Shown here: in pieces, positions 1 through 41,106 of the stretch
Layout of the letters: every line of letters begins with the position of its first letter
Numbering within the stretch: position 1 is the first letter of the stretch
NCBI GenBank assembly: GCA_021827405.1
Contig: JAKAVY010000013.1
Location: forward strand, 1 to 41,106
Length of the DNA stretch: 41,106 bases
DNA from: Thermoplasmata archaeon
GTDB lineage: Archaea; Thermoplasmatota; Thermoplasmata; Lutacidiplasmatales; UBA184
Direction of reading: 5' to 3'
Translations under genes and position numbers: made by a program
Notes under the pieces: generated by a model
The model's input: only the letters and a program-made list of their open reading frames with translations
What the model was told of the DNA's origin: nothing
Database searches by the model: none

Positions 1-1
1 A

Positions 2-1981
2 TCCGACAGCAACGCGGCCAACGTCCAGATCCAGATGGACTCGGTCCCGGGGAGCCCGAGCATCTACACTCCCCTGGCCTCTGGATACGGTTCGCACCAG
101 CCCATAGGGTGCACCACCCCGTGGCAGAAGGACACGACCTTCTCCTTCAACGACTATTACACGATCCCCATCAACCAGTTGAACACCTATCCGGTGTACG
201 ATAGCCACGTCCATTCGTACTTCCAGAACGAGATCAACCCCCAACTGTGGTATGAGTACCGGCTCGCCGCCGGGTCCTCGGACACGTCCTTTGAGCTCTA
301 TTGGAACAACAGTTTTACCGTGAGCAATGGGCAGGTCTCCCAGAACGTCGAGAGCCCCAACACCTCCGTTTCCATCAACGGGGGGGATTGGACCTTTGGC
401 CTCAGTGTCACCTCGCTCACGCGGGCGAACGTGGTACTGGTGACCCAGGCGAATGAGAGCACGAACATCCCGGGGTACGGGGTCCGCTACCACGGGGAGG
501 ACCGCTTCTACACCTTCAACCTCTACGTCAGCCAGGGGGCCACCGGTCCCTTCGTTGACGGGCAGAACGTGGTCGTGGAGAGCCGCCCGTCGTTCTTGTC
601 CTCCAGCCTGAACAGTTCGCTCGCCGCCGGTGCGGTCCCGGGGTGTCTTCAGGGGACCGGGGTCACCGCCAGCATCCGTTCCTCCTCGTCCAGCGAGAGC
701 CTGATCGTGGGCGGGTTCAACGCCACCGTGGATGGCAGCTGCGCCACATCCCTCCTCCAGTCCATGCTTCCCCGGAACCAGAGCGGGGTCGTGGACGGAC
801 AGGCCTACGGGCTCAACGAGGTGGCCTTCGACCTTTCCGGATTGCCGAACCAACTGGCCCCCTACCTCCCGTTGGCGGGCTACCAGAGCCCGATGACCTC
901 CGGGGTCGCCCCGGATGCCTTGAACGAGTTCCTCAGCATCATCGAGGCGCCCATCGACTTCTTCGTCGGGATCCTCCTGTCCGTGGTGAACTTCTTCGTC
1001 CAACTGGCCGAGGATATCGGCCAGGCGATCCTCGGGGTGCTCAACGCGGTGATTCAGGCGGTCGTGAGCGCCGTCGAGGCCGTGATCAGTGCGCTGGAGT
1101 GGTTGCTCAACTATGTGGCGAACCTGGCGAAGGAGGCCATCAACGCGATCAAGAACTTCTTCGTGAGCGTCTATCACGACATCAGCAACCTGGTGATCTA
1201 CCCCTTCCTATCCCTCCTCTTGGACGACCATGCCATGAGCCGGTCGGCCTACGATCGGGCGATGAACGCTACAGTGGGCAACGACAAAGGCCCGCTCACC
1301 AAGTCCAATGCCGTTAGCGACATCTTCAACGAGATTTACGCGGTCATCGCGATCATCTCGGCGATCTTCGTCACGATAGGGATCGTCCAATGGATCCTGG
1401 CGATCGTGACCGCGGGCGCCTATGAGGGGGCCGAGCAGGCCTCTGAAGACGCCGTCTCGGCCTCCGTCAGCTCCGCGGTCAGCGGCATCATCGGCGCGGC
1501 CTCGTCCGGGCTCACCGTGCTCTCGGAGAGTTCCACGGCCGTGGAGAACATCCTCTCCAGTTCCACGGGGGATGTCAATTCCTCCCTGGAGTCGTTCCTC
1601 ACGGGCTTCGAGCTCTCCACGAACTACGCCAGCCAGGCCGCGAGCCTGATCTCCGGGCTATTGCTCCCCTTCCTGAAGACTCTCACGTTGGAGTTCGAGA
1701 GCTTCGACTTCATCGTAGGAGGGGCCATGGAGTTGGTCGCAATCGTGCTCACGGTCCTCTCGGCCGTGCTCACCACAGCCTTGGAACAGGTGGTGGTGGC
1801 CTCTCTGGGATTGCTCTTCTCTGTGGTCTCCTTGATCGTCATCATCTCGGGCCCCAGCGACCTTACGAACGACGTGGCGAACACTCAACTGGCGCAGGAC
1901 GGCCTCATTGCCGGCGGGATCGGGATCGTGGGGGCCTCCTCGGCGTCGTTGATCCAAGCGATCGGGAGCCTGACCTCCTAA
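2..1981 (+). CDS. Large surface/membrane protein, 3' part (5' end outside window)
   Basis: The reading frame is open to the left edge, so the gene starts upstream; the first ATG inside the window is at 35, but nothing supports it as the real start. The first roughly 280 residues are rich in Ser, Thr, Asn, Gly and aromatic residues and contain many N-x-S/T sequons, as in an extracellular glycosylated domain. After about residue 300 there are long hydrophobic and amphipathic helices, a short polar stretch with DDHAMSRSAYDRAMN, then several more strongly hydrophobic segments reaching almost to the C terminus. I do not recognise a named family. The pattern of a beta-rich outside domain followed by hydrophobic helices is common in Thermoplasmatota surface proteins. 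A cell-envelope role is inferred from composition only. A strong hairpin follows the stop codon directly. Confidence 0.75.
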   Translation, partial: SDSNAANVQIQMDSVPGSPSIYTPLASGYGSHQPIGCTTPWQKDTTFSFNDYYTIPINQLNTYPVYDSHVHSYFQNEINPQLWYEYRLAAGSSDTSFELYWNNSFTVSNGQVSQNVESPNTSVSINGGDWTFGLSVTSLTRANVVLVTQANESTNIPGYGVRYHGEDRFYTFNLYVSQGATGPFVDGQNVVVESRPSFLSSSLNSSLAAGAVPGCLQGTGVTASIRSSSSSESLIVGGFNATVDGSCATSLLQSMLPRNQSGVVDGQAYGLNEVAFDLSGLPNQLAPYLPLAGYQSPMTSGVAPDALNEFLSIIEAPIDFFVGILLSVVNFFVQLAEDIGQAILGVLNAVIQAVVSAVEAVISALEWLLNYVANLAKEAINAIKNFFVSVYHDISNLVIYPFLSLLLDDHAMSRSAYDRAMNATVGNDKGPLTKSNAVSDIFNEIYAVIAIISAIFVTIGIVQWILAIVTAGAYEGAEQASEDAVSASVSSAVSGIIGAASSGLTVLSESSTAVENILSSSTGDVNSSLESFLTGFELSTNYASQAASLISGLLLPFLKTLTLEFESFDFIVGGAMELVAIVLTVLSAVLTTALEQVVVASLGLLFSVVSLIVIISGPSDLTNDVANTQLAQDGLIAGGIGIVGASSASLIQAIGSLTS

Positions 1982-2015
1982 CCCCCGACCTAGTCCCCGG
2001 CCGCCCGGTCGGGGG
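1982..2015 (+). terminator. Hairpin after the surface-protein gene
   Basis: Perfect 9-bp inverted repeat, CCCCCGACC at 1982-1990 and GGTCGGGGG at 2007-2015, starting at the base after the TAA stop. There is no clear T-run, so it may be a 3'-end stabiliser rather than a factor-independent terminator. Confidence 0.45.
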
Positions 2016-2238
2016 GCGACGGACGGGAAGTGCCCCATCCCTGGAAATGGGCCCCGGGGACCGGTCAAGGCCACGCTCCGAGCGAGGCCGGTACGGCCAA
2101 GGACGGGGCGCCGGTGGGGCCCGGGGCCCGCCGAAAGGCGAAAGACTAAAACCCTCCACGACGTTAGCCTTTTCCGAGTCCCTCCCGGAGCCCCCTCGAT
2201 ATCTCTCGGAAGCAATCTCAGGCTGACCATCCACAACC

Positions 2239-2820
2239 ATGGCAGGGGCGAATCGGGCGGATGAGGGGGCCGGAGCCCCGCCGACCAGCAAGGAGACGCC
2301 CCCCGCCGAGAAATCCCAGGGGAGGGCCACGAACGGGGCGAACCATCCGGTGAGCGTGGTCGTGGTCACCCAGGCCACCCACTCGGACATCCCGGACATC
2401 TGCAACCTCTACAAGCGTGTCTGGGACGAGTACAAGGGGAAGCTCCCCGAGGAGCTCATCAAGACCTGGGAACCCTCCCCGCTGGAGTTCACCAGCTGGA
2501 TGGAAGGCGTCACGTACTTCTCCGCCCGCAAGGAGAAGCGGGTGGTGGGCGTGGTGGGCTGCTCCCTCACCCACGGGGCCGTCCAGATGGTCCACCTGGT
2601 GGTGGACCCCGAGGCTCGGCGCCTCGGCATCGCCAGTTCGCTGGTGGGGGCCTGCCTGGAGTGGGCCCGCCGCGCCGGCGCCCGCTCGGTGTGGGTGGAG
2701 GCCCAGGACCGCTTCGAGGGGGCCATCCACCTCTTCCGAAAGGTCGGGCTCACCGAGAGCGGGACCCTGCACCGGCACTTCCTCGGCGAGGACGTGCACG
2801 TCTACGAGCAGGTCCTCTGA
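2239..2820 (+). CDS. GNAT-family N-acetyltransferase
   Basis: A 193-residue protein with a GCN5-related acetyltransferase fold, which moves an acetyl group from acetyl-CoA to an amine. After about 38 low-complexity residues, the domain opens at VVTQATHSDIPDICNLYKRV. The central strand and acetyl-CoA loop read VHLVVDPEARRLGIASSLV, the usual motif A (R/Q-x-x-G-x-G/A) with one Gly replaced. It ends with the motif B-like sequence FRKVGLTESGTLHRHF. The substrate cannot be told. A GATATCTC element at 2199-2206 lies 33-40 nt before the ATG and may be the TATA box. The gene converges on the zinc-ribbon gene with only 7 nt between stops. Confidence 0.85.
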   Translation: MAGANRADEGAGAPPTSKETPPAEKSQGRATNGANHPVSVVVVTQATHSDIPDICNLYKRVWDEYKGKLPEELIKTWEPSPLEFTSWMEGVTYFSARKEKRVVGVVGCSLTHGAVQMVHLVVDPEARRLGIASSLVGACLEWARRAGARSVWVEAQDRFEGAIHLFRKVGLTESGTLHRHFLGEDVHVYEQVL

Positions 2821-2827
2821 TCCCCGG

Positions 2828-3778
2828 CTATCCTGGAGGGCGGGCGGGCCCATCCGCCCGGGTGCGGTCCTCGGCCAGGCGGAACGGGTCCAAGGACCGT
2901 TGCGTCTGGAACCGGACCAGGTCCCGGAGCGCCTGCTCCGCCCGGCCCCGGTGCGCCGCGCGGGCCGCCCGGGCCAGGAGCGCCGCCTCCCGCTGCACGT
3001 CCCGGCCGGCGGACTTCTCCCGGGCCGTCTCGTCCGCCGCCTCCCGGATCCGCCGGGGGAGGATCTTGAGCAATGCCTCGTGCGCCTCGCGCCGCAGGTC
3101 CGAGGCCTGCTTGAGCGTCTCGGGAATCCGCCCGGTCCTCAAGTTCCGCTCCATCCGGGCCAGGAGCCCGGCGTCCGGCCACATGGGGGGCAGACCCAGC
3201 GCCTCCACGTCCGCCGAGAGGAGGTTGAGGCCCTCCAAGGCGTCCCGGGCGTCGTTGAGGTTCCTCTCTTTGAACCCCAGTACCTGGTCCACCCGGGGAT
3301 AGGTCTCCAGCGCCCGGTCCAGGTCCCCGGTCCGCAGGGCCCGGGTCACCGCCTCCAAGCTCTTCCTTTCCCCGGGGCTCGGGAGCCCGTAGGCCTCCAG
3401 CCGGTTCAGCCGGGCGGCCGCCTCGCGCGCCCACGTCTCCAGCGCCTGGGCGATCTCGTGGTGGGCGGTGCGCTCCAGCCCCCGGAGCAGTTCGTCGAAC
3501 CGCTCCTCGTCGCGGTCCCCCGAGGCGAGCCCCTCCACCCAGCCGGGCAGGAGCGGGACCGGGACGTGCAGCCCCCGGGCGGAGTCCCGCCAGCGGTTCA
3601 GCCGCTGCACGCGCCCCTCCACTTCCGGGGAGAGCCCTTTTCCCTCGCCCGGGCGGCCCGTCCCGGTCCGAGGGGCGGGCCGGGCGGGTAGCGGGGTCCC
3701 GCAGGAGGGGCAGGCCTGGGCCCCCAAGGGCAACGGGCGCTGGCAGACCGGACAGCGGGCGGGGGTTTCGTTCGGCAT
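2828..3778 (-). CDS. Zinc-ribbon helical protein, unknown function
   Basis: A 316-residue protein with an N-terminal zinc ribbon (CPVC at residues 9-12, CPSC at 23-26), a short Pro/Arg-rich linker, and about 280 residues rich in Glu, Arg, Leu and Ala, predicted to be almost all helical or coiled coil. This resembles a common archaeal type in which a double-zinc-ribbon end is joined to a long helical domain, but I cannot name a family. The start at 3778 (MPNETPARCPVC) is preferred: the longer frame, up to 3820, would run into the tRNA-Leu gene. The start lies 17 nt after the tRNA 3' end on the same strand, so the two could share a transcript. Cytosolic; no membrane segment. Confidence 0.8.
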   Translation of the reverse strand: MPNETPARCPVCQRPLPLGAQACPSCGTPLPARPAPRTGTGRPGEGKGLSPEVEGRVQRLNRWRDSARGLHVPVPLLPGWVEGLASGDRDEERFDELLRGLERTAHHEIAQALETWAREAAARLNRLEAYGLPSPGERKSLEAVTRALRTGDLDRALETYPRVDQVLGFKERNLNDARDALEGLNLLSADVEALGLPPMWPDAGLLARMERNLRTGRIPETLKQASDLRREAHEALLKILPRRIREAADETAREKSAGRDVQREAALLARAARAAHRGRAEQALRDLVRFQTQRSLDPFRLAEDRTRADGPARPPG

Positions 3779-3795
3779 GGTCCTTGGATACCGTA

Positions 3796-3880
3796 TGCAG
3801 GGGGTGAGATTTGAACTCACGAACTCCTACGAGACCAGGACCTCAACCTGGCGCCTTTGACCAAGCTGGGCCACCCCTGC
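3796..3880 (-). tRNA. tRNA-Leu (anticodon GAG)
   Basis: Minus-strand cloverleaf with 7-bp acceptor GCAGGGG/CCCCTGC, anticodon stem CCAGG/CCTGG around loop TTGAGGT (anticodon GAG), the long variable arm typical of tRNA-Leu, and a T-loop TTCAAAT closed by GTGAG/CTCAC. The discriminator base is A, as expected for Leu. No intron and no encoded CCA. Confidence 0.95.
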
Positions 3881-3925
3881 GCACCTGAGACCCCCGAGCG
3901 GGTGGGGCTGGCCGAGGGGACCTCT

Positions 3926-3935
3926 GGTATAACGG
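3926..3935 (-). promoter_or_regulatory. TATA-like element for tRNA-Leu
   Basis: CCGTTATACC on the minus strand, 46-55 nt before the tRNA 5' end. This allows initiation about 25 nt before the mature tRNA. It is one of few AT-rich islands in the tRNA/alba divergent region. Confidence 0.45.
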
Positions 3936-3976
3936 TTTCCCGAGACCCGGGAACGGCGCGCCATCTCCCAAAGCTC

Positions 3977-3984
3977 CATTAATC
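3977..3984 (+). promoter_or_regulatory. TATA-like element for alba
   Basis: CATTAATC centred about 25 nt before the alba ATG (4006), so transcription should begin at or next to the start codon. Confidence 0.5.
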
Positions 3985-4005
3985 CCCCGGCCCGTAGAAT
4001 CCCCC

Positions 4006-4482
4006 ATGCCGGAATCCCACTCCCCTCCGGAACCCCCTTCGCCGGCCCCCCCCTCCGTCCCCCGTCGTGCGGAGCGGCCCCGGGGCCCGCCGCGCCCCCG
4101 GGGCGAGGACCGCCTCCCTTCCCGGTTGGGGGAACCTATCGTCTACGTGGGGGACCGGCCCACCATGACCTACGCCTTCGAGGTGGTCGGACAGCTCAAC
4201 AGCGGGGTCAACGAGGTATTGGTGAAAGCGCGGGGACGGGCCATCTCCCGGGCCGTCGACGTGGCCGAGGTGGTCCGGCGTCACCGGCTCCTGGAAGGGA
4301 CGGTGACCATAGGCGCCGTCGGGATCGGCACGGAGCGCCTGACCAACCGGGAAGGGAAGGACCTGAACGTCTCCTTCATCCAGATCACCCTCACCCGGCG
4401 GCCACCGGCCGGGGAGCCGGCCCCGGGCCCGACCCCTCCAAGAGCGGAGGGGACCGCGTCCAGACCTCCGTCCCCGCCATGA
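4006..4482 (+). CDS. albA: DNA/RNA-binding chromatin protein Alba, with N- and C-terminal extensions
   Basis: The core, about residues 42-128, is a clear Alba domain. It has IVYVGDRPTMTYAFEVVGQL, then VNEVLVKARGRAISRAVDVAEVVRR (the DNA-contacting strand and helix), then a beta-hairpin tip and VSFIQITLTRR. Alba dimers coat DNA and also bind RNA. Typical Alba is about 90-100 residues; this 158-residue form has a Pro/Arg-rich extension of about 40 residues before the core and a Pro-rich tail of about 28 after it. The Lys acetylated in Sulfolobus Alba lies in the N-terminal segment, which is different here. The TATA-like element 25 nt upstream supports a leaderless mRNA starting at this ATG. The last 92 nt overlap the 3' end of the convergent DUF1614-RDD gene. 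Confidence 0.93.
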   Translation: MPESHSPPEPPSPAPPSVPRRAERPRGPPRPRGEDRLPSRLGEPIVYVGDRPTMTYAFEVVGQLNSGVNEVLVKARGRAISRAVDVAEVVRRHRLLEGTVTIGAVGIGTERLTNREGKDLNVSFIQITLTRRPPAGEPAPGPTPPRAEGTASRPPSPP

Positions 4483-6259
4483 GGTCCCCCACCCGCTGCC
4501 GGAGCGGGTTTCCCACCATGGCCCAAAGCCCGACCAGCCCGGAGAACCCGAGCACCCCCACGCCGAGGAGCACGCTCGTCAACACCAGACCGGCATTCCC
4601 GGCAAAGTAGGCGGCGGGCAGCCCCTCCCCCACGGCGAGCGCAAGGGCTGCGAGGGGGATGAGCTTGGGGACGTTGCGGACCAGGATGGCGAGCGGTCCC
4701 GGGCGCTCCCCGTCCGGTCCCACCACCCGCAGGTGCTCGATCCACTTCCCCGGGGTGGTCCCGTACCCCTCCTCCAGCACCACGAAGAAGACGTACGGCC
4801 AGGACCCTAACGCCGCCAGGGCGGCCTCGTAGGGGACGGAGTCCAACGCCGCCGTGAGGGAGGTGAAGTGCATCGAGAGGAACAGCCAGACCGTGAGCGG
4901 GACGGCGATGGCCAAGGCCAGGCCGATGTCGATGAGGAAGGCCAGCATCCGGGCCCCGGGGGTCCCCAACCGCCGGTCCCTCATTCCCAGCAGCCCCCGC
5001 TGGAGGAGGTACCCGGTCCAGAGCGCGGCCCGGGCCGGCTCCTCCCCCGCGGGAGGCTCCCGGGCCAGCGCCTGGAGGTTCTGCAGGTCTGCCCTCAAGA
5101 GCGGGTGGACCTCCAGGCCCATCAAGGGGTCGTCCCGTCGGGAAGGAGGGGCCCCGTAAAGGGCCCCCCAGGTCCGGGCCGCCTCCGAGGCCACCCCCTC
5201 CAATACCTGGCGGTAGACCGCCGGGTACTCCCCGTTCCGGAAGCTGAGGAGGGCGGGGTCCAGCGGTCCCCGGCGCAGCGGCGGAAGGTCCCCCTTCCCG
5301 GGCCGGGCCCGAGGAGCGACCGCCTTCCCGGTGAAGTACGAGACGAACAAGGCGATCGGACCGGAGAGATAGACCAGGTCGAGCGGGCCCGCTCCCCCGA
5401 TGGCCCCCAGGAAGGGCAGAGCCGCGAAGAGCGGCCCTTCGTGGAGGATGTCCGCCCCCACCAACACCCCCAGCGTGGCGGAGGCATAGGCGAGCGCCGG
5501 GGCCGTACGATCGAACTGAAGCAACGGTACGGAGAGCACGCCCAGCACCAGGGGCCAGATGAGGTAGGAAGGGAACGAGGCGACTATCCCCACGTTCACG
5601 ACCGGCTGGGTGATGGCGTAGGTGCCCACCACGCCCAGGGAGACCAGCGCGTAGGACCCCAGACGAGGCCGGGCGGCGGAGCCGGGGCTTCGGAACAGGA
5701 ACCCCAGAGCGACCCCAGGGACCGCGTAGGCGGCCAAGAGCGCGGGGACCGCCCATCCGGCGGGCAGGAGGGTGATGAGGAGGAACCCGGCGGTGGTCGC
5801 CACCCCCAAGGCCCCCAAGAGGATGGAGAGGTCGTGCCAACGCCCGGGCAGGACCCGCGTGGCGAAGAAGGTCAGCGCCAGGATGAGCGGGATGAGGCCT
5901 CCCCCCACGTTCAGCGCCATCACCGAGCCGTGGTAGAGGAAGAACGGGATGTTCCCCAACCAGCCCAGGATCCCTCCCGCCACCAGCAGCCAGAACGTGC
6001 CCCGCCCGAACCCGATGGAGGCCCCCGCCCAGCCCGGGTCCCAGCCGAAGAGGAAGAGCCCGGCCACGAGCAACGGAGGGATGGCGAGGTAGGTCACGTA
6101 GGACCCGACGTCGAGCACCAAGGTCCAGTCCAAGCCGTGCCTCCGGCCCCCGTTCCGGGGGCCAGGCCTCAGAGCGAACGTCACGGTATGGAGCTTTCGG
6201 CGAGGGTCCAACGGGGGGAACCAAGCCCCATCGCCGGGACAAACGATGGCATTGAACAT
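4391..6259 (-). CDS. DUF1614-RDD fusion membrane protein
   Basis: A 622-residue multi-pass membrane protein. The first ~300 residues match the DUF1614 family: GNIPFFLYHGSVMALNVGGG then LIPLILAL, later APALAYASATLGVLVGADIL, then GAIGGAGPLDLVYLSGPIAL. A soluble linker of about 110 residues (Pro/Arg-rich, then helical) leads to a C-terminal RDD domain, with RMLAFLIDIGLALAI, GYGTTPGKWIEHLRVVGPDG and NPLRQRVGDLMAGTEVW. RDD proteins are membrane proteins sometimes linked to transport; neither domain has a settled biochemical role. The ATG at 6259 is chosen over upstream starts because AGGAGG sits 4-9 nt before it. The 3' end overlaps alba by 92 nt. Transport or membrane homeostasis is a guess from family membership. 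Confidence 0.85.
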   Translation of the reverse strand: MFNAIVCPGDGAWFPPLDPRRKLHTVTFALRPGPRNGGRRHGLDWTLVLDVGSYVTYLAIPPLLVAGLFLFGWDPGWAGASIGFGRGTFWLLVAGGILGWLGNIPFFLYHGSVMALNVGGGLIPLILALTFFATRVLPGRWHDLSILLGALGVATTAGFLLITLLPAGWAVPALLAAYAVPGVALGFLFRSPGSAARPRLGSYALVSLGVVGTYAITQPVVNVGIVASFPSYLIWPLVLGVLSVPLLQFDRTAPALAYASATLGVLVGADILHEGPLFAALPFLGAIGGAGPLDLVYLSGPIALFVSYFTGKAVAPRARPGKGDLPPLRRGPLDPALLSFRNGEYPAVYRQVLEGVASEAARTWGALYGAPPSRRDDPLMGLEVHPLLRADLQNLQALAREPPAGEEPARAALWTGYLLQRGLLGMRDRRLGTPGARMLAFLIDIGLALAIAVPLTVWLFLSMHFTSLTAALDSVPYEAALAALGSWPYVFFVVLEEGYGTTPGKWIEHLRVVGPDGERPGPLAILVRNVPKLIPLAALALAVGEGLPAAYFAGNAGLVLTSVLLGVGVLGFSGLVGLWAMVGNPLRQRVGDLMAGTEVWTRSPPLLEGSGPGPAPRPVAAG

Positions 6260-7154
6260 GCTGCCTCCTGCCGGTCGGAGCGGTCGGGAGAGTTGCCTTG
6301 GCCGCCCTTCCCGCCAGCGGACCTTGGATACCATCCCGGCCCGTAGCGAAGCGGCCCGCAGCCGAGGCTCCCCTCGGGACATCTCAAGGCGGACGCGACG
6401 GCCTCCGAGCCAAGAGACCGTCGTGGGGTCACGAGACCCTTTGGAGTTCAGCAGCACTGGCGCTCGGCTGAACGGCCGGACTCTCAGCACCTCCTCGTCT
6501 TGGGTGGCCACCACGGTGCCCCTCTGGTTCAGCAATGGCGACCGTATCGTGGCGGCCGTGGTCGTCTCGAACCCCTTGAGTTGTCAGGCCATCCGTCACT
6601 ACGCCCCGATCGCCGCCTCGCTCAGTGACGTGTACCCCTCCGGAATGCACAACTATCTCCGTTTATGGTTCTACTTTGACAGTCGCCCGGACACGCTTCC
6701 TGTAGCCCCAGCAGGGGGGGCCGCTTCGGGTGGAACTCCCGGTTTCAAGACCCCCCGCGGGCTTCCCGGCATGGGAGCCGCCCGCCGGCCTGCTGACGAG
6801 CCACCCTCCCGTTCCCGCGCCGACCTCAACCCCGAGACCCGCGAGCCGTGGTACCCGGACTTCGACCGCTGCTTCCGGACCTACGTGCCCCTCTTCGATC
6901 TCGAGGGAGGTTCGGCGGCCCGCCGGGGAACGGCCCTGCGCAGGAGGGCACCGCGGCACGAAAGCGTGTCGGGTCAAAGTGGAAGTGGGCCTAGCGAGGT
7001 CCCTCGGGAGGCGCCCAAGGGTCCCGGCCGAAGGAAGAGGTCGATGCTCGGATCGGTGGGACCCCCTATCGGCGGTTCGGCCGCCTCCAGGCTTCCGGTG
7101 GGATGGCCCGTTGGCATCCCCCGAGGGTGGAGAGACCCCGGTCCCGCCCTCGGT
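6260..7154. other. Gene-poor stretch with a possible coding remnant on the plus strand
   Basis: No confident gene. A plus-strand frame is open from 6246 to 7220. Its first ~60 and last ~100 residues look like random high-GC translation, but two parts look protein-like: around 6435-6690 (WVATTVPLWFSNGDRIVAAV followed by VVSNPL, then HYAPIAASLSDVYPSGMHNY and LRLWFYFDSR) and around 6820-6905 (LNPETREPWYPDFDRCFRTY followed by VPLFDLEGG). There is no promoter or ribosome binding site that I can point to. This could be a decayed or horizontally acquired gene, or chance. Confidence 0.3.
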
Positions 7155-7817
7155 TCACCCCGGAAGCGAACACCCCTCCCATTGGTGCCCAAGACGGCGG
7201 GCGGCAAACCAAAGGATTAGGAATGACAGGCCAAAGAATCCCCAGGCGTATGTTCCAAGAAACTGTCCCAACGCGGGAGCCAATGCCGCGGCACCTGCCT
7301 CGGCCAGTCCGATGGTAAGGGATGATGTGCACCCGACCAAGGTTGAGGTGAGGCTAGGCACGAAGCCTGTGAACAAGGCCCCAACGACCTGTCCGGACAC
7401 ACGGTAGGAGGGTACTGCCCTTTTCTCGGCGGACCGGGAACACCGTACCAGCCCAAGGCTGCCCAGGAGGACGAGGGGGAGCAGCAAACCCAACCCGGAG
7501 GCAAAGGCAAGCTGGGAGAAGGTCGGGGAAGGGGCCGGGAGAGGCCCGCCAGAGATATTCGTGACCCCGAAGAGGTAGATGGGGAGGACCGGGACCACAA
7601 AGGCGTAGATCAGGGCAATCGCAGCCGCGACTAACGGATAGGCCACCCGGTACGGTCTGTAGGACCAGACCGAACGGACCAGTTGGACTTCCGGCGCAAA
7701 AAATGCTCGGAGGCCCTTCGTCGGTCTAAGGCTCGTGGCGCAATTGAAAGTGGGGTTCTGGTGCAGAGGGGCAAGTCCACTCGGGGCCCGAGTTTGGTCA
7801 TGCTCTTCCGACCCCAT
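7155..7817 (-). CDS. Multi-pass membrane protein, unknown function
   Basis: About 220 residues with roughly 40 polar N-terminal residues, then about four hydrophobic segments: PLVAAAIALIYAFVVPVLPI, LAFASGLGLLLPLVLLGSLG, a segment around FTGFVPSLTSTLVGCTSSLT, and GTYAWGFFGLSFLILWFAAR. The phrase GFVPSL...GCTSSL resembles a family of small archaeal and actinobacterial membrane proteins with a conserved CC(T/S)P-like loop, but the match is too weak to name. The start at 7817 is supported by GGGAG 6 nt upstream; an earlier ATG (7946) would give an unlikely basic leader. It follows the SQR-like gene on the same strand with a gap of about 150 nt, so it may belong to the same transcript. Confidence 0.7.
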   Translation of the reverse strand: MGSEEHDQTRAPSGLAPLHQNPTFNCATSLRPTKGLRAFFAPEVQLVRSVWSYRPYRVAYPLVAAAIALIYAFVVPVLPIYLFGVTNISGGPLPAPSPTFSQLAFASGLGLLLPLVLLGSLGLVRCSRSAEKRAVPSYRVSGQVVGALFTGFVPSLTSTLVGCTSSLTIGLAEAGAAALAPALGQFLGTYAWGFFGLSFLILWFAARRLGHQWEGCSLPG

Positions 7818-7964
7818 CTTGAACTCCCGTCTAGGAGCGAAAAGGCGGCGGCCCCGTCTGGCGGTCAACATCCTTTGACGTTTCCGGCCCGGGTTGTTGG
7901 CGAAAAGCTCCCATCGGGTCTCCCGAGCCCCGCACCCCCGGGGCACGCCGACCTGTTTCCATCC

Positions 7965-9116
7965 TCAGCGACGCAGCAGCTGCAACAAGGAATCGGAGAA
8001 GGCTCCCTTGGCCTCCCGATGTTCACGCGACGGCGCCTCGAAGCGCACCTGTGGAGCCGGCTTCTCCAGGAACCGGCCGGCCGCAAAGCCGGCTTCGTCC
8101 CCCCCTACTTCGAGGTAGCAAAATCCTTCCCCCTCGAACTCGACTTCTGGTTCGCCCCCCTGAAGCCTGGCCGCGATGTTCGTGGCAACCGTCAGCCCCT
8201 CCTGTACGGCAAAAACCCCGGCCATCGGTAAGAAGAGACCGTTGTGCAACGGGATTGAAACGAGATCCCCCAACGCGAAGACCCCTGGGAACCGGGTCTC
8301 CAAGGTCCGGGGATTGACGGGTACCCATCCAGTTGAGTCCGTGAGTCCCGCACCCCGCATGGCGGCCGGGGCGACATGGGGCGGGACCCCCACCAGGAGA
8401 TCAAAGTCCGCGTCGTCGACCTCAAACCACACCTTTCGCTTCCCGGGATCGATCTTGAGCACCATGTGCTCGGTGTAGTAATTGATGCCCCGGGACACGA
8501 GGAGCTTCACGACCTCGTTCCCCACCGCTTCGCCGGCCGCGGCCATCGGCTGCCACTCGGGGGTGTACACCGAGAGCGATACTTGGTTCCGCACGCCTCT
8601 CGAGCGAAGCAAGTAATCAATGAGGAAGGCCGCCTCGTACGGCGCGGCCGGACACTTGAACGGAGTACGGGAGATCATGACGATCACTTGTCCCTGCGAC
8701 AGCCCCGACAACCTCCTCTGGATCTCCTTCGCCCCATCAGCGTCGTAGAGGTTGCAGGCCCCCTCCGAGAAGCCAGGAACCTGTCCCGGATCGAGTTCGG
8801 CCCCTAGGGCCAGCACCAGTTGGTCAGCGACGAGCGTCCCGACGGAGGTTTCCACCGTCCGGCGTTTCGGGTCGATATGGAGGACATCCGCGTGGATGAA
8901 TTCAATCCCTTCCCCGACGACAGAGGAATACCTTCCTTCCGGAGGGGATGAGCGCTTGCCGGTCATCACGTCAAGATTGAACGCACAGAGCCGGAGCACC
9001 TCGTGCCGATCGACCAAGATCACCCGGTGCCCGGCGGGCAACCGGGCGCGGAGTTCCATGGCCACAGTCAGGCCGCTGTACCCGGCCCCCAAGATGAGCA
9101 CGGAGGGCTCCGTCAT
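7965..9116 (-). CDS. sqr: Sulfide:quinone oxidoreductase-like FAD flavoprotein
   Basis: A 383-residue flavoprotein of the SQR/flavocytochrome-c sulfide dehydrogenase/NDH-2 superfamily. The FAD-binding GxGxxG is at residues 10-15 (GAGYSG). The segment CPAAPYEAAFLIDYLL near residue 155 is characteristic of SQR and FCSD, and the second FAD-contacting motif is GVFALGDLV near 278. Cysteines at 121, 155 and 333 lie close to the positions of the three redox Cys residues of type I SQR, which pass sulfide electrons to FAD and then quinone. The C terminus is rich in charged and aromatic residues and may touch the membrane. The start codon overlaps the stop of the DsrE-like gene (ATGA), so the two are probably translationally coupled. 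An NADH dehydrogenase role is less likely because of the three cysteines. Confidence 0.8.
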   Translation of the reverse strand: MTEPSVLILGAGYSGLTVAMELRARLPAGHRVILVDRHEVLRLCAFNLDVMTGKRSSPPEGRYSSVVGEGIEFIHADVLHIDPKRRTVETSVGTLVADQLVLALGAELDPGQVPGFSEGACNLYDADGAKEIQRRLSGLSQGQVIVMISRTPFKCPAAPYEAAFLIDYLLRSRGVRNQVSLSVYTPEWQPMAAAGEAVGNEVVKLLVSRGINYYTEHMVLKIDPGKRKVWFEVDDADFDLLVGVPPHVAPAAMRGAGLTDSTGWVPVNPRTLETRFPGVFALGDLVSIPLHNGLFLPMAGVFAVQEGLTVATNIAARLQGGEPEVEFEGEGFCYLEVGGDEAGFAAGRFLEKPAPQVRFEAPSREHREAKGAFSDSLLQLLRR

Positions 9117-9505
9117 CCGAAGGTCACCACTCGGTCGGCTTCTTCAGTGAGGCGGACGAGCGTATCCATCGTGGACATGGGGCAACTCTCCGCGGCCGCA
9201 ATCTTCCTCAGACGAAGACAGGTGCCGCAGCTGAGCACCTCGCCCCCTAAGTCGGCAAATCTCCCTACGATCTTCCGTACGTCGAACGTACTGCTATCAA
9301 TCTCTTCGATCTCTACCGCTGGTCCGAGCAAGAAGATTGAGACCCGATTTCCTTTTGATATGGCAGCGCTAGCAAACCGAAAGGCGTTCCAAACCGTTTC
9401 CGGCTCCTTGCTGTTGATGATCACAGCATAGGTCCTCCCGCTGACCTTCGAGCTACCGTGCCCGCTTCGGTCTGCCGGGTCTTGCGGCGCCTCGCCTGGC
9501 CCCAT
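9113..9505 (-). CDS. DsrE/DsrF-like sulfur-relay family protein
   Basis: A 130-residue protein with the DsrE-like fold: an opening strand TYAVIINSKEPETVWNAFRF, then KGNRVSIFLLGPAVE, and a cysteine-bearing segment VLSCGTCLRLRKI. The C-x-x-C and a third Cys (AAAESCPMS) are in the region where DsrE, TusD and related proteins carry their persulfide-accepting Cys. Family members move sulfur or persulfides between enzymes. The gene overlaps the SQR-like gene by 4 nt, so it may take or buffer sulfur from sulfide oxidation; that is inference from context. The ATG at 9505 is the only standard start upstream of the domain; GGGAGG abuts it, closer than usual. Confidence 0.8.
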   Translation of the reverse strand: MGPGEAPQDPADRSGHGSSKVSGRTYAVIINSKEPETVWNAFRFASAAISKGNRVSIFLLGPAVEIEEIDSSTFDVRKIVGRFADLGGEVLSCGTCLRLRKIAAAESCPMSTMDTLVRLTEEADRVVTFG

Positions 9506-10203
9506 CCTCCCTCTCTACGGTGGTCGCCGGAGATCTGTGGGGGGACGGACCGGTACCGGGCCCTCCAAGTGAATCCCTTCCCCTCCCCGCTCGCCGTGGC
9601 CGCCGCCTACGGCCAGGGAGGGTGGCCGGGCATGGCTTCGTTTGGGAGGGGTGACCGGTTCCCGCCTCGACCGTGCTCGGGGCACGGGACAAATCATCGC
9701 GGGCCCCCGCATTCAGTGCCTCCGGGTCAGAGTGACGCCCTCATCCGGGACTTCGGAGGCGCGAGGGTCTCGTTCGGGCAGCGACCGAAACAGCACCGGA
9801 GGATGAGGTCCCGACAAAGCCGCTTCCACCCGGGGCGGTCCGCAGTCAGGGACCTGTCCTTCCGCCTCGACCAGCAATCCCCAGCAATTCTCTGCGGCGC
9901 CGGCCATCGGCCGAGCGCCTCCTCCACCCCTTGGAAGCAATTGGCGCTCCACATCCTCGTTCTTGCATCTCAGCTAGGACGGGTAGGCGAGGCCCGCTGG
10001 TCTGGTTCCCCTGTGAGGGCTGATGCGCGCTGGGGGCATCCCATCCCGGCCGCCCCTACAACCGTCCCTCTCTCCGGAGTTTGATCCCATTGTCTCCGAG
10101 GATGCGCCCAGCCCTATTTACCGCGTTTGGACGGCCCACGACCGACAGGAATCATGCGCCTTCCGGAATCCGCTGCTAGCGGGAAAGCCTGGGGCCCCCC
10201 CAC
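9506..10203. other. Gene-poor stretch
   Basis: About 700 nt without a convincing gene. Short frames on both strands (for example 9727-9954 and 9713-9952, minus) overlap each other in different phases with no conserved motif. No tRNA or CRISPR is visible. The only clear signal is the lyase promoter at its right end. It may contain a 5' region for the sulfur operon, but I see no TATA-like element next to 9505. Confidence 0.4.
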
Positions 10204-10213
10204 GGGTTTAAGG
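10204..10213 (+). promoter_or_regulatory. TATA-like element for the lyase gene
   Basis: GGGTTTAAGG, centred about 27 nt before the ATG at 10236; predicts a leaderless or nearly leaderless mRNA. Confidence 0.55.
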
Positions 10214-10235
10214 CCCGGCCGCCTCCACCTCACCC

Positions 10236-11645
10236 ATGAGCGATGGCAGTCGTACGCGCACCGAACGGGACTCCCTCGGGGCCCGGGAGATCCCGGCCGA
10301 GGCGTATTGGGGGGTCCAGACCCTCCGGGCGGTGGAGAACTTCCCGGTGAGCGGCCTTCCCCTCTCTCCCCACCTCGTCCGGGCCTACGCCCTCCTCAAG
10401 GAGGCTTGCGCCTCCACGAACCGGGAGCTCGGCCAGCTCGACGAGCGCCGCGCGGGGGCGATCGAGCAGGCGGCCCGGGAGCTCGCGCAGGGCCAGTGGC
10501 GCTCGGAGATCCGGGTGGACGTCTTCCAGGCGGGGGCCGGGACCTCCACCAACATGAACGTCAACGAGGTCCTGGCCAACCGGGCCCTGGAGATCCTGGG
10601 CCATCCCCGGGGGGATTACTCGGAACTCTCGCCGAACGACCACGTGAACCGGGGCCAGTCCACCAACGACACCTTCCCCACCGCGCTCAACCTGGCCATC
10701 CTCTTCGCTCTTTCCGACCTGGAGCAGGCGGTCATCACGCTGTGCTCGGCCCTGGAGGAGCGGGGACGGGCGTTCGCCAACGTCCCCAAGGCCGGGCGCA
10801 CCCATCTCAAGGACGCCATGCCGGTGACCTTAGGTCAGGAGTTCACCGCTTACGGGAGCTCCCTCCGTCGTCTCCTCGCCGCCCTGCCCTCGGTCCGGGA
10901 GGACCTCAGGGAGGTCGCGCTCGGGGGGAGCGCCGTCGGCACCGGGATCAACACGGTCCCGGGGTTCCGCTCCCTTGCCGTCCGGACCCTGGCCCGGCTC
11001 AGCGGGGAGCCGCTGCGCAGCGCCCGGGACCCCTTCGAGACCATGCAGAGCCGGCGGGCCTGTGCGCTCGCCTCCTCCTTCCTGAGGAACCTGGCCCTCG
11101 AGCTCATCCGGATCGCCAACGACCTGCGCCTGCTCTTCAGCGGACCGGCCACCGGGCTGGATGAGATCCGGATCCCGGAGGTGCAACCGGGCTCCTCGAT
11201 CATGCCGGCCAAGGTGAACCCGTCGCTCGCCGAGTGCCTCGACCAGGTGGCCTTCCATGTGGTGGGGAGCGACAGCGCCGTGGCCCTGGCCGTGCAGGCC
11301 GGGCAGCTCGAGATCAACGTCATGATGCCCGGCATCGCCTATGAGGTGCTCTTCTCCGCGGAGATCCTGACCCGGTTTCTGCCGGTCTTCGCGGAGAAGG
11401 GTATCGCCGGGATCACTGCCCAGGACGCCAACTGCGAACGCTGGCTCGTCTCCTCCCAGGCCTTGGCCACCATCCTCACCCCCCGGCTCGGCTACCTGAA
11501 GGTGGCCGAGCTCATCCACGAGGCGTCGGCCCGGGGGCAGGACCCCCGGGAGACGGCCGTCGCGACCGGGCTTCTGACCCGGGAGGAGGCCGAGAGCCTG
11601 CTGGGCCGGGAGGCCCTCACCCGTCTCGCCCGGCCGGTGGACTGA
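10236..11645 (+). CDS. aspA: Aspartate ammonia-lyase-like enzyme (aspartase/fumarase superfamily)
   Basis: A 469-residue member of the aspartase/class II fumarase family, forming a homotetramer with composite active sites. The superfamily signature is GSSIMPAKVNP (from residue 319), whose Ser is the catalytic base. Several places read more like aspartase than fumarase: REIPAEAYWGVQTLRAVENF near the N terminus, SPNDHVNRGQSTND, and QAGQLEINVM. E. coli aspartase has the same PAKVNP and AGQLQLNVM, while fumarase has PGKVNP and SGNFELNVF. The likely reaction is L-aspartate to fumarate plus ammonia; fumarase or argininosuccinate-lyase-like activity is not excluded. The TATA-like element fixes the start. 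The TrmB-family regulator gene follows 53 nt later with its own promoter-like element. Confidence 0.85.
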   Translation: MSDGSRTRTERDSLGAREIPAEAYWGVQTLRAVENFPVSGLPLSPHLVRAYALLKEACASTNRELGQLDERRAGAIEQAARELAQGQWRSEIRVDVFQAGAGTSTNMNVNEVLANRALEILGHPRGDYSELSPNDHVNRGQSTNDTFPTALNLAILFALSDLEQAVITLCSALEERGRAFANVPKAGRTHLKDAMPVTLGQEFTAYGSSLRRLLAALPSVREDLREVALGGSAVGTGINTVPGFRSLAVRTLARLSGEPLRSARDPFETMQSRRACALASSFLRNLALELIRIANDLRLLFSGPATGLDEIRIPEVQPGSSIMPAKVNPSLAECLDQVAFHVVGSDSAVALAVQAGQLEINVMMPGIAYEVLFSAEILTRFLPVFAEKGIAGITAQDANCERWLVSSQALATILTPRLGYLKVAELIHEASARGQDPRETAVATGLLTREEAESLLGREALTRLARPVD

Positions 11646-11665
11646 CCCTCGTGGCGTCCCAGGCA

Positions 11666-11675
11666 GGATTATAGC
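11666..11675 (+). promoter_or_regulatory. TATA-like element for the TrmB-family gene
   Basis: GGATTATAGC, with TTATAG centred about 28 nt before the ATG at 11699. An AGGAG at 11691-11695 also precedes the start. Confidence 0.5.
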
Positions 11676-11698
11676 CGCCGTCCGGCTGACAGGAGATC

Positions 11699-12460
11699 AT
11701 GACCACCCCCGAGCTCGCGGTCATCTCCCTGGGGAACGAACTGACCCCGGAGCACCGGCGGGCCGTGGAGGTCCTCGAGCGCGTGGGCCTCACCAGCTAC
11801 GAGGCCCGGGCGTACATTGCCGTGGTCGCCCGGGGGTACGGGGACGCCTCCACCATCGCCGGGGCCGCGGGCATCCCCCGGACCAGCGCGTACAAGGTCC
11901 TGGAATCGCTCTGCCGGAAGGGGTACACCTACGCTTCGGGGGGCAAGCCCACGCTGTTCAAGCCCCATCCCCCCCTCGAGGTCGCCCGGAAGCTCCAGGG
12001 GGACATCCAGGAGGTCTTCGACCGGCTCGACTCGCTCCACCACCTGGTCGGCCAGCAGGGGGAGCCCCAGCTGGTCTACCTCCTCTACGGGAAGGAGAAG
12101 GTGCTGAACAAGATGGGGGAGCTCTTCGACCGGGCCAGCCGGACCCTGGTGCTCACCACCCCCCAGGCCTCCGAGATCCGCGAGGAGCTCGGGAAGAAGG
12201 TGGCCAACGCGGTGAAACGGGGGGTGGAGGTCACCTTCATCACCGGGCCCGCGCAGAAGATCCCGGAGGGGGTGAGGCACGTGGCCCGGCAGAACCTCCT
12301 GGCCAGCGATCTCCTCGCCGACGGGGCCCACGCCCTCCTCGCCTCCCCGGGCCTGGAGGCCTGCGGCTACACCGACAACCCCATCCTGGCGGAGCATTTG
12401 CGACAGTTCCTGGAGATCCTGGTGGAGCGTGCCGAGGCCTCCTCCCGTCCCCCCGGTTGA
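11699..12460 (+). CDS. TrmB-family transcriptional regulator
   Basis: A 253-residue protein. Residues ~18-85 form a winged helix of the TrmB type: VEVLERVGLTSYEARAYIAV, then IPRTSAYKVLESLCRKGYTY. A coiled dimerisation segment follows (ARKLQGDIQEVFDRLDSLHH). The C-terminal part (~125-240) resembles the phospholipase-D-like sensor region found in several TrmB-like regulators: RTLVLTTPQASEIREELGKK and KRGVEVTFITGP. Archaeal TrmB proteins repress or activate sugar and central metabolism genes; the ligand here is unknown. The last 32 nt overlap the taw2 gene, implying co-transcription. The adjacent lyase gene is a possible target, by proximity only. Confidence 0.88.
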   Translation: MTTPELAVISLGNELTPEHRRAVEVLERVGLTSYEARAYIAVVARGYGDASTIAGAAGIPRTSAYKVLESLCRKGYTYASGGKPTLFKPHPPLEVARKLQGDIQEVFDRLDSLHHLVGQQGEPQLVYLLYGKEKVLNKMGELFDRASRTLVLTTPQASEIREELGKKVANAVKRGVEVTFITGPAQKIPEGVRHVARQNLLASDLLADGAHALLASPGLEACGYTDNPILAEHLRQFLEILVERAEASSRPPG

Positions 12461-13292
12461 GCGGGTCCGTTCCCGTCTGGCCCAAAGTGTCGGGGACCGG
12501 GTCGCCGCCCTCCTCCCCCGGGGCTACCAACGGCTCGGGGACCTGCTCATCGTCCGGTGGCCGGAGCCGCTGACCCCGTTCTCCCGGGAAGTGGCCGACG
12601 CCTACCGGGCGGAGTTCCGGGTGAGGAACGTGTTGGCCCTGGACGGGGGCGAGGAGGGGGAGTTCCGCCGACCCCGCGTCCGTGCGCTGTTCCCGGACGA
12701 GGGCACCGAGACCCTCCACCGGGAGGCCGGGGTGCTCTGGGAACTGGACGCGTCGGAGGTCATGTTCTCCCAGGGGAACCGGCACGAACGGGAACGGATG
12801 GCCCGGGTCGTCCAGCCCGGGGAACGGGTCGGCGATCTCTTCGCCGGCATCGGCTACTTCACCCTGCCCATGGCCCGGAGGGGGACGCGTTCCATGTTCT
12901 GGGCCGTGGAGAAGAACCCCGTGGCCTTCGGATACCTTCAACGGAACCTCCGACGCAACGGCCTCTCCGACCGGGTCCGCGCCCTCCTGGGGGACAACCG
13001 GGAGGTGGACCTCCCTCTGGCCTCCTTCGACCGCGTGGTCCTGGGATATCTCCCCTCCTCCCTCCCCTTCCTCCCCCGGGCCGTGAGGCTCCTGGACCCC
13101 GGCGGGGGTTATGTCCATGCCCATCTCCTGGCCGGCAGCCACGACCCGGTGGGGGAGGCCCTGGAGTCCTTCCACCGGGCCGCCCGAACGTCGGGGGCTG
13201 AGGTGCTGGAGAGCGCCTGGCACCCGGTGAAGGCGTACGGCCCCGGCCGCATCCACGGGGTCGTGGAGGCCCGACTGACGCCTCGCCCCTAG
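12429..13292 (+). CDS. taw2: tRNA(Phe) wyosine aminocarboxypropyltransferase Taw2 (TYW2/Trm5 family)
   Basis: A 287-residue class I SAM-dependent enzyme. The family N-terminal domain is followed by FSQGNRHERERMARVV and motif I at residues 136-147 (DLFAGIGYFTLP), then AVEKNPVAFGYLQRNLRRNG and RALLGDNREVD. These are the sequence landmarks of the Trm5/TYW2 family. Taw2 moves the aminocarboxypropyl group of SAM onto the C7 of imidazoguanosine at position 37 of tRNA(Phe). Taw2 is preferred to Trm5 because the catalytic motif NLPxx of Trm5 is replaced here by LGYLPSS, as in TYW2. The GTG start at 12429 overlaps the TrmB-like gene by 32 nt and has GGAG just before it; no later standard start exists before the domain. 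Confidence 0.85.
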   Translation: MPRPPPVPPVERVRSRLAQSVGDRVAALLPRGYQRLGDLLIVRWPEPLTPFSREVADAYRAEFRVRNVLALDGGEEGEFRRPRVRALFPDEGTETLHREAGVLWELDASEVMFSQGNRHERERMARVVQPGERVGDLFAGIGYFTLPMARRGTRSMFWAVEKNPVAFGYLQRNLRRNGLSDRVRALLGDNREVDLPLASFDRVVLGYLPSSLPFLPRAVRLLDPGGGYVHAHLLAGSHDPVGEALESFHRAARTSGAEVLESAWHPVKAYGPGRIHGVVEARLTPRP

Positions 13293-13300
13293 GGTCTCGG

Positions 13301-14437
13301 TCAGGCGCTCGGCAGCGCGACCTTCGGCCGGAGCGCTTCCAGCGCCTTCGGGAACGCCTCCCGGAAGGCCTCCAGGTCCGAGGGGAGGTTGGAGAAGGAG
13401 GCCCGGATGAACCGGGACCCGAACTTGGGGGACAGGTAGTTGCCGGCGCGCAGGAACACCTGGTGCTTCAGCAGCAGCTCCGCCTGCAGGGCCTCGGGAT
13501 CGACCCCGGTCCCCGTGAGGTCGAGCACGAACATGTTCCCCTGGGACGGGTAGACCGGCAGGGTGACCCCGGGGAGGTCCTCCACCACCCGCCGGATGGT
13601 CTGCTGGTTCTCCCGGGTCTGCTTGAGGACCGCGGGGAAGACCTGGGGCTTCGCCTTGAGGGCCGCCTTGGCGGCGGCCTGGGAGAAGACGCTGACCCCC
13701 AGGTCGTTCGTGTTGTAGCGCGCCACTTTGGCGGCGAGGTCCGGGGGGGCCAGGTAACCGCCCAGACGGACCCCGGCCAGGCCGCAGTTCTTGGAGACGG
13801 ACCAGACCGTGAGCGTGCCCTCCGGGTAGAGAGCCCCGGCCAGGGTGTGCCTCTCCGCGAAGTCCCGGTAGGTGGTGTCGTGCAGGAGAAGGAGGTGGTG
13901 GTCCCGGGCCAGGTCCGTGAACCCCCGGACCTCCTCGGGGGAGTACCCGCTCCCCAGGGGGTTCAGCGGATCGATGAGAAGGAGCATCCGCGTCCTGGGG
14001 GTGAGCGCCGCCTGGACCCGCTCCAGCGTGAGCCGGTAGGGAGGCTGGTAGATGTCCAGGGGGACCACCCGGGCCCCGCTGAGCTCGATGAACCGGTGGA
14101 TGATGAGGTAGCTCGGGTCGCTGGCGATGACCTCGTCGCCCGGGGACAGCAGCGCCCGGGCGATCATGTAGAGCGCTTCCGTCCCCCCTCCGGTGATCCC
14201 GACCACCGCCCCGGGGAGGGGGTAGTCCCTCCGCACCAGTTCCTTGAGCTCGGGGTCCCCGGGGGCGTACGGGTAGTCCGCGTAGCGCTTCTCCTTGAGG
14301 GCCAGTTCCAGGGCCTCCTCCACGGGCCCCGACGGGAAGAGATGGTTGGTGTTCTGGCTCATCCAGACCACCTGGTGGAAGTGCTCGTGGGCGTACCGGA
14401 AGGCGTCGAACCCGGCCGTGGCGGGAGGGGGCGGCAT
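13301..14437 (-). CDS. PLP-dependent aminotransferase, class I/II
   Basis: A 378-residue fold-type I aminotransferase. Visible landmarks are the phosphate-cup start ITGGGTEALYMIARALLSPG, the DPLNPLGSGYSPEE Asn motif, LLLLHDTTYRDF (the Asp that holds the PLP ring nitrogen) and SVSKNCGLAGVRLGG with the Schiff-base Lys at residue 216. A C-terminal Arg for the substrate carboxylate is in FGSRFIRASFSN. Substrate choice among Asp, aromatic or other amino acids cannot be read from the sequence. The TATA-like element at 14458-14468 puts the transcript start near this ATG. The stop is convergent with taw2 at a distance of 8 nt. Confidence 0.88.
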   Translation of the reverse strand: MPPPPATAGFDAFRYAHEHFHQVVWMSQNTNHLFPSGPVEEALELALKEKRYADYPYAPGDPELKELVRRDYPLPGAVVGITGGGTEALYMIARALLSPGDEVIASDPSYLIIHRFIELSGARVVPLDIYQPPYRLTLERVQAALTPRTRMLLLIDPLNPLGSGYSPEEVRGFTDLARDHHLLLLHDTTYRDFAERHTLAGALYPEGTLTVWSVSKNCGLAGVRLGGYLAPPDLAAKVARYNTNDLGVSVFSQAAAKAALKAKPQVFPAVLKQTRENQQTIRRVVEDLPGVTLPVYPSQGNMFVLDLTGTGVDPEALQAELLLKHQVFLRAGNYLSPKFGSRFIRASFSNLPSDLEAFREAFPKALEALRPKVALPSA

Positions 14438-14457
14438 GCCCCCGGGCAGGGGTCGGG

Positions 14458-14468
14458 GGGATTAAGCC
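14458..14468 (-). promoter_or_regulatory. TATA-like element for the aminotransferase gene
   Basis: GGCTTAATCCC on the minus strand, centred about 27 nt before the ATG (14437). It touches the stop codon of the upstream methyltransferase gene. Confidence 0.5.
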
Positions 14469-15205
14469 TACCCGGGGGCCCGGGCGAGGAAGGTGGACAC
14501 GATCCCTCCCGAGAGGAGATGGAACGACCCGTCCACGAACCCCAGCCCTTCGAGCATCCGTAGGATCGCCTCCCGGGAAGGCAGGCTCCTTAGGGAGGTG
14601 GAGAGGTAGCGGTACGGGGCCTCGGTTCCGAGGAGCCCCCCCACCTTCGGGACCACCCGGTCGAAGTAGGCATGAAAGAGGGGGGAGAACCAGGAGGACG
14701 GGGGTTCCCCCACCTCCAGGGCGAGCAGGGCGCCTCCCGGCCGGAGGACCCTCCGCATCTCTGCCAACCCCTCCCGGAGCCGGGGGAGGTTCCGGATGAG
14801 GAAGGCGCTCGTCACCAGGTCGAAGGTGGCGTCCTTGAAGGGCAGGGCCTGGGCATCGGCCAGGCCGAAGGAGGGGGGATCCCCCGGTCCGGTCCGCTCT
14901 CGGGCCCGCCTGACCATCGCGGGGGTGAAGTCCATCCCCAGGATGGAGGCCTCGGGGAAATGCCGGCGGAGCTCGAAGGTGAGGTCCCCCGGTCCACACC
15001 CCAGGTCGAGGATGCGACGGGGAGGCGGCCCGTTCCGTCGGTCCAGCTGCCAGAGGGCTTCGGGCCTCCAGAGGAGGTCGAGCCCGAAGGTAGTGAGGTG
15101 GTCGACGAAGCTGTACTGGCCCGCGATCCGGGTGAACATGCGCCTCAGGTCCCGGGCGAAGGTGGCCTCCTCCCGGCGGGGGACGGGGACCTCGGAGAGC
15201 GTCAT
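14468..15205 (-). CDS. UbiE/MenG-like SAM-dependent C-methyltransferase
   Basis: A 245-residue class I methyltransferase. An N-terminal segment typical of UbiE/COQ5 (FTRIAGQYSFVDHLTTFGLD) is followed by motif I LDLGCGPGD at residues 66-74, then ILGMDFTPAMVRRARER, then LADAQALPFKDATFDLVTSA and LAEMRRVLRPGGALLALEV. UbiE/MenG methylates demethylmenaquinone or related quinone rings; the homologue here may methylate a respiratory menaquinone or another lipid quinone. The exact substrate is inferred. It may be co-oriented with the aminotransferase, but that gene appears to have its own promoter. Confidence 0.85.
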   Translation of the reverse strand: MTLSEVPVPRREEATFARDLRRMFTRIAGQYSFVDHLTTFGLDLLWRPEALWQLDRRNGPPPRRILDLGCGPGDLTFELRRHFPEASILGMDFTPAMVRRARERTGPGDPPSFGLADAQALPFKDATFDLVTSAFLIRNLPRLREGLAEMRRVLRPGGALLALEVGEPPSSWFSPLFHAYFDRVVPKVGGLLGTEAPYRYLSTSLRSLPSREAILRMLEGLGFVDGSFHLLSGGIVSTFLARAPG

Positions 15206-15322
15206 GCCCCTGGCAACCGGAACGGACGGAAGAGGTTGGTGGGGAGCTCCCTTGGGGGGGCGCAGGGGGGGCGGGGAGCCCTCGCGAGACGACCCCGGTC
15301 CCAGGGCGAAGGCGCCTGGGGC

Positions 15323-16864
15323 CTAGGAACGGCCGGTCCCCGCGCGGTCCGCCGGGCTCAGGATGGACCGGACCGCATGGTAGGCGGGCCCCAGATTCCC
15401 CCAGCGCTCCCCTTGGATCTGCTCGGCCTGGGCTAGCTCGTGCCGCGCCTCCCCGGGACGGCCGGAAAGGATGAGGCACTGGGCGATCCTCAGGTGGGCC
15501 TCGGAGCGGCCATAGGGGTCGCCCAACTGCTCGGCCTGGCGCAAGGCGTCGCGGAACGCCCTCTCCGCGTCCGGGAAGTGGCCCTGACGAAGAGCGAGCA
15601 TCCCCCGGTTCAGGTCGAGCTGACGTTGGACGAGCCGGTCCCCGTACGGTTCGAGCAGCACCCGCGCCTCCTCGTTGTCCCGGAGCGCCTCGGGGAGCCG
15701 GGAGAGCTTCAGCTGGAATTCCACTCCGTTGAAGAGCGCCCACCCCCGCATCCGGCGGTCCTTGGACCGGTCCGCGTACTCCCGCGCCAGCGCCAGGTAG
15801 CTCAGCCCTAAGGCGGGGTCCTGCCCTCCCAACGTGACCCCGATGTTGTTGCACGCCCGGGCCAGTTCCGGGAAGTCCTGGAGCTCCTCGAGGATCCCTA
15901 GAGCGCGCCTAAAGCACACGATCGCCTCCCGTGTCCCTACGCCGGACGGCCTGAGGGCCAGGGCGTTGCCCAGGTCCACCGAGGCCCGGGCGTACTCCCG
16001 CCGGTCCTTCGCAGGGTCGAGGAGCCCTACCGCCCGCTCTCCCTCGGCAAGGGCGGTCTGGTGGTCCCCGCGCGCCGAGGCGTGCTGGCCCAGCAGCCGG
16101 TGCGCCCGGGCCAGGCCCGGGCGGTCCCCCTCCGCCTCGAAGAGCGAGAGGGCCTCCCGGCAGAGCTCGGGAAACCGCTCCGGCGGGCCGGCTCCCCGGG
16201 TCACTTCCGCCCGGGCCAGGAGCAGGTAGGCGCGGAGGGTCCGGGCCGAGACGGGGGTCCTTTCCAGCGCCTCGACGAAGAGCCGGTCGGCCCGGATCTC
16301 CTCTCCCAGCGCCACATACACCTCCCCCATCTCGAGGAGGAGCTGCCCTTCCTCCTCCCCCCGGGGGACGGGGAGCGCCTGGAGGTCCCTACGGGCGCGC
16401 TCGTAATGATGGGCCGCGTCCTCCAGGGCAAAGAGCCGCCGGGCCTGCCGCCCCGCCTCCCGGTTGTACCGGAGGGAAGCCTCGTGGAGCTTGGCGAGGA
16501 AGGCATGGCGGCCGAACTCCCCCAACAGTTCCGGCGGCGGGCCCCGGGGATAGAGGCGTTCCAGGGCCCGGGCGATGTTCGTATGGATGACCCGGGCCCG
16601 GCTCTCGGTGAGGTCGGCGTAGAGCCCGGCGCGGACGCGCTCCCGGGCGAACCGATAGCGTCCCGGGGGAGGCCTCTCCCGCAGGACCCCCTGGTGGACG
16701 AGCCGTTCCAGTTCCTCGGCGAGGTCCTCCTCCGGCTTCCCGGTGGCTTCCCGGAGGACCCGGAAGTCGAACTCCGTGCCCAGGGCACTGGCGTAGAGGA
16801 CCGTCCGGCGCTCCTCCGGGGAGAGGGAGGGGAGGGAGGACCGGTCCGGGGGGACGTCCACCAC
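15323..16864 (-). CDS. Winged-helix/TPR protein, regulator-like, without an NTPase domain
   Basis: A 513-residue protein. The first ~100 residues (LSPEERRTVLYASALGTEFD, then REATGKPEEDLAEELERLVH, then RYRFARERVRAGLYADLTES) match the winged-helix segment that normally follows the NTPase in STAND/adenylate-cyclase-type regulators. The rest is a long array of TPR-like helical hairpins, for example ACNNIGVTLGGQDPALGLSY and RSEAHLRIAQCLILSGRPGE. No Walker A or B motif is present. A CTTAAG element centred 26-29 nt upstream supports starting at GTG 16864 or 16861, so this is not an obvious truncation. The likely role is protein-protein scaffolding or signalling in the cytosol; the partner is unknown. 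Confidence 0.78.
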   Translation of the reverse strand: MVDVPPDRSSLPSLSPEERRTVLYASALGTEFDFRVLREATGKPEEDLAEELERLVHQGVLRERPPPGRYRFARERVRAGLYADLTESRARVIHTNIARALERLYPRGPPPELLGEFGRHAFLAKLHEASLRYNREAGRQARRLFALEDAAHHYERARRDLQALPVPRGEEEGQLLLEMGEVYVALGEEIRADRLFVEALERTPVSARTLRAYLLLARAEVTRGAGPPERFPELCREALSLFEAEGDRPGLARAHRLLGQHASARGDHQTALAEGERAVGLLDPAKDRREYARASVDLGNALALRPSGVGTREAIVCFRRALGILEELQDFPELARACNNIGVTLGGQDPALGLSYLALAREYADRSKDRRMRGWALFNGVEFQLKLSRLPEALRDNEEARVLLEPYGDRLVQRQLDLNRGMLALRQGHFPDAERAFRDALRQAEQLGDPYGRSEAHLRIAQCLILSGRPGEARHELAQAEQIQGERWGNLGPAYHAVRSILSPADRAGTGRS

Positions 16865-16884
16865 GGCCCGGTAGGCGCTCCCCG

Positions 16885-16894
16885 GGCTTAAGGG
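16885..16894 (-). promoter_or_regulatory. TATA-like element for the TPR protein gene
   Basis: CCCTTAAGCC on the minus strand, centred 26-29 nt before the GTG starts at 16864/16861. Confidence 0.5.
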
Positions 16895-16934
16895 TCCTTC
16901 GCCCGCGGGGGGGAAACGCCCGGGCCTCCGAGAA

Positions 16935-16944
16935 GGGTTAAGAA
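16935..16944 (+). promoter_or_regulatory. TATA-like element for the small membrane protein gene
   Basis: GGGTTAAGAA, with GTTAAG centred about 29 nt before the ATG at 16969. It lies back to back with the minus-strand element at 16885-16894. Confidence 0.5.
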
Positions 16945-16968
16945 GGGCCCGGAAGTGGCCGTCCGTCC

Positions 16969-17217
16969 ATGTCGGCCCCTAGCGCCGCCTCCCCCCGGTC
17001 CCACCGGAACCCGTGGACCGTCCGGGCCGTGGCCTTTGCGCTCTTCGTCGTCCTCCTGGCCTTGGCGGCCATGTTCTACGCCTGGTGGTGTCTTGCCTTC
17101 CACGTCTGTGTGGACAATGGTCTCTACGCGGTGGTGGCCACGCTGGCCGGCTTCGGTCTGGCCGGCATGTGGGTCACGCTGCCCCCCCGGCCCCGGCCGG
17201 AAGAGACCCCTCCCTGA
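16969..17217 (+). CDS. Small two-helix membrane protein, unknown
   Basis: An 82-residue protein with two hydrophobic helices: AVAFALFVVLLALAAMFYAW at about residues 20-40 and YAVVATLAGFGLAGMWVTL at about 53-71. A polar N terminus with RSHRNP and a Pro/Arg-rich C-terminal tail flank them. It has no motif I recognise. The TATA-like element 29 nt upstream, the good start context and a codon pattern like its neighbours support it as a real gene. It is convergent with proS, 15 nt between stops. Confidence 0.65.
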   Translation: MSAPSAASPRSHRNPWTVRAVAFALFVVLLALAAMFYAWWCLAFHVCVDNGLYAVVATLAGFGLAGMWVTLPPRPRPEETPP

Positions 17218-17232
17218 CCGAAGGGGACCGTG

Positions 17233-18663
17233 TCATAGCGGGCGGCCGGCCGCCGCCCAACGGGCCCGCGCATCCCCGCAGGCCACGCAGGGGGAGGGTG
17301 GGCGACCCTCAAGGACCTTCGGAAGCTCGCCCTCCAACGTCCCCAGAAGCCCGCCTTGCACCCTCTCCTCGATCCGGTGCCCGCAGTCCTCCTTCCCGCA
17401 CCAGCCCACCAGGTAGACGTGCCCGGGGGGGGTCAGTTCCTCCATCCTCTGCGCGACGGACAACTGGGCCGCGAAGGTCTCCTGAGCCCGGAGATGTAGC
17501 CGCCGGTGGAACTGCTCGAGCGCCTGGGATACCCCGGGGACCAGGTCGGTCCGAGGGACCTTTCCCCGGCCTCCCAGCCGGTCCGTCCAGCTGAGGTTCC
17601 CGGAAGAGACCTCCCGCTGCCCCACCTCGAGGCGGAGCGGGACCCCCCGGGCCTCCCAGGTGAAGAACTTGGCCCCGGGGCGGTCCGGGCCCCCATCCAC
17701 CTTCGAGCGGATCCCGGCCCGCTGGAGCTCTTCCACCAGGGCGCCCGCGTAGGCCTCGACCCCCTCCCGCCCCTCCTTCCCCGGGATCGGGATGACCACC
17801 ACCTGCACCGGCGCCAAGGGCGGTGGGAAGACCAGCCCCCGGTCATCCCCGTGCCCCCCGAGGATCGCGCCGAGCAGGCGCTCGGAGAGCCCGTAGGTGG
17901 TCTGGTGGGCGAACGCCCGGCTCCCGTCCTCGAGCTCGAACGAGATGCCGTAGGGCCTGGAGAAGTTGTCCCGGTAGTGGTGGACGGTCCCCACCTGGAG
18001 CGTCCGTCCCTCCGCGAAGGGGACATCGAAGGCGATGGAATAGTGGGCCCCCGGGAACTTGTCCCAGTCCGGCCGCCGGCACAACAGGTACGGCAGGGCC
18101 GCCTCCTGGGCGATGCGCGCGAACGAACGAAGGTCGTCCGACACCTGTCGGTCGGCCGCCGTCTCATCGGTCTGGACCGTGTGGCCCTCGAAGAAATGGA
18201 TCTCCCGTACCCGGAGCAAGGGGCGGGTGGTCTTCGTCTCGTACCGGAAGACGTTCACCACCTGATAGACGCGCAGGGGGAGGTCCCGGTGGGACCGGAT
18301 CCACAACGAGAAGATCGGGTACATGGCGGTCTCGCTGGTGGGCCGAAGACAGAGGCGGACGTCGAGGGGAGTGGTCCCCCCGTGGGTGACCCAGTAGACC
18401 TGGCTCTCGAACCCCTTGATGTGCTCGCTCTCCTTGGCCAGCTCGGTCTCCGGGATAAGGGTGGGGAAGCTCACCTCCTGGTAGCCGAGCGGCTCCACGG
18501 CCTCCCTAAGGGCCCGGTCCAGCAGCCGACGGGCCAGGAAGCCGTACGGGGGCCAGACGTTGAGCCCCTTCACCGGGTAGCGGAGGTCCGTGATCCCCGC
18601 CTGCTCCAGCACGGCGCTGAACCACTCGAAGAAGGCGGTCTTGCGGTCGGGGAGCTCCGGCAT
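17233..18663 (-). CDS. proS: Prolyl-tRNA synthetase (archaeal/eukaryotic-like type)
   Basis: A 476-residue class II aminoacyl-tRNA synthetase that charges tRNA(Pro). Motif 2 is VVNVFRYETKTTRPLLRVRE followed by IHFFEGHT; the substrate-binding loop RLCLRPTSETAMYPIFSLWI, the motif 3-like HQTTYGLSERLLGAILGGHG and an anticodon-binding domain (PVQVVVIPIPGKEGREGVEA) are all present. The C-terminal zinc domain has WCGKEDCGH and CVACGD. Length matches archaeal ProRS. The protein ends in ...GRPL rather than the C-terminal Tyr seen in well-studied members; this may be natural variation. The start, MPELPDRKTAFFEWFSAVLE, is typical of the family. Confidence 0.95.
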   Translation of the reverse strand: MPELPDRKTAFFEWFSAVLEQAGITDLRYPVKGLNVWPPYGFLARRLLDRALREAVEPLGYQEVSFPTLIPETELAKESEHIKGFESQVYWVTHGGTTPLDVRLCLRPTSETAMYPIFSLWIRSHRDLPLRVYQVVNVFRYETKTTRPLLRVREIHFFEGHTVQTDETAADRQVSDDLRSFARIAQEAALPYLLCRRPDWDKFPGAHYSIAFDVPFAEGRTLQVGTVHHYRDNFSRPYGISFELEDGSRAFAHQTTYGLSERLLGAILGGHGDDRGLVFPPPLAPVQVVVIPIPGKEGREGVEAYAGALVEELQRAGIRSKVDGGPDRPGAKFFTWEARGVPLRLEVGQREVSSGNLSWTDRLGGRGKVPRTDLVPGVSQALEQFHRRLHLRAQETFAAQLSVAQRMEELTPPGHVYLVGWCGKEDCGHRIEERVQGGLLGTLEGELPKVLEGRPPSPCVACGDARARWAAAGRPL

Positions 18664-18785
18664 GGGCGGGAGGGGCAGCCCCGGGATGGCTCTTGAGCGT
18701 TACCGCCACCCGGGGGGGGATTGCCGCAGCGTTCAGTGGGGAAAGGCAAGCCCCCCCGACGGTTGTCGCTTCGGGGGTGAACATG

Positions 18786-18794
18786 GGTATTTAG
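18786..18794 (+). promoter_or_regulatory. TATA-like element for the DUF373 gene
   Basis: GGTATTTAG, centred about 31 nt before ATG 18822 but only 17 nt before ATG 18807. It therefore favours the second ATG. Confidence 0.5.
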
Positions 18795-18821
18795 CTTCCG
18801 GGACCCATGGAGTTCCTCCCC

Positions 18822-19937
18822 ATGCGCCTCGTGGTTGGTGTGGACCGGGATGATGATCTCGGCCGGAAAGCGGGCATCGCGGGCCCGGTGGTGGGCCGCC
18901 AGGCTGTCCTGGACGCGGCCCTCAAGCTGGGTACCGCTGACCCGGAGGACTCGGACACCAACGCCATGTTCGCCGCGGTGAACCTGGCGGACGAGCTCAA
19001 GCAGGCCGGTGAGTCGGTGGAGGTGGTGGTCCTCACCGGCGACGGCCATGTGGGGACGGTCTCGGACCGGCGGGTGGCCGCCCAGTTGGACCAGGTGCTC
19101 TCCCAGATACCGGTGGACGCCTTCCATCTGGTCTCCGACGGGGAGGAGGACGAGTACCTCTACCCGCTGCTCGCCTCCCGGCGGCATGTGGACTCCATCC
19201 GCAAGGTCTACGTGCGCCAGAGCGCGAGCCTCCAGGGGACCTACTACACGGTGGTCCGGGCGCTGAAGGACCAGAAGCTGAGGACCAAGACCCTGCTTCC
19301 CCTGGCCGGGCTGTTCATCTTCCTTTCGCTCATCTGGTACTTCCAGGTCTGGAGCTACGGGATCATCGCCCTGAGCTTCCTGGTGGGCGTCTACCTGCTC
19401 GTGTGGACCTTCGAGGTCGACGAGTGGTTCGTCGCCCATGCCGAGAGCTTCGGCAAGGACCTGCGGCAAGGTTCGCTCACTGTCTTCTTCGGCGTCTTGA
19501 CCTTCGCCCTGGTGCTCTTCGGGATCCTCCTGGGGACCCAGGCCTACGCGGCGGACAACCCCGCCTATCCCGTGGGGAGCCACATGGTGGCGCTGCTCTC
19601 CGTGGCCCTCCTCTGGTGGGTGGCGGCCGCGCTGGTCTGGGAGGCCGGCCGCGCGCTGCGCTACGCGCTCTTCCGGGGACGGATCCCCCGGACCGTCTGG
19701 GTGGCCGTGGTCTCCTTCACGGCGTTCGGGGTGGAGGCCTACTCCCTCACCTATCTCGCCGGGGCGCTCTTGGGGTGGGTCGACTCCTCGTTCCTGGTGG
19801 TCTCCCTGGTGGGGGTGGTCCTGGGAGTGGCGACCGGCGGCCTCGCCGGAACGCTGCGCCAATACCTCCGTCGCCCGGGGGACCCCTCGACCTCCCCCGA
19901 GGGGACCCCGGGCGGGGCCCCGGCCTCCGGTCCCTGA
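18822..19937 (+). CDS. DUF373 family archaeal membrane protein
   Basis: About 371 residues. The N-terminal soluble part begins MRLVVGVDRDDDLGRKAGI, the usual opening of archaeal DUF373 proteins, and continues with LKLGTADPEDSDTNAMFAAV and VVVLTGDGHVGTVSDRRVAA, an alpha/beta nucleotide-binding-like domain of about 165 residues. The C-terminal half has about six membrane helices. The family is nearly universal in Euryarchaeota, and its function is unknown. The start at 18822 is chosen because the TATA-like element would put the transcript start after the ATG at 18807, and because other family members begin at this motif. It is convergent with the zinc-ribbon gene, 18 nt apart. Confidence 0.88.
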   Translation: MRLVVGVDRDDDLGRKAGIAGPVVGRQAVLDAALKLGTADPEDSDTNAMFAAVNLADELKQAGESVEVVVLTGDGHVGTVSDRRVAAQLDQVLSQIPVDAFHLVSDGEEDEYLYPLLASRRHVDSIRKVYVRQSASLQGTYYTVVRALKDQKLRTKTLLPLAGLFIFLSLIWYFQVWSYGIIALSFLVGVYLLVWTFEVDEWFVAHAESFGKDLRQGSLTVFFGVLTFALVLFGILLGTQAYAADNPAYPVGSHMVALLSVALLWWVAAALVWEAGRALRYALFRGRIPRTVWVAVVSFTAFGVEAYSLTYLAGALLGWVDSSFLVVSLVGVVLGVATGGLAGTLRQYLRRPGDPSTSPEGTPGGAPASGP

Positions 19938-19955
19938 TCCCTCCCCGGGGCGCGG

Positions 19956-20267
19956 TCAGGGCCCCGGCGGGGGCGCCGGCTCCGGGGGGGAGACCCGGCT
20001 CGAGGAAAGATCGAAGACGGACCACCGGTGGCACAGGGGGCATCGCATGTACCGGGAGCTCCCGAGGCGGACCGTGGTCACGGAGGCTCCCGGGAGGTAA
20101 TCGTAATCGAAGGTCTCCTGGCACTTCGGGCAGGTGAGCCGGGAGCGGGTGACCAGCCCGGGCGTCCCCTCCCGCCGGTTCCGGCGGACCACCCAGACGT
20201 AGAAGCCGACGAGGAGCGCAAGGAGCACCACCGCGACGCCCAGGCTGAGGTAGAGCGCGAGGCTCAT
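19956..20267 (-). CDS. Membrane-anchored zinc-ribbon protein
   Basis: A 103-residue protein with one N-terminal membrane helix (YLSLGVAVVLLALLVGFYVW), a basic stop (VVRRNRREG), then a zinc ribbon made of CPKC and CPLC about 32 residues apart and a Pro-rich tail. The positive side after the helix predicts a cytosolic zinc ribbon. Its start overlaps the stop of the upstream 117-residue gene (ATGA), so the pair forms one operon under the palindrome at 20652-20679. Function unknown; related short zinc-ribbon membrane proteins are frequent in Thermoplasmatota. Confidence 0.75.
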   Translation of the reverse strand: MSLALYLSLGVAVVLLALLVGFYVWVVRRNRREGTPGLVTRSRLTCPKCQETFDYDYLPGASVTTVRLGSSRYMRCPLCHRWSVFDLSSSRVSPPEPAPPPGP

Positions 20268-20617
20268 GGCCGTCCTCCCTTTCCCGGAGGCGTTCGTCCC
20301 TTGGGCGCCCCCTTCGTCGGAGAGGCGCCCACAAACCCCTGGACGGCTCTCAGCAGGCTTACCAGCGGGTCAGCGGCGACCGGGTAGGGTCCCCCGCCCC
20401 GGGCCGGCGCGACCACCCGGCGGTCCTGCCGGGCGGCCTCCAGGTAGAGCTCCAGGTCCTTAGCCGCCCCGGAGGCCTTCTGCCGGATCCCCCAGAGGAG
20501 CTTGCGCCGGTAGGCCGGGTTGGGGAAGGCCGCGGCCAGGGCAGTGCGGGGGTCCCTTCCCTTCCGGCGGCTCTCGGCGAGGATCGCGAGCACATCCTTC
20601 TCCCTCCGGCTGAACAT
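20264..20617 (-). CDS. Small basic helical protein, unknown
   Basis: A 117-residue protein with a helical N-terminal two thirds: MFSRREKDVLAILAESRRKG, then FPNPAYRRKLLWGIRQKASG, then AAKDLELYLEAARQDRRVV. The C terminus is Gly/Pro/Lys-rich and disordered. The first segment looks like the opening helices of a small winged-helix or similar nucleic-acid-binding domain, but I cannot assign it. It is the first gene after the 28-bp palindrome and is translationally coupled to the downstream membrane zinc-ribbon gene. An autoregulatory repressor is one possible reading, based only on this arrangement. Confidence 0.7.
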   Translation of the reverse strand: MFSRREKDVLAILAESRRKGRDPRTALAAAFPNPAYRRKLLWGIRQKASGAAKDLELYLEAARQDRRVVAPARGGGPYPVAADPLVSLLRAVQGFVGASPTKGAPKGRTPPGKGGRP

Positions 20618-20651
20618 GGCCGTCCCTATCTGGGGAGGCGTGGAGGTTACT

Positions 20652-20679
20652 TAATCGTTACTACATTCAGTAACGGTTA
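20652..20679 (-). promoter_or_regulatory. Palindromic operator overlapping a TATA-like element
   Basis: CGTTACT (20656-20662) and AGTAACG (20669-20675) form a perfect 7-bp inverted repeat around a 6-nt spacer; outer TAA/TTA arms extend the dyad to 28 bp with one mismatch. On the minus strand, ATTAAG at 20650-20655 is placed as a TATA box for the gene starting at 20617, so a protein bound to the dyad would cover the promoter. It is AT-rich in a very GC-rich region. Confidence 0.6.
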
Positions 20680-20749
20680 TCCGGGACCGAGGCGCTCCCC
20701 CCCGGACCGGAGGGATGGGGGCGCCCGGGGAAAAGAAAGCCCCGCCGCC

Positions 20750-21352
20750 CTACCCGGACGCCAGCGCCCGGCGCACGTCCGTAAGGGGGACCTCCAGCCG
20801 GCAACGCTCGCGGAGGACGGTGCGGACCGCCTCCTCCTCCGGATCGAGCTCGGCGGCCCTCCGGGCCAAGGTCCTCAGGTCCTCCCAGTAGTTCCAGGGA
20901 AAGACGAACCAGACCCAGGAGGCGCGGGAGACCTCCTCGGCCACGTAGGTGGGGCGGACCTTCGCCTGGTCGATGTGCAGGTAGGTGGCGCTCTCCAGCC
21001 GCGCCGGTTCCAACGAGCGGACATGCTCCTCGGCCAGGGCCAGGCTCTCCCCGGTGTCGGTGATGTCGTCCACCAGGAGGACGTTCTCTCCCTTCAGGGG
21101 CACGGGGATCCGCTCGGAGAGGGTGGCCTCGCCGGAGGGGGTGGCCGTCACTCCCCAGTGCTGCGCCCGGAGGGCCAAGAGCCGGTTGACCCCGAGCCGG
21201 TCCGCGAGCATGCGGGAAGGGACCCATCCTCCCCGGGTGAGGCCGATGATGGTCCCGGGGAAGCGGCCGGACCGGCGGACCGCCTCCTCGATCCGGTCCG
21301 ACCACATTTCTACGTCCGCCCAGGAGACCTGTCGGCAAAGGGGGAGGTCCAT
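20750..21352 (-). CDS. Phosphoribosyltransferase (purine-type, Gpt/HPT-like)
   Basis: A 200-residue type I phosphoribosyltransferase. The PRPP motif VLLVDDITDTGES is at residues 91-103, preceded by the early loop TIIGLTRGGWVPSRMLADRL, which holds the PPi-binding turn. The later segment WVWFVFPWNYWED supplies the aromatic residues that in xanthine/hypoxanthine/guanine enzymes stack on the base. It transfers ribose-5-phosphate from PRPP to a purine base in salvage; the base specificity is uncertain. CTTCAAG about 30 nt upstream (around 21385) may be the TATA box. Confidence 0.88.
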   Translation of the reverse strand: MDLPLCRQVSWADVEMWSDRIEEAVRRSGRFPGTIIGLTRGGWVPSRMLADRLGVNRLLALRAQHWGVTATPSGEATLSERIPVPLKGENVLLVDDITDTGESLALAEEHVRSLEPARLESATYLHIDQAKVRPTYVAEEVSRASWVWFVFPWNYWEDLRTLARRAAELDPEEEAVRTVLRERCRLEVPLTDVRRALASG

Positions 21353-21437
21353 GGGGCGGGCGGAGCCTCCCCGGGCTTGAAGGTTTCCGGGCGCCCAGGG
21401 GGGACGGCGGGAAGGGGTTTGGCGAAGGCCCGGGGAC

Positions 21438-22700
21438 CTACGGGTAGATCCCCCGGACCTTCATCGCCTCGGTGACCCGTCCGATGGCGAGCACGTAGGC
21501 CGCGGTACGGTTGTGCACCCTGTGCTTGCGGGCGAGGTCGGCCACCGCCCGGTACGACGCGGACATGACCTTCTCCAGCCGGGCGTTCACGTCGTGGACC
21601 TCCCAGAAGTAGCCCTGGAGGTCCTGCACCCACTCGAAGTAGCTGACCGTGACGCCCCCGGCATTGGCCAGGATGTCAGGCAGCACGGTGACCTTGTTCG
21701 AGAAGAGGATGTCATCGGCCTCCGGGGTCGTGGGGCCGTTCGCCGCCTCCGCCACGATCTTGGCCTTGACGCCCTTGGCGTTCTCCCGGGTGATCTGGTT
21801 CTCCAATGCCGCCGGGATGAGGACATCGCACTCCAGGCCGAGGAGCTCGTCGTTCCCCACGGGCTTGCTCCCCGGGAAGTTCACCACCGAGCCGGTCTTC
21901 TGCTTGTGCGCCTCCACCGCGGCAAGGTCGAACCCCGCCGGGTTGTGGATGCCCCCGCGGGAGTCGGAGACCGCGATGATCTTCGAGCCCAACTCCCTCT
22001 GGATGAGGTTCCCGGCCACGCTCCCGGCGTTGCCGAACCCCTGGATCGCCACCGTGGCCTTCTTCACGTCGAGCTTGAGGTCCTTCGCGGCCTCCCGGAC
22101 CACGTACATGACCCCCCGCCCGGTCGCCTCGCCTCGCCCCTCGGACCCGCCGATGGACAGGGGCTTGCCGGTGACGACACCGGGGACGGAGTAGCCGCGT
22201 TCCATGGAGTACGTGTCCATGATCCAGGCCATGGTCTGGCTGTCCGTGTACACGTCCGGGGCGGGGACGTCCATCTCCGGCCCGATGATGGGGCTGATCT
22301 CGCTCGCGAAACGCCGGGTGAGCCTCTCCAGCTCGCCCTTGCTCATGTGCTTGGGGTCGCAGATGACCCCTCCCTTGGCCCCTCCGTACGGGAGGTTCAC
22401 CACGGCGCACTTCCAGGTCATCCAGGCGGCCAGCGCCCGGACCTCGTCCAGGCTGACCTGCGGATGGTACCGGATCCCTCCCTTGCAGGGACCCCGGGCC
22501 ATGTTGTACTGGACCCGGTACCCGGTGAAGACCCGGTAGCTCCCGTCGTCCATCCGGACGGGGAAGTTCACCGTGAGCTCCCGCTTGGGGTGCTTGAGGA
22601 TGCTTATGGTCCCCGGGTCCAGGTTGAGGACCTTGGCGACGATATCCACTTGTCGCTGGGCTGTCTCGAACGGATTGATGGACCCGCTGTTGTTGGTCAT
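21438..22700 (-). CDS. gdhA: Glutamate dehydrogenase (Glu/Leu/Phe/Val dehydrogenase family)
   Basis: A 420-residue hexameric-type GDH that interconverts glutamate with 2-oxoglutarate and ammonia using NAD(P). The substrate-binding segment GPCKGGIRYHP has Lys73, and PYGGAKGGV has the catalytic Lys109. The Rossmann motif GFGNAG is at 221-226 in VAIQGFGNAGSVAGNLIQRE, and EAANGPTTPEAD and DILANAGGVTVSYFEWVQD are conserved. The start at 22700 (MTNNSG) is preferred to a GTG at 22730, which lies about where transcription should begin (TATA at 22748-22757). A tandem 11-bp repeat sits just upstream of that TATA box. NADP versus NAD use is not determined. Confidence 0.95.
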   Translation of the reverse strand: MTNNSGSINPFETAQRQVDIVAKVLNLDPGTISILKHPKRELTVNFPVRMDDGSYRVFTGYRVQYNMARGPCKGGIRYHPQVSLDEVRALAAWMTWKCAVVNLPYGGAKGGVICDPKHMSKGELERLTRRFASEISPIIGPEMDVPAPDVYTDSQTMAWIMDTYSMERGYSVPGVVTGKPLSIGGSEGRGEATGRGVMYVVREAAKDLKLDVKKATVAIQGFGNAGSVAGNLIQRELGSKIIAVSDSRGGIHNPAGFDLAAVEAHKQKTGSVVNFPGSKPVGNDELLGLECDVLIPAALENQITRENAKGVKAKIVAEAANGPTTPEADDILFSNKVTVLPDILANAGGVTVSYFEWVQDLQGYFWEVHDVNARLEKVMSASYRAVADLARKHRVHNRTAAYVLAIGRVTEAMKVRGIYP

Positions 22701-22747
22701 CGACTTGCCTCTTCTCCCCCAAGGGGACACCGAACGAACCTAGGAGG

Positions 22748-22757
22748 GTACATAATG
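22748..22757 (-). promoter_or_regulatory. TATA-like element for gdhA
   Basis: ATTATGTA within CATTATGTACC on the minus strand, about 50 nt before ATG 22700, giving a leader of roughly 25 nt. Confidence 0.5.
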
Positions 22758-22760
22758 CCG

Positions 22761-22782
22761 CCGTCGACCGGCCGTCGACCGG
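22761..22782. repeat. Tandem 11-bp repeat upstream of the gdhA TATA box
   Basis: CCGTCGACCGG occurs twice head to tail (22761-22771 and 22772-22782). Each copy has the palindromic core GTCGAC, and the two are one DNA turn apart. It is just outside the gdhA TATA-like element and in the divergent region shared with a GNAT gene, so it is a candidate regulator-binding site. The rest of the divergent stretch to 23000 shows nothing clear. Confidence 0.5.
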
Positions 22783-23000
22783 GGTGGATGCTTCCCCATC
22801 TCCATCGCTCCCGTACCTTTCCCTCGCTTGCCACGTCGTGGATTGGGCCTTGGCCGCGCCCCGGAAGCATTGGCGTATCTCCCCGAAGATCGGACCGGTC
22901 CTCGCAGAGGTACCCGGCCCGGGACGGGGGACCGGCGGGGCCGGGGGACGGCCCCCCGATGGCGGACCGGCCCCGTTGAGGAGGGTCTTGCCGCGGGCAG

Positions 23001-23012
23001 GTAAGACTAACT
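23001..23012 (+). promoter_or_regulatory. AT-rich promoter-like element for the GNAT gene
   Basis: GTAAGACTAACT is the only AT-rich segment here. Transcription would begin near 23030-23036, which is after the ATG at 23013 and before the ATG at 23070. Confidence 0.35.
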
Positions 23013-23069
23013 ATGGGCTCCCCCCATGAACGAACGGAGCCACGCTTCCCGGGCGCGGGCGGCCAGCCC

Positions 23070-23675
23070 ATGACGGACCCTCCCCTCCTTCTCGTCCTTC
23101 CCGAGCGCTGGCTCCGGTCCCTCCCCCGGCTCCGCATCCCGCCGGACTACGAGCTGAGGGTCTGTCGTGAGGGGGAGGAAGGGGGATACGAGAACCTGCT
23201 CCGGGAGACCAGCCTCGGCCCTTGGGACGAGACCCGTTCCGTCCAAGCCCTGGAGCGGGCGCTCCCCGGCGGGATCTTCCTGATGGTGCACCGGCCCACG
23301 GGATCCCCGGTGGCCACGGCGGCGGCCCTTCACTGCCCCCGCGCCCAGGACGCGTACTTCCCCTTCGGTGGGGAACTGGGGAACTTGGCGGTGAGGGCCC
23401 CCCACAAGGGCCGGGGGCTGACCTACGCGTGCATCCTGGCCGCTCTGGGACGCTTCCAGCAGGCGGGCTACCACCACGTCCGGGTGGAGGTCACGGAGGA
23501 CCGAGAGGCCTCCACCCGGCGGTTCCTGATGATGGGGTTCGTGCCCTACCTCACGTCCCCGGCCACGGAGGGCCGCTGGAAGGGATTCCTGGGGAAGCTC
23601 GGCTGGCCCTTCTCCCCCGACGAATGGCCCCGGGGGAGCGCGTACTCCCGCGGCCCGGGCCCCTCCACGCCCTGA
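23070..23675 (+). CDS. GNAT-family N-acetyltransferase
   Basis: About 201 residues in the GCN5-related acetyltransferase fold. The strand before the acetyl-CoA loop reads GELGNLAVRAPHKGRGLTYA, containing the motif A pattern (H-K-G-R-G), and is followed by CILAALGRFQQAGYHHVRVE and STRRFLMMGFVPYLTSP. An N-terminal part with YELRVCREGEEGGYENLLRE is the usual first strand and helix. The substrate is unknown. The ATG at 23070 is preferred to 23013 because the promoter-like element at 23001-23012 would make the earlier ATG untranscribed; the longer form cannot be excluded. Divergent from gdhA. Confidence 0.82.
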   Translation: MTDPPLLLVLPERWLRSLPRLRIPPDYELRVCREGEEGGYENLLRETSLGPWDETRSVQALERALPGGIFLMVHRPTGSPVATAAALHCPRAQDAYFPFGGELGNLAVRAPHKGRGLTYACILAALGRFQQAGYHHVRVEVTEDREASTRRFLMMGFVPYLTSPATEGRWKGFLGKLGWPFSPDEWPRGSAYSRGPGPSTP

Positions 23676-23745
23676 AGGGCCCCCTTCCCCGGGACGGTCC
23701 CTTCTTGCGGGCGAGCCCACGCCTCCCAGACCTCGGGACCCATCC

Positions 23746-23755
23746 TTTCTTATCG
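23746..23755 (+). promoter_or_regulatory. TATA-like element for the ABC transporter operon
   Basis: TTTCTTATCG, centred about 24-27 nt before the two adjacent ATG codons at 23775 and 23778. Confidence 0.5.
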
Positions 23756-23774
23756 GAGGGCCCCGCATGTTCCG

Positions 23775-24713
23775 ATGATGCCCCCCGGAGCGGTGCTCTC
23801 GCTGGAGAAGGTGGAACGGACCTACGGGGAGAACCGGGCGCTTGCCGGGGTCAGCTTCACCGTGCACCGGGGGGAGGCGGTCGCCCTCCTGGGTCCGAAC
23901 GGGGCCGGGAAGACCACCACCTTCCGTCTCTTGACCGGGCTGGTCCCTCCCAGCGCCGGCTCCCTGGAGGTCTTCGGACTGGACCCGTTCACCCAGCGGT
24001 CGCACGCCCTCTCCCACGTGGGGGCGGTCGTGGGGAGCCCGGGGACCCTCCCTTACCTCAAGGTCTCCGATCTCTTGGAACACGTCGGCCGGGTCCGGGG
24101 GCTACCCCGGGCCCAGGTCTTGGGGGAGGTGAAGCGGGCCGCCGGGGAGATGGGGGTGTCCGCCCATCTGGGACGTGCCCTGGGATCGCTCAGCACCGGC
24201 CAAGAGCGCCGGGTCCTCCTCTCGGCCGCCCTGGTGGGAGACCCCGAGGTCCTTCTCCTCGACGAACCGACGTTGGGGTTGGACCCGGTCGCTCGAGCCG
24301 ACCTGCGCGGTCTGCTCAAGGACCTGGTCCATCAGGGGCACACCCTGCTCCTCTCCACGCATCTCATCGAGGATGTGGGCCCGTTGTGCTCCCGGGTGCT
24401 CTTCTTGAAGAATGGTCGGCTGGAAGGGGACGAACCGGTGACCTCCCCTCCTGACGGCGCCATCCGTCTGCGGCTCCGGTTCCGGATCGAGGTCCCCGAG
24501 GAGGCGCTTCGCCTGACCCTCCGGCCCTGGGGGATCGCGCCCTCGCCCGTGGGTCCCGGGTACGTGGACCTCTCCATCCCGGGAGGGGAGGGCGCCCAGG
24601 TCGAGGTGCTGCGGGCCCTGGTGGCCTCGGGGGCCCCCCTGCTGGAAGCGGAACGGCTCCAGGACGATCTCACCCAGCGCTACCTCGAACGGATCGGGCG
24701 GGAGGAGGAGTAG
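23775..24713 (+). CDS. ABC transporter ATP-binding protein
   Basis: A 312-residue ABC ATPase of the CcmA/NatA-like exporter type. Walker A is GPNGAGKTT at residues 40-48, the signature is the shortened LSTGQ at 139-143, Walker B is VLLLDE at 159-164 followed by PTLGLDP, and the switch His is at 196 in LSTHLIED. A C-terminal domain of about 90 residues after residue 215 is typical of two-gene exporters. It should power the membrane protein encoded 4 nt downstream. ATG 23778 is an equally good start. The substrate is unknown. Confidence 0.93.
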   Translation: MMPPGAVLSLEKVERTYGENRALAGVSFTVHRGEAVALLGPNGAGKTTTFRLLTGLVPPSAGSLEVFGLDPFTQRSHALSHVGAVVGSPGTLPYLKVSDLLEHVGRVRGLPRAQVLGEVKRAAGEMGVSAHLGRALGSLSTGQERRVLLSAALVGDPEVLLLDEPTLGLDPVARADLRGLLKDLVHQGHTLLLSTHLIEDVGPLCSRVLFLKNGRLEGDEPVTSPPDGAIRLRLRFRIEVPEEALRLTLRPWGIAPSPVGPGYVDLSIPGGEGAQVEVLRALVASGAPLLEAERLQDDLTQRYLERIGREEE

Positions 24714-24717
24714 GGCC

Positions 24718-25416
24718 GTGACCTCCCCCTCCCCGTCCTGGAGCGGGTTCTCGGCCAGCCTCCGGTGGGAGGTCATCCGGTGGGTCCGCTCCCGTCGGGT
24801 CTTCCTCCTGGCGGTCCCGGTGGTGGCCGGGCCGGTGGGAAGCCTGCTAGCCTTTCTCTACCTCAAGGTGGCCTCGTCCGACACGGCCGGCCTGCTCGGG
24901 GTCCTGGTCGTCGGGGCCCTTTCCGGGCTCGTGGTCCTCGACCTCTGCGCCCTCTCCATCGGGGAGGAGCTCTCCCGGAGGAGCCACGGTCCCCTTCTGC
25001 TTCTGCCGGTCCGGCGCTCGGCCCTCTACGCCGGGCGGGCCACCGCGGTGCTCGGAGCCACCCTGGGGGCTTACGGGATCGGCGCCTTGGAGGTCTTGGA
25101 ACTGGCCCACTTGCTGGTCCCCGGGAGCGGGAGCCAGGTCCTCGCCCTGGAACCGGTCCACGTGGCGCTCGGCATGCTCGCCTTCCTCTTCCTCTTGGGG
25201 GCGGTGGCGTTCGTGGCCGCCTTGGTCACCGGGAGCGCGTCGGAGGCCCTGGGGCTCGGGGTCCTCGCCGGCTTCTCCGTCTCCGTCCTTTTGGTCTACC
25301 TGCTCCTGGAACGGGCCCTGACCTTGGCGGTCCCTGCCGGGCTGGCGGTGGCTGGCGCGGCGACCCTCCTGCTGGGGCTTCGGACCTACGTCCGGATGGA
25401 TGTGGGGGGGTCCTGA
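24718..25416 (+). CDS. ABC transporter permease (ABC-2 type)
   Basis: A 232-residue membrane protein with about six helices, including VFLLAVPVVAGPVGSLLAFL, LLGVLVVGALSGLVVLDLCA, LAFLFLLGAVAFVAALVTGS and GVLAGFSVSVLLVYLLLERA. The order of segments and the early SIGEELSRRSHGPLLLLPVR loop fit ABC-2 type permeases, whose first cytosolic loop contacts the ATPase. The GTG start has GGAGGAGGAG 7 nt upstream, inside the end of the ATPase gene, so the two are co-translated. Substrate unknown. Confidence 0.85.
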   Translation: MTSPSPSWSGFSASLRWEVIRWVRSRRVFLLAVPVVAGPVGSLLAFLYLKVASSDTAGLLGVLVVGALSGLVVLDLCALSIGEELSRRSHGPLLLLPVRRSALYAGRATAVLGATLGAYGIGALEVLELAHLLVPGSGSQVLALEPVHVALGMLAFLFLLGAVAFVAALVTGSASEALGLGVLAGFSVSVLLVYLLLERALTLAVPAGLAVAGAATLLLGLRTYVRMDVGGS

Positions 25417-25476
25417 TCGTTCCTCGGCCCAGGCCCCCTCAGCGAGGCTCCCCGGGGGCCGTCCCGCCGCCCAGCG

Positions 25477-25500
25477 GTCTCCCCGCCTATCGGCGGAGAC
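25477..25500. terminator. Hairpin between convergent genes
   Basis: GTCT-CC-CCGCC / GGCGG-AGAC around a TATC loop, with a two-base bulge. It lies between the permease and thiL stops and may protect either 3' end. Confidence 0.3.
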
Positions 25501-25534
25501 GGGGGCCGGGAGGAAGCCGCCGTCAGCCGCTCCT

Positions 25535-26554
25535 CTAGCGTCGGTCCGGGGAAAAGGCGTCCCATCCCGCCGCGGGGAGAGGGCGTACGCCCCGGTCCGT
25601 GACCAGTCGGTGCCCCCCGTCCCTGGAGAGTCTCCCGACCACGCGGAGGTCCCCCCGGACCCTCCGGATCGCGTCCCGGGCCTCGGCAAAGCGGCTCTCG
25701 GGCAGGGCCGCGAGGAGCTCGTAGTCCCCTCCCAGGAACGCCGCCCGCTCCCAAGCCCAGAGCCCGGCCCGCGCCCCTCGCCGGCAATCGGGGTCGAGCG
25801 GGAGCTTTCGGAGGTCCACGGTGGCGGAGAGCCCGCTCGCCTCCGCGAGCAATCGGGCGGACCAAAGGAACCCGTCGGAGGTGTCCAGGGCGGCCCGGGC
25901 GTATCGGGCCAGCGTCCGTCCTTCCCTCAGCCGGGCCCGGACCGTGAGCAGCCGACGGAGCTCTGGTCCCACCTTCCCCCCCGTCGCCTTCCAGCGCAAG
26001 AACCGGGCGCCTCCCGTGCCCACCCGGCCGGTGGTCACCAACAGGTCCCCCGGCCGGCCTCCGTTTCGGGGCAGCAAGTGTCGGGGATCCCCTTCGCCCA
26101 CGGCGGTCAGGGTGACGGTCGGGCACCGGCTGGACTTGGTATCTCCGCCCAGGAGGACGGCCCCCACCTTCCTCCCTTCCGCCTGGATCCCCTCGACCAC
26201 GGCCTGCGCCCATCGCGCGGGGGTGCGCGAGGGTAGTTGGATCGCGCAGAGGAAGCCCCGAGGCTCTCCCCCCTTCGCGGCCAGGTCGGAGAGGTTCACT
26301 TCGGCGGCGAAACGGCCCACCCAGCCGCCCGGCGTCCCCGGAGGGAAGTGCGATCCTTCCACCACGGAGTCCGTGGTCAAGAGCCAGGCCCGGCCCTTAC
26401 GCCCGGGAAGCGCGACGCAGTCGTCGGAGGGGGGGAGCAACTGGCCCCGGGACCCCACCCCCTCCCGGTAGAGCCAGCGATGGAACCCGTCCTCCCCGAG
26501 CTCGGCCAGGGAGGGTTCACTTGTAGGGGACAAATTCCGGGCCCAGGAGCTCAC
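25535..26554 (-). CDS. thiL: Thiamine-monophosphate kinase ThiL
   Basis: A 339-residue member of the PurM/ThiL ATP-dependent family; ThiL converts thiamine monophosphate to the active diphosphate. Landmarks are LPPSDDCVAL (metal-binding Asp44-Asp45), LLTTDSVVEGSHF, AEVNLSDLAAKGGEPRGFL, LLGGDTKSS, ALDTSDGFLWSARLLAEASG and GGDYELLAAL near the end. The last four are the conserved metal and substrate loops. The GTG at 26554 lies inside the 3' end of the acyl-CoA dehydrogenase gene (38-nt overlap). A TTG at 26533 is an alternative; the domain itself starts near residue 17. Confidence 0.92.
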   Translation of the reverse strand: MSSWARNLSPTSEPSLAELGEDGFHRWLYREGVGSRGQLLPPSDDCVALPGRKGRAWLLTTDSVVEGSHFPPGTPGGWVGRFAAEVNLSDLAAKGGEPRGFLCAIQLPSRTPARWAQAVVEGIQAEGRKVGAVLLGGDTKSSRCPTVTLTAVGEGDPRHLLPRNGGRPGDLLVTTGRVGTGGARFLRWKATGGKVGPELRRLLTVRARLREGRTLARYARAALDTSDGFLWSARLLAEASGLSATVDLRKLPLDPDCRRGARAGLWAWERAAFLGGDYELLAALPESRFAEARDAIRRVRGDLRVVGRLSRDGGHRLVTDRGVRPLPAAGWDAFSPDRR

Positions 26555-27710
26555 GGCCGAGGATGATGCGCATGATGTTCAACCCTCCCTCGGCCCCCAC
26601 CAGGTAGCTCATGATCCCCCGGAACCCCAGCTCCAGTCCCATGTCCTTGGTGTAGCCCGCGGCGCCGTACCACATCATCACCTTCCGGATGGTGTCGAAG
26701 GCGACCTGGGGGGCCATGAGCTTCACCGAGGCCACCGCCCGGTCGATCTCGCCCCGGTGGGAGCGGTCCCCCTTCCACGCGTAGGTGTCGAGCATCCAGG
26801 CGGCCCGGCGACATTGCCACTTCACCGCCTCCACGAGGGACCACTGGTCGGCGAGCTCGAATTGGATCCCCTCGAATTTGCCCAGGGGTTGCCCGAAGAC
26901 CTTCCGCTCCCGGATGTAGGCCATCCCCATCTCCAAGGCCCGCTCCGCAGCCCCGATGCAGGCGGCCGCCACGAAGGTCCGGGCGGACTGGAAGCCCTCC
27001 ATGGCGCAGGAGAACCCCCGCCGCTCCTCGCCCACCAGGTACCGGGCGGGGACCTGCACGTCCTCGTAGGCAATGGCGCCGGTGGAGATCCCCATCCGCC
27101 CCATGTTCTCGAAGCGTTGGACGGAGGTCCCGGGGGCCTGGGTGGGCACATAGAGGAAATTGAACCCCTCCCCCTCCTCGCAGCGAGTGAGGGTGAGGTG
27201 ACCGCCCCCCCGCTCCCGGGCCTCCATGACCCCGGAGAGGTAGGCCTTCTCCCCCCGGACCACGTACCCTTCCCCGGCCCGACGGGAACGGGTGACCATG
27301 TGGGCGAGGTCACTCCCCCCTCCCGGTTCGGTGGTGGCGACACCCAGAAAGTGCTTCCCTCGGCAGACCGGGGGCAGGACCTCCTGCCGGGCCTCCTCGG
27401 TACCGTGCCGGGCCAGGATGCTCCCCCAGCCGGCCTCAAGGAGGAAGAAGACCGCCGTAGCCATGGAGAAGTCCCCCCGGCCGATCTCTTCGGCGGCGAT
27501 CTCCGTCTGCACCGCGGTCGCTCCCATACCCCCGTAGGATTCGGGTACGGGCATCGCCAGGAGGCCCAGCCGGGCCATCTCCTCGAGGACGGGGGGAGGG
27601 ATCCGCCCCTCGGCGTCCAGGGAACGCTCGTGGCGACGCAGGACGGTGTCCCCGAAATGCCGGACGGCGCTCTGGAAATCCTTCTCCTCCGAGGTCAGTG
27701 AGAAATCCAC
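26517..27710 (-). CDS. Acyl-CoA dehydrogenase
   Basis: A 397-residue FAD enzyme that oxidises the alpha-beta bond of an acyl-CoA and passes electrons to an electron-transfer flavoprotein. The N-terminal helical domain begins MDFSLTSEEKDFQSAVRHFG. The flavin-binding middle domain has FLGVATTEPGGGSDLAHM and VRGEKAYLSGV. The C-terminal helical bundle has RKVFGQPLGKFEGIQFELAD and YGAAGYTKDMGLELGFRGIM. Glu374 in GAEGG lies where medium-chain enzymes carry the catalytic base. Chain length or branched-chain preference is not readable. The GTG start is supported by a TATA-like element about 35 nt upstream. It overlaps thiL. Confidence 0.93.
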   Translation of the reverse strand: MDFSLTSEEKDFQSAVRHFGDTVLRRHERSLDAEGRIPPPVLEEMARLGLLAMPVPESYGGMGATAVQTEIAAEEIGRGDFSMATAVFFLLEAGWGSILARHGTEEARQEVLPPVCRGKHFLGVATTEPGGGSDLAHMVTRSRRAGEGYVVRGEKAYLSGVMEARERGGGHLTLTRCEEGEGFNFLYVPTQAPGTSVQRFENMGRMGISTGAIAYEDVQVPARYLVGEERRGFSCAMEGFQSARTFVAAACIGAAERALEMGMAYIRERKVFGQPLGKFEGIQFELADQWSLVEAVKWQCRRAAWMLDTYAWKGDRSHRGEIDRAVASVKLMAPQVAFDTIRKVMMWYGAAGYTKDMGLELGFRGIMSYLVGAEGGLNIMRIILGRELLGPEFVPYK

Positions 27711-27740
27711 GGCCAGGACCGACCGGGCCGAGGGGGTCGG

Positions 27741-27748
27741 GGTATATC
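27741..27748 (-). promoter_or_regulatory. TATA-like element for the acyl-CoA dehydrogenase gene
   Basis: GATATACC on the minus strand, centred about 35 nt before the GTG at 27710. Confidence 0.5.
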
Positions 27749-27966
27749 TGGCATGCTCTGGGGGGCGGGCTTTGTGGCCCTCGGGAAGGGCCGGGGGAGC
27801 TCAGCCTCGGGATGCCCCTTCCCCGACCGGGCCGGATCCCCCGCCGGTCCTTCGCCCCCCTGTCTCCGTTCCCTCTCCCCCAGACCGTTGTCGGACCCGG
27901 GACGAGGGCGACGGCAGCCCGAGGGGGAGCGGCAGGTTCTTTAGGGGGATGACCGAATTTACCTCC

Positions 27967-29328
27967 ATGAACGGTCCCTCGCCCGGGGCTTCCCCAGGAG
28001 CCCCGCCAGGAACGTCTCCCGCCCCGAGCGTCGCTCCTTGGCCCCCTGGAGGCTACCCTCCTCCTTCCTTTCCCCCCCGCCCCCGCCCCTCCCGGACGCC
28101 CCTGCTGGTCGGGGTCGTGGTCGTTGTGATCGTCGTGCTGGTCCTCGGACTCTTCCTCTCCGGCATCCTCTCATTCTCCGGGACGAAGTCCTCCAACAAC
28201 AACGGGGGGGGTTCCGGCGTCATGACCTACACGCAGGCGGAGCCGGTCGCGTCCAGCGGGGTCGCCGGGTTCTCGGGGGGAGGGTGGGCGCTCCTGGAGG
28301 CTTCGGGCTATGAGTCGAGCCAGGCCGCGAGCCTCCCCTTCGGGGGGTCTGTGTCCGGGACGGGTTGCTCGTTCGTTCCGGCTCCCGGGTCGACCGGGAA
28401 CATTGACTTCCCCGCCTTCACCGGGAGCTACACCGGCGGCGCGGCCCCCTCCTGGGCCTTCCTGTTCCGGAACGCCTCTGGCTACATCGCCGTGGTCACC
28501 GTGACGCAGAGCGGCAGCAGCGTGCTAGGGACGATCTCTTCCGCGTGCGGCCTCTTCGGCCTCGTCCTCCCGATCCCGTCCGGCGTGATCAACAGCCCCC
28601 AGGCGCTCTCCCCGGTGGCGTCGAACATCTCCGCCTTCCTTCAGGCCCATCCCAAGGCCAATGAGAGCTTCGCCCTCCTTGGGGGCATCTCCTTCCTGGG
28701 GGCTCGCATCGGCGCGGAATGGGCGGTGAACATCACCACTTGCCCGGACGCTTCGACGGCCGTCGTTGCGGTGGGCAGTTCGTTCAACGCGACCGTCAAT
28801 GCCACCAGCGGCCAGGTGATCTATTCCCAGAACGCTTCCCTCGGCAGTTGCTCGGGCCTGGGAGGCGGATCGGGGGGCGGGGGAGGCCAGCCTCTCACCA
28901 TCACCTTCGGGTCAGGCACCCCGAGCCAAGCCGGAAGTACCTACGACGACGCGTTGCCTCTCGTCGCGGTCACCGGCGGTCTTACCACCGGCCTCTTCGG
29001 TCTCACCCTCGCGCAGTCGAACGGGGCGACCGTGGGAGGGCTTTTCCCGCCCACCTCTTGCGTGGTGGGCGGCCCGCTTTCGGGGTGCACCGCCACGGGG
29101 GGAAGCCCCGGGCAGACCTGGTACGCCGTGCTCCTGAGCTCGGGGGGCTCGGTCCTGGGGATCTATGACCCGCTCATCCAGGGCTGGACCACAGGGGCCG
29201 GGCCGGTCCCGCTGAGCGTCTCCCAGAGCCTCGTGGTGGTCTCCGCTTCGCTCCTGGCCGGCTCCGGCGACCAACTGTCCGCCTTCGGGACGGCGGGCAC
29301 CTCCGTCTCCGGAAGCACCTTCCTCTGA
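27967..29328 (+). CDS. Membrane-anchored Ser/Gly/Thr-rich surface protein
   Basis: About 453 residues. A Pro-rich cytosolic N terminus (many PG and PP pairs) is followed by one membrane helix at about 45-66 (LLVGVVVVVIVVLVLGLFLS), then about 385 extracellular residues rich in Gly, Ser, Thr and Val with several N-x-S/T sequons and few charged residues. A Gly-rich linker around 300-312 separates two beta-type halves. Four Cys residues near the middle could form disulfides. No named domain is recognised; similar single-pass surface proteins are typical of Thermoplasmatota. An AT-rich TTCTTTAG at 27937-27944 is 27 nt before ATG 27967; the ATG at 27949, six residues longer, is the alternative. Confidence 0.72.
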   Translation: MNGPSPGASPGAPPGTSPAPSVAPWPPGGYPPPSFPPRPRPSRTPLLVGVVVVVIVVLVLGLFLSGILSFSGTKSSNNNGGGSGVMTYTQAEPVASSGVAGFSGGGWALLEASGYESSQAASLPFGGSVSGTGCSFVPAPGSTGNIDFPAFTGSYTGGAAPSWAFLFRNASGYIAVVTVTQSGSSVLGTISSACGLFGLVLPIPSGVINSPQALSPVASNISAFLQAHPKANESFALLGGISFLGARIGAEWAVNITTCPDASTAVVAVGSSFNATVNATSGQVIYSQNASLGSCSGLGGGSGGGGGQPLTITFGSGTPSQAGSTYDDALPLVAVTGGLTTGLFGLTLAQSNGATVGGLFPPTSCVVGGPLSGCTATGGSPGQTWYAVLLSSGGSVLGIYDPLIQGWTTGAGPVPLSVSQSLVVVSASLLAGSGDQLSAFGTAGTSVSGSTFL

Positions 29329-29339
29329 ACCTCCCGGGC

Positions 29340-29370
29340 GGCGCTCCCGCCGGGGCCGTCGGGGAGCGCC
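29340..29370 (+). terminator. Hairpin after the surface-protein gene
   Basis: Perfect 9-bp stem GGCGCTCCC (29340-29348) and GGGAGCGCC (29362-29370), 11 nt after the stop codon; no T-run. Confidence 0.45.
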
Positions 29371-29422
29371 CCTCGGGAAGGGATGAGGGAAGGCCCTCCG
29401 AGCCCGGGTCGGTCCCGGGCAA

Positions 29423-29431
29423 CGCTTAAGG
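29423..29431 (+). promoter_or_regulatory. TATA-like element for gap
   Basis: CGCTTAAGG, centred about 36 nt before the GTG at 29464. GGGGG lies 5-10 nt before the start. Confidence 0.45.
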
Positions 29432-29463
29432 GGGAGCGGCCTCCCCAGGGAAAGGGGGTAAGC

Positions 29464-30492
29464 GTGGCGCTCAAGGTGGCCGTCAACGGGTACGGGACCA
29501 TCGGGAAGCGGGTCGCCGATGCGGTAGCTCGCCAACCGGACATGACCTTGGTCGGGGTCACCAAGACCCGCCCTTCCTTCGAGGCGCGCTCCGCCCTGGA
29601 CAAGGGCTACCGCCTGTTCGTCACGGGGGAGGGCAAGGCGCAGGACTTCGAGCAGGCCGGCCTCACCGTCTCGGGGGGGGTGGAGGACCTGCTCCGGGAG
29701 GCGGAGGTCGTCATCGATGCGGCGCCCGGCAAGATCGGGGGGGCGAACCGGGCCCTGTACGACCGCCTGGGGATCCCGGCCGTCTTCCAGGGAGGGGAGA
29801 AATCCTCGGTGGCGGACCACTCCTTCAGCGCGCTCGCCAACTACGCGGCCTGCCTGGGCTCTCGCCGGCTCCGGGTGGTGTCCTGCAACACGACGGGGAT
29901 CGCCCGCGCCGCCAGCCGGCTCTCCTCCCGCTATGGGGTCCGCCGCTGGGAGGCTACGCTGGTCCGCCGGGCCGCCGACCCGGGGGAGAGCAAGAAGGGC
30001 CCGATCAACGGGATCCTGCCGGGGTTGGACTTCCCCTCGCACCATGGGCCGGACGTCCAGACCGTCCTCCCCGGCCTGCCGATCCACACCACCGCCCTTA
30101 CCGTTTCCACCAACCTCATGCATGTCCACGTGAACCAGGTCCAACTGGAACGCGTCCCGGCGGACGTGGAGGAGCTCGTCCGGGTCTTCTCCGGTAGCCC
30201 GCGCTTCAAGGTCTTTGAGGCCGGCGACCATGTGGAGGGTACGCCGGGCGTCGTGGAGTGGGCCCGGGACCTCGGCCGGCCTCGCTACGACATCATGGAG
30301 AACGTGCTCTGGAGGCAGGGGATCCACCTGGCGGGGGACGAGGTCCGCTTCTTCCAGGCCATCCACCAGGAGTCCGTGGTGGTGCCGGAGAACGTGGACG
30401 CCCTGCGGGCGATGTTCCGGTTGGAGACCGACCCGTTGCGTTCCATGGCCATCACCGACCGGACCCTCGGACTTTCCCCTCGCGGGGCCTAG
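29464..30492 (+). CDS. gap: Glyceraldehyde-3-phosphate dehydrogenase, archaeal type
   Basis: A 342-residue archaeal class GAPDH, which oxidises glyceraldehyde-3-phosphate to 1,3-bisphosphoglycerate, or the reverse in gluconeogenesis. The Rossmann motif is VNGYGTIGKRVADAV and the catalytic Cys is residue 141 in VVSCNTTG, followed by the archaeal pattern RAASRLSSRYGV. Other landmarks are KIGGANRALYD, DFPSHHGPDVQTVLPGLPI and MHVHVNQVQLE. Archaeal family members usually use NADP or both cofactors; the region after the second strand (VTKTRPSFEARSA) fits that. The GTG start is chosen because upstream codons are unlike the family, GGGGGT lies just before it, and the length then matches known enzymes. 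Confidence 0.95.
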   Translation: MALKVAVNGYGTIGKRVADAVARQPDMTLVGVTKTRPSFEARSALDKGYRLFVTGEGKAQDFEQAGLTVSGGVEDLLREAEVVIDAAPGKIGGANRALYDRLGIPAVFQGGEKSSVADHSFSALANYAACLGSRRLRVVSCNTTGIARAASRLSSRYGVRRWEATLVRRAADPGESKKGPINGILPGLDFPSHHGPDVQTVLPGLPIHTTALTVSTNLMHVHVNQVQLERVPADVEELVRVFSGSPRFKVFEAGDHVEGTPGVVEWARDLGRPRYDIMENVLWRQGIHLAGDEVRFFQAIHQESVVVPENVDALRAMFRLETDPLRSMAITDRTLGLSPRGA

Positions 30493-30508
30493 TTCCGGCG
30501 CGCCTCCC

Positions 30509-30516
30509 TTTATATA
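30509..30516 (+). promoter_or_regulatory. TATA box for the rpo7 operon
   Basis: TTTATATA, the strongest TATA box in the window, centred 32 nt before ATG 30545; predicts a leader of about 5 nt. Confidence 0.7.
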
Positions 30517-30544
30517 GGGTGCCTATCTCGGCGGCCCGCTGGGC

Positions 30545-31171
30545 ATGTACTATCTGGAAACCCGTCGGGACGTGGTGCGCATCCCCCCCGATCGCCTGGG
30601 GCTGGGGCTCGAGGAGGCGCTCACGGAGCTCGCGCAGCAGCAGTTCGAGGGGAAGCTCATCGACGGCCAGAACCTGACCGTCCTCATCACCGGTGTCAAG
30701 GCGCAGGGGGAGGCCCGCATCATCCACGGGGACGGCGGGGTCTACCAGGACGTGGAGTACACGGCCTTGCTGTTCCGCCCCGAGCTCCAGGAGGTGGTGG
30801 AGGGCCAGGTGGTGGAGGTCCGGAAGTTTGGGGCCTTCGTCCGTTTCGGCCCCCTCGACGGGCTCCTCCACGTGAGCCAGATCATGGACGACCGGGTGAA
30901 CATCGATGAGCACAACCAGCGCTTGGTCGGGGTCGAGACCAAACGGGACCTGAAGGTGGGCTACAAGGTCCGGGCCCGGATCGTCTCTTTGTCCCTATCC
31001 GAGATCTCCCCCCGGGACAGCCGGATCGGGCTGACCATGCGCCAACCCGGGCTTGGCCGGTTGGAGTGGATCGTGGAAGCGCACAAGAAGGCCCAGCCGA
31101 AGGCCCCCAGCGGCGGAGGGAAGGCCGCGGCCCCCAAGTCGAAGCCGGCCGCGGGGGGGAGCGCCGCATGA
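30545..31171 (+). CDS. rpo7: DNA-directed RNA polymerase subunit Rpo7 (E')
   Basis: A 208-residue stalk subunit of archaeal RNA polymerase (the Rpb7 homologue), which binds nascent RNA with Rpo4. The N-terminal RNP-like domain starts MYYLETRRDVVRIPPDRLGL. The S1/OB domain from about residue 80 includes EVVEGQVVEVRKFGAFVRFG, DGLLHVSQIMDDRV and a late segment SPRDSRIGLTMRQPGLGRLE. An Ala/Lys-rich tail of about 30 residues is longer than in many archaea. It is the first gene of an operon and overlaps spt4 by 4 nt. Confidence 0.96.
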   Translation: MYYLETRRDVVRIPPDRLGLGLEEALTELAQQQFEGKLIDGQNLTVLITGVKAQGEARIIHGDGGVYQDVEYTALLFRPELQEVVEGQVVEVRKFGAFVRFGPLDGLLHVSQIMDDRVNIDEHNQRLVGVETKRDLKVGYKVRARIVSLSLSEISPRDSRIGLTMRQPGLGRLEWIVEAHKKAQPKAPSGGGKAAAPKSKPAAGGSAA

Positions 31172-31353
31172 TCACCCAGCGGGCCTGCCGGAACTGCAAC
31201 TTCATCAGCGACCAGATGAAATGCCCCCGCTGCGGCGGGGAGACGAGCAAGGAGTGGCAGGGGTACCTCATCGTGGTGGACCCCCAGAAGTCGGAGATCG
31301 CGCGCAAGATGGGGATCCAGGCGAATGGCCGCTACGCGCTCCGGGTCAAATGA
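31168..31353 (+). CDS. spt4: Transcription elongation factor Spt4
   Basis: A 61-residue zinc-binding protein (formerly RNA polymerase subunit E''). It has CRNC at residues 7-10 and CPRC at 19-22, then the strand WQGYLIVVDPQKSEIARKMG and the end NGRYALRVK. It pairs with Spt5 (NusG-like) to keep RNA polymerase processive. The ATG overlaps the rpo7 stop (ATGA), and its own stop lies inside the next gene. The rpo7-spt4 order is standard in archaea. Confidence 0.95.
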   Translation: MITQRACRNCNFISDQMKCPRCGGETSKEWQGYLIVVDPQKSEIARKMGIQANGRYALRVK

Positions 31354-31864
31354 GCCCCCCCGGCACCTCCGTCTGAGACCGGAACTTAGGGACGAGCTCG
31401 GCCGTCCCTTGGGCCCGGTGCTGGCCGGGGAGGGGGCGGATGATGCGGTCCGGAGGGCCGGGCGGCTCGCCACCTGCGGGGACGTGGTGACGGGAAGGGC
31501 CCTCGAACTGGGGGTCACTCCCTTCGTGGCGGTGATGGATGGGCGCACCCAGCGCGGCATCCCTCGACCGGTCCCCCCGGCGACCCTCGAGGCCTTCCCC
31601 CGGGTCCGGTCCGCCCCGAACCCCCCCGGGGAGATCACCGTCGCCCTTCAGGAGGCGCTCCGGGCCCTGGTGGACGAGGGCGGGGGACTGCTCCTGGTGG
31701 AGGGGGAGGAGGATCTGGCGCTCCTCCCCCTGGTGGAAGGGCTGCCGGATCGCACCACCGTTATATACGGGCAGCCGGGTGCGGGCGTCGCCTTCGTGGA
31801 GGTCGATCGGTCGAGCCGGGCGCGAGCACGGGCCCTGATGGACCGCATGGAGGTTCTGGCGTAG
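31325..31864 (+). CDS. GTP-dependent dephospho-CoA kinase (DUF359 family)
   Basis: A 179-residue member of the DUF359 family, shown to be the archaeal GTP-dependent dephospho-CoA kinase, the last step of CoA synthesis. Landmarks are LRLRPELRDELGRPLGPVLA near the N terminus, LATCGDVVTGRALELGVTPF, VAVMDGRTQRGIP, NPPGEITVALQEALRALV and LLVEGEEDLALLPLVEGLPD, with VIYGQPGAGVAFVEV at the end. The G-E-E-D pair is among the family's conserved acidic residues. The ATG at 31325 overlaps spt4 by 29 nt; no other standard start precedes the domain. Confidence 0.9.
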   Translation: MAATRSGSNEPPRHLRLRPELRDELGRPLGPVLAGEGADDAVRRAGRLATCGDVVTGRALELGVTPFVAVMDGRTQRGIPRPVPPATLEAFPRVRSAPNPPGEITVALQEALRALVDEGGGLLLVEGEEDLALLPLVEGLPDRTTVIYGQPGAGVAFVEVDRSSRARARALMDRMEVLA

Positions 31865-31869
31865 CGATC

Positions 31870-32214
31870 ATGGAGATCCGTTTCCTCGAGGAGCGTGCCA
31901 ACCCGCTCCTCTCCCGAAAGGAGTACCTGGTGGAGATCTCTCACCCGCAAGGTCCTTCCCCCAAGCGGGAGGAGGTCCGCAAGGAGCTCTCCGAGATGTT
32001 GAAGGTCCCGCGCGACCGCCTGGTGGTGGAATGGATGAGGGCCCGGTATGGGACCTCCCGTTCCCGGGGCCTGGTCCACGCCTACGATGCCTCCGCGGGA
32101 CTCGCCCGCACCGTCCGGGACCACATCCAGGTGCGTAACGGTCTCAAGGCGAAGGCGGAAAAGGGCGCCAAGGCCACGCCGCCGGCGGAAGCCCCCGCCG
32201 AGAAGAAGGAGTGA
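31870..32214 (+). CDS. rps24e: Small ribosomal subunit protein S24e
   Basis: A 114-residue S24e. The family core is EIRFLEERANPLLSRKEYLV, then KELSEMLKVPRDRLVVEWMR and GLVHAYDASAGLARTVRDHI. The Lys/Ala/Pro-rich C-terminal tail is common in archaeal versions. It starts 5 nt after the dephospho-CoA kinase stop and ends 8 nt before rps27ae, so it belongs to the same operon. Confidence 0.95.
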   Translation: MEIRFLEERANPLLSRKEYLVEISHPQGPSPKREEVRKELSEMLKVPRDRLVVEWMRARYGTSRSRGLVHAYDASAGLARTVRDHIQVRNGLKAKAEKGAKATPPAEAPAEKKE

Positions 32215-32222
32215 GGGGTCCC

Positions 32223-32429
32223 ATGGCCAAGGCCCGGATGGGATTGTACGCCGTGAAGGGGGACACCCTCACCCGCACGCACGAATTCTGCCCGAAGTGT
32301 GGGCCGGGGGTCTTTCTGGCCTCCCACACCGGGAAGGGAGAGAAGGTCCCCCGCCGCTCCTGCGGGAAGTGCGGCTACTCCGAGATCGAGCGGCGGAAGG
32401 GGAAGGCCCCGGAACGGGCCGCCAGTTGA
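32223..32429 (+). CDS. rps27ae: Small ribosomal subunit protein S27ae
   Basis: A 68-residue zinc-binding ribosomal protein. It has the family pattern LYAVKGDTLTRTHEFCPKCG, GVFLASH and RRSCGKCGYSE; the two C-x2-C pairs bind zinc. It is the archaeal free form of the protein that eukaryotes make fused to ubiquitin. The ATG at 32223 is used; an in-frame GTG at 32211 overlaps the previous stop. It is the last clear member of the rpo7 operon. Confidence 0.95.
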   Translation: MAKARMGLYAVKGDTLTRTHEFCPKCGPGVFLASHTGKGEKVPRRSCGKCGYSEIERRKGKAPERAAS

Positions 32430-32477
32430 ACTGGACGGTCCGTGTCCGATCCCCTCCCGAACCTGGAGGAGAGGGGC

Positions 32478-32496
32478 TGGAGCGATTCTCGCTCCA
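32478..32496 (+). other. Stem-loop between rps27ae and the GNAT gene
   Basis: Perfect 8-bp stem TGGAGCGA / TCGCTCCA with a TTC loop, 49 nt after the rps27ae stop and 14 nt before the TTG start at 32510. It may end the ribosomal operon or shape translation of the next gene. Confidence 0.4.
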
Positions 32497-32509
32497 ATGA
32501 GGTGAGCCC

Positions 32510-33454
32510 TTGAAGGGAGCCATCCCGGGTCGGGTCTGGTCGGAGTTTTCCCACGAGATGGGGAAGGCCTGGCCCCGGTGGGGGCGGGCGGCGGCCCGGC
32601 AGTGCCGGCAGCGCTTCCGCCGAGGAGAGCTCGAGGGGGTGCCGCTCGTCCAAGGGACCGGGAGGACCATCGGGATGGCCCTGTGGCAGGCCTACCCTCG
32701 GGTGGGCCGACAGGGAGCGGCCCTCTTCCTCGTCAGGGGGCACCGCTCTCTGCAAAGTGCCCGGTCCCAAGTGGAGGTGGCGCGGGCGGCCGGGCGCGGT
32801 CCTTTGCTGAGCCTCCCAGCCCCCCTCCCTGGGATCCGCTGGGACGTGGAGAGGAGGGCCCTCGCGGAGCAGGGGTTCCGCTGGGTCCAGAGGCAGCGTC
32901 TTTCCATCGACCCTAGGGGCCTTCCCCGGACCCCTCCCCCCTCCGGGATCTCGCTCCGTCCCATGCGGAAGGGGGACCAGGGTTCGGTCCTGGTCCTTGA
33001 CCGGCGCTCGTACCGCCACCATATCGATGAGGCCTTCGGCCCCGGGGCCAGTGTCCAGCGCTTCGGCCCGGGATACCTACGGGGGCTCTTCGAGAGCAAG
33101 GAGCCGGCCATCGATCTCTCGGCCTCCTGGATCGCCGAAGGGCCCCGGGGGGTGGTGGGGCACGTCCTGGTCATGGGGCAGGACTCTGCGCGCATCCAGG
33201 ACCTGGCGGTGGACCCGGCCTATCGGGGGCGGGGGATCGGCTCCTGTCTGCTCCGAGAGGCGTTATTTCGGCTGGCCGAGAGGGGGGTACGGCAGGTCAG
33301 TCTCGGGGTCACGGTGGGGAACCCTACGGGAGCGTACGCGCTCTACCGCCACCTGGGGTTCCGGCCGGACCGGACCCGAGCCGGGCGGATGCCGGGGCTT
33401 TGGGTCCACGAGGGGTCACGCCGGAGGCTTCACCTGGCCTTGGGCAGGGCCTGA
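32510..33454 (+). CDS. Two-part protein with C-terminal GNAT acetyltransferase domain
   Basis: A 314-residue protein. The first ~130 residues are basic and hydrophobic with no match I recognise (WPRWGRAAARQCRQRFRRGE; RWDVERRALAEQGFRWVQRQ). Residues ~145-300 form a GNAT domain: ISLRPMRKGDQGSVLVLDRR, then IQDLAVDPAYRGRGIGSCLL (a full R-x-x-G-x-G/A motif A), then VGNPTGAYALYRHLGFRPD (motif B). It transfers acetyl groups from CoA; RimI-like protein acetylation is possible but not shown. The TTG start is supported by GAGGTGA 5 nt upstream. The start of the reading frame follows the stem-loop, so expression may be separate from rps27ae. Confidence 0.8.
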   Translation: MKGAIPGRVWSEFSHEMGKAWPRWGRAAARQCRQRFRRGELEGVPLVQGTGRTIGMALWQAYPRVGRQGAALFLVRGHRSLQSARSQVEVARAAGRGPLLSLPAPLPGIRWDVERRALAEQGFRWVQRQRLSIDPRGLPRTPPPSGISLRPMRKGDQGSVLVLDRRSYRHHIDEAFGPGASVQRFGPGYLRGLFESKEPAIDLSASWIAEGPRGVVGHVLVMGQDSARIQDLAVDPAYRGRGIGSCLLREALFRLAERGVRQVSLGVTVGNPTGAYALYRHLGFRPDRTRAGRMPGLWVHEGSRRRLHLALGRA

Positions 33455-33568
33455 GGGATGGGTCCAGATGGGAAGCGGGGCGCCCGGTCGGGGAGGACCC
33501 TGCCTCCCAGCGGCAACGTGCCCCGCTCGAGGCGGGGTCGCCCGGGGAGCAAGTTCGGACGGGCGGTC

Positions 33569-33808
33569 TCAGGGGGACTTCCGCTTCTTGGTCCGGGCGC
33601 TCTCTTGGTCCCGCTTCTCGAAGCAGGCCGAGCAGACGGTGATGTAGACCTTGTCCTCCACGTGGACGTCCCACTGGGTCACGGACCGGTCTTGGAAGCT
33701 CCGGTGGCAGTCGGCGCACTCGAGGGCGCGGGGAGGGGGGATCCGGGGGGAGGTTTCCTTGTGGGAGGGGGCCTGGGGGTCCGCCGTCAGGTTCGTTGGA
33801 GCCGTCAT
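33569..33808 (-). CDS. Small zinc-finger protein
   Basis: A 79-residue protein with a Pro-rich N terminus and one zinc finger: CADC at residues 31-34 and CSAC at about 59-62, with DRSVTQWDVHVEDKVYITV between, and a Lys/Arg-rich end (RTKKRKSP). The tail suggests nucleic-acid binding. Its ATG overlaps the stop of the OB-fold gene upstream by 4 nt, so the two are translationally coupled. No enzyme motif. A role beside the single-strand-binding-like partner is inferred. Confidence 0.75.
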   Translation of the reverse strand: MTAPTNLTADPQAPSHKETSPRIPPPRALECADCHRSFQDRSVTQWDVHVEDKVYITVCSACFEKRDQESARTKKRKSP

Positions 33809-34152
33809 CGATCGTCCTTCCTGGTATCAGGGTACGCCAGAGGGGCCAGCTTCGTAAGCTTCCCCAGACGCCCTAAGGAGAGTTGGGGCCGTCCCTTATA
33901 GTCCTTCACCCACCCCTCCTGGATACGGACCCGGTCCCCTTCCCGGACCCATTCCACCTCTTCCCCCCAGAGCGTGAGCGCGATCTCCCCCGTGGCGTCC
34001 TTGAGCCGGCCGGTCCGGACCCGTTTCTGGGCGCCCCCCGGGATCGCCACTTCCCGGATCGGTTCCAACGAAACCACGGTCCCCTCCAGGGTGGCCAGGC
34101 GGTTGGGTCTGAGGTCGGTGACGAAGGTGGCCGGGGGACGGCTCTCAGGCAT
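33805..34152 (-). CDS. Single OB-fold nucleic-acid-binding protein (RPA/SSB-like)
   Basis: A 115-residue protein made of one OB fold: LRPNRLATLEGTVVSLEPIR, then VRTGRLKDATGEIALTLWGE, then WVREGDRVRIQEGWVKDYKG and RPQLSLGRLGKLTKL. This is the pattern of archaeal RPA-like single-strand DNA-binding subunits and related OB proteins. It probably binds single-stranded DNA or RNA in the cytosol; no active-site residues are expected. A weak TATA-like CCGTAACCCC lies about 34 nt upstream. It is coupled to the zinc-finger gene. Confidence 0.85.
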   Translation of the reverse strand: MPESRPPATFVTDLRPNRLATLEGTVVSLEPIREVAIPGGAQKRVRTGRLKDATGEIALTLWGEEVEWVREGDRVRIQEGWVKDYKGRPQLSLGRLGKLTKLAPLAYPDTRKDDR

Positions 34153-34342
34153 GGCCCCGGGTACGCCCAGGGACGGAAAGGGGTTACGGCGAGTCGCATC
34201 CAGGGGGAGGTTTGGTGGGAGGGGGGGTACGCGCCACCCTTTCCGGGGGGTAGGGTGACAGTTCGCCGGCTTACCGGCCCGTTCGCGCCGTAGGCGGCGG
34301 CCGCCTATCCCTTCCCGGAGGCTGGGGTGAGGGTCCAGGGGA

Positions 34343-36709
34343 CTATCGTCCCCGCCGCCGGGCTTGGTTGGCCATCAGGCGGACGAAGCGGGGGTCCTTC
34401 CGCACGACGTCGAGCAAGGGGGAGTAGAGCAGTTCGATGTAAGGCAGCACGTGGAGCTCTTGGGCCCGTCCCATGGCCGAGAAGAAGGCTTCCCGGTCGC
34501 CGAGGTTCAGGTGGACGTACCCCTCCAGGAAGACGGCGATCTTGGCCTTGCCGGCGAGGGCTTGGAGCCGGGCGATGGATTCCCGGGCCTCTCGCTCGTT
34601 CCCGCGCCGGGCCTCGAGAATGCCCCGCCAGGCTTCCGTCCACGCGTTCTCCGGGGCCAAGGCCTGCATCTGGGTCAGGGTCCCCGCGGCACTCTCGAGG
34701 TCTCCTTTCCCCAGGAAGTACTCCGTACGGTGAGTGGCGGTCCTGAAGGGAGCGAGAGTCTCGCTCTGCCGCCAATACTGGAGCGCGTCCGCCTCCCGGC
34801 CGGCATACAGGTAGAGCCTCCCCAACAGCGCGATCACGGTGACATCGAGGGGATCGATCTTAAGGGCCCGTTCGAGCAGGCCGACCGCCTCGTGGATCTT
34901 GCCGTTCCCGGCCACCACCTGGAAGAGCGTCCGGTACGGGCCGGAGAGGTTCGGATTGAGCTCGATGGCCCGACGTGCCTCGTTCTCGGCGAGGACGAAC
35001 TCGTCCTGGGCCAAGTGAAGCAGGGCCAGGGAGGAGTGGGCCTCCGCCAGGCCCTCGTTCTGCCGGAGGGCGCCCGTCAGCTCCTCCCGGGCTCGCTCGA
35101 AAGCGGTGTCGGTCGGTTCGGCGCCTTCGTTCCCCAGCCAGAACCAGCAGTCCGCGATCCCCACCCGGGCGCGCCCGAAAGCCGGGTCCCGGGCCGCGGC
35201 CCGCTCAAAGTAGGAGAGCGCCTGACGGACCGAGGCGACGGTCCGTTGCTCCCCCAGGCTCTTTCGTCCGTGCAGGTAATCGGTGTAGGCCACCAGGTCC
35301 TGGGTGTCGGAGGCAAAGGAGGGAGGGGGCAAGATCTCCTTGGGGCCGGCCCCGGAGAAGTGCTCCGAGACCGCGCGGGCGATCTCCCCGGCAATGTCGT
35401 CCTGGAGGGCGAAGATATCGTCCAGGACCCGGTCGTAGCGGGCGGACCAGATCGGCTCCTCGGTGGCGGTGTCGATGAGCTGGGCCGTGATCCTCAGGCG
35501 GTTGCCGGCCTTGCGAAGGCTGCACTCCGCCACGGTCCCGACCTGCAACATCCGCCCGATCTCCAAGGCGGTCTCCCGTCGGTCCTTGAAGTGCATCGCC
35601 GTGGTCCGGGCGATCACCCTCAGTCCGGGCACGTGGGCGAGCTTGCCAATGAGCTCCTCGGTCATCCCGTCCGCAAGATAATCCTCGCTCGGGTCCGGGG
35701 AGATGTTGGTGAAAGGGAGGACGACCAGGCGACGGGGGTCGAGCGTGAGCGGCGGGGGTGGAGAGGCCGGGGCCGCCGGTCGGGCCCCCGGACCCGAAGT
35801 GGATCCGAGGTCGACATGGAGGAAGGCGTTGAGCAGCGGGCCCCGGTCCTGGGCGGACCGCGCCCAGAAGTCCTTGTTCTCCGGGTCTCCGGCGCTGAAC
35901 AGGTAGTCGTAGCGGATCCGGTCCTCGCCCACCGGGACCCGCTGGGCGCACTGGGTGGCCAGGCTCCTCAGTTGCCGGGCGCTGGCGAGGGAGGGATGGG
36001 TGGCCACATAGAACAGGGCGAACTTCTCGATCTCGTGGATCTCCCTACCCTCTTCCCGGCTGGCCTCAAGGAGCTGGGTCGCCAGCACCAGGATGCGATC
36101 GCCGGCCCCTAGGGGGTCCACGGTGAACTCGTTGCCCCTCCCGATCCGGCTGAGGAGGTCCTCTCCCTTGGGTCGGGCGCGCAGGCGGTCCTTCATCGCG
36201 GAGAGACTGTTGCCCCCGCTACCGGCGAGGCAGAAGACGAGGGGGTAGGGCCGGGGGACCGTCGGCTCCAGGTAAGGGAGGAGCACCTCGTACGGCCAGG
36301 GTTCCGCGGGTTTCGCGTCGATCTCGTCGAGGAGACAGAGGACCGGGTGGGGAAGGGCGTTGAGCTCGTCCAGCCCAGAGAGGAGGGCCGGCCGGTCGAG
36401 CTTCGCGAGGTTCAGCTCCCGGTACCCCACCAAGGGACCGGCGACCCGGGCGATCTGCTGGATCAGGTAGCTCTTCCCGGCCCCGGGTGAACCCCAGAGG
36501 AGGAAGTTGCTCGGGTGGGCCCGCGGGCTCTGGAGCCCGGCGAGGATGCGCTGCCGCAGGTCCTTGAGGGCATGGCGCGTGGGCTCCTCGAACCGGACGT
36601 AGGGTCCGACGACCGAGTAGTGGTCCAGTAGGAGGGCATCCAGGGAAGCGAGCAGACGGGCGACCTCGGCCCGGCCGGAAGCCTCGCCGGCGGGGGAGGG
36701 GGTCGGCAT
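34343..36709 (-). CDS. AAA+ ATPase - TolB-like - TPR multidomain protein
   Basis: A 788-residue protein with three parts. Residues ~20-290 are an AAA+ ATPase: Walker A GSPGAGKS at 73-80, Walker B LCLLDEID at 124-131, the sensor region LVFCLAGSGGNSLSAMKDRL and the helical lid SARQLRSLATQC at 243-254. After a Pro-rich linker, residues ~328-451 match the FlgO/TolB-N-like domain found in bacterial adenylate-cyclase and TPR signalling proteins (LVVLPFTNISPDPSEDYLAD, GMTEELIGKLAHVPGLRVIA, RITAQLIDTATEEPIWSARY). The remainder, to the end, is TPR-like helical repeats. I know the last two parts together from bacteria; with an AAA+ head in an archaeon the combination is unusual. The start at 36709 is supported by CTTAAC about 31 nt upstream. 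No membrane segment. Function unknown. Confidence 0.85.
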   Translation of the reverse strand: MPTPSPAGEASGRAEVARLLASLDALLLDHYSVVGPYVRFEEPTRHALKDLRQRILAGLQSPRAHPSNFLLWGSPGAGKSYLIQQIARVAGPLVGYRELNLAKLDRPALLSGLDELNALPHPVLCLLDEIDAKPAEPWPYEVLLPYLEPTVPRPYPLVFCLAGSGGNSLSAMKDRLRARPKGEDLLSRIGRGNEFTVDPLGAGDRILVLATQLLEASREEGREIHEIEKFALFYVATHPSLASARQLRSLATQCAQRVPVGEDRIRYDYLFSAGDPENKDFWARSAQDRGPLLNAFLHVDLGSTSGPGARPAAPASPPPPLTLDPRRLVVLPFTNISPDPSEDYLADGMTEELIGKLAHVPGLRVIARTTAMHFKDRRETALEIGRMLQVGTVAECSLRKAGNRLRITAQLIDTATEEPIWSARYDRVLDDIFALQDDIAGEIARAVSEHFSGAGPKEILPPPSFASDTQDLVAYTDYLHGRKSLGEQRTVASVRQALSYFERAAARDPAFGRARVGIADCWFWLGNEGAEPTDTAFERAREELTGALRQNEGLAEAHSSLALLHLAQDEFVLAENEARRAIELNPNLSGPYRTLFQVVAGNGKIHEAVGLLERALKIDPLDVTVIALLGRLYLYAGREADALQYWRQSETLAPFRTATHRTEYFLGKGDLESAAGTLTQMQALAPENAWTEAWRGILEARRGNEREARESIARLQALAGKAKIAVFLEGYVHLNLGDREAFFSAMGRAQELHVLPYIELLYSPLLDVVRKDPRFVRLMANQARRRGR

Positions 36710-36734
36710 CGCGCAGGGAGGGGACCCGGGGTCC

Positions 36735-36744
36735 GGGTTAAGAG
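36735..36744 (-). promoter_or_regulatory. TATA-like element for the AAA+/TPR gene
   Basis: CTCTTAACCC on the minus strand, centred about 31 nt before ATG 36709. Confidence 0.5.
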
Positions 36745-37186
36745 CGTTTGGGCGGCGGAGACGGGACCTGAAGGGGGCCCGCCCCCCGGGCTCCCCAACC
36801 GCCCCCCTCGCCAGGTTGGCGGGGAGGCAGGGGGCGGGACAGGGGGTCGCCACGAGGGAAGGGAGGACGCTGATGGGGCTCCCACGTTGAACATCGTCCC
36901 CACCGAATGGGAGCGACGCGTGGCGGCCCGCAAGGCGGCCCTCCGAGCGAGACGAGGCCCGTCATAGGACTCTGGACGAGAGCCCATCCTCGTTACTAGA
37001 AGAGAGGGCTCCCCCCTCGGTAGGGGGGCCTCAGCGGGTCAGGGCTGACCCCAAGCACGTGGCGAGACACCAAGCGAAGGTCGGGGGCCTCTTGGGGTGC
37101 CCCCTGGGGGAACGGGTAGAGCGACCCACACCGGGCCCTGCGTTCACCGGAGGTCCCACGGGAACGGGGAAGGATGCGGTTTCCGG
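36745..37186. other. Divergent intergenic stretch with a GC hairpin
   Basis: No gene is seen. It holds a perfect 7-bp hairpin, CCCCCCT (37011-37017), loop CGGT, AGGGGGG (37022-37028). The sequence between the AAA+ promoter and the hairpin has no clear motif. Confidence 0.4.
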
Positions 37187-37196
37187 TTCAAATACC
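37187..37196 (+). promoter_or_regulatory. TATA-like element for the aspartic-protease gene
   Basis: TTCAAATACC, centred 26 nt before ATG 37218; predicts leaderless transcription. Confidence 0.5.
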
Positions 37197-37217
37197 GCCC
37201 GCGGGTGCGACCTGCGG

Positions 37218-38033
37218 ATGAGTTCTACGGTGCCGTTCTCTCGGGTCGCCCAGCACCTGGTCGCGATCCCCACGACTGCGAGCGGGGGTCTGCGTTCCCG
37301 GTTCCTCCTTGACACGGGGATTGGGGTGAACCTCGTGTTCCAGGCGTTCGCGGGCCGGATGGGAGTCATCCCCACCGGCGAAACGTTTACCGGTCGAAGG
37401 ATGTCCGGTCAACCCATCCCTTTGGGGATGGGCCGGCTCCCTTCCCTCCGCGTTGGAGACCTGGAAGTTCGGGACGTGCCGGTAGGCGTCCATGAAATGG
37501 GGAACCTTCCCCGGGGCATGGAAGACGTCGCGGGAATCCTGTCTCTCGGGTTCTTCGATAGGGTTCCTTTCACGATCGACTACCCCCGAGGGGAGGTCAG
37601 GATCGGTGTCGACCCCAGGGGAAGCGGAGTCCCGGTCCCGATCCGGCTGATCCGGGAGGGCCCGTCGGTGTCAGCCTATCTGCGGATGTTGATTCCCGGT
37701 GACCGCACGGTGGAGGTCGAAGTGGATTCAGGGACGGACGTCCTGATCCTGCACTCGAAGCTCATGGCTGGGCTCGGGGTCGACCCCCAGGCTCCCTCGA
37801 CCCAAAGACGCGAGGGGACGGACGAGACCGGCTTCCGGTACACTCGGTATTTTTCCACCCTTCACGGGCAGGTACGCCTCGAAGGCGCTCCGGAGATCTC
37901 CCAGTCGGACCCCAGGGCAATGTTCCAAGAGATCATCTATGACGGACTCATCGGGGATGAGTTCCTTCGACAGTTTGCGGTCACCTTTGACCTGGAGCGC
38001 TCGACGTTGGTCTTCCAGAGGACCATCGGGTAG
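37218..38033 (+). CDS. Bilobal aspartic protease-like protein
   Basis: A 271-residue protein with two copies of a retropepsin-like lobe. Lobe 1 has FLLDTG (Asp32-Thr-Gly) and ends VAGILSLGFFDRVPFTIDYP; lobe 2 has VEVDSGTDVLILH (Asp170-Ser-Gly) and ends DGLIGDEFLRQFAVTFDLER. Two D-T/S-G motifs about 138 residues apart are what a single-chain aspartic protease needs, and the repeated hydrophobic-G...F...F/VT-I/F-D ending suggests internal duplication. No signal peptide or membrane helix is seen, so it should be cytosolic, unlike pepsins. Enzyme activity is inferred, not certain. The ATG at 37218 is preferred because of the TATA-like element 26 nt upstream. Its base composition is a little less GC-rich than the neighbours. 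Confidence 0.78.
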   Translation: MSSTVPFSRVAQHLVAIPTTASGGLRSRFLLDTGIGVNLVFQAFAGRMGVIPTGETFTGRRMSGQPIPLGMGRLPSLRVGDLEVRDVPVGVHEMGNLPRGMEDVAGILSLGFFDRVPFTIDYPRGEVRIGVDPRGSGVPVPIRLIREGPSVSAYLRMLIPGDRTVEVEVDSGTDVLILHSKLMAGLGVDPQAPSTQRREGTDETGFRYTRYFSTLHGQVRLEGAPEISQSDPRAMFQEIIYDGLIGDEFLRQFAVTFDLERSTLVFQRTIG

Positions 38034-38053
38034 CTTCGGCCTTTCCTCCGAAG
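38034..38053 (+). terminator. Hairpin after the aspartic-protease gene
   Basis: CTTCGG (38034-38039) and CCGAAG (38048-38053), a 6-bp stem immediately after the stop codon. Confidence 0.35.
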
Positions 38054-38656
38054 GAGGGAGGGGGGACTTGGGCGGAGGGAGACTAAGGTCGGCCGGTCCA
38101 CCGGAGGGGGGAAGTGCAGGTTCGCCGCCATGTTAAGCCCCGCGGTGTCGAAGATACGCCCTCTATTATGGAGTCCCAGAGCTAAATGTTCGCAGCGGCC
38201 AGGTTTGGGAAGGGGGCCGCGTGGAACCGGAGACCCCTTTCTGATGGGGGCCTCCCGGGGGGTCGTAAAGCGAACTAGGCTACACGTTCAGGATCCGGTG
38301 CGGAGAGGTCCCTTCGCCCTTCAGGAAACAGCCTTCCTTCGACTCGGGCATGGACCCTCTGCCGGGCCTCCTTCGAGCTTGGCCCCTCGGTCTCGGACCC
38401 GGCCCGATGACGTAGGGACGGTCCCGTGGGGGATCGAAAGGCGGCATGATCGGGTCGGTCCTACCCGGTCTGGCCGCAGAAGGCTTCAAGTCAGTCGAGT
38501 TGTGTCCTCGGCGTCCTGGGGAGGCGTGATCCCGGAACCGGAAAGGAACCTTGAACTGCCCACAGGGGACCCGTTCCCGCCTGTTCACTCCCGGAGGTGA
38601 AGGCGCGCAGACGGTGAACGGGTGCCAAGTTCTCACTGCCGTGGGCGAAATGGATC
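38054..38656. other. Gene-poor stretch before tRNA-Arg
   Basis: About 600 nt without a credible gene; short frames on both strands have no motif. A TATA-like TCTATTATGG near 38162-38171 is followed by a GCGGCC/GGCCGC hairpin at 38195-38220, which could mark a small RNA, but this is weak. No TATA-like element is visible just before the tRNA. Confidence 0.35.
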
Positions 38657-38730
38657 GGGCCCGTAGTATAGCTTGGATATCACAGGGGCCTCCGGAGCCT
38701 CAGACCCGGGTTCGAATCCCGGCGGGCCCG
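38657..38730 (+). tRNA. tRNA-Arg (anticodon CCG), likely integration site
   Basis: Acceptor GGGCCCG/CGGGCCC, anticodon stem GGGGC/GCCTC around loop CTCCGGA (anticodon CCG, for CGG codons), T-arm CCGGG-TTCGAAT-CCCGG, discriminator G; no encoded CCA. The D-stem has only two normal pairs and the variable loop is 4 nt, so it may be weakened. The integrase gene starts 43 nt after its 3' end, the usual place of integrated elements. Confidence 0.88.
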
Positions 38731-38740
38731 TCCCCATAAA

Positions 38741-38750
38741 GGTATAAGAC
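38741..38750 (+). promoter_or_regulatory. TATA box for the integrase gene
   Basis: GGTATAAGAC, with TATAAG centred 27-28 nt before ATG 38773, so the mRNA should be leaderless. It lies 13-18 nt after the tRNA end. Confidence 0.6.
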
Positions 38751-38772
38751 CTATTGTGGCTTGACCCATTCC

Positions 38773-40032
38773 ATGGCCCCCAAGGGCTCTCCACCGACCG
38801 ATTCGGCCTTGCTGGCCTGGTATCGAAACACCGCCAACGGTTCCCGAATTACCGCGGACGTGTACCGCCGCCGCCTGGCCGCCTTCTGTCGGGAGATGAG
38901 CACGAGCCCCGCGGGCCTCGCCAATCTCACCGATAAGGACCTCAGGGACCTTATGGTGTCCTTCGTCGACCGGGAGGCTGGGAAAGGACGGGCCCGATCG
39001 TACATCGAGTCCAGCCTGAAGGCCGTACGCTCCTGGCTCCTGCACCACGGACGCAAGGCGAGCCTCCCCGTCAAGATCCCGGTCACCGGGATCTCGGAAC
39101 GCCTCGAATCGGAAGAGATTCCCACGCCGGCCCAACTAAGGGCGGCCCTGATGGCCGCCACCCCGAACGAACGCCTCACCTGCGCCCTGATGGCCTTTTC
39201 AGGGCTCCGCCCCGGGGCCATCGGGAACTATCTCGGCAACGACGGCCTCAGGATTTCCGACCTTATCGGCGTAAAGGTTCAGGGCGGCAGGCTCGAGGTT
39301 CCAGAGCCTCCTCTCCGAATCAGGGTCCGGGCCACGAACTCCAAGGCCGGGCACGCCTACTACACGTTCCTCGGGGAGGAGGGGGTCGAGTACCTGCGCA
39401 GCGTCCTTCAAGCGCGTTTGGAGAAAGGGGAGGAACTCGGCCCGGACACCGACGTGATCCATCCGTACCGGACCGAAAAGAAGTTCATTCGGACCATGAA
39501 CGTCGGGGACCAGGTGCGGCTTGCGCTCCGGCGGGTCGGGATTCCAGCCCGCCCCTACGTCCTGCGGTCATACTTCGCCTCTCGGTTGCTGGAGGCTCAG
39601 AACGCGGGAAAGGTCTCTAGGGACTACAGCGAATACTGGATGGGTCACCGCGGGGGGGTGACAGAGCAGCATTACACCGTCGGCAGGGCGCGCCTCACGG
39701 AAAGCCTCATCAACTCCATGCGCGAAGCCTACCAGCGGTGCGACCCTTACCTCTCCACTCTACCGACCAAGTACCGGGGAGGAGGGAACACCGAGGCCTT
39801 CCGGGTGCTGCTCTCCGCATACTACACGGACGAGGAGGTCGGGAAGATCGACCTCACGGACACGGCGGCCGTGATTGAGGCACTCCGCAGGGGGGCCGCG
39901 AAGACCGCCACCCAGGCCGGGCCGAAGCAGCAGGTGATTGCGGAGGCCGAGCTCCCCCGATACCTCGCTGACGGCTGGGTCGCTAGGATGCCCGTCAATG
40001 GCTCGAAGTTCGTTGTCGAACGGATGGGGTGA
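38773..40032 (+). CDS. int: Tyrosine recombinase / integrase
   Basis: About 419 residues. An N-terminal SAM-like core-binding domain (residues ~5-100: TADVYRRRLAAFCREMS; LRDLMVSFVDREAGKGRARS) is followed by the catalytic domain. Likely active-site residues are Arg146 (SGLRPGAI), Lys191, Arg265 in RPYVLRSYFASRLLEAQ, His292 (MGHRGG) and the nucleophile Tyr301 in EQHYTVGR. The usual His before the second Arg is Tyr262, a common archaeal change. A C-terminal extension of about 100 residues ends KQQVIAEAELPRYLADGWVA, found in integrases of related archaeal elements. It should catalyse site-specific recombination at the tRNA-Arg. The reading frame is intact. The start rests on the TATA box 27-28 nt upstream; a TTG 12 nt earlier is possible. 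Confidence 0.9.
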   Translation: MAPKGSPPTDSALLAWYRNTANGSRITADVYRRRLAAFCREMSTSPAGLANLTDKDLRDLMVSFVDREAGKGRARSYIESSLKAVRSWLLHHGRKASLPVKIPVTGISERLESEEIPTPAQLRAALMAATPNERLTCALMAFSGLRPGAIGNYLGNDGLRISDLIGVKVQGGRLEVPEPPLRIRVRATNSKAGHAYYTFLGEEGVEYLRSVLQARLEKGEELGPDTDVIHPYRTEKKFIRTMNVGDQVRLALRRVGIPARPYVLRSYFASRLLEAQNAGKVSRDYSEYWMGHRGGVTEQHYTVGRARLTESLINSMREAYQRCDPYLSTLPTKYRGGGNTEAFRVLLSAYYTDEEVGKIDLTDTAAVIEALRRGAAKTATQAGPKQQVIAEAELPRYLADGWVARMPVNGSKFVVERMG

Positions 40033-40079
40033 TGGGAACCCTGCGTCCATCGTCCTGTGATTAGACCCGGGGGGGGCCC

Positions 40080-40258
40080 GGGGGCCCAGGGCCCAAGGGG
40101 CCCGGCAGCCACCGGGCCCCCCTTGTTGTGGCACCACGCCCTCGCAGCTAGAAGGGGACTCACTGGCGGGGGGGCGAGCCCAAGGGATGCGGGCCACGGG
40201 GACATCTACGTGGCTAGCGGGCCCTGGGCCCCATGGGGGCCCAGGGCCGGCCCTAGCC
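40080..40258. repeat. GC-rich palindrome cluster with a repeated 14-mer
   Basis: GGGGGCCCAGGGCC occurs at 40080-40093 and 40235-40248, and a 13-nt inverted copy (GGCCCTGGGCCCC) at 40220-40232. The last two form a 13-bp perfect hairpin with a 3-nt loop; outer GGCTAG (40212-40217) and CTAGCC (40253-40258) extend it to a 47-nt imperfect palindrome. Confidence 0.6.
40097..40120 (+). terminator. Strong GC hairpin after int
   Basis: Perfect 9-bp stem GGGGCCCGG (40097-40105) and CCGGGCCCC (40112-40120) with loop CAGCCA, followed by CCTTGTTG. It lies 65 nt after the int stop. Confidence 0.5.
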
Positions 40259-40383
40259 GGGTCCGCGGGCCCGCTTATAGGGCTCGACCTTGATTTCGAC
40301 GCTGGGACCCATCCACCGATAGAGGAATCATAGCTTCCGCGCTACTCCATCGACACATCGCCGCATCTTCTGCACTTACGTAG

Positions 40384-41106
40384 GGACTCGACCGCCAGTC
40401 GGCCCGTCGTCTCTTCCAGATTCCGCTTCGAAGGTACCGCAAGGTGGGCGAGGACACGAAGGAGGCCTCGGTGCTCGGCTACTCGACTCGATGGCACGGC
40501 TTCGACCAAGAGGGGCGGACGCTGGTGACCTATCGGGAGGCGACCGCACGCCAACAGGAGGCCCGGTGGAGGGAGGTGAGCGAGAAGGTCGGGAAGCGTG
40601 TCGAAGAAATGCGGACCGGGAGGGGCTCGTCCCGCCCGAAGGGCGCGATGAACGTCCTCGAGGACATGATCCCGCGCGACTACCGGTCCCGCTTCGACTA
40701 CTGAGTGGAGCAGCGCGGGGGGAAGTGGTTCCCACGGTGCCAGGTGATCCGAGAGGCGGAGAACCGGCTGAAGGCGTCCTGGGGGAAGATGGCGCGGATC
40801 ACGGCCCTTCCTCCCGAGGAGCTCTCCGACGAGGATCTCGGGAAGGGGTCGGTGGTACGAGCGCAGATCGAGGACGACTTCAAGTGGCTCAAGGACCGCT
40901 ATGGGATGGCGGTGAAGGCGATCCGAATCTGCCACGAGGCGGCGATGCCCGGGCACCTGTTCCTGTGCGCGATGGGGCTCCTGCTGCTTCGCTACCTGCA
41001 CTGGGAACTGAAGGCGCAGGACCTGTCGATGAAGGAGCTGGTGGAGGCCCTGGAGTCGCTCAAGGTGGTCTTGGTGAGGACCCCCGAAGGGAAGCCCCGT
41101 CTCGTG
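40384..41106 (+). pseudogene. Remnant of an IS1634-type transposase (right edge outside window)
   Basis: Two stretches in the same frame encode the middle and C-terminal parts of an IS1634/IS4-superfamily DDE transposase: VLGYSTRWHGFDQEGRTLVT and YREATARQQEARWREVSEKV, then, after an in-frame TGA at 40702-40704, WFPRCQVIREAENRLKASWG and VVRAQIEDDFKWLKDRYGMA followed by MPGHLFLCAMGLLLLRYL. The last segment is the family's conserved acidic, helix-rich end. A stop at 40381 and the absence of the first ~250 residues show a 5' truncation, so the copy is decayed. The gene probably continues past the window. No terminal inverted repeats are visible here. Confidence 0.8.

Follow-up and report, generated by a model that had tools for sequence, protein, structure and literature searches.

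We describe here a 788-residue archaeal protein that carries an AAA+ ATPase as the head of a TolB-like plus TPR body. The balance of evidence leans, by a modest margin, toward a cytosolic one-component signaling protein in which a ring-forming AAA+ ATPase has taken the place of the cyclase output. The head is a member of an undescribed AAA+ module family found in Thermoplasmata, Bathyarchaeota, Chloroflexota, Actinomycetota, and ANGP1. Judging from sequence comparisons, the larger point would be a mobile AAA+ signaling module occupying the same positions as cyclases. The gene lies in a 41,106-nucleotide stretch, referred to as the window, from a Thermoplasmata archaeon (assembly of 1.82 Mb, 71 contigs), and has the following features:

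34343..36709, minus strand: AAA+ / TolB-like / TPR protein, 788 amino acids (ORF and translation; 82% identical ortholog; dN/dS 0.14).
35810..36709, minus strand: AAA+ ATPase head, residues 1-300 (alignments; model pLDDT 92; PDB fold matches to ring AAA+ ATPases; motif check), with Walker A at 73-80, Walker B at 123-129, a sensor-1 strand at 157-164, a lid at 202-257, the Arg-finger position R188 in RPKGxDLLSR, the sensor-2 residue R245 (SARQLR) within the lid, and after the lid the family signature YDxLFxxGDxxNKxFW at 267-282.
35345..35743, minus strand: TolB/FlgO-like alpha/beta segment, residues about 323-455 (alignment; weak FlgO/TolB_N matches in relatives; CadC fold match of the body).
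34355..35302, minus strand: TPR helical array, residues about 470-785 (Pfam TPR matches; about 8 helix pairs in the model).

The reading frame runs from an ATG at 36709 to a stop at 34343. A longer alternative begins with a GTG at 36853; the ATG, though, is common to the window gene and its 82%-identical ortholog from the same genus. These two genes differ mostly at third codon positions (287 of 455 differences), and dN/dS values of 0.14 overall, 0.14 for the head, and 0.13 for the body indicate purifying selection. A preliminary description of this DNA had read the order AAA+, TolB-like, TPR from the sequence and proposed looking for it elsewhere; the ORF, the motifs, the Pfam TPR match, and the predicted structure all bear the order out, and it recurs in eight further genomes, with the reverse order in four. 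The arrangement is thus neither chance nor an assembly chimera, and a chimera is also ruled out by the orthologs and by selection on the window gene. In the whole-protein AlphaFold model (pLDDT 84.5), a linker of low confidence (303-320) joins the AAA+ domain (1-300) to an alpha/beta segment (324-451), and pairs of helices follow up to residue 785. The window protein has no transmembrane segment (top 19-residue hydropathy, 1.22), so membrane anchoring was dismissed. A defense-system reading was also set aside, as PADLOC gave no match for the window protein.

By its motifs, the window head is a complete, canonical AAA+ ATPase. Walker A reads G73-S-P-G-A-G-K-S80 and Walker B L-C-L-L-D128-E129, and in an alignment of 26 relatives K79, D128, and E129 are invariant, as expected of AAA+ Walker motifs. 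The same alignment shows K181, G182, D184, and R188 (RPKGxDLLxRI) and R245 (SARQLR) to be invariant and the C-terminal signature almost wholly so. By position in the model, R188, which directly follows helix 182-187 and precedes strand 194-197, takes the classical Arg-finger place, and R245, which opens helix 244-257, takes the sensor-2 place in the lid. The Pfam AAA match is weak in the window protein (0.003) and reaches 6e-12 in the best family members. The head resembles ring-type AAA+ ATPases (Cdc48/Vps4, RuvB, NtrC, ClpX) in its Walker motifs, Arg-finger position, sensor 2, lid, and fold, and it differs from them in having its own post-lid signature and in sitting on signaling scaffolds. 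Its nearest PDB folds are spastin, RuvB, p97, NtrC1, and ClpX, with Cdc6/ORC also among the matches; TM scores are about 0.5-0.64, and no one family is closest. In sequence profile comparison, the P-loop half is nearest to Cdc48/Vps4-type AAA. No curated family spanning the whole module was found: matches are to generic AAA models, and the module has no Pfam family of its own. A plasmid search with the head gave no match, and plasmid origin was dropped; a viral origin was likewise rejected, since the sole match was one fragment of 25% identity, which we read as generic P-loop similarity.

The body is homologous end to end with the TolB-like plus TPR one-component signaling proteins. Its TPR array matches Pfam at 1.9e-15. 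The TolB-like part has no Pfam match in the window protein itself; in close relatives it gives weak matches to FlgO (0.002) and TolB_N (0.006), and its profile finds no meaningful match among PDB sequences. Foldseek pairs the predicted body structure with CadC's sensory domain (3LY7, 3LY8, 3LY9, 3LYA; TM up to 0.65) and also with generic TPR superhelices. This periplasmic domain is the signal-input domain of CadC (PMC3096576). The window body thus folds like the sensory domain of the CadC/ToxR-like regulators (TM, 0.62-0.65), which join it to a winged helix and a transmembrane segment, whereas the window protein has neither and bears an AAA+ head. The body is also of the same type as in the class III cyclase (CHD)-TolB-like-TPR proteins of rhizobia and, as seen here, Thermoplasmata. 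Within its own archaeal family, it is 45-47% identical to cyclase-headed bodies, and the difference lies in the head, an AAA+ ATPase instead of a cyclase or winged helix. The preliminary description held that such bodies usually bear a cyclase or DNA-binding head and that an AAA+ head is unusual, and both archaeal and bacterial relatives agree. A TolB-like segment is present, and no described family with the AAA+/TolB-like/TPR order was found in the family libraries searched. In the open-licence literature, we found no account of a protein with this order, nor of any AAA+ module swapping with cyclases.

Where else does the module occur? A pattern-based scan across 84,980 species genomes gave 27 loci and will have missed diverged members. 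Nine loci are archaeal proteins with a TolB-TPR body (8 AAA-TolB-TPR and 1 TolB-TPR-AAA). Ten are alpha/beta-hydrolase-AAA proteins from Thermoplasmata, Bathyarchaeota, Dehalococcoidia and other Chloroflexota, and ANGP1. In Actinobacteria and Chloroflexota there are 2 AAA-STAND-TPR proteins and 1 AAA-cyclase-STAND protein, the latter a Chloroflexota chain (L051, 5947-9528) that holds the AAA+ module, a class III cyclase, and a STAND NTPase together. One further locus is REC-AAA, and 4 of the 27 have no identifiable partner domain (2 AAA-only, 1 truncated, and 1 apparently degenerate). In one Chloroflexota stand-alone module (L039, 5773-6849), the N-terminal ∼70 amino acids contain no recognized domain. 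At another locus (L055, 5983-7755), the module lacks a proper start and continues into a gene for a signal peptide and peptidase A4; it is probably a decaying copy that reads through into the neighboring gene. In whole-genome searches, carriers made up 21 of 400 Thermoplasmata-class genomes, compared with 1 among 400 genomes from the phylum to which the Chloroflexi locus L051 belongs.

All 23 loci with an identifiable partner are on cyclase-type scaffolds. On TolB-TPR the module can be at either end; it follows alpha/beta-hydrolases, precedes STAND-TPR, and in one case comes after REC. When relatives of the alpha/beta-hydrolase and STAND-TPR scaffolds were collected without regard to the AAA+ module, most had a cyclase in the corresponding position: C-terminal in 15 of 22 alpha/beta-hydrolase ORFs and N-terminal (CHD-STAND) in 21 of 31 STAND-TPR ORFs. 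The first of these scaffolds, alpha/beta-hydrolase-class III cyclase, is of the Rv1900c type, and its relatives bear a window-type AAA+ module precisely in the cyclase position, in the cyclase's stead. Among STAND NTPase-TPR proteins of the CHD-STAND-TPR type, bacterial relatives have the AAA+ module before STAND-TPR, either replacing the CHD or alongside it; the window protein differs from them in having no STAND domain. On TolB-TPR, a CHD is found in 38 of 56 bodies; most bodies from the window's own family bear a cyclase at the N terminus, and bacterial TolB-TPR bodies have a cyclase or winged-helix head. Some bodies instead have the head at the C-terminal end (AAA+ in L049, L073, L075, and L076; cyclase in L090). 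The archaeal cyclase heads keep their metal aspartates and other catalytic residues in 36 to 38 of 38 cases. The AAA+ module need not replace a cyclase everywhere, since L051 carries both.

Sequence trees show that heads and bodies have been exchanged repeatedly in Thermoplasmata. Whereas the Thermoplasmata N-terminal AAA+ heads fall into one clade (98/92), the bodies beneath them are interspersed with cyclase-headed ones, and a single clade of these AAA+-headed bodies is rejected by 560 log units (p-AU, 2.3e-6); heads and bodies have therefore recombined repeatedly. Recombination as such had been suggested in the preliminary description. On the body tree (56 rows), the N-terminal AAA+ label requires 8 changes, at least 7 of them on starred branches, and the window body and its ortholog cluster with four cyclase-headed bodies (100/100), one of them from the same genus. 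Because sampling of the bodies relied on similarity to the window protein, the counts are biased; the incongruence is not. The cyclase may be the older head, given its wider spread, with the direction not fixed by these unrooted trees. The preliminary description had also suggested that the protein was perhaps acquired from bacteria. That is not supported for the window head: its nearest relatives all come from archaea, each of the 14 N-terminal heads on TolB-TPR is archaeal and falls in its clade, the bacterial modules cluster weakly (78/31), and there is no sign of a bacterial source.

The block GNAT - OB-fold - window gene, next to a conserved gene cluster, is shared with the sister species only. 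A genome of the same genus (G002) and two family members (G003 and G008) have the conserved cluster without the window gene in the DNA compared, which for G003 stops at a contig edge ∼2 kb further on. Outside the sister-species block we found no conserved operon partner or neighbor that would hint at a target, and most matches in the flanks are shadow frames. Divergent from the window gene, at 37059-38033 on the plus strand, is a gene for an archaeal retropepsin-like aspartyl protease (PF13650, 6e-14). At 38656-40032, a tRNA-Arg(CCG) is followed 28 bases later, on the same strand, by a tyrosine-recombinase (XerC/D-like) gene, likely the edge of an integrative element that extends to the contig end.

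Among the genomes compared, mostly MAGs, no class III cyclase is detectable in 15 of the 19 archaeal genomes with the module. These include the window genome, in the whole of which PF00211 was not found either. Carriers and non-carriers do not differ in how often they have cyclases (4 of 13 carriers versus 9 of 21 non-carriers; p = 0.72), so the module is not simply a substitute for a lost cAMP pathway, and mutual exclusion of the two per genome was not seen; three archaeal genomes (G030, G283, and G289) have AAA+ proteins and several cyclases each. The cyclases themselves are expanded in several Thermoplasmata genomes (G002, G006, G008, G013, G018, G022, G030, and G031; loci L007-L030 and L089-L107), with up to 12 per genome and catalytic residues intact; class III cyclases are reported to be scarce in archaea (PMC8646023). 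Strong cNMP-binding proteins (E < 1e-17, a threshold picked post hoc) occur in 8 of 10 cyclase genomes versus 0 of 31 cyclase-free ones (p = 5e-7), and cyclic-nucleotide signaling in these archaea is probable.

If the AAA+ head is an output, how might it work? From its CadC fold and its cyclase relatives, we infer that the body senses and self-associates; the heads would form a ring, and their ATPase activity would be the output. Binding of a signal to the body would alter self-association and bring the AAA+ heads together, the Arg finger (R188) of a neighbor would complete each ATP site, and ATP hydrolysis would remodel a target. The ATP-driven scaffold that the preliminary description suggested would be compatible with the observations. 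In both class III cyclases and AAA+ ATPases, the active site is formed between subunits, a shared trait that would account for one scaffold being able to drive either head. A broader proposal is that the module is a general signaling output that takes the position of class III cyclases in Thermoplasmata, Bathyarchaeota, and Chloroflexota, on three or more sensor scaffolds unrelated to one another, and that exchange of the head replaces second-messenger signaling with direct, ATP-driven remodeling. We hold this tentatively, at slightly less than even chances.

The strongest competitor, which we consider unlikely but worth keeping in view, gives the AAA+ module a regulatory or chaperone role: driven by ATP, it would switch other cyclases or effectors in trans, with TolB-TPR as a target-binding arm. 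The single chain of L051 and the three archaeal genomes with both kinds of protein would fit such a role. Against it, no class III cyclase is detectable in most archaeal module genomes, the window's included, and many modules are on scaffolds that offer nothing else in cis to regulate. Alternatively, the head could act on nucleic acids, in the manner of DnaA, Cdc6, or NtrC, and the protein could be an ATP-dependent regulator of transcription or replication. NtrC1 and Cdc6/ORC are among its fold matches, the winged-helix heads of bacterial TolB-TPR proteins provide a parallel, and the NCBIfam Hda (DnaA family) model matches the head at 1.5e-5, although at 24.6 of 194.8 bits this match is well under the curated cutoff. 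No DNA-binding domain is seen after the lid, and the sequence profiles favor Cdc48/Vps4-type AAA; we regard this role as improbable.

Least probable of all, with only a slim chance of being right, is the STAND-like sensor raised in the preliminary description, in which the head would be a monomeric ATP switch that oligomerizes once when the TPRs bind a ligand. STAND proteins typically have TPR sensor arrays, and a minority of relatives give weak nSTAND/NACHT matches. The label is nonetheless unsupported, because the head is a canonical AAA+ domain with an Arg-finger position and sensor 2, both invariant, and the window protein matches no STAND model; the STAND hallmark, absence of an Arg finger, does not apply. 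True STAND modules are separate in the bacterial relatives, and in L050, L051, and L053 the AAA+ module adjoins a genuine STAND NTPase.

If the AAA+ module is truly an output, it would be a new kind of effector in one-component signaling, common to archaea and bacteria. Thermoplasmata would then offer a natural experiment, with related bodies, even in one genus, under either a cyclase or an AAA+ head. With such head pairs it becomes directly testable which signals the TolB-TPR body, common yet hardly understood, responds to and by what means it controls the attached enzyme.
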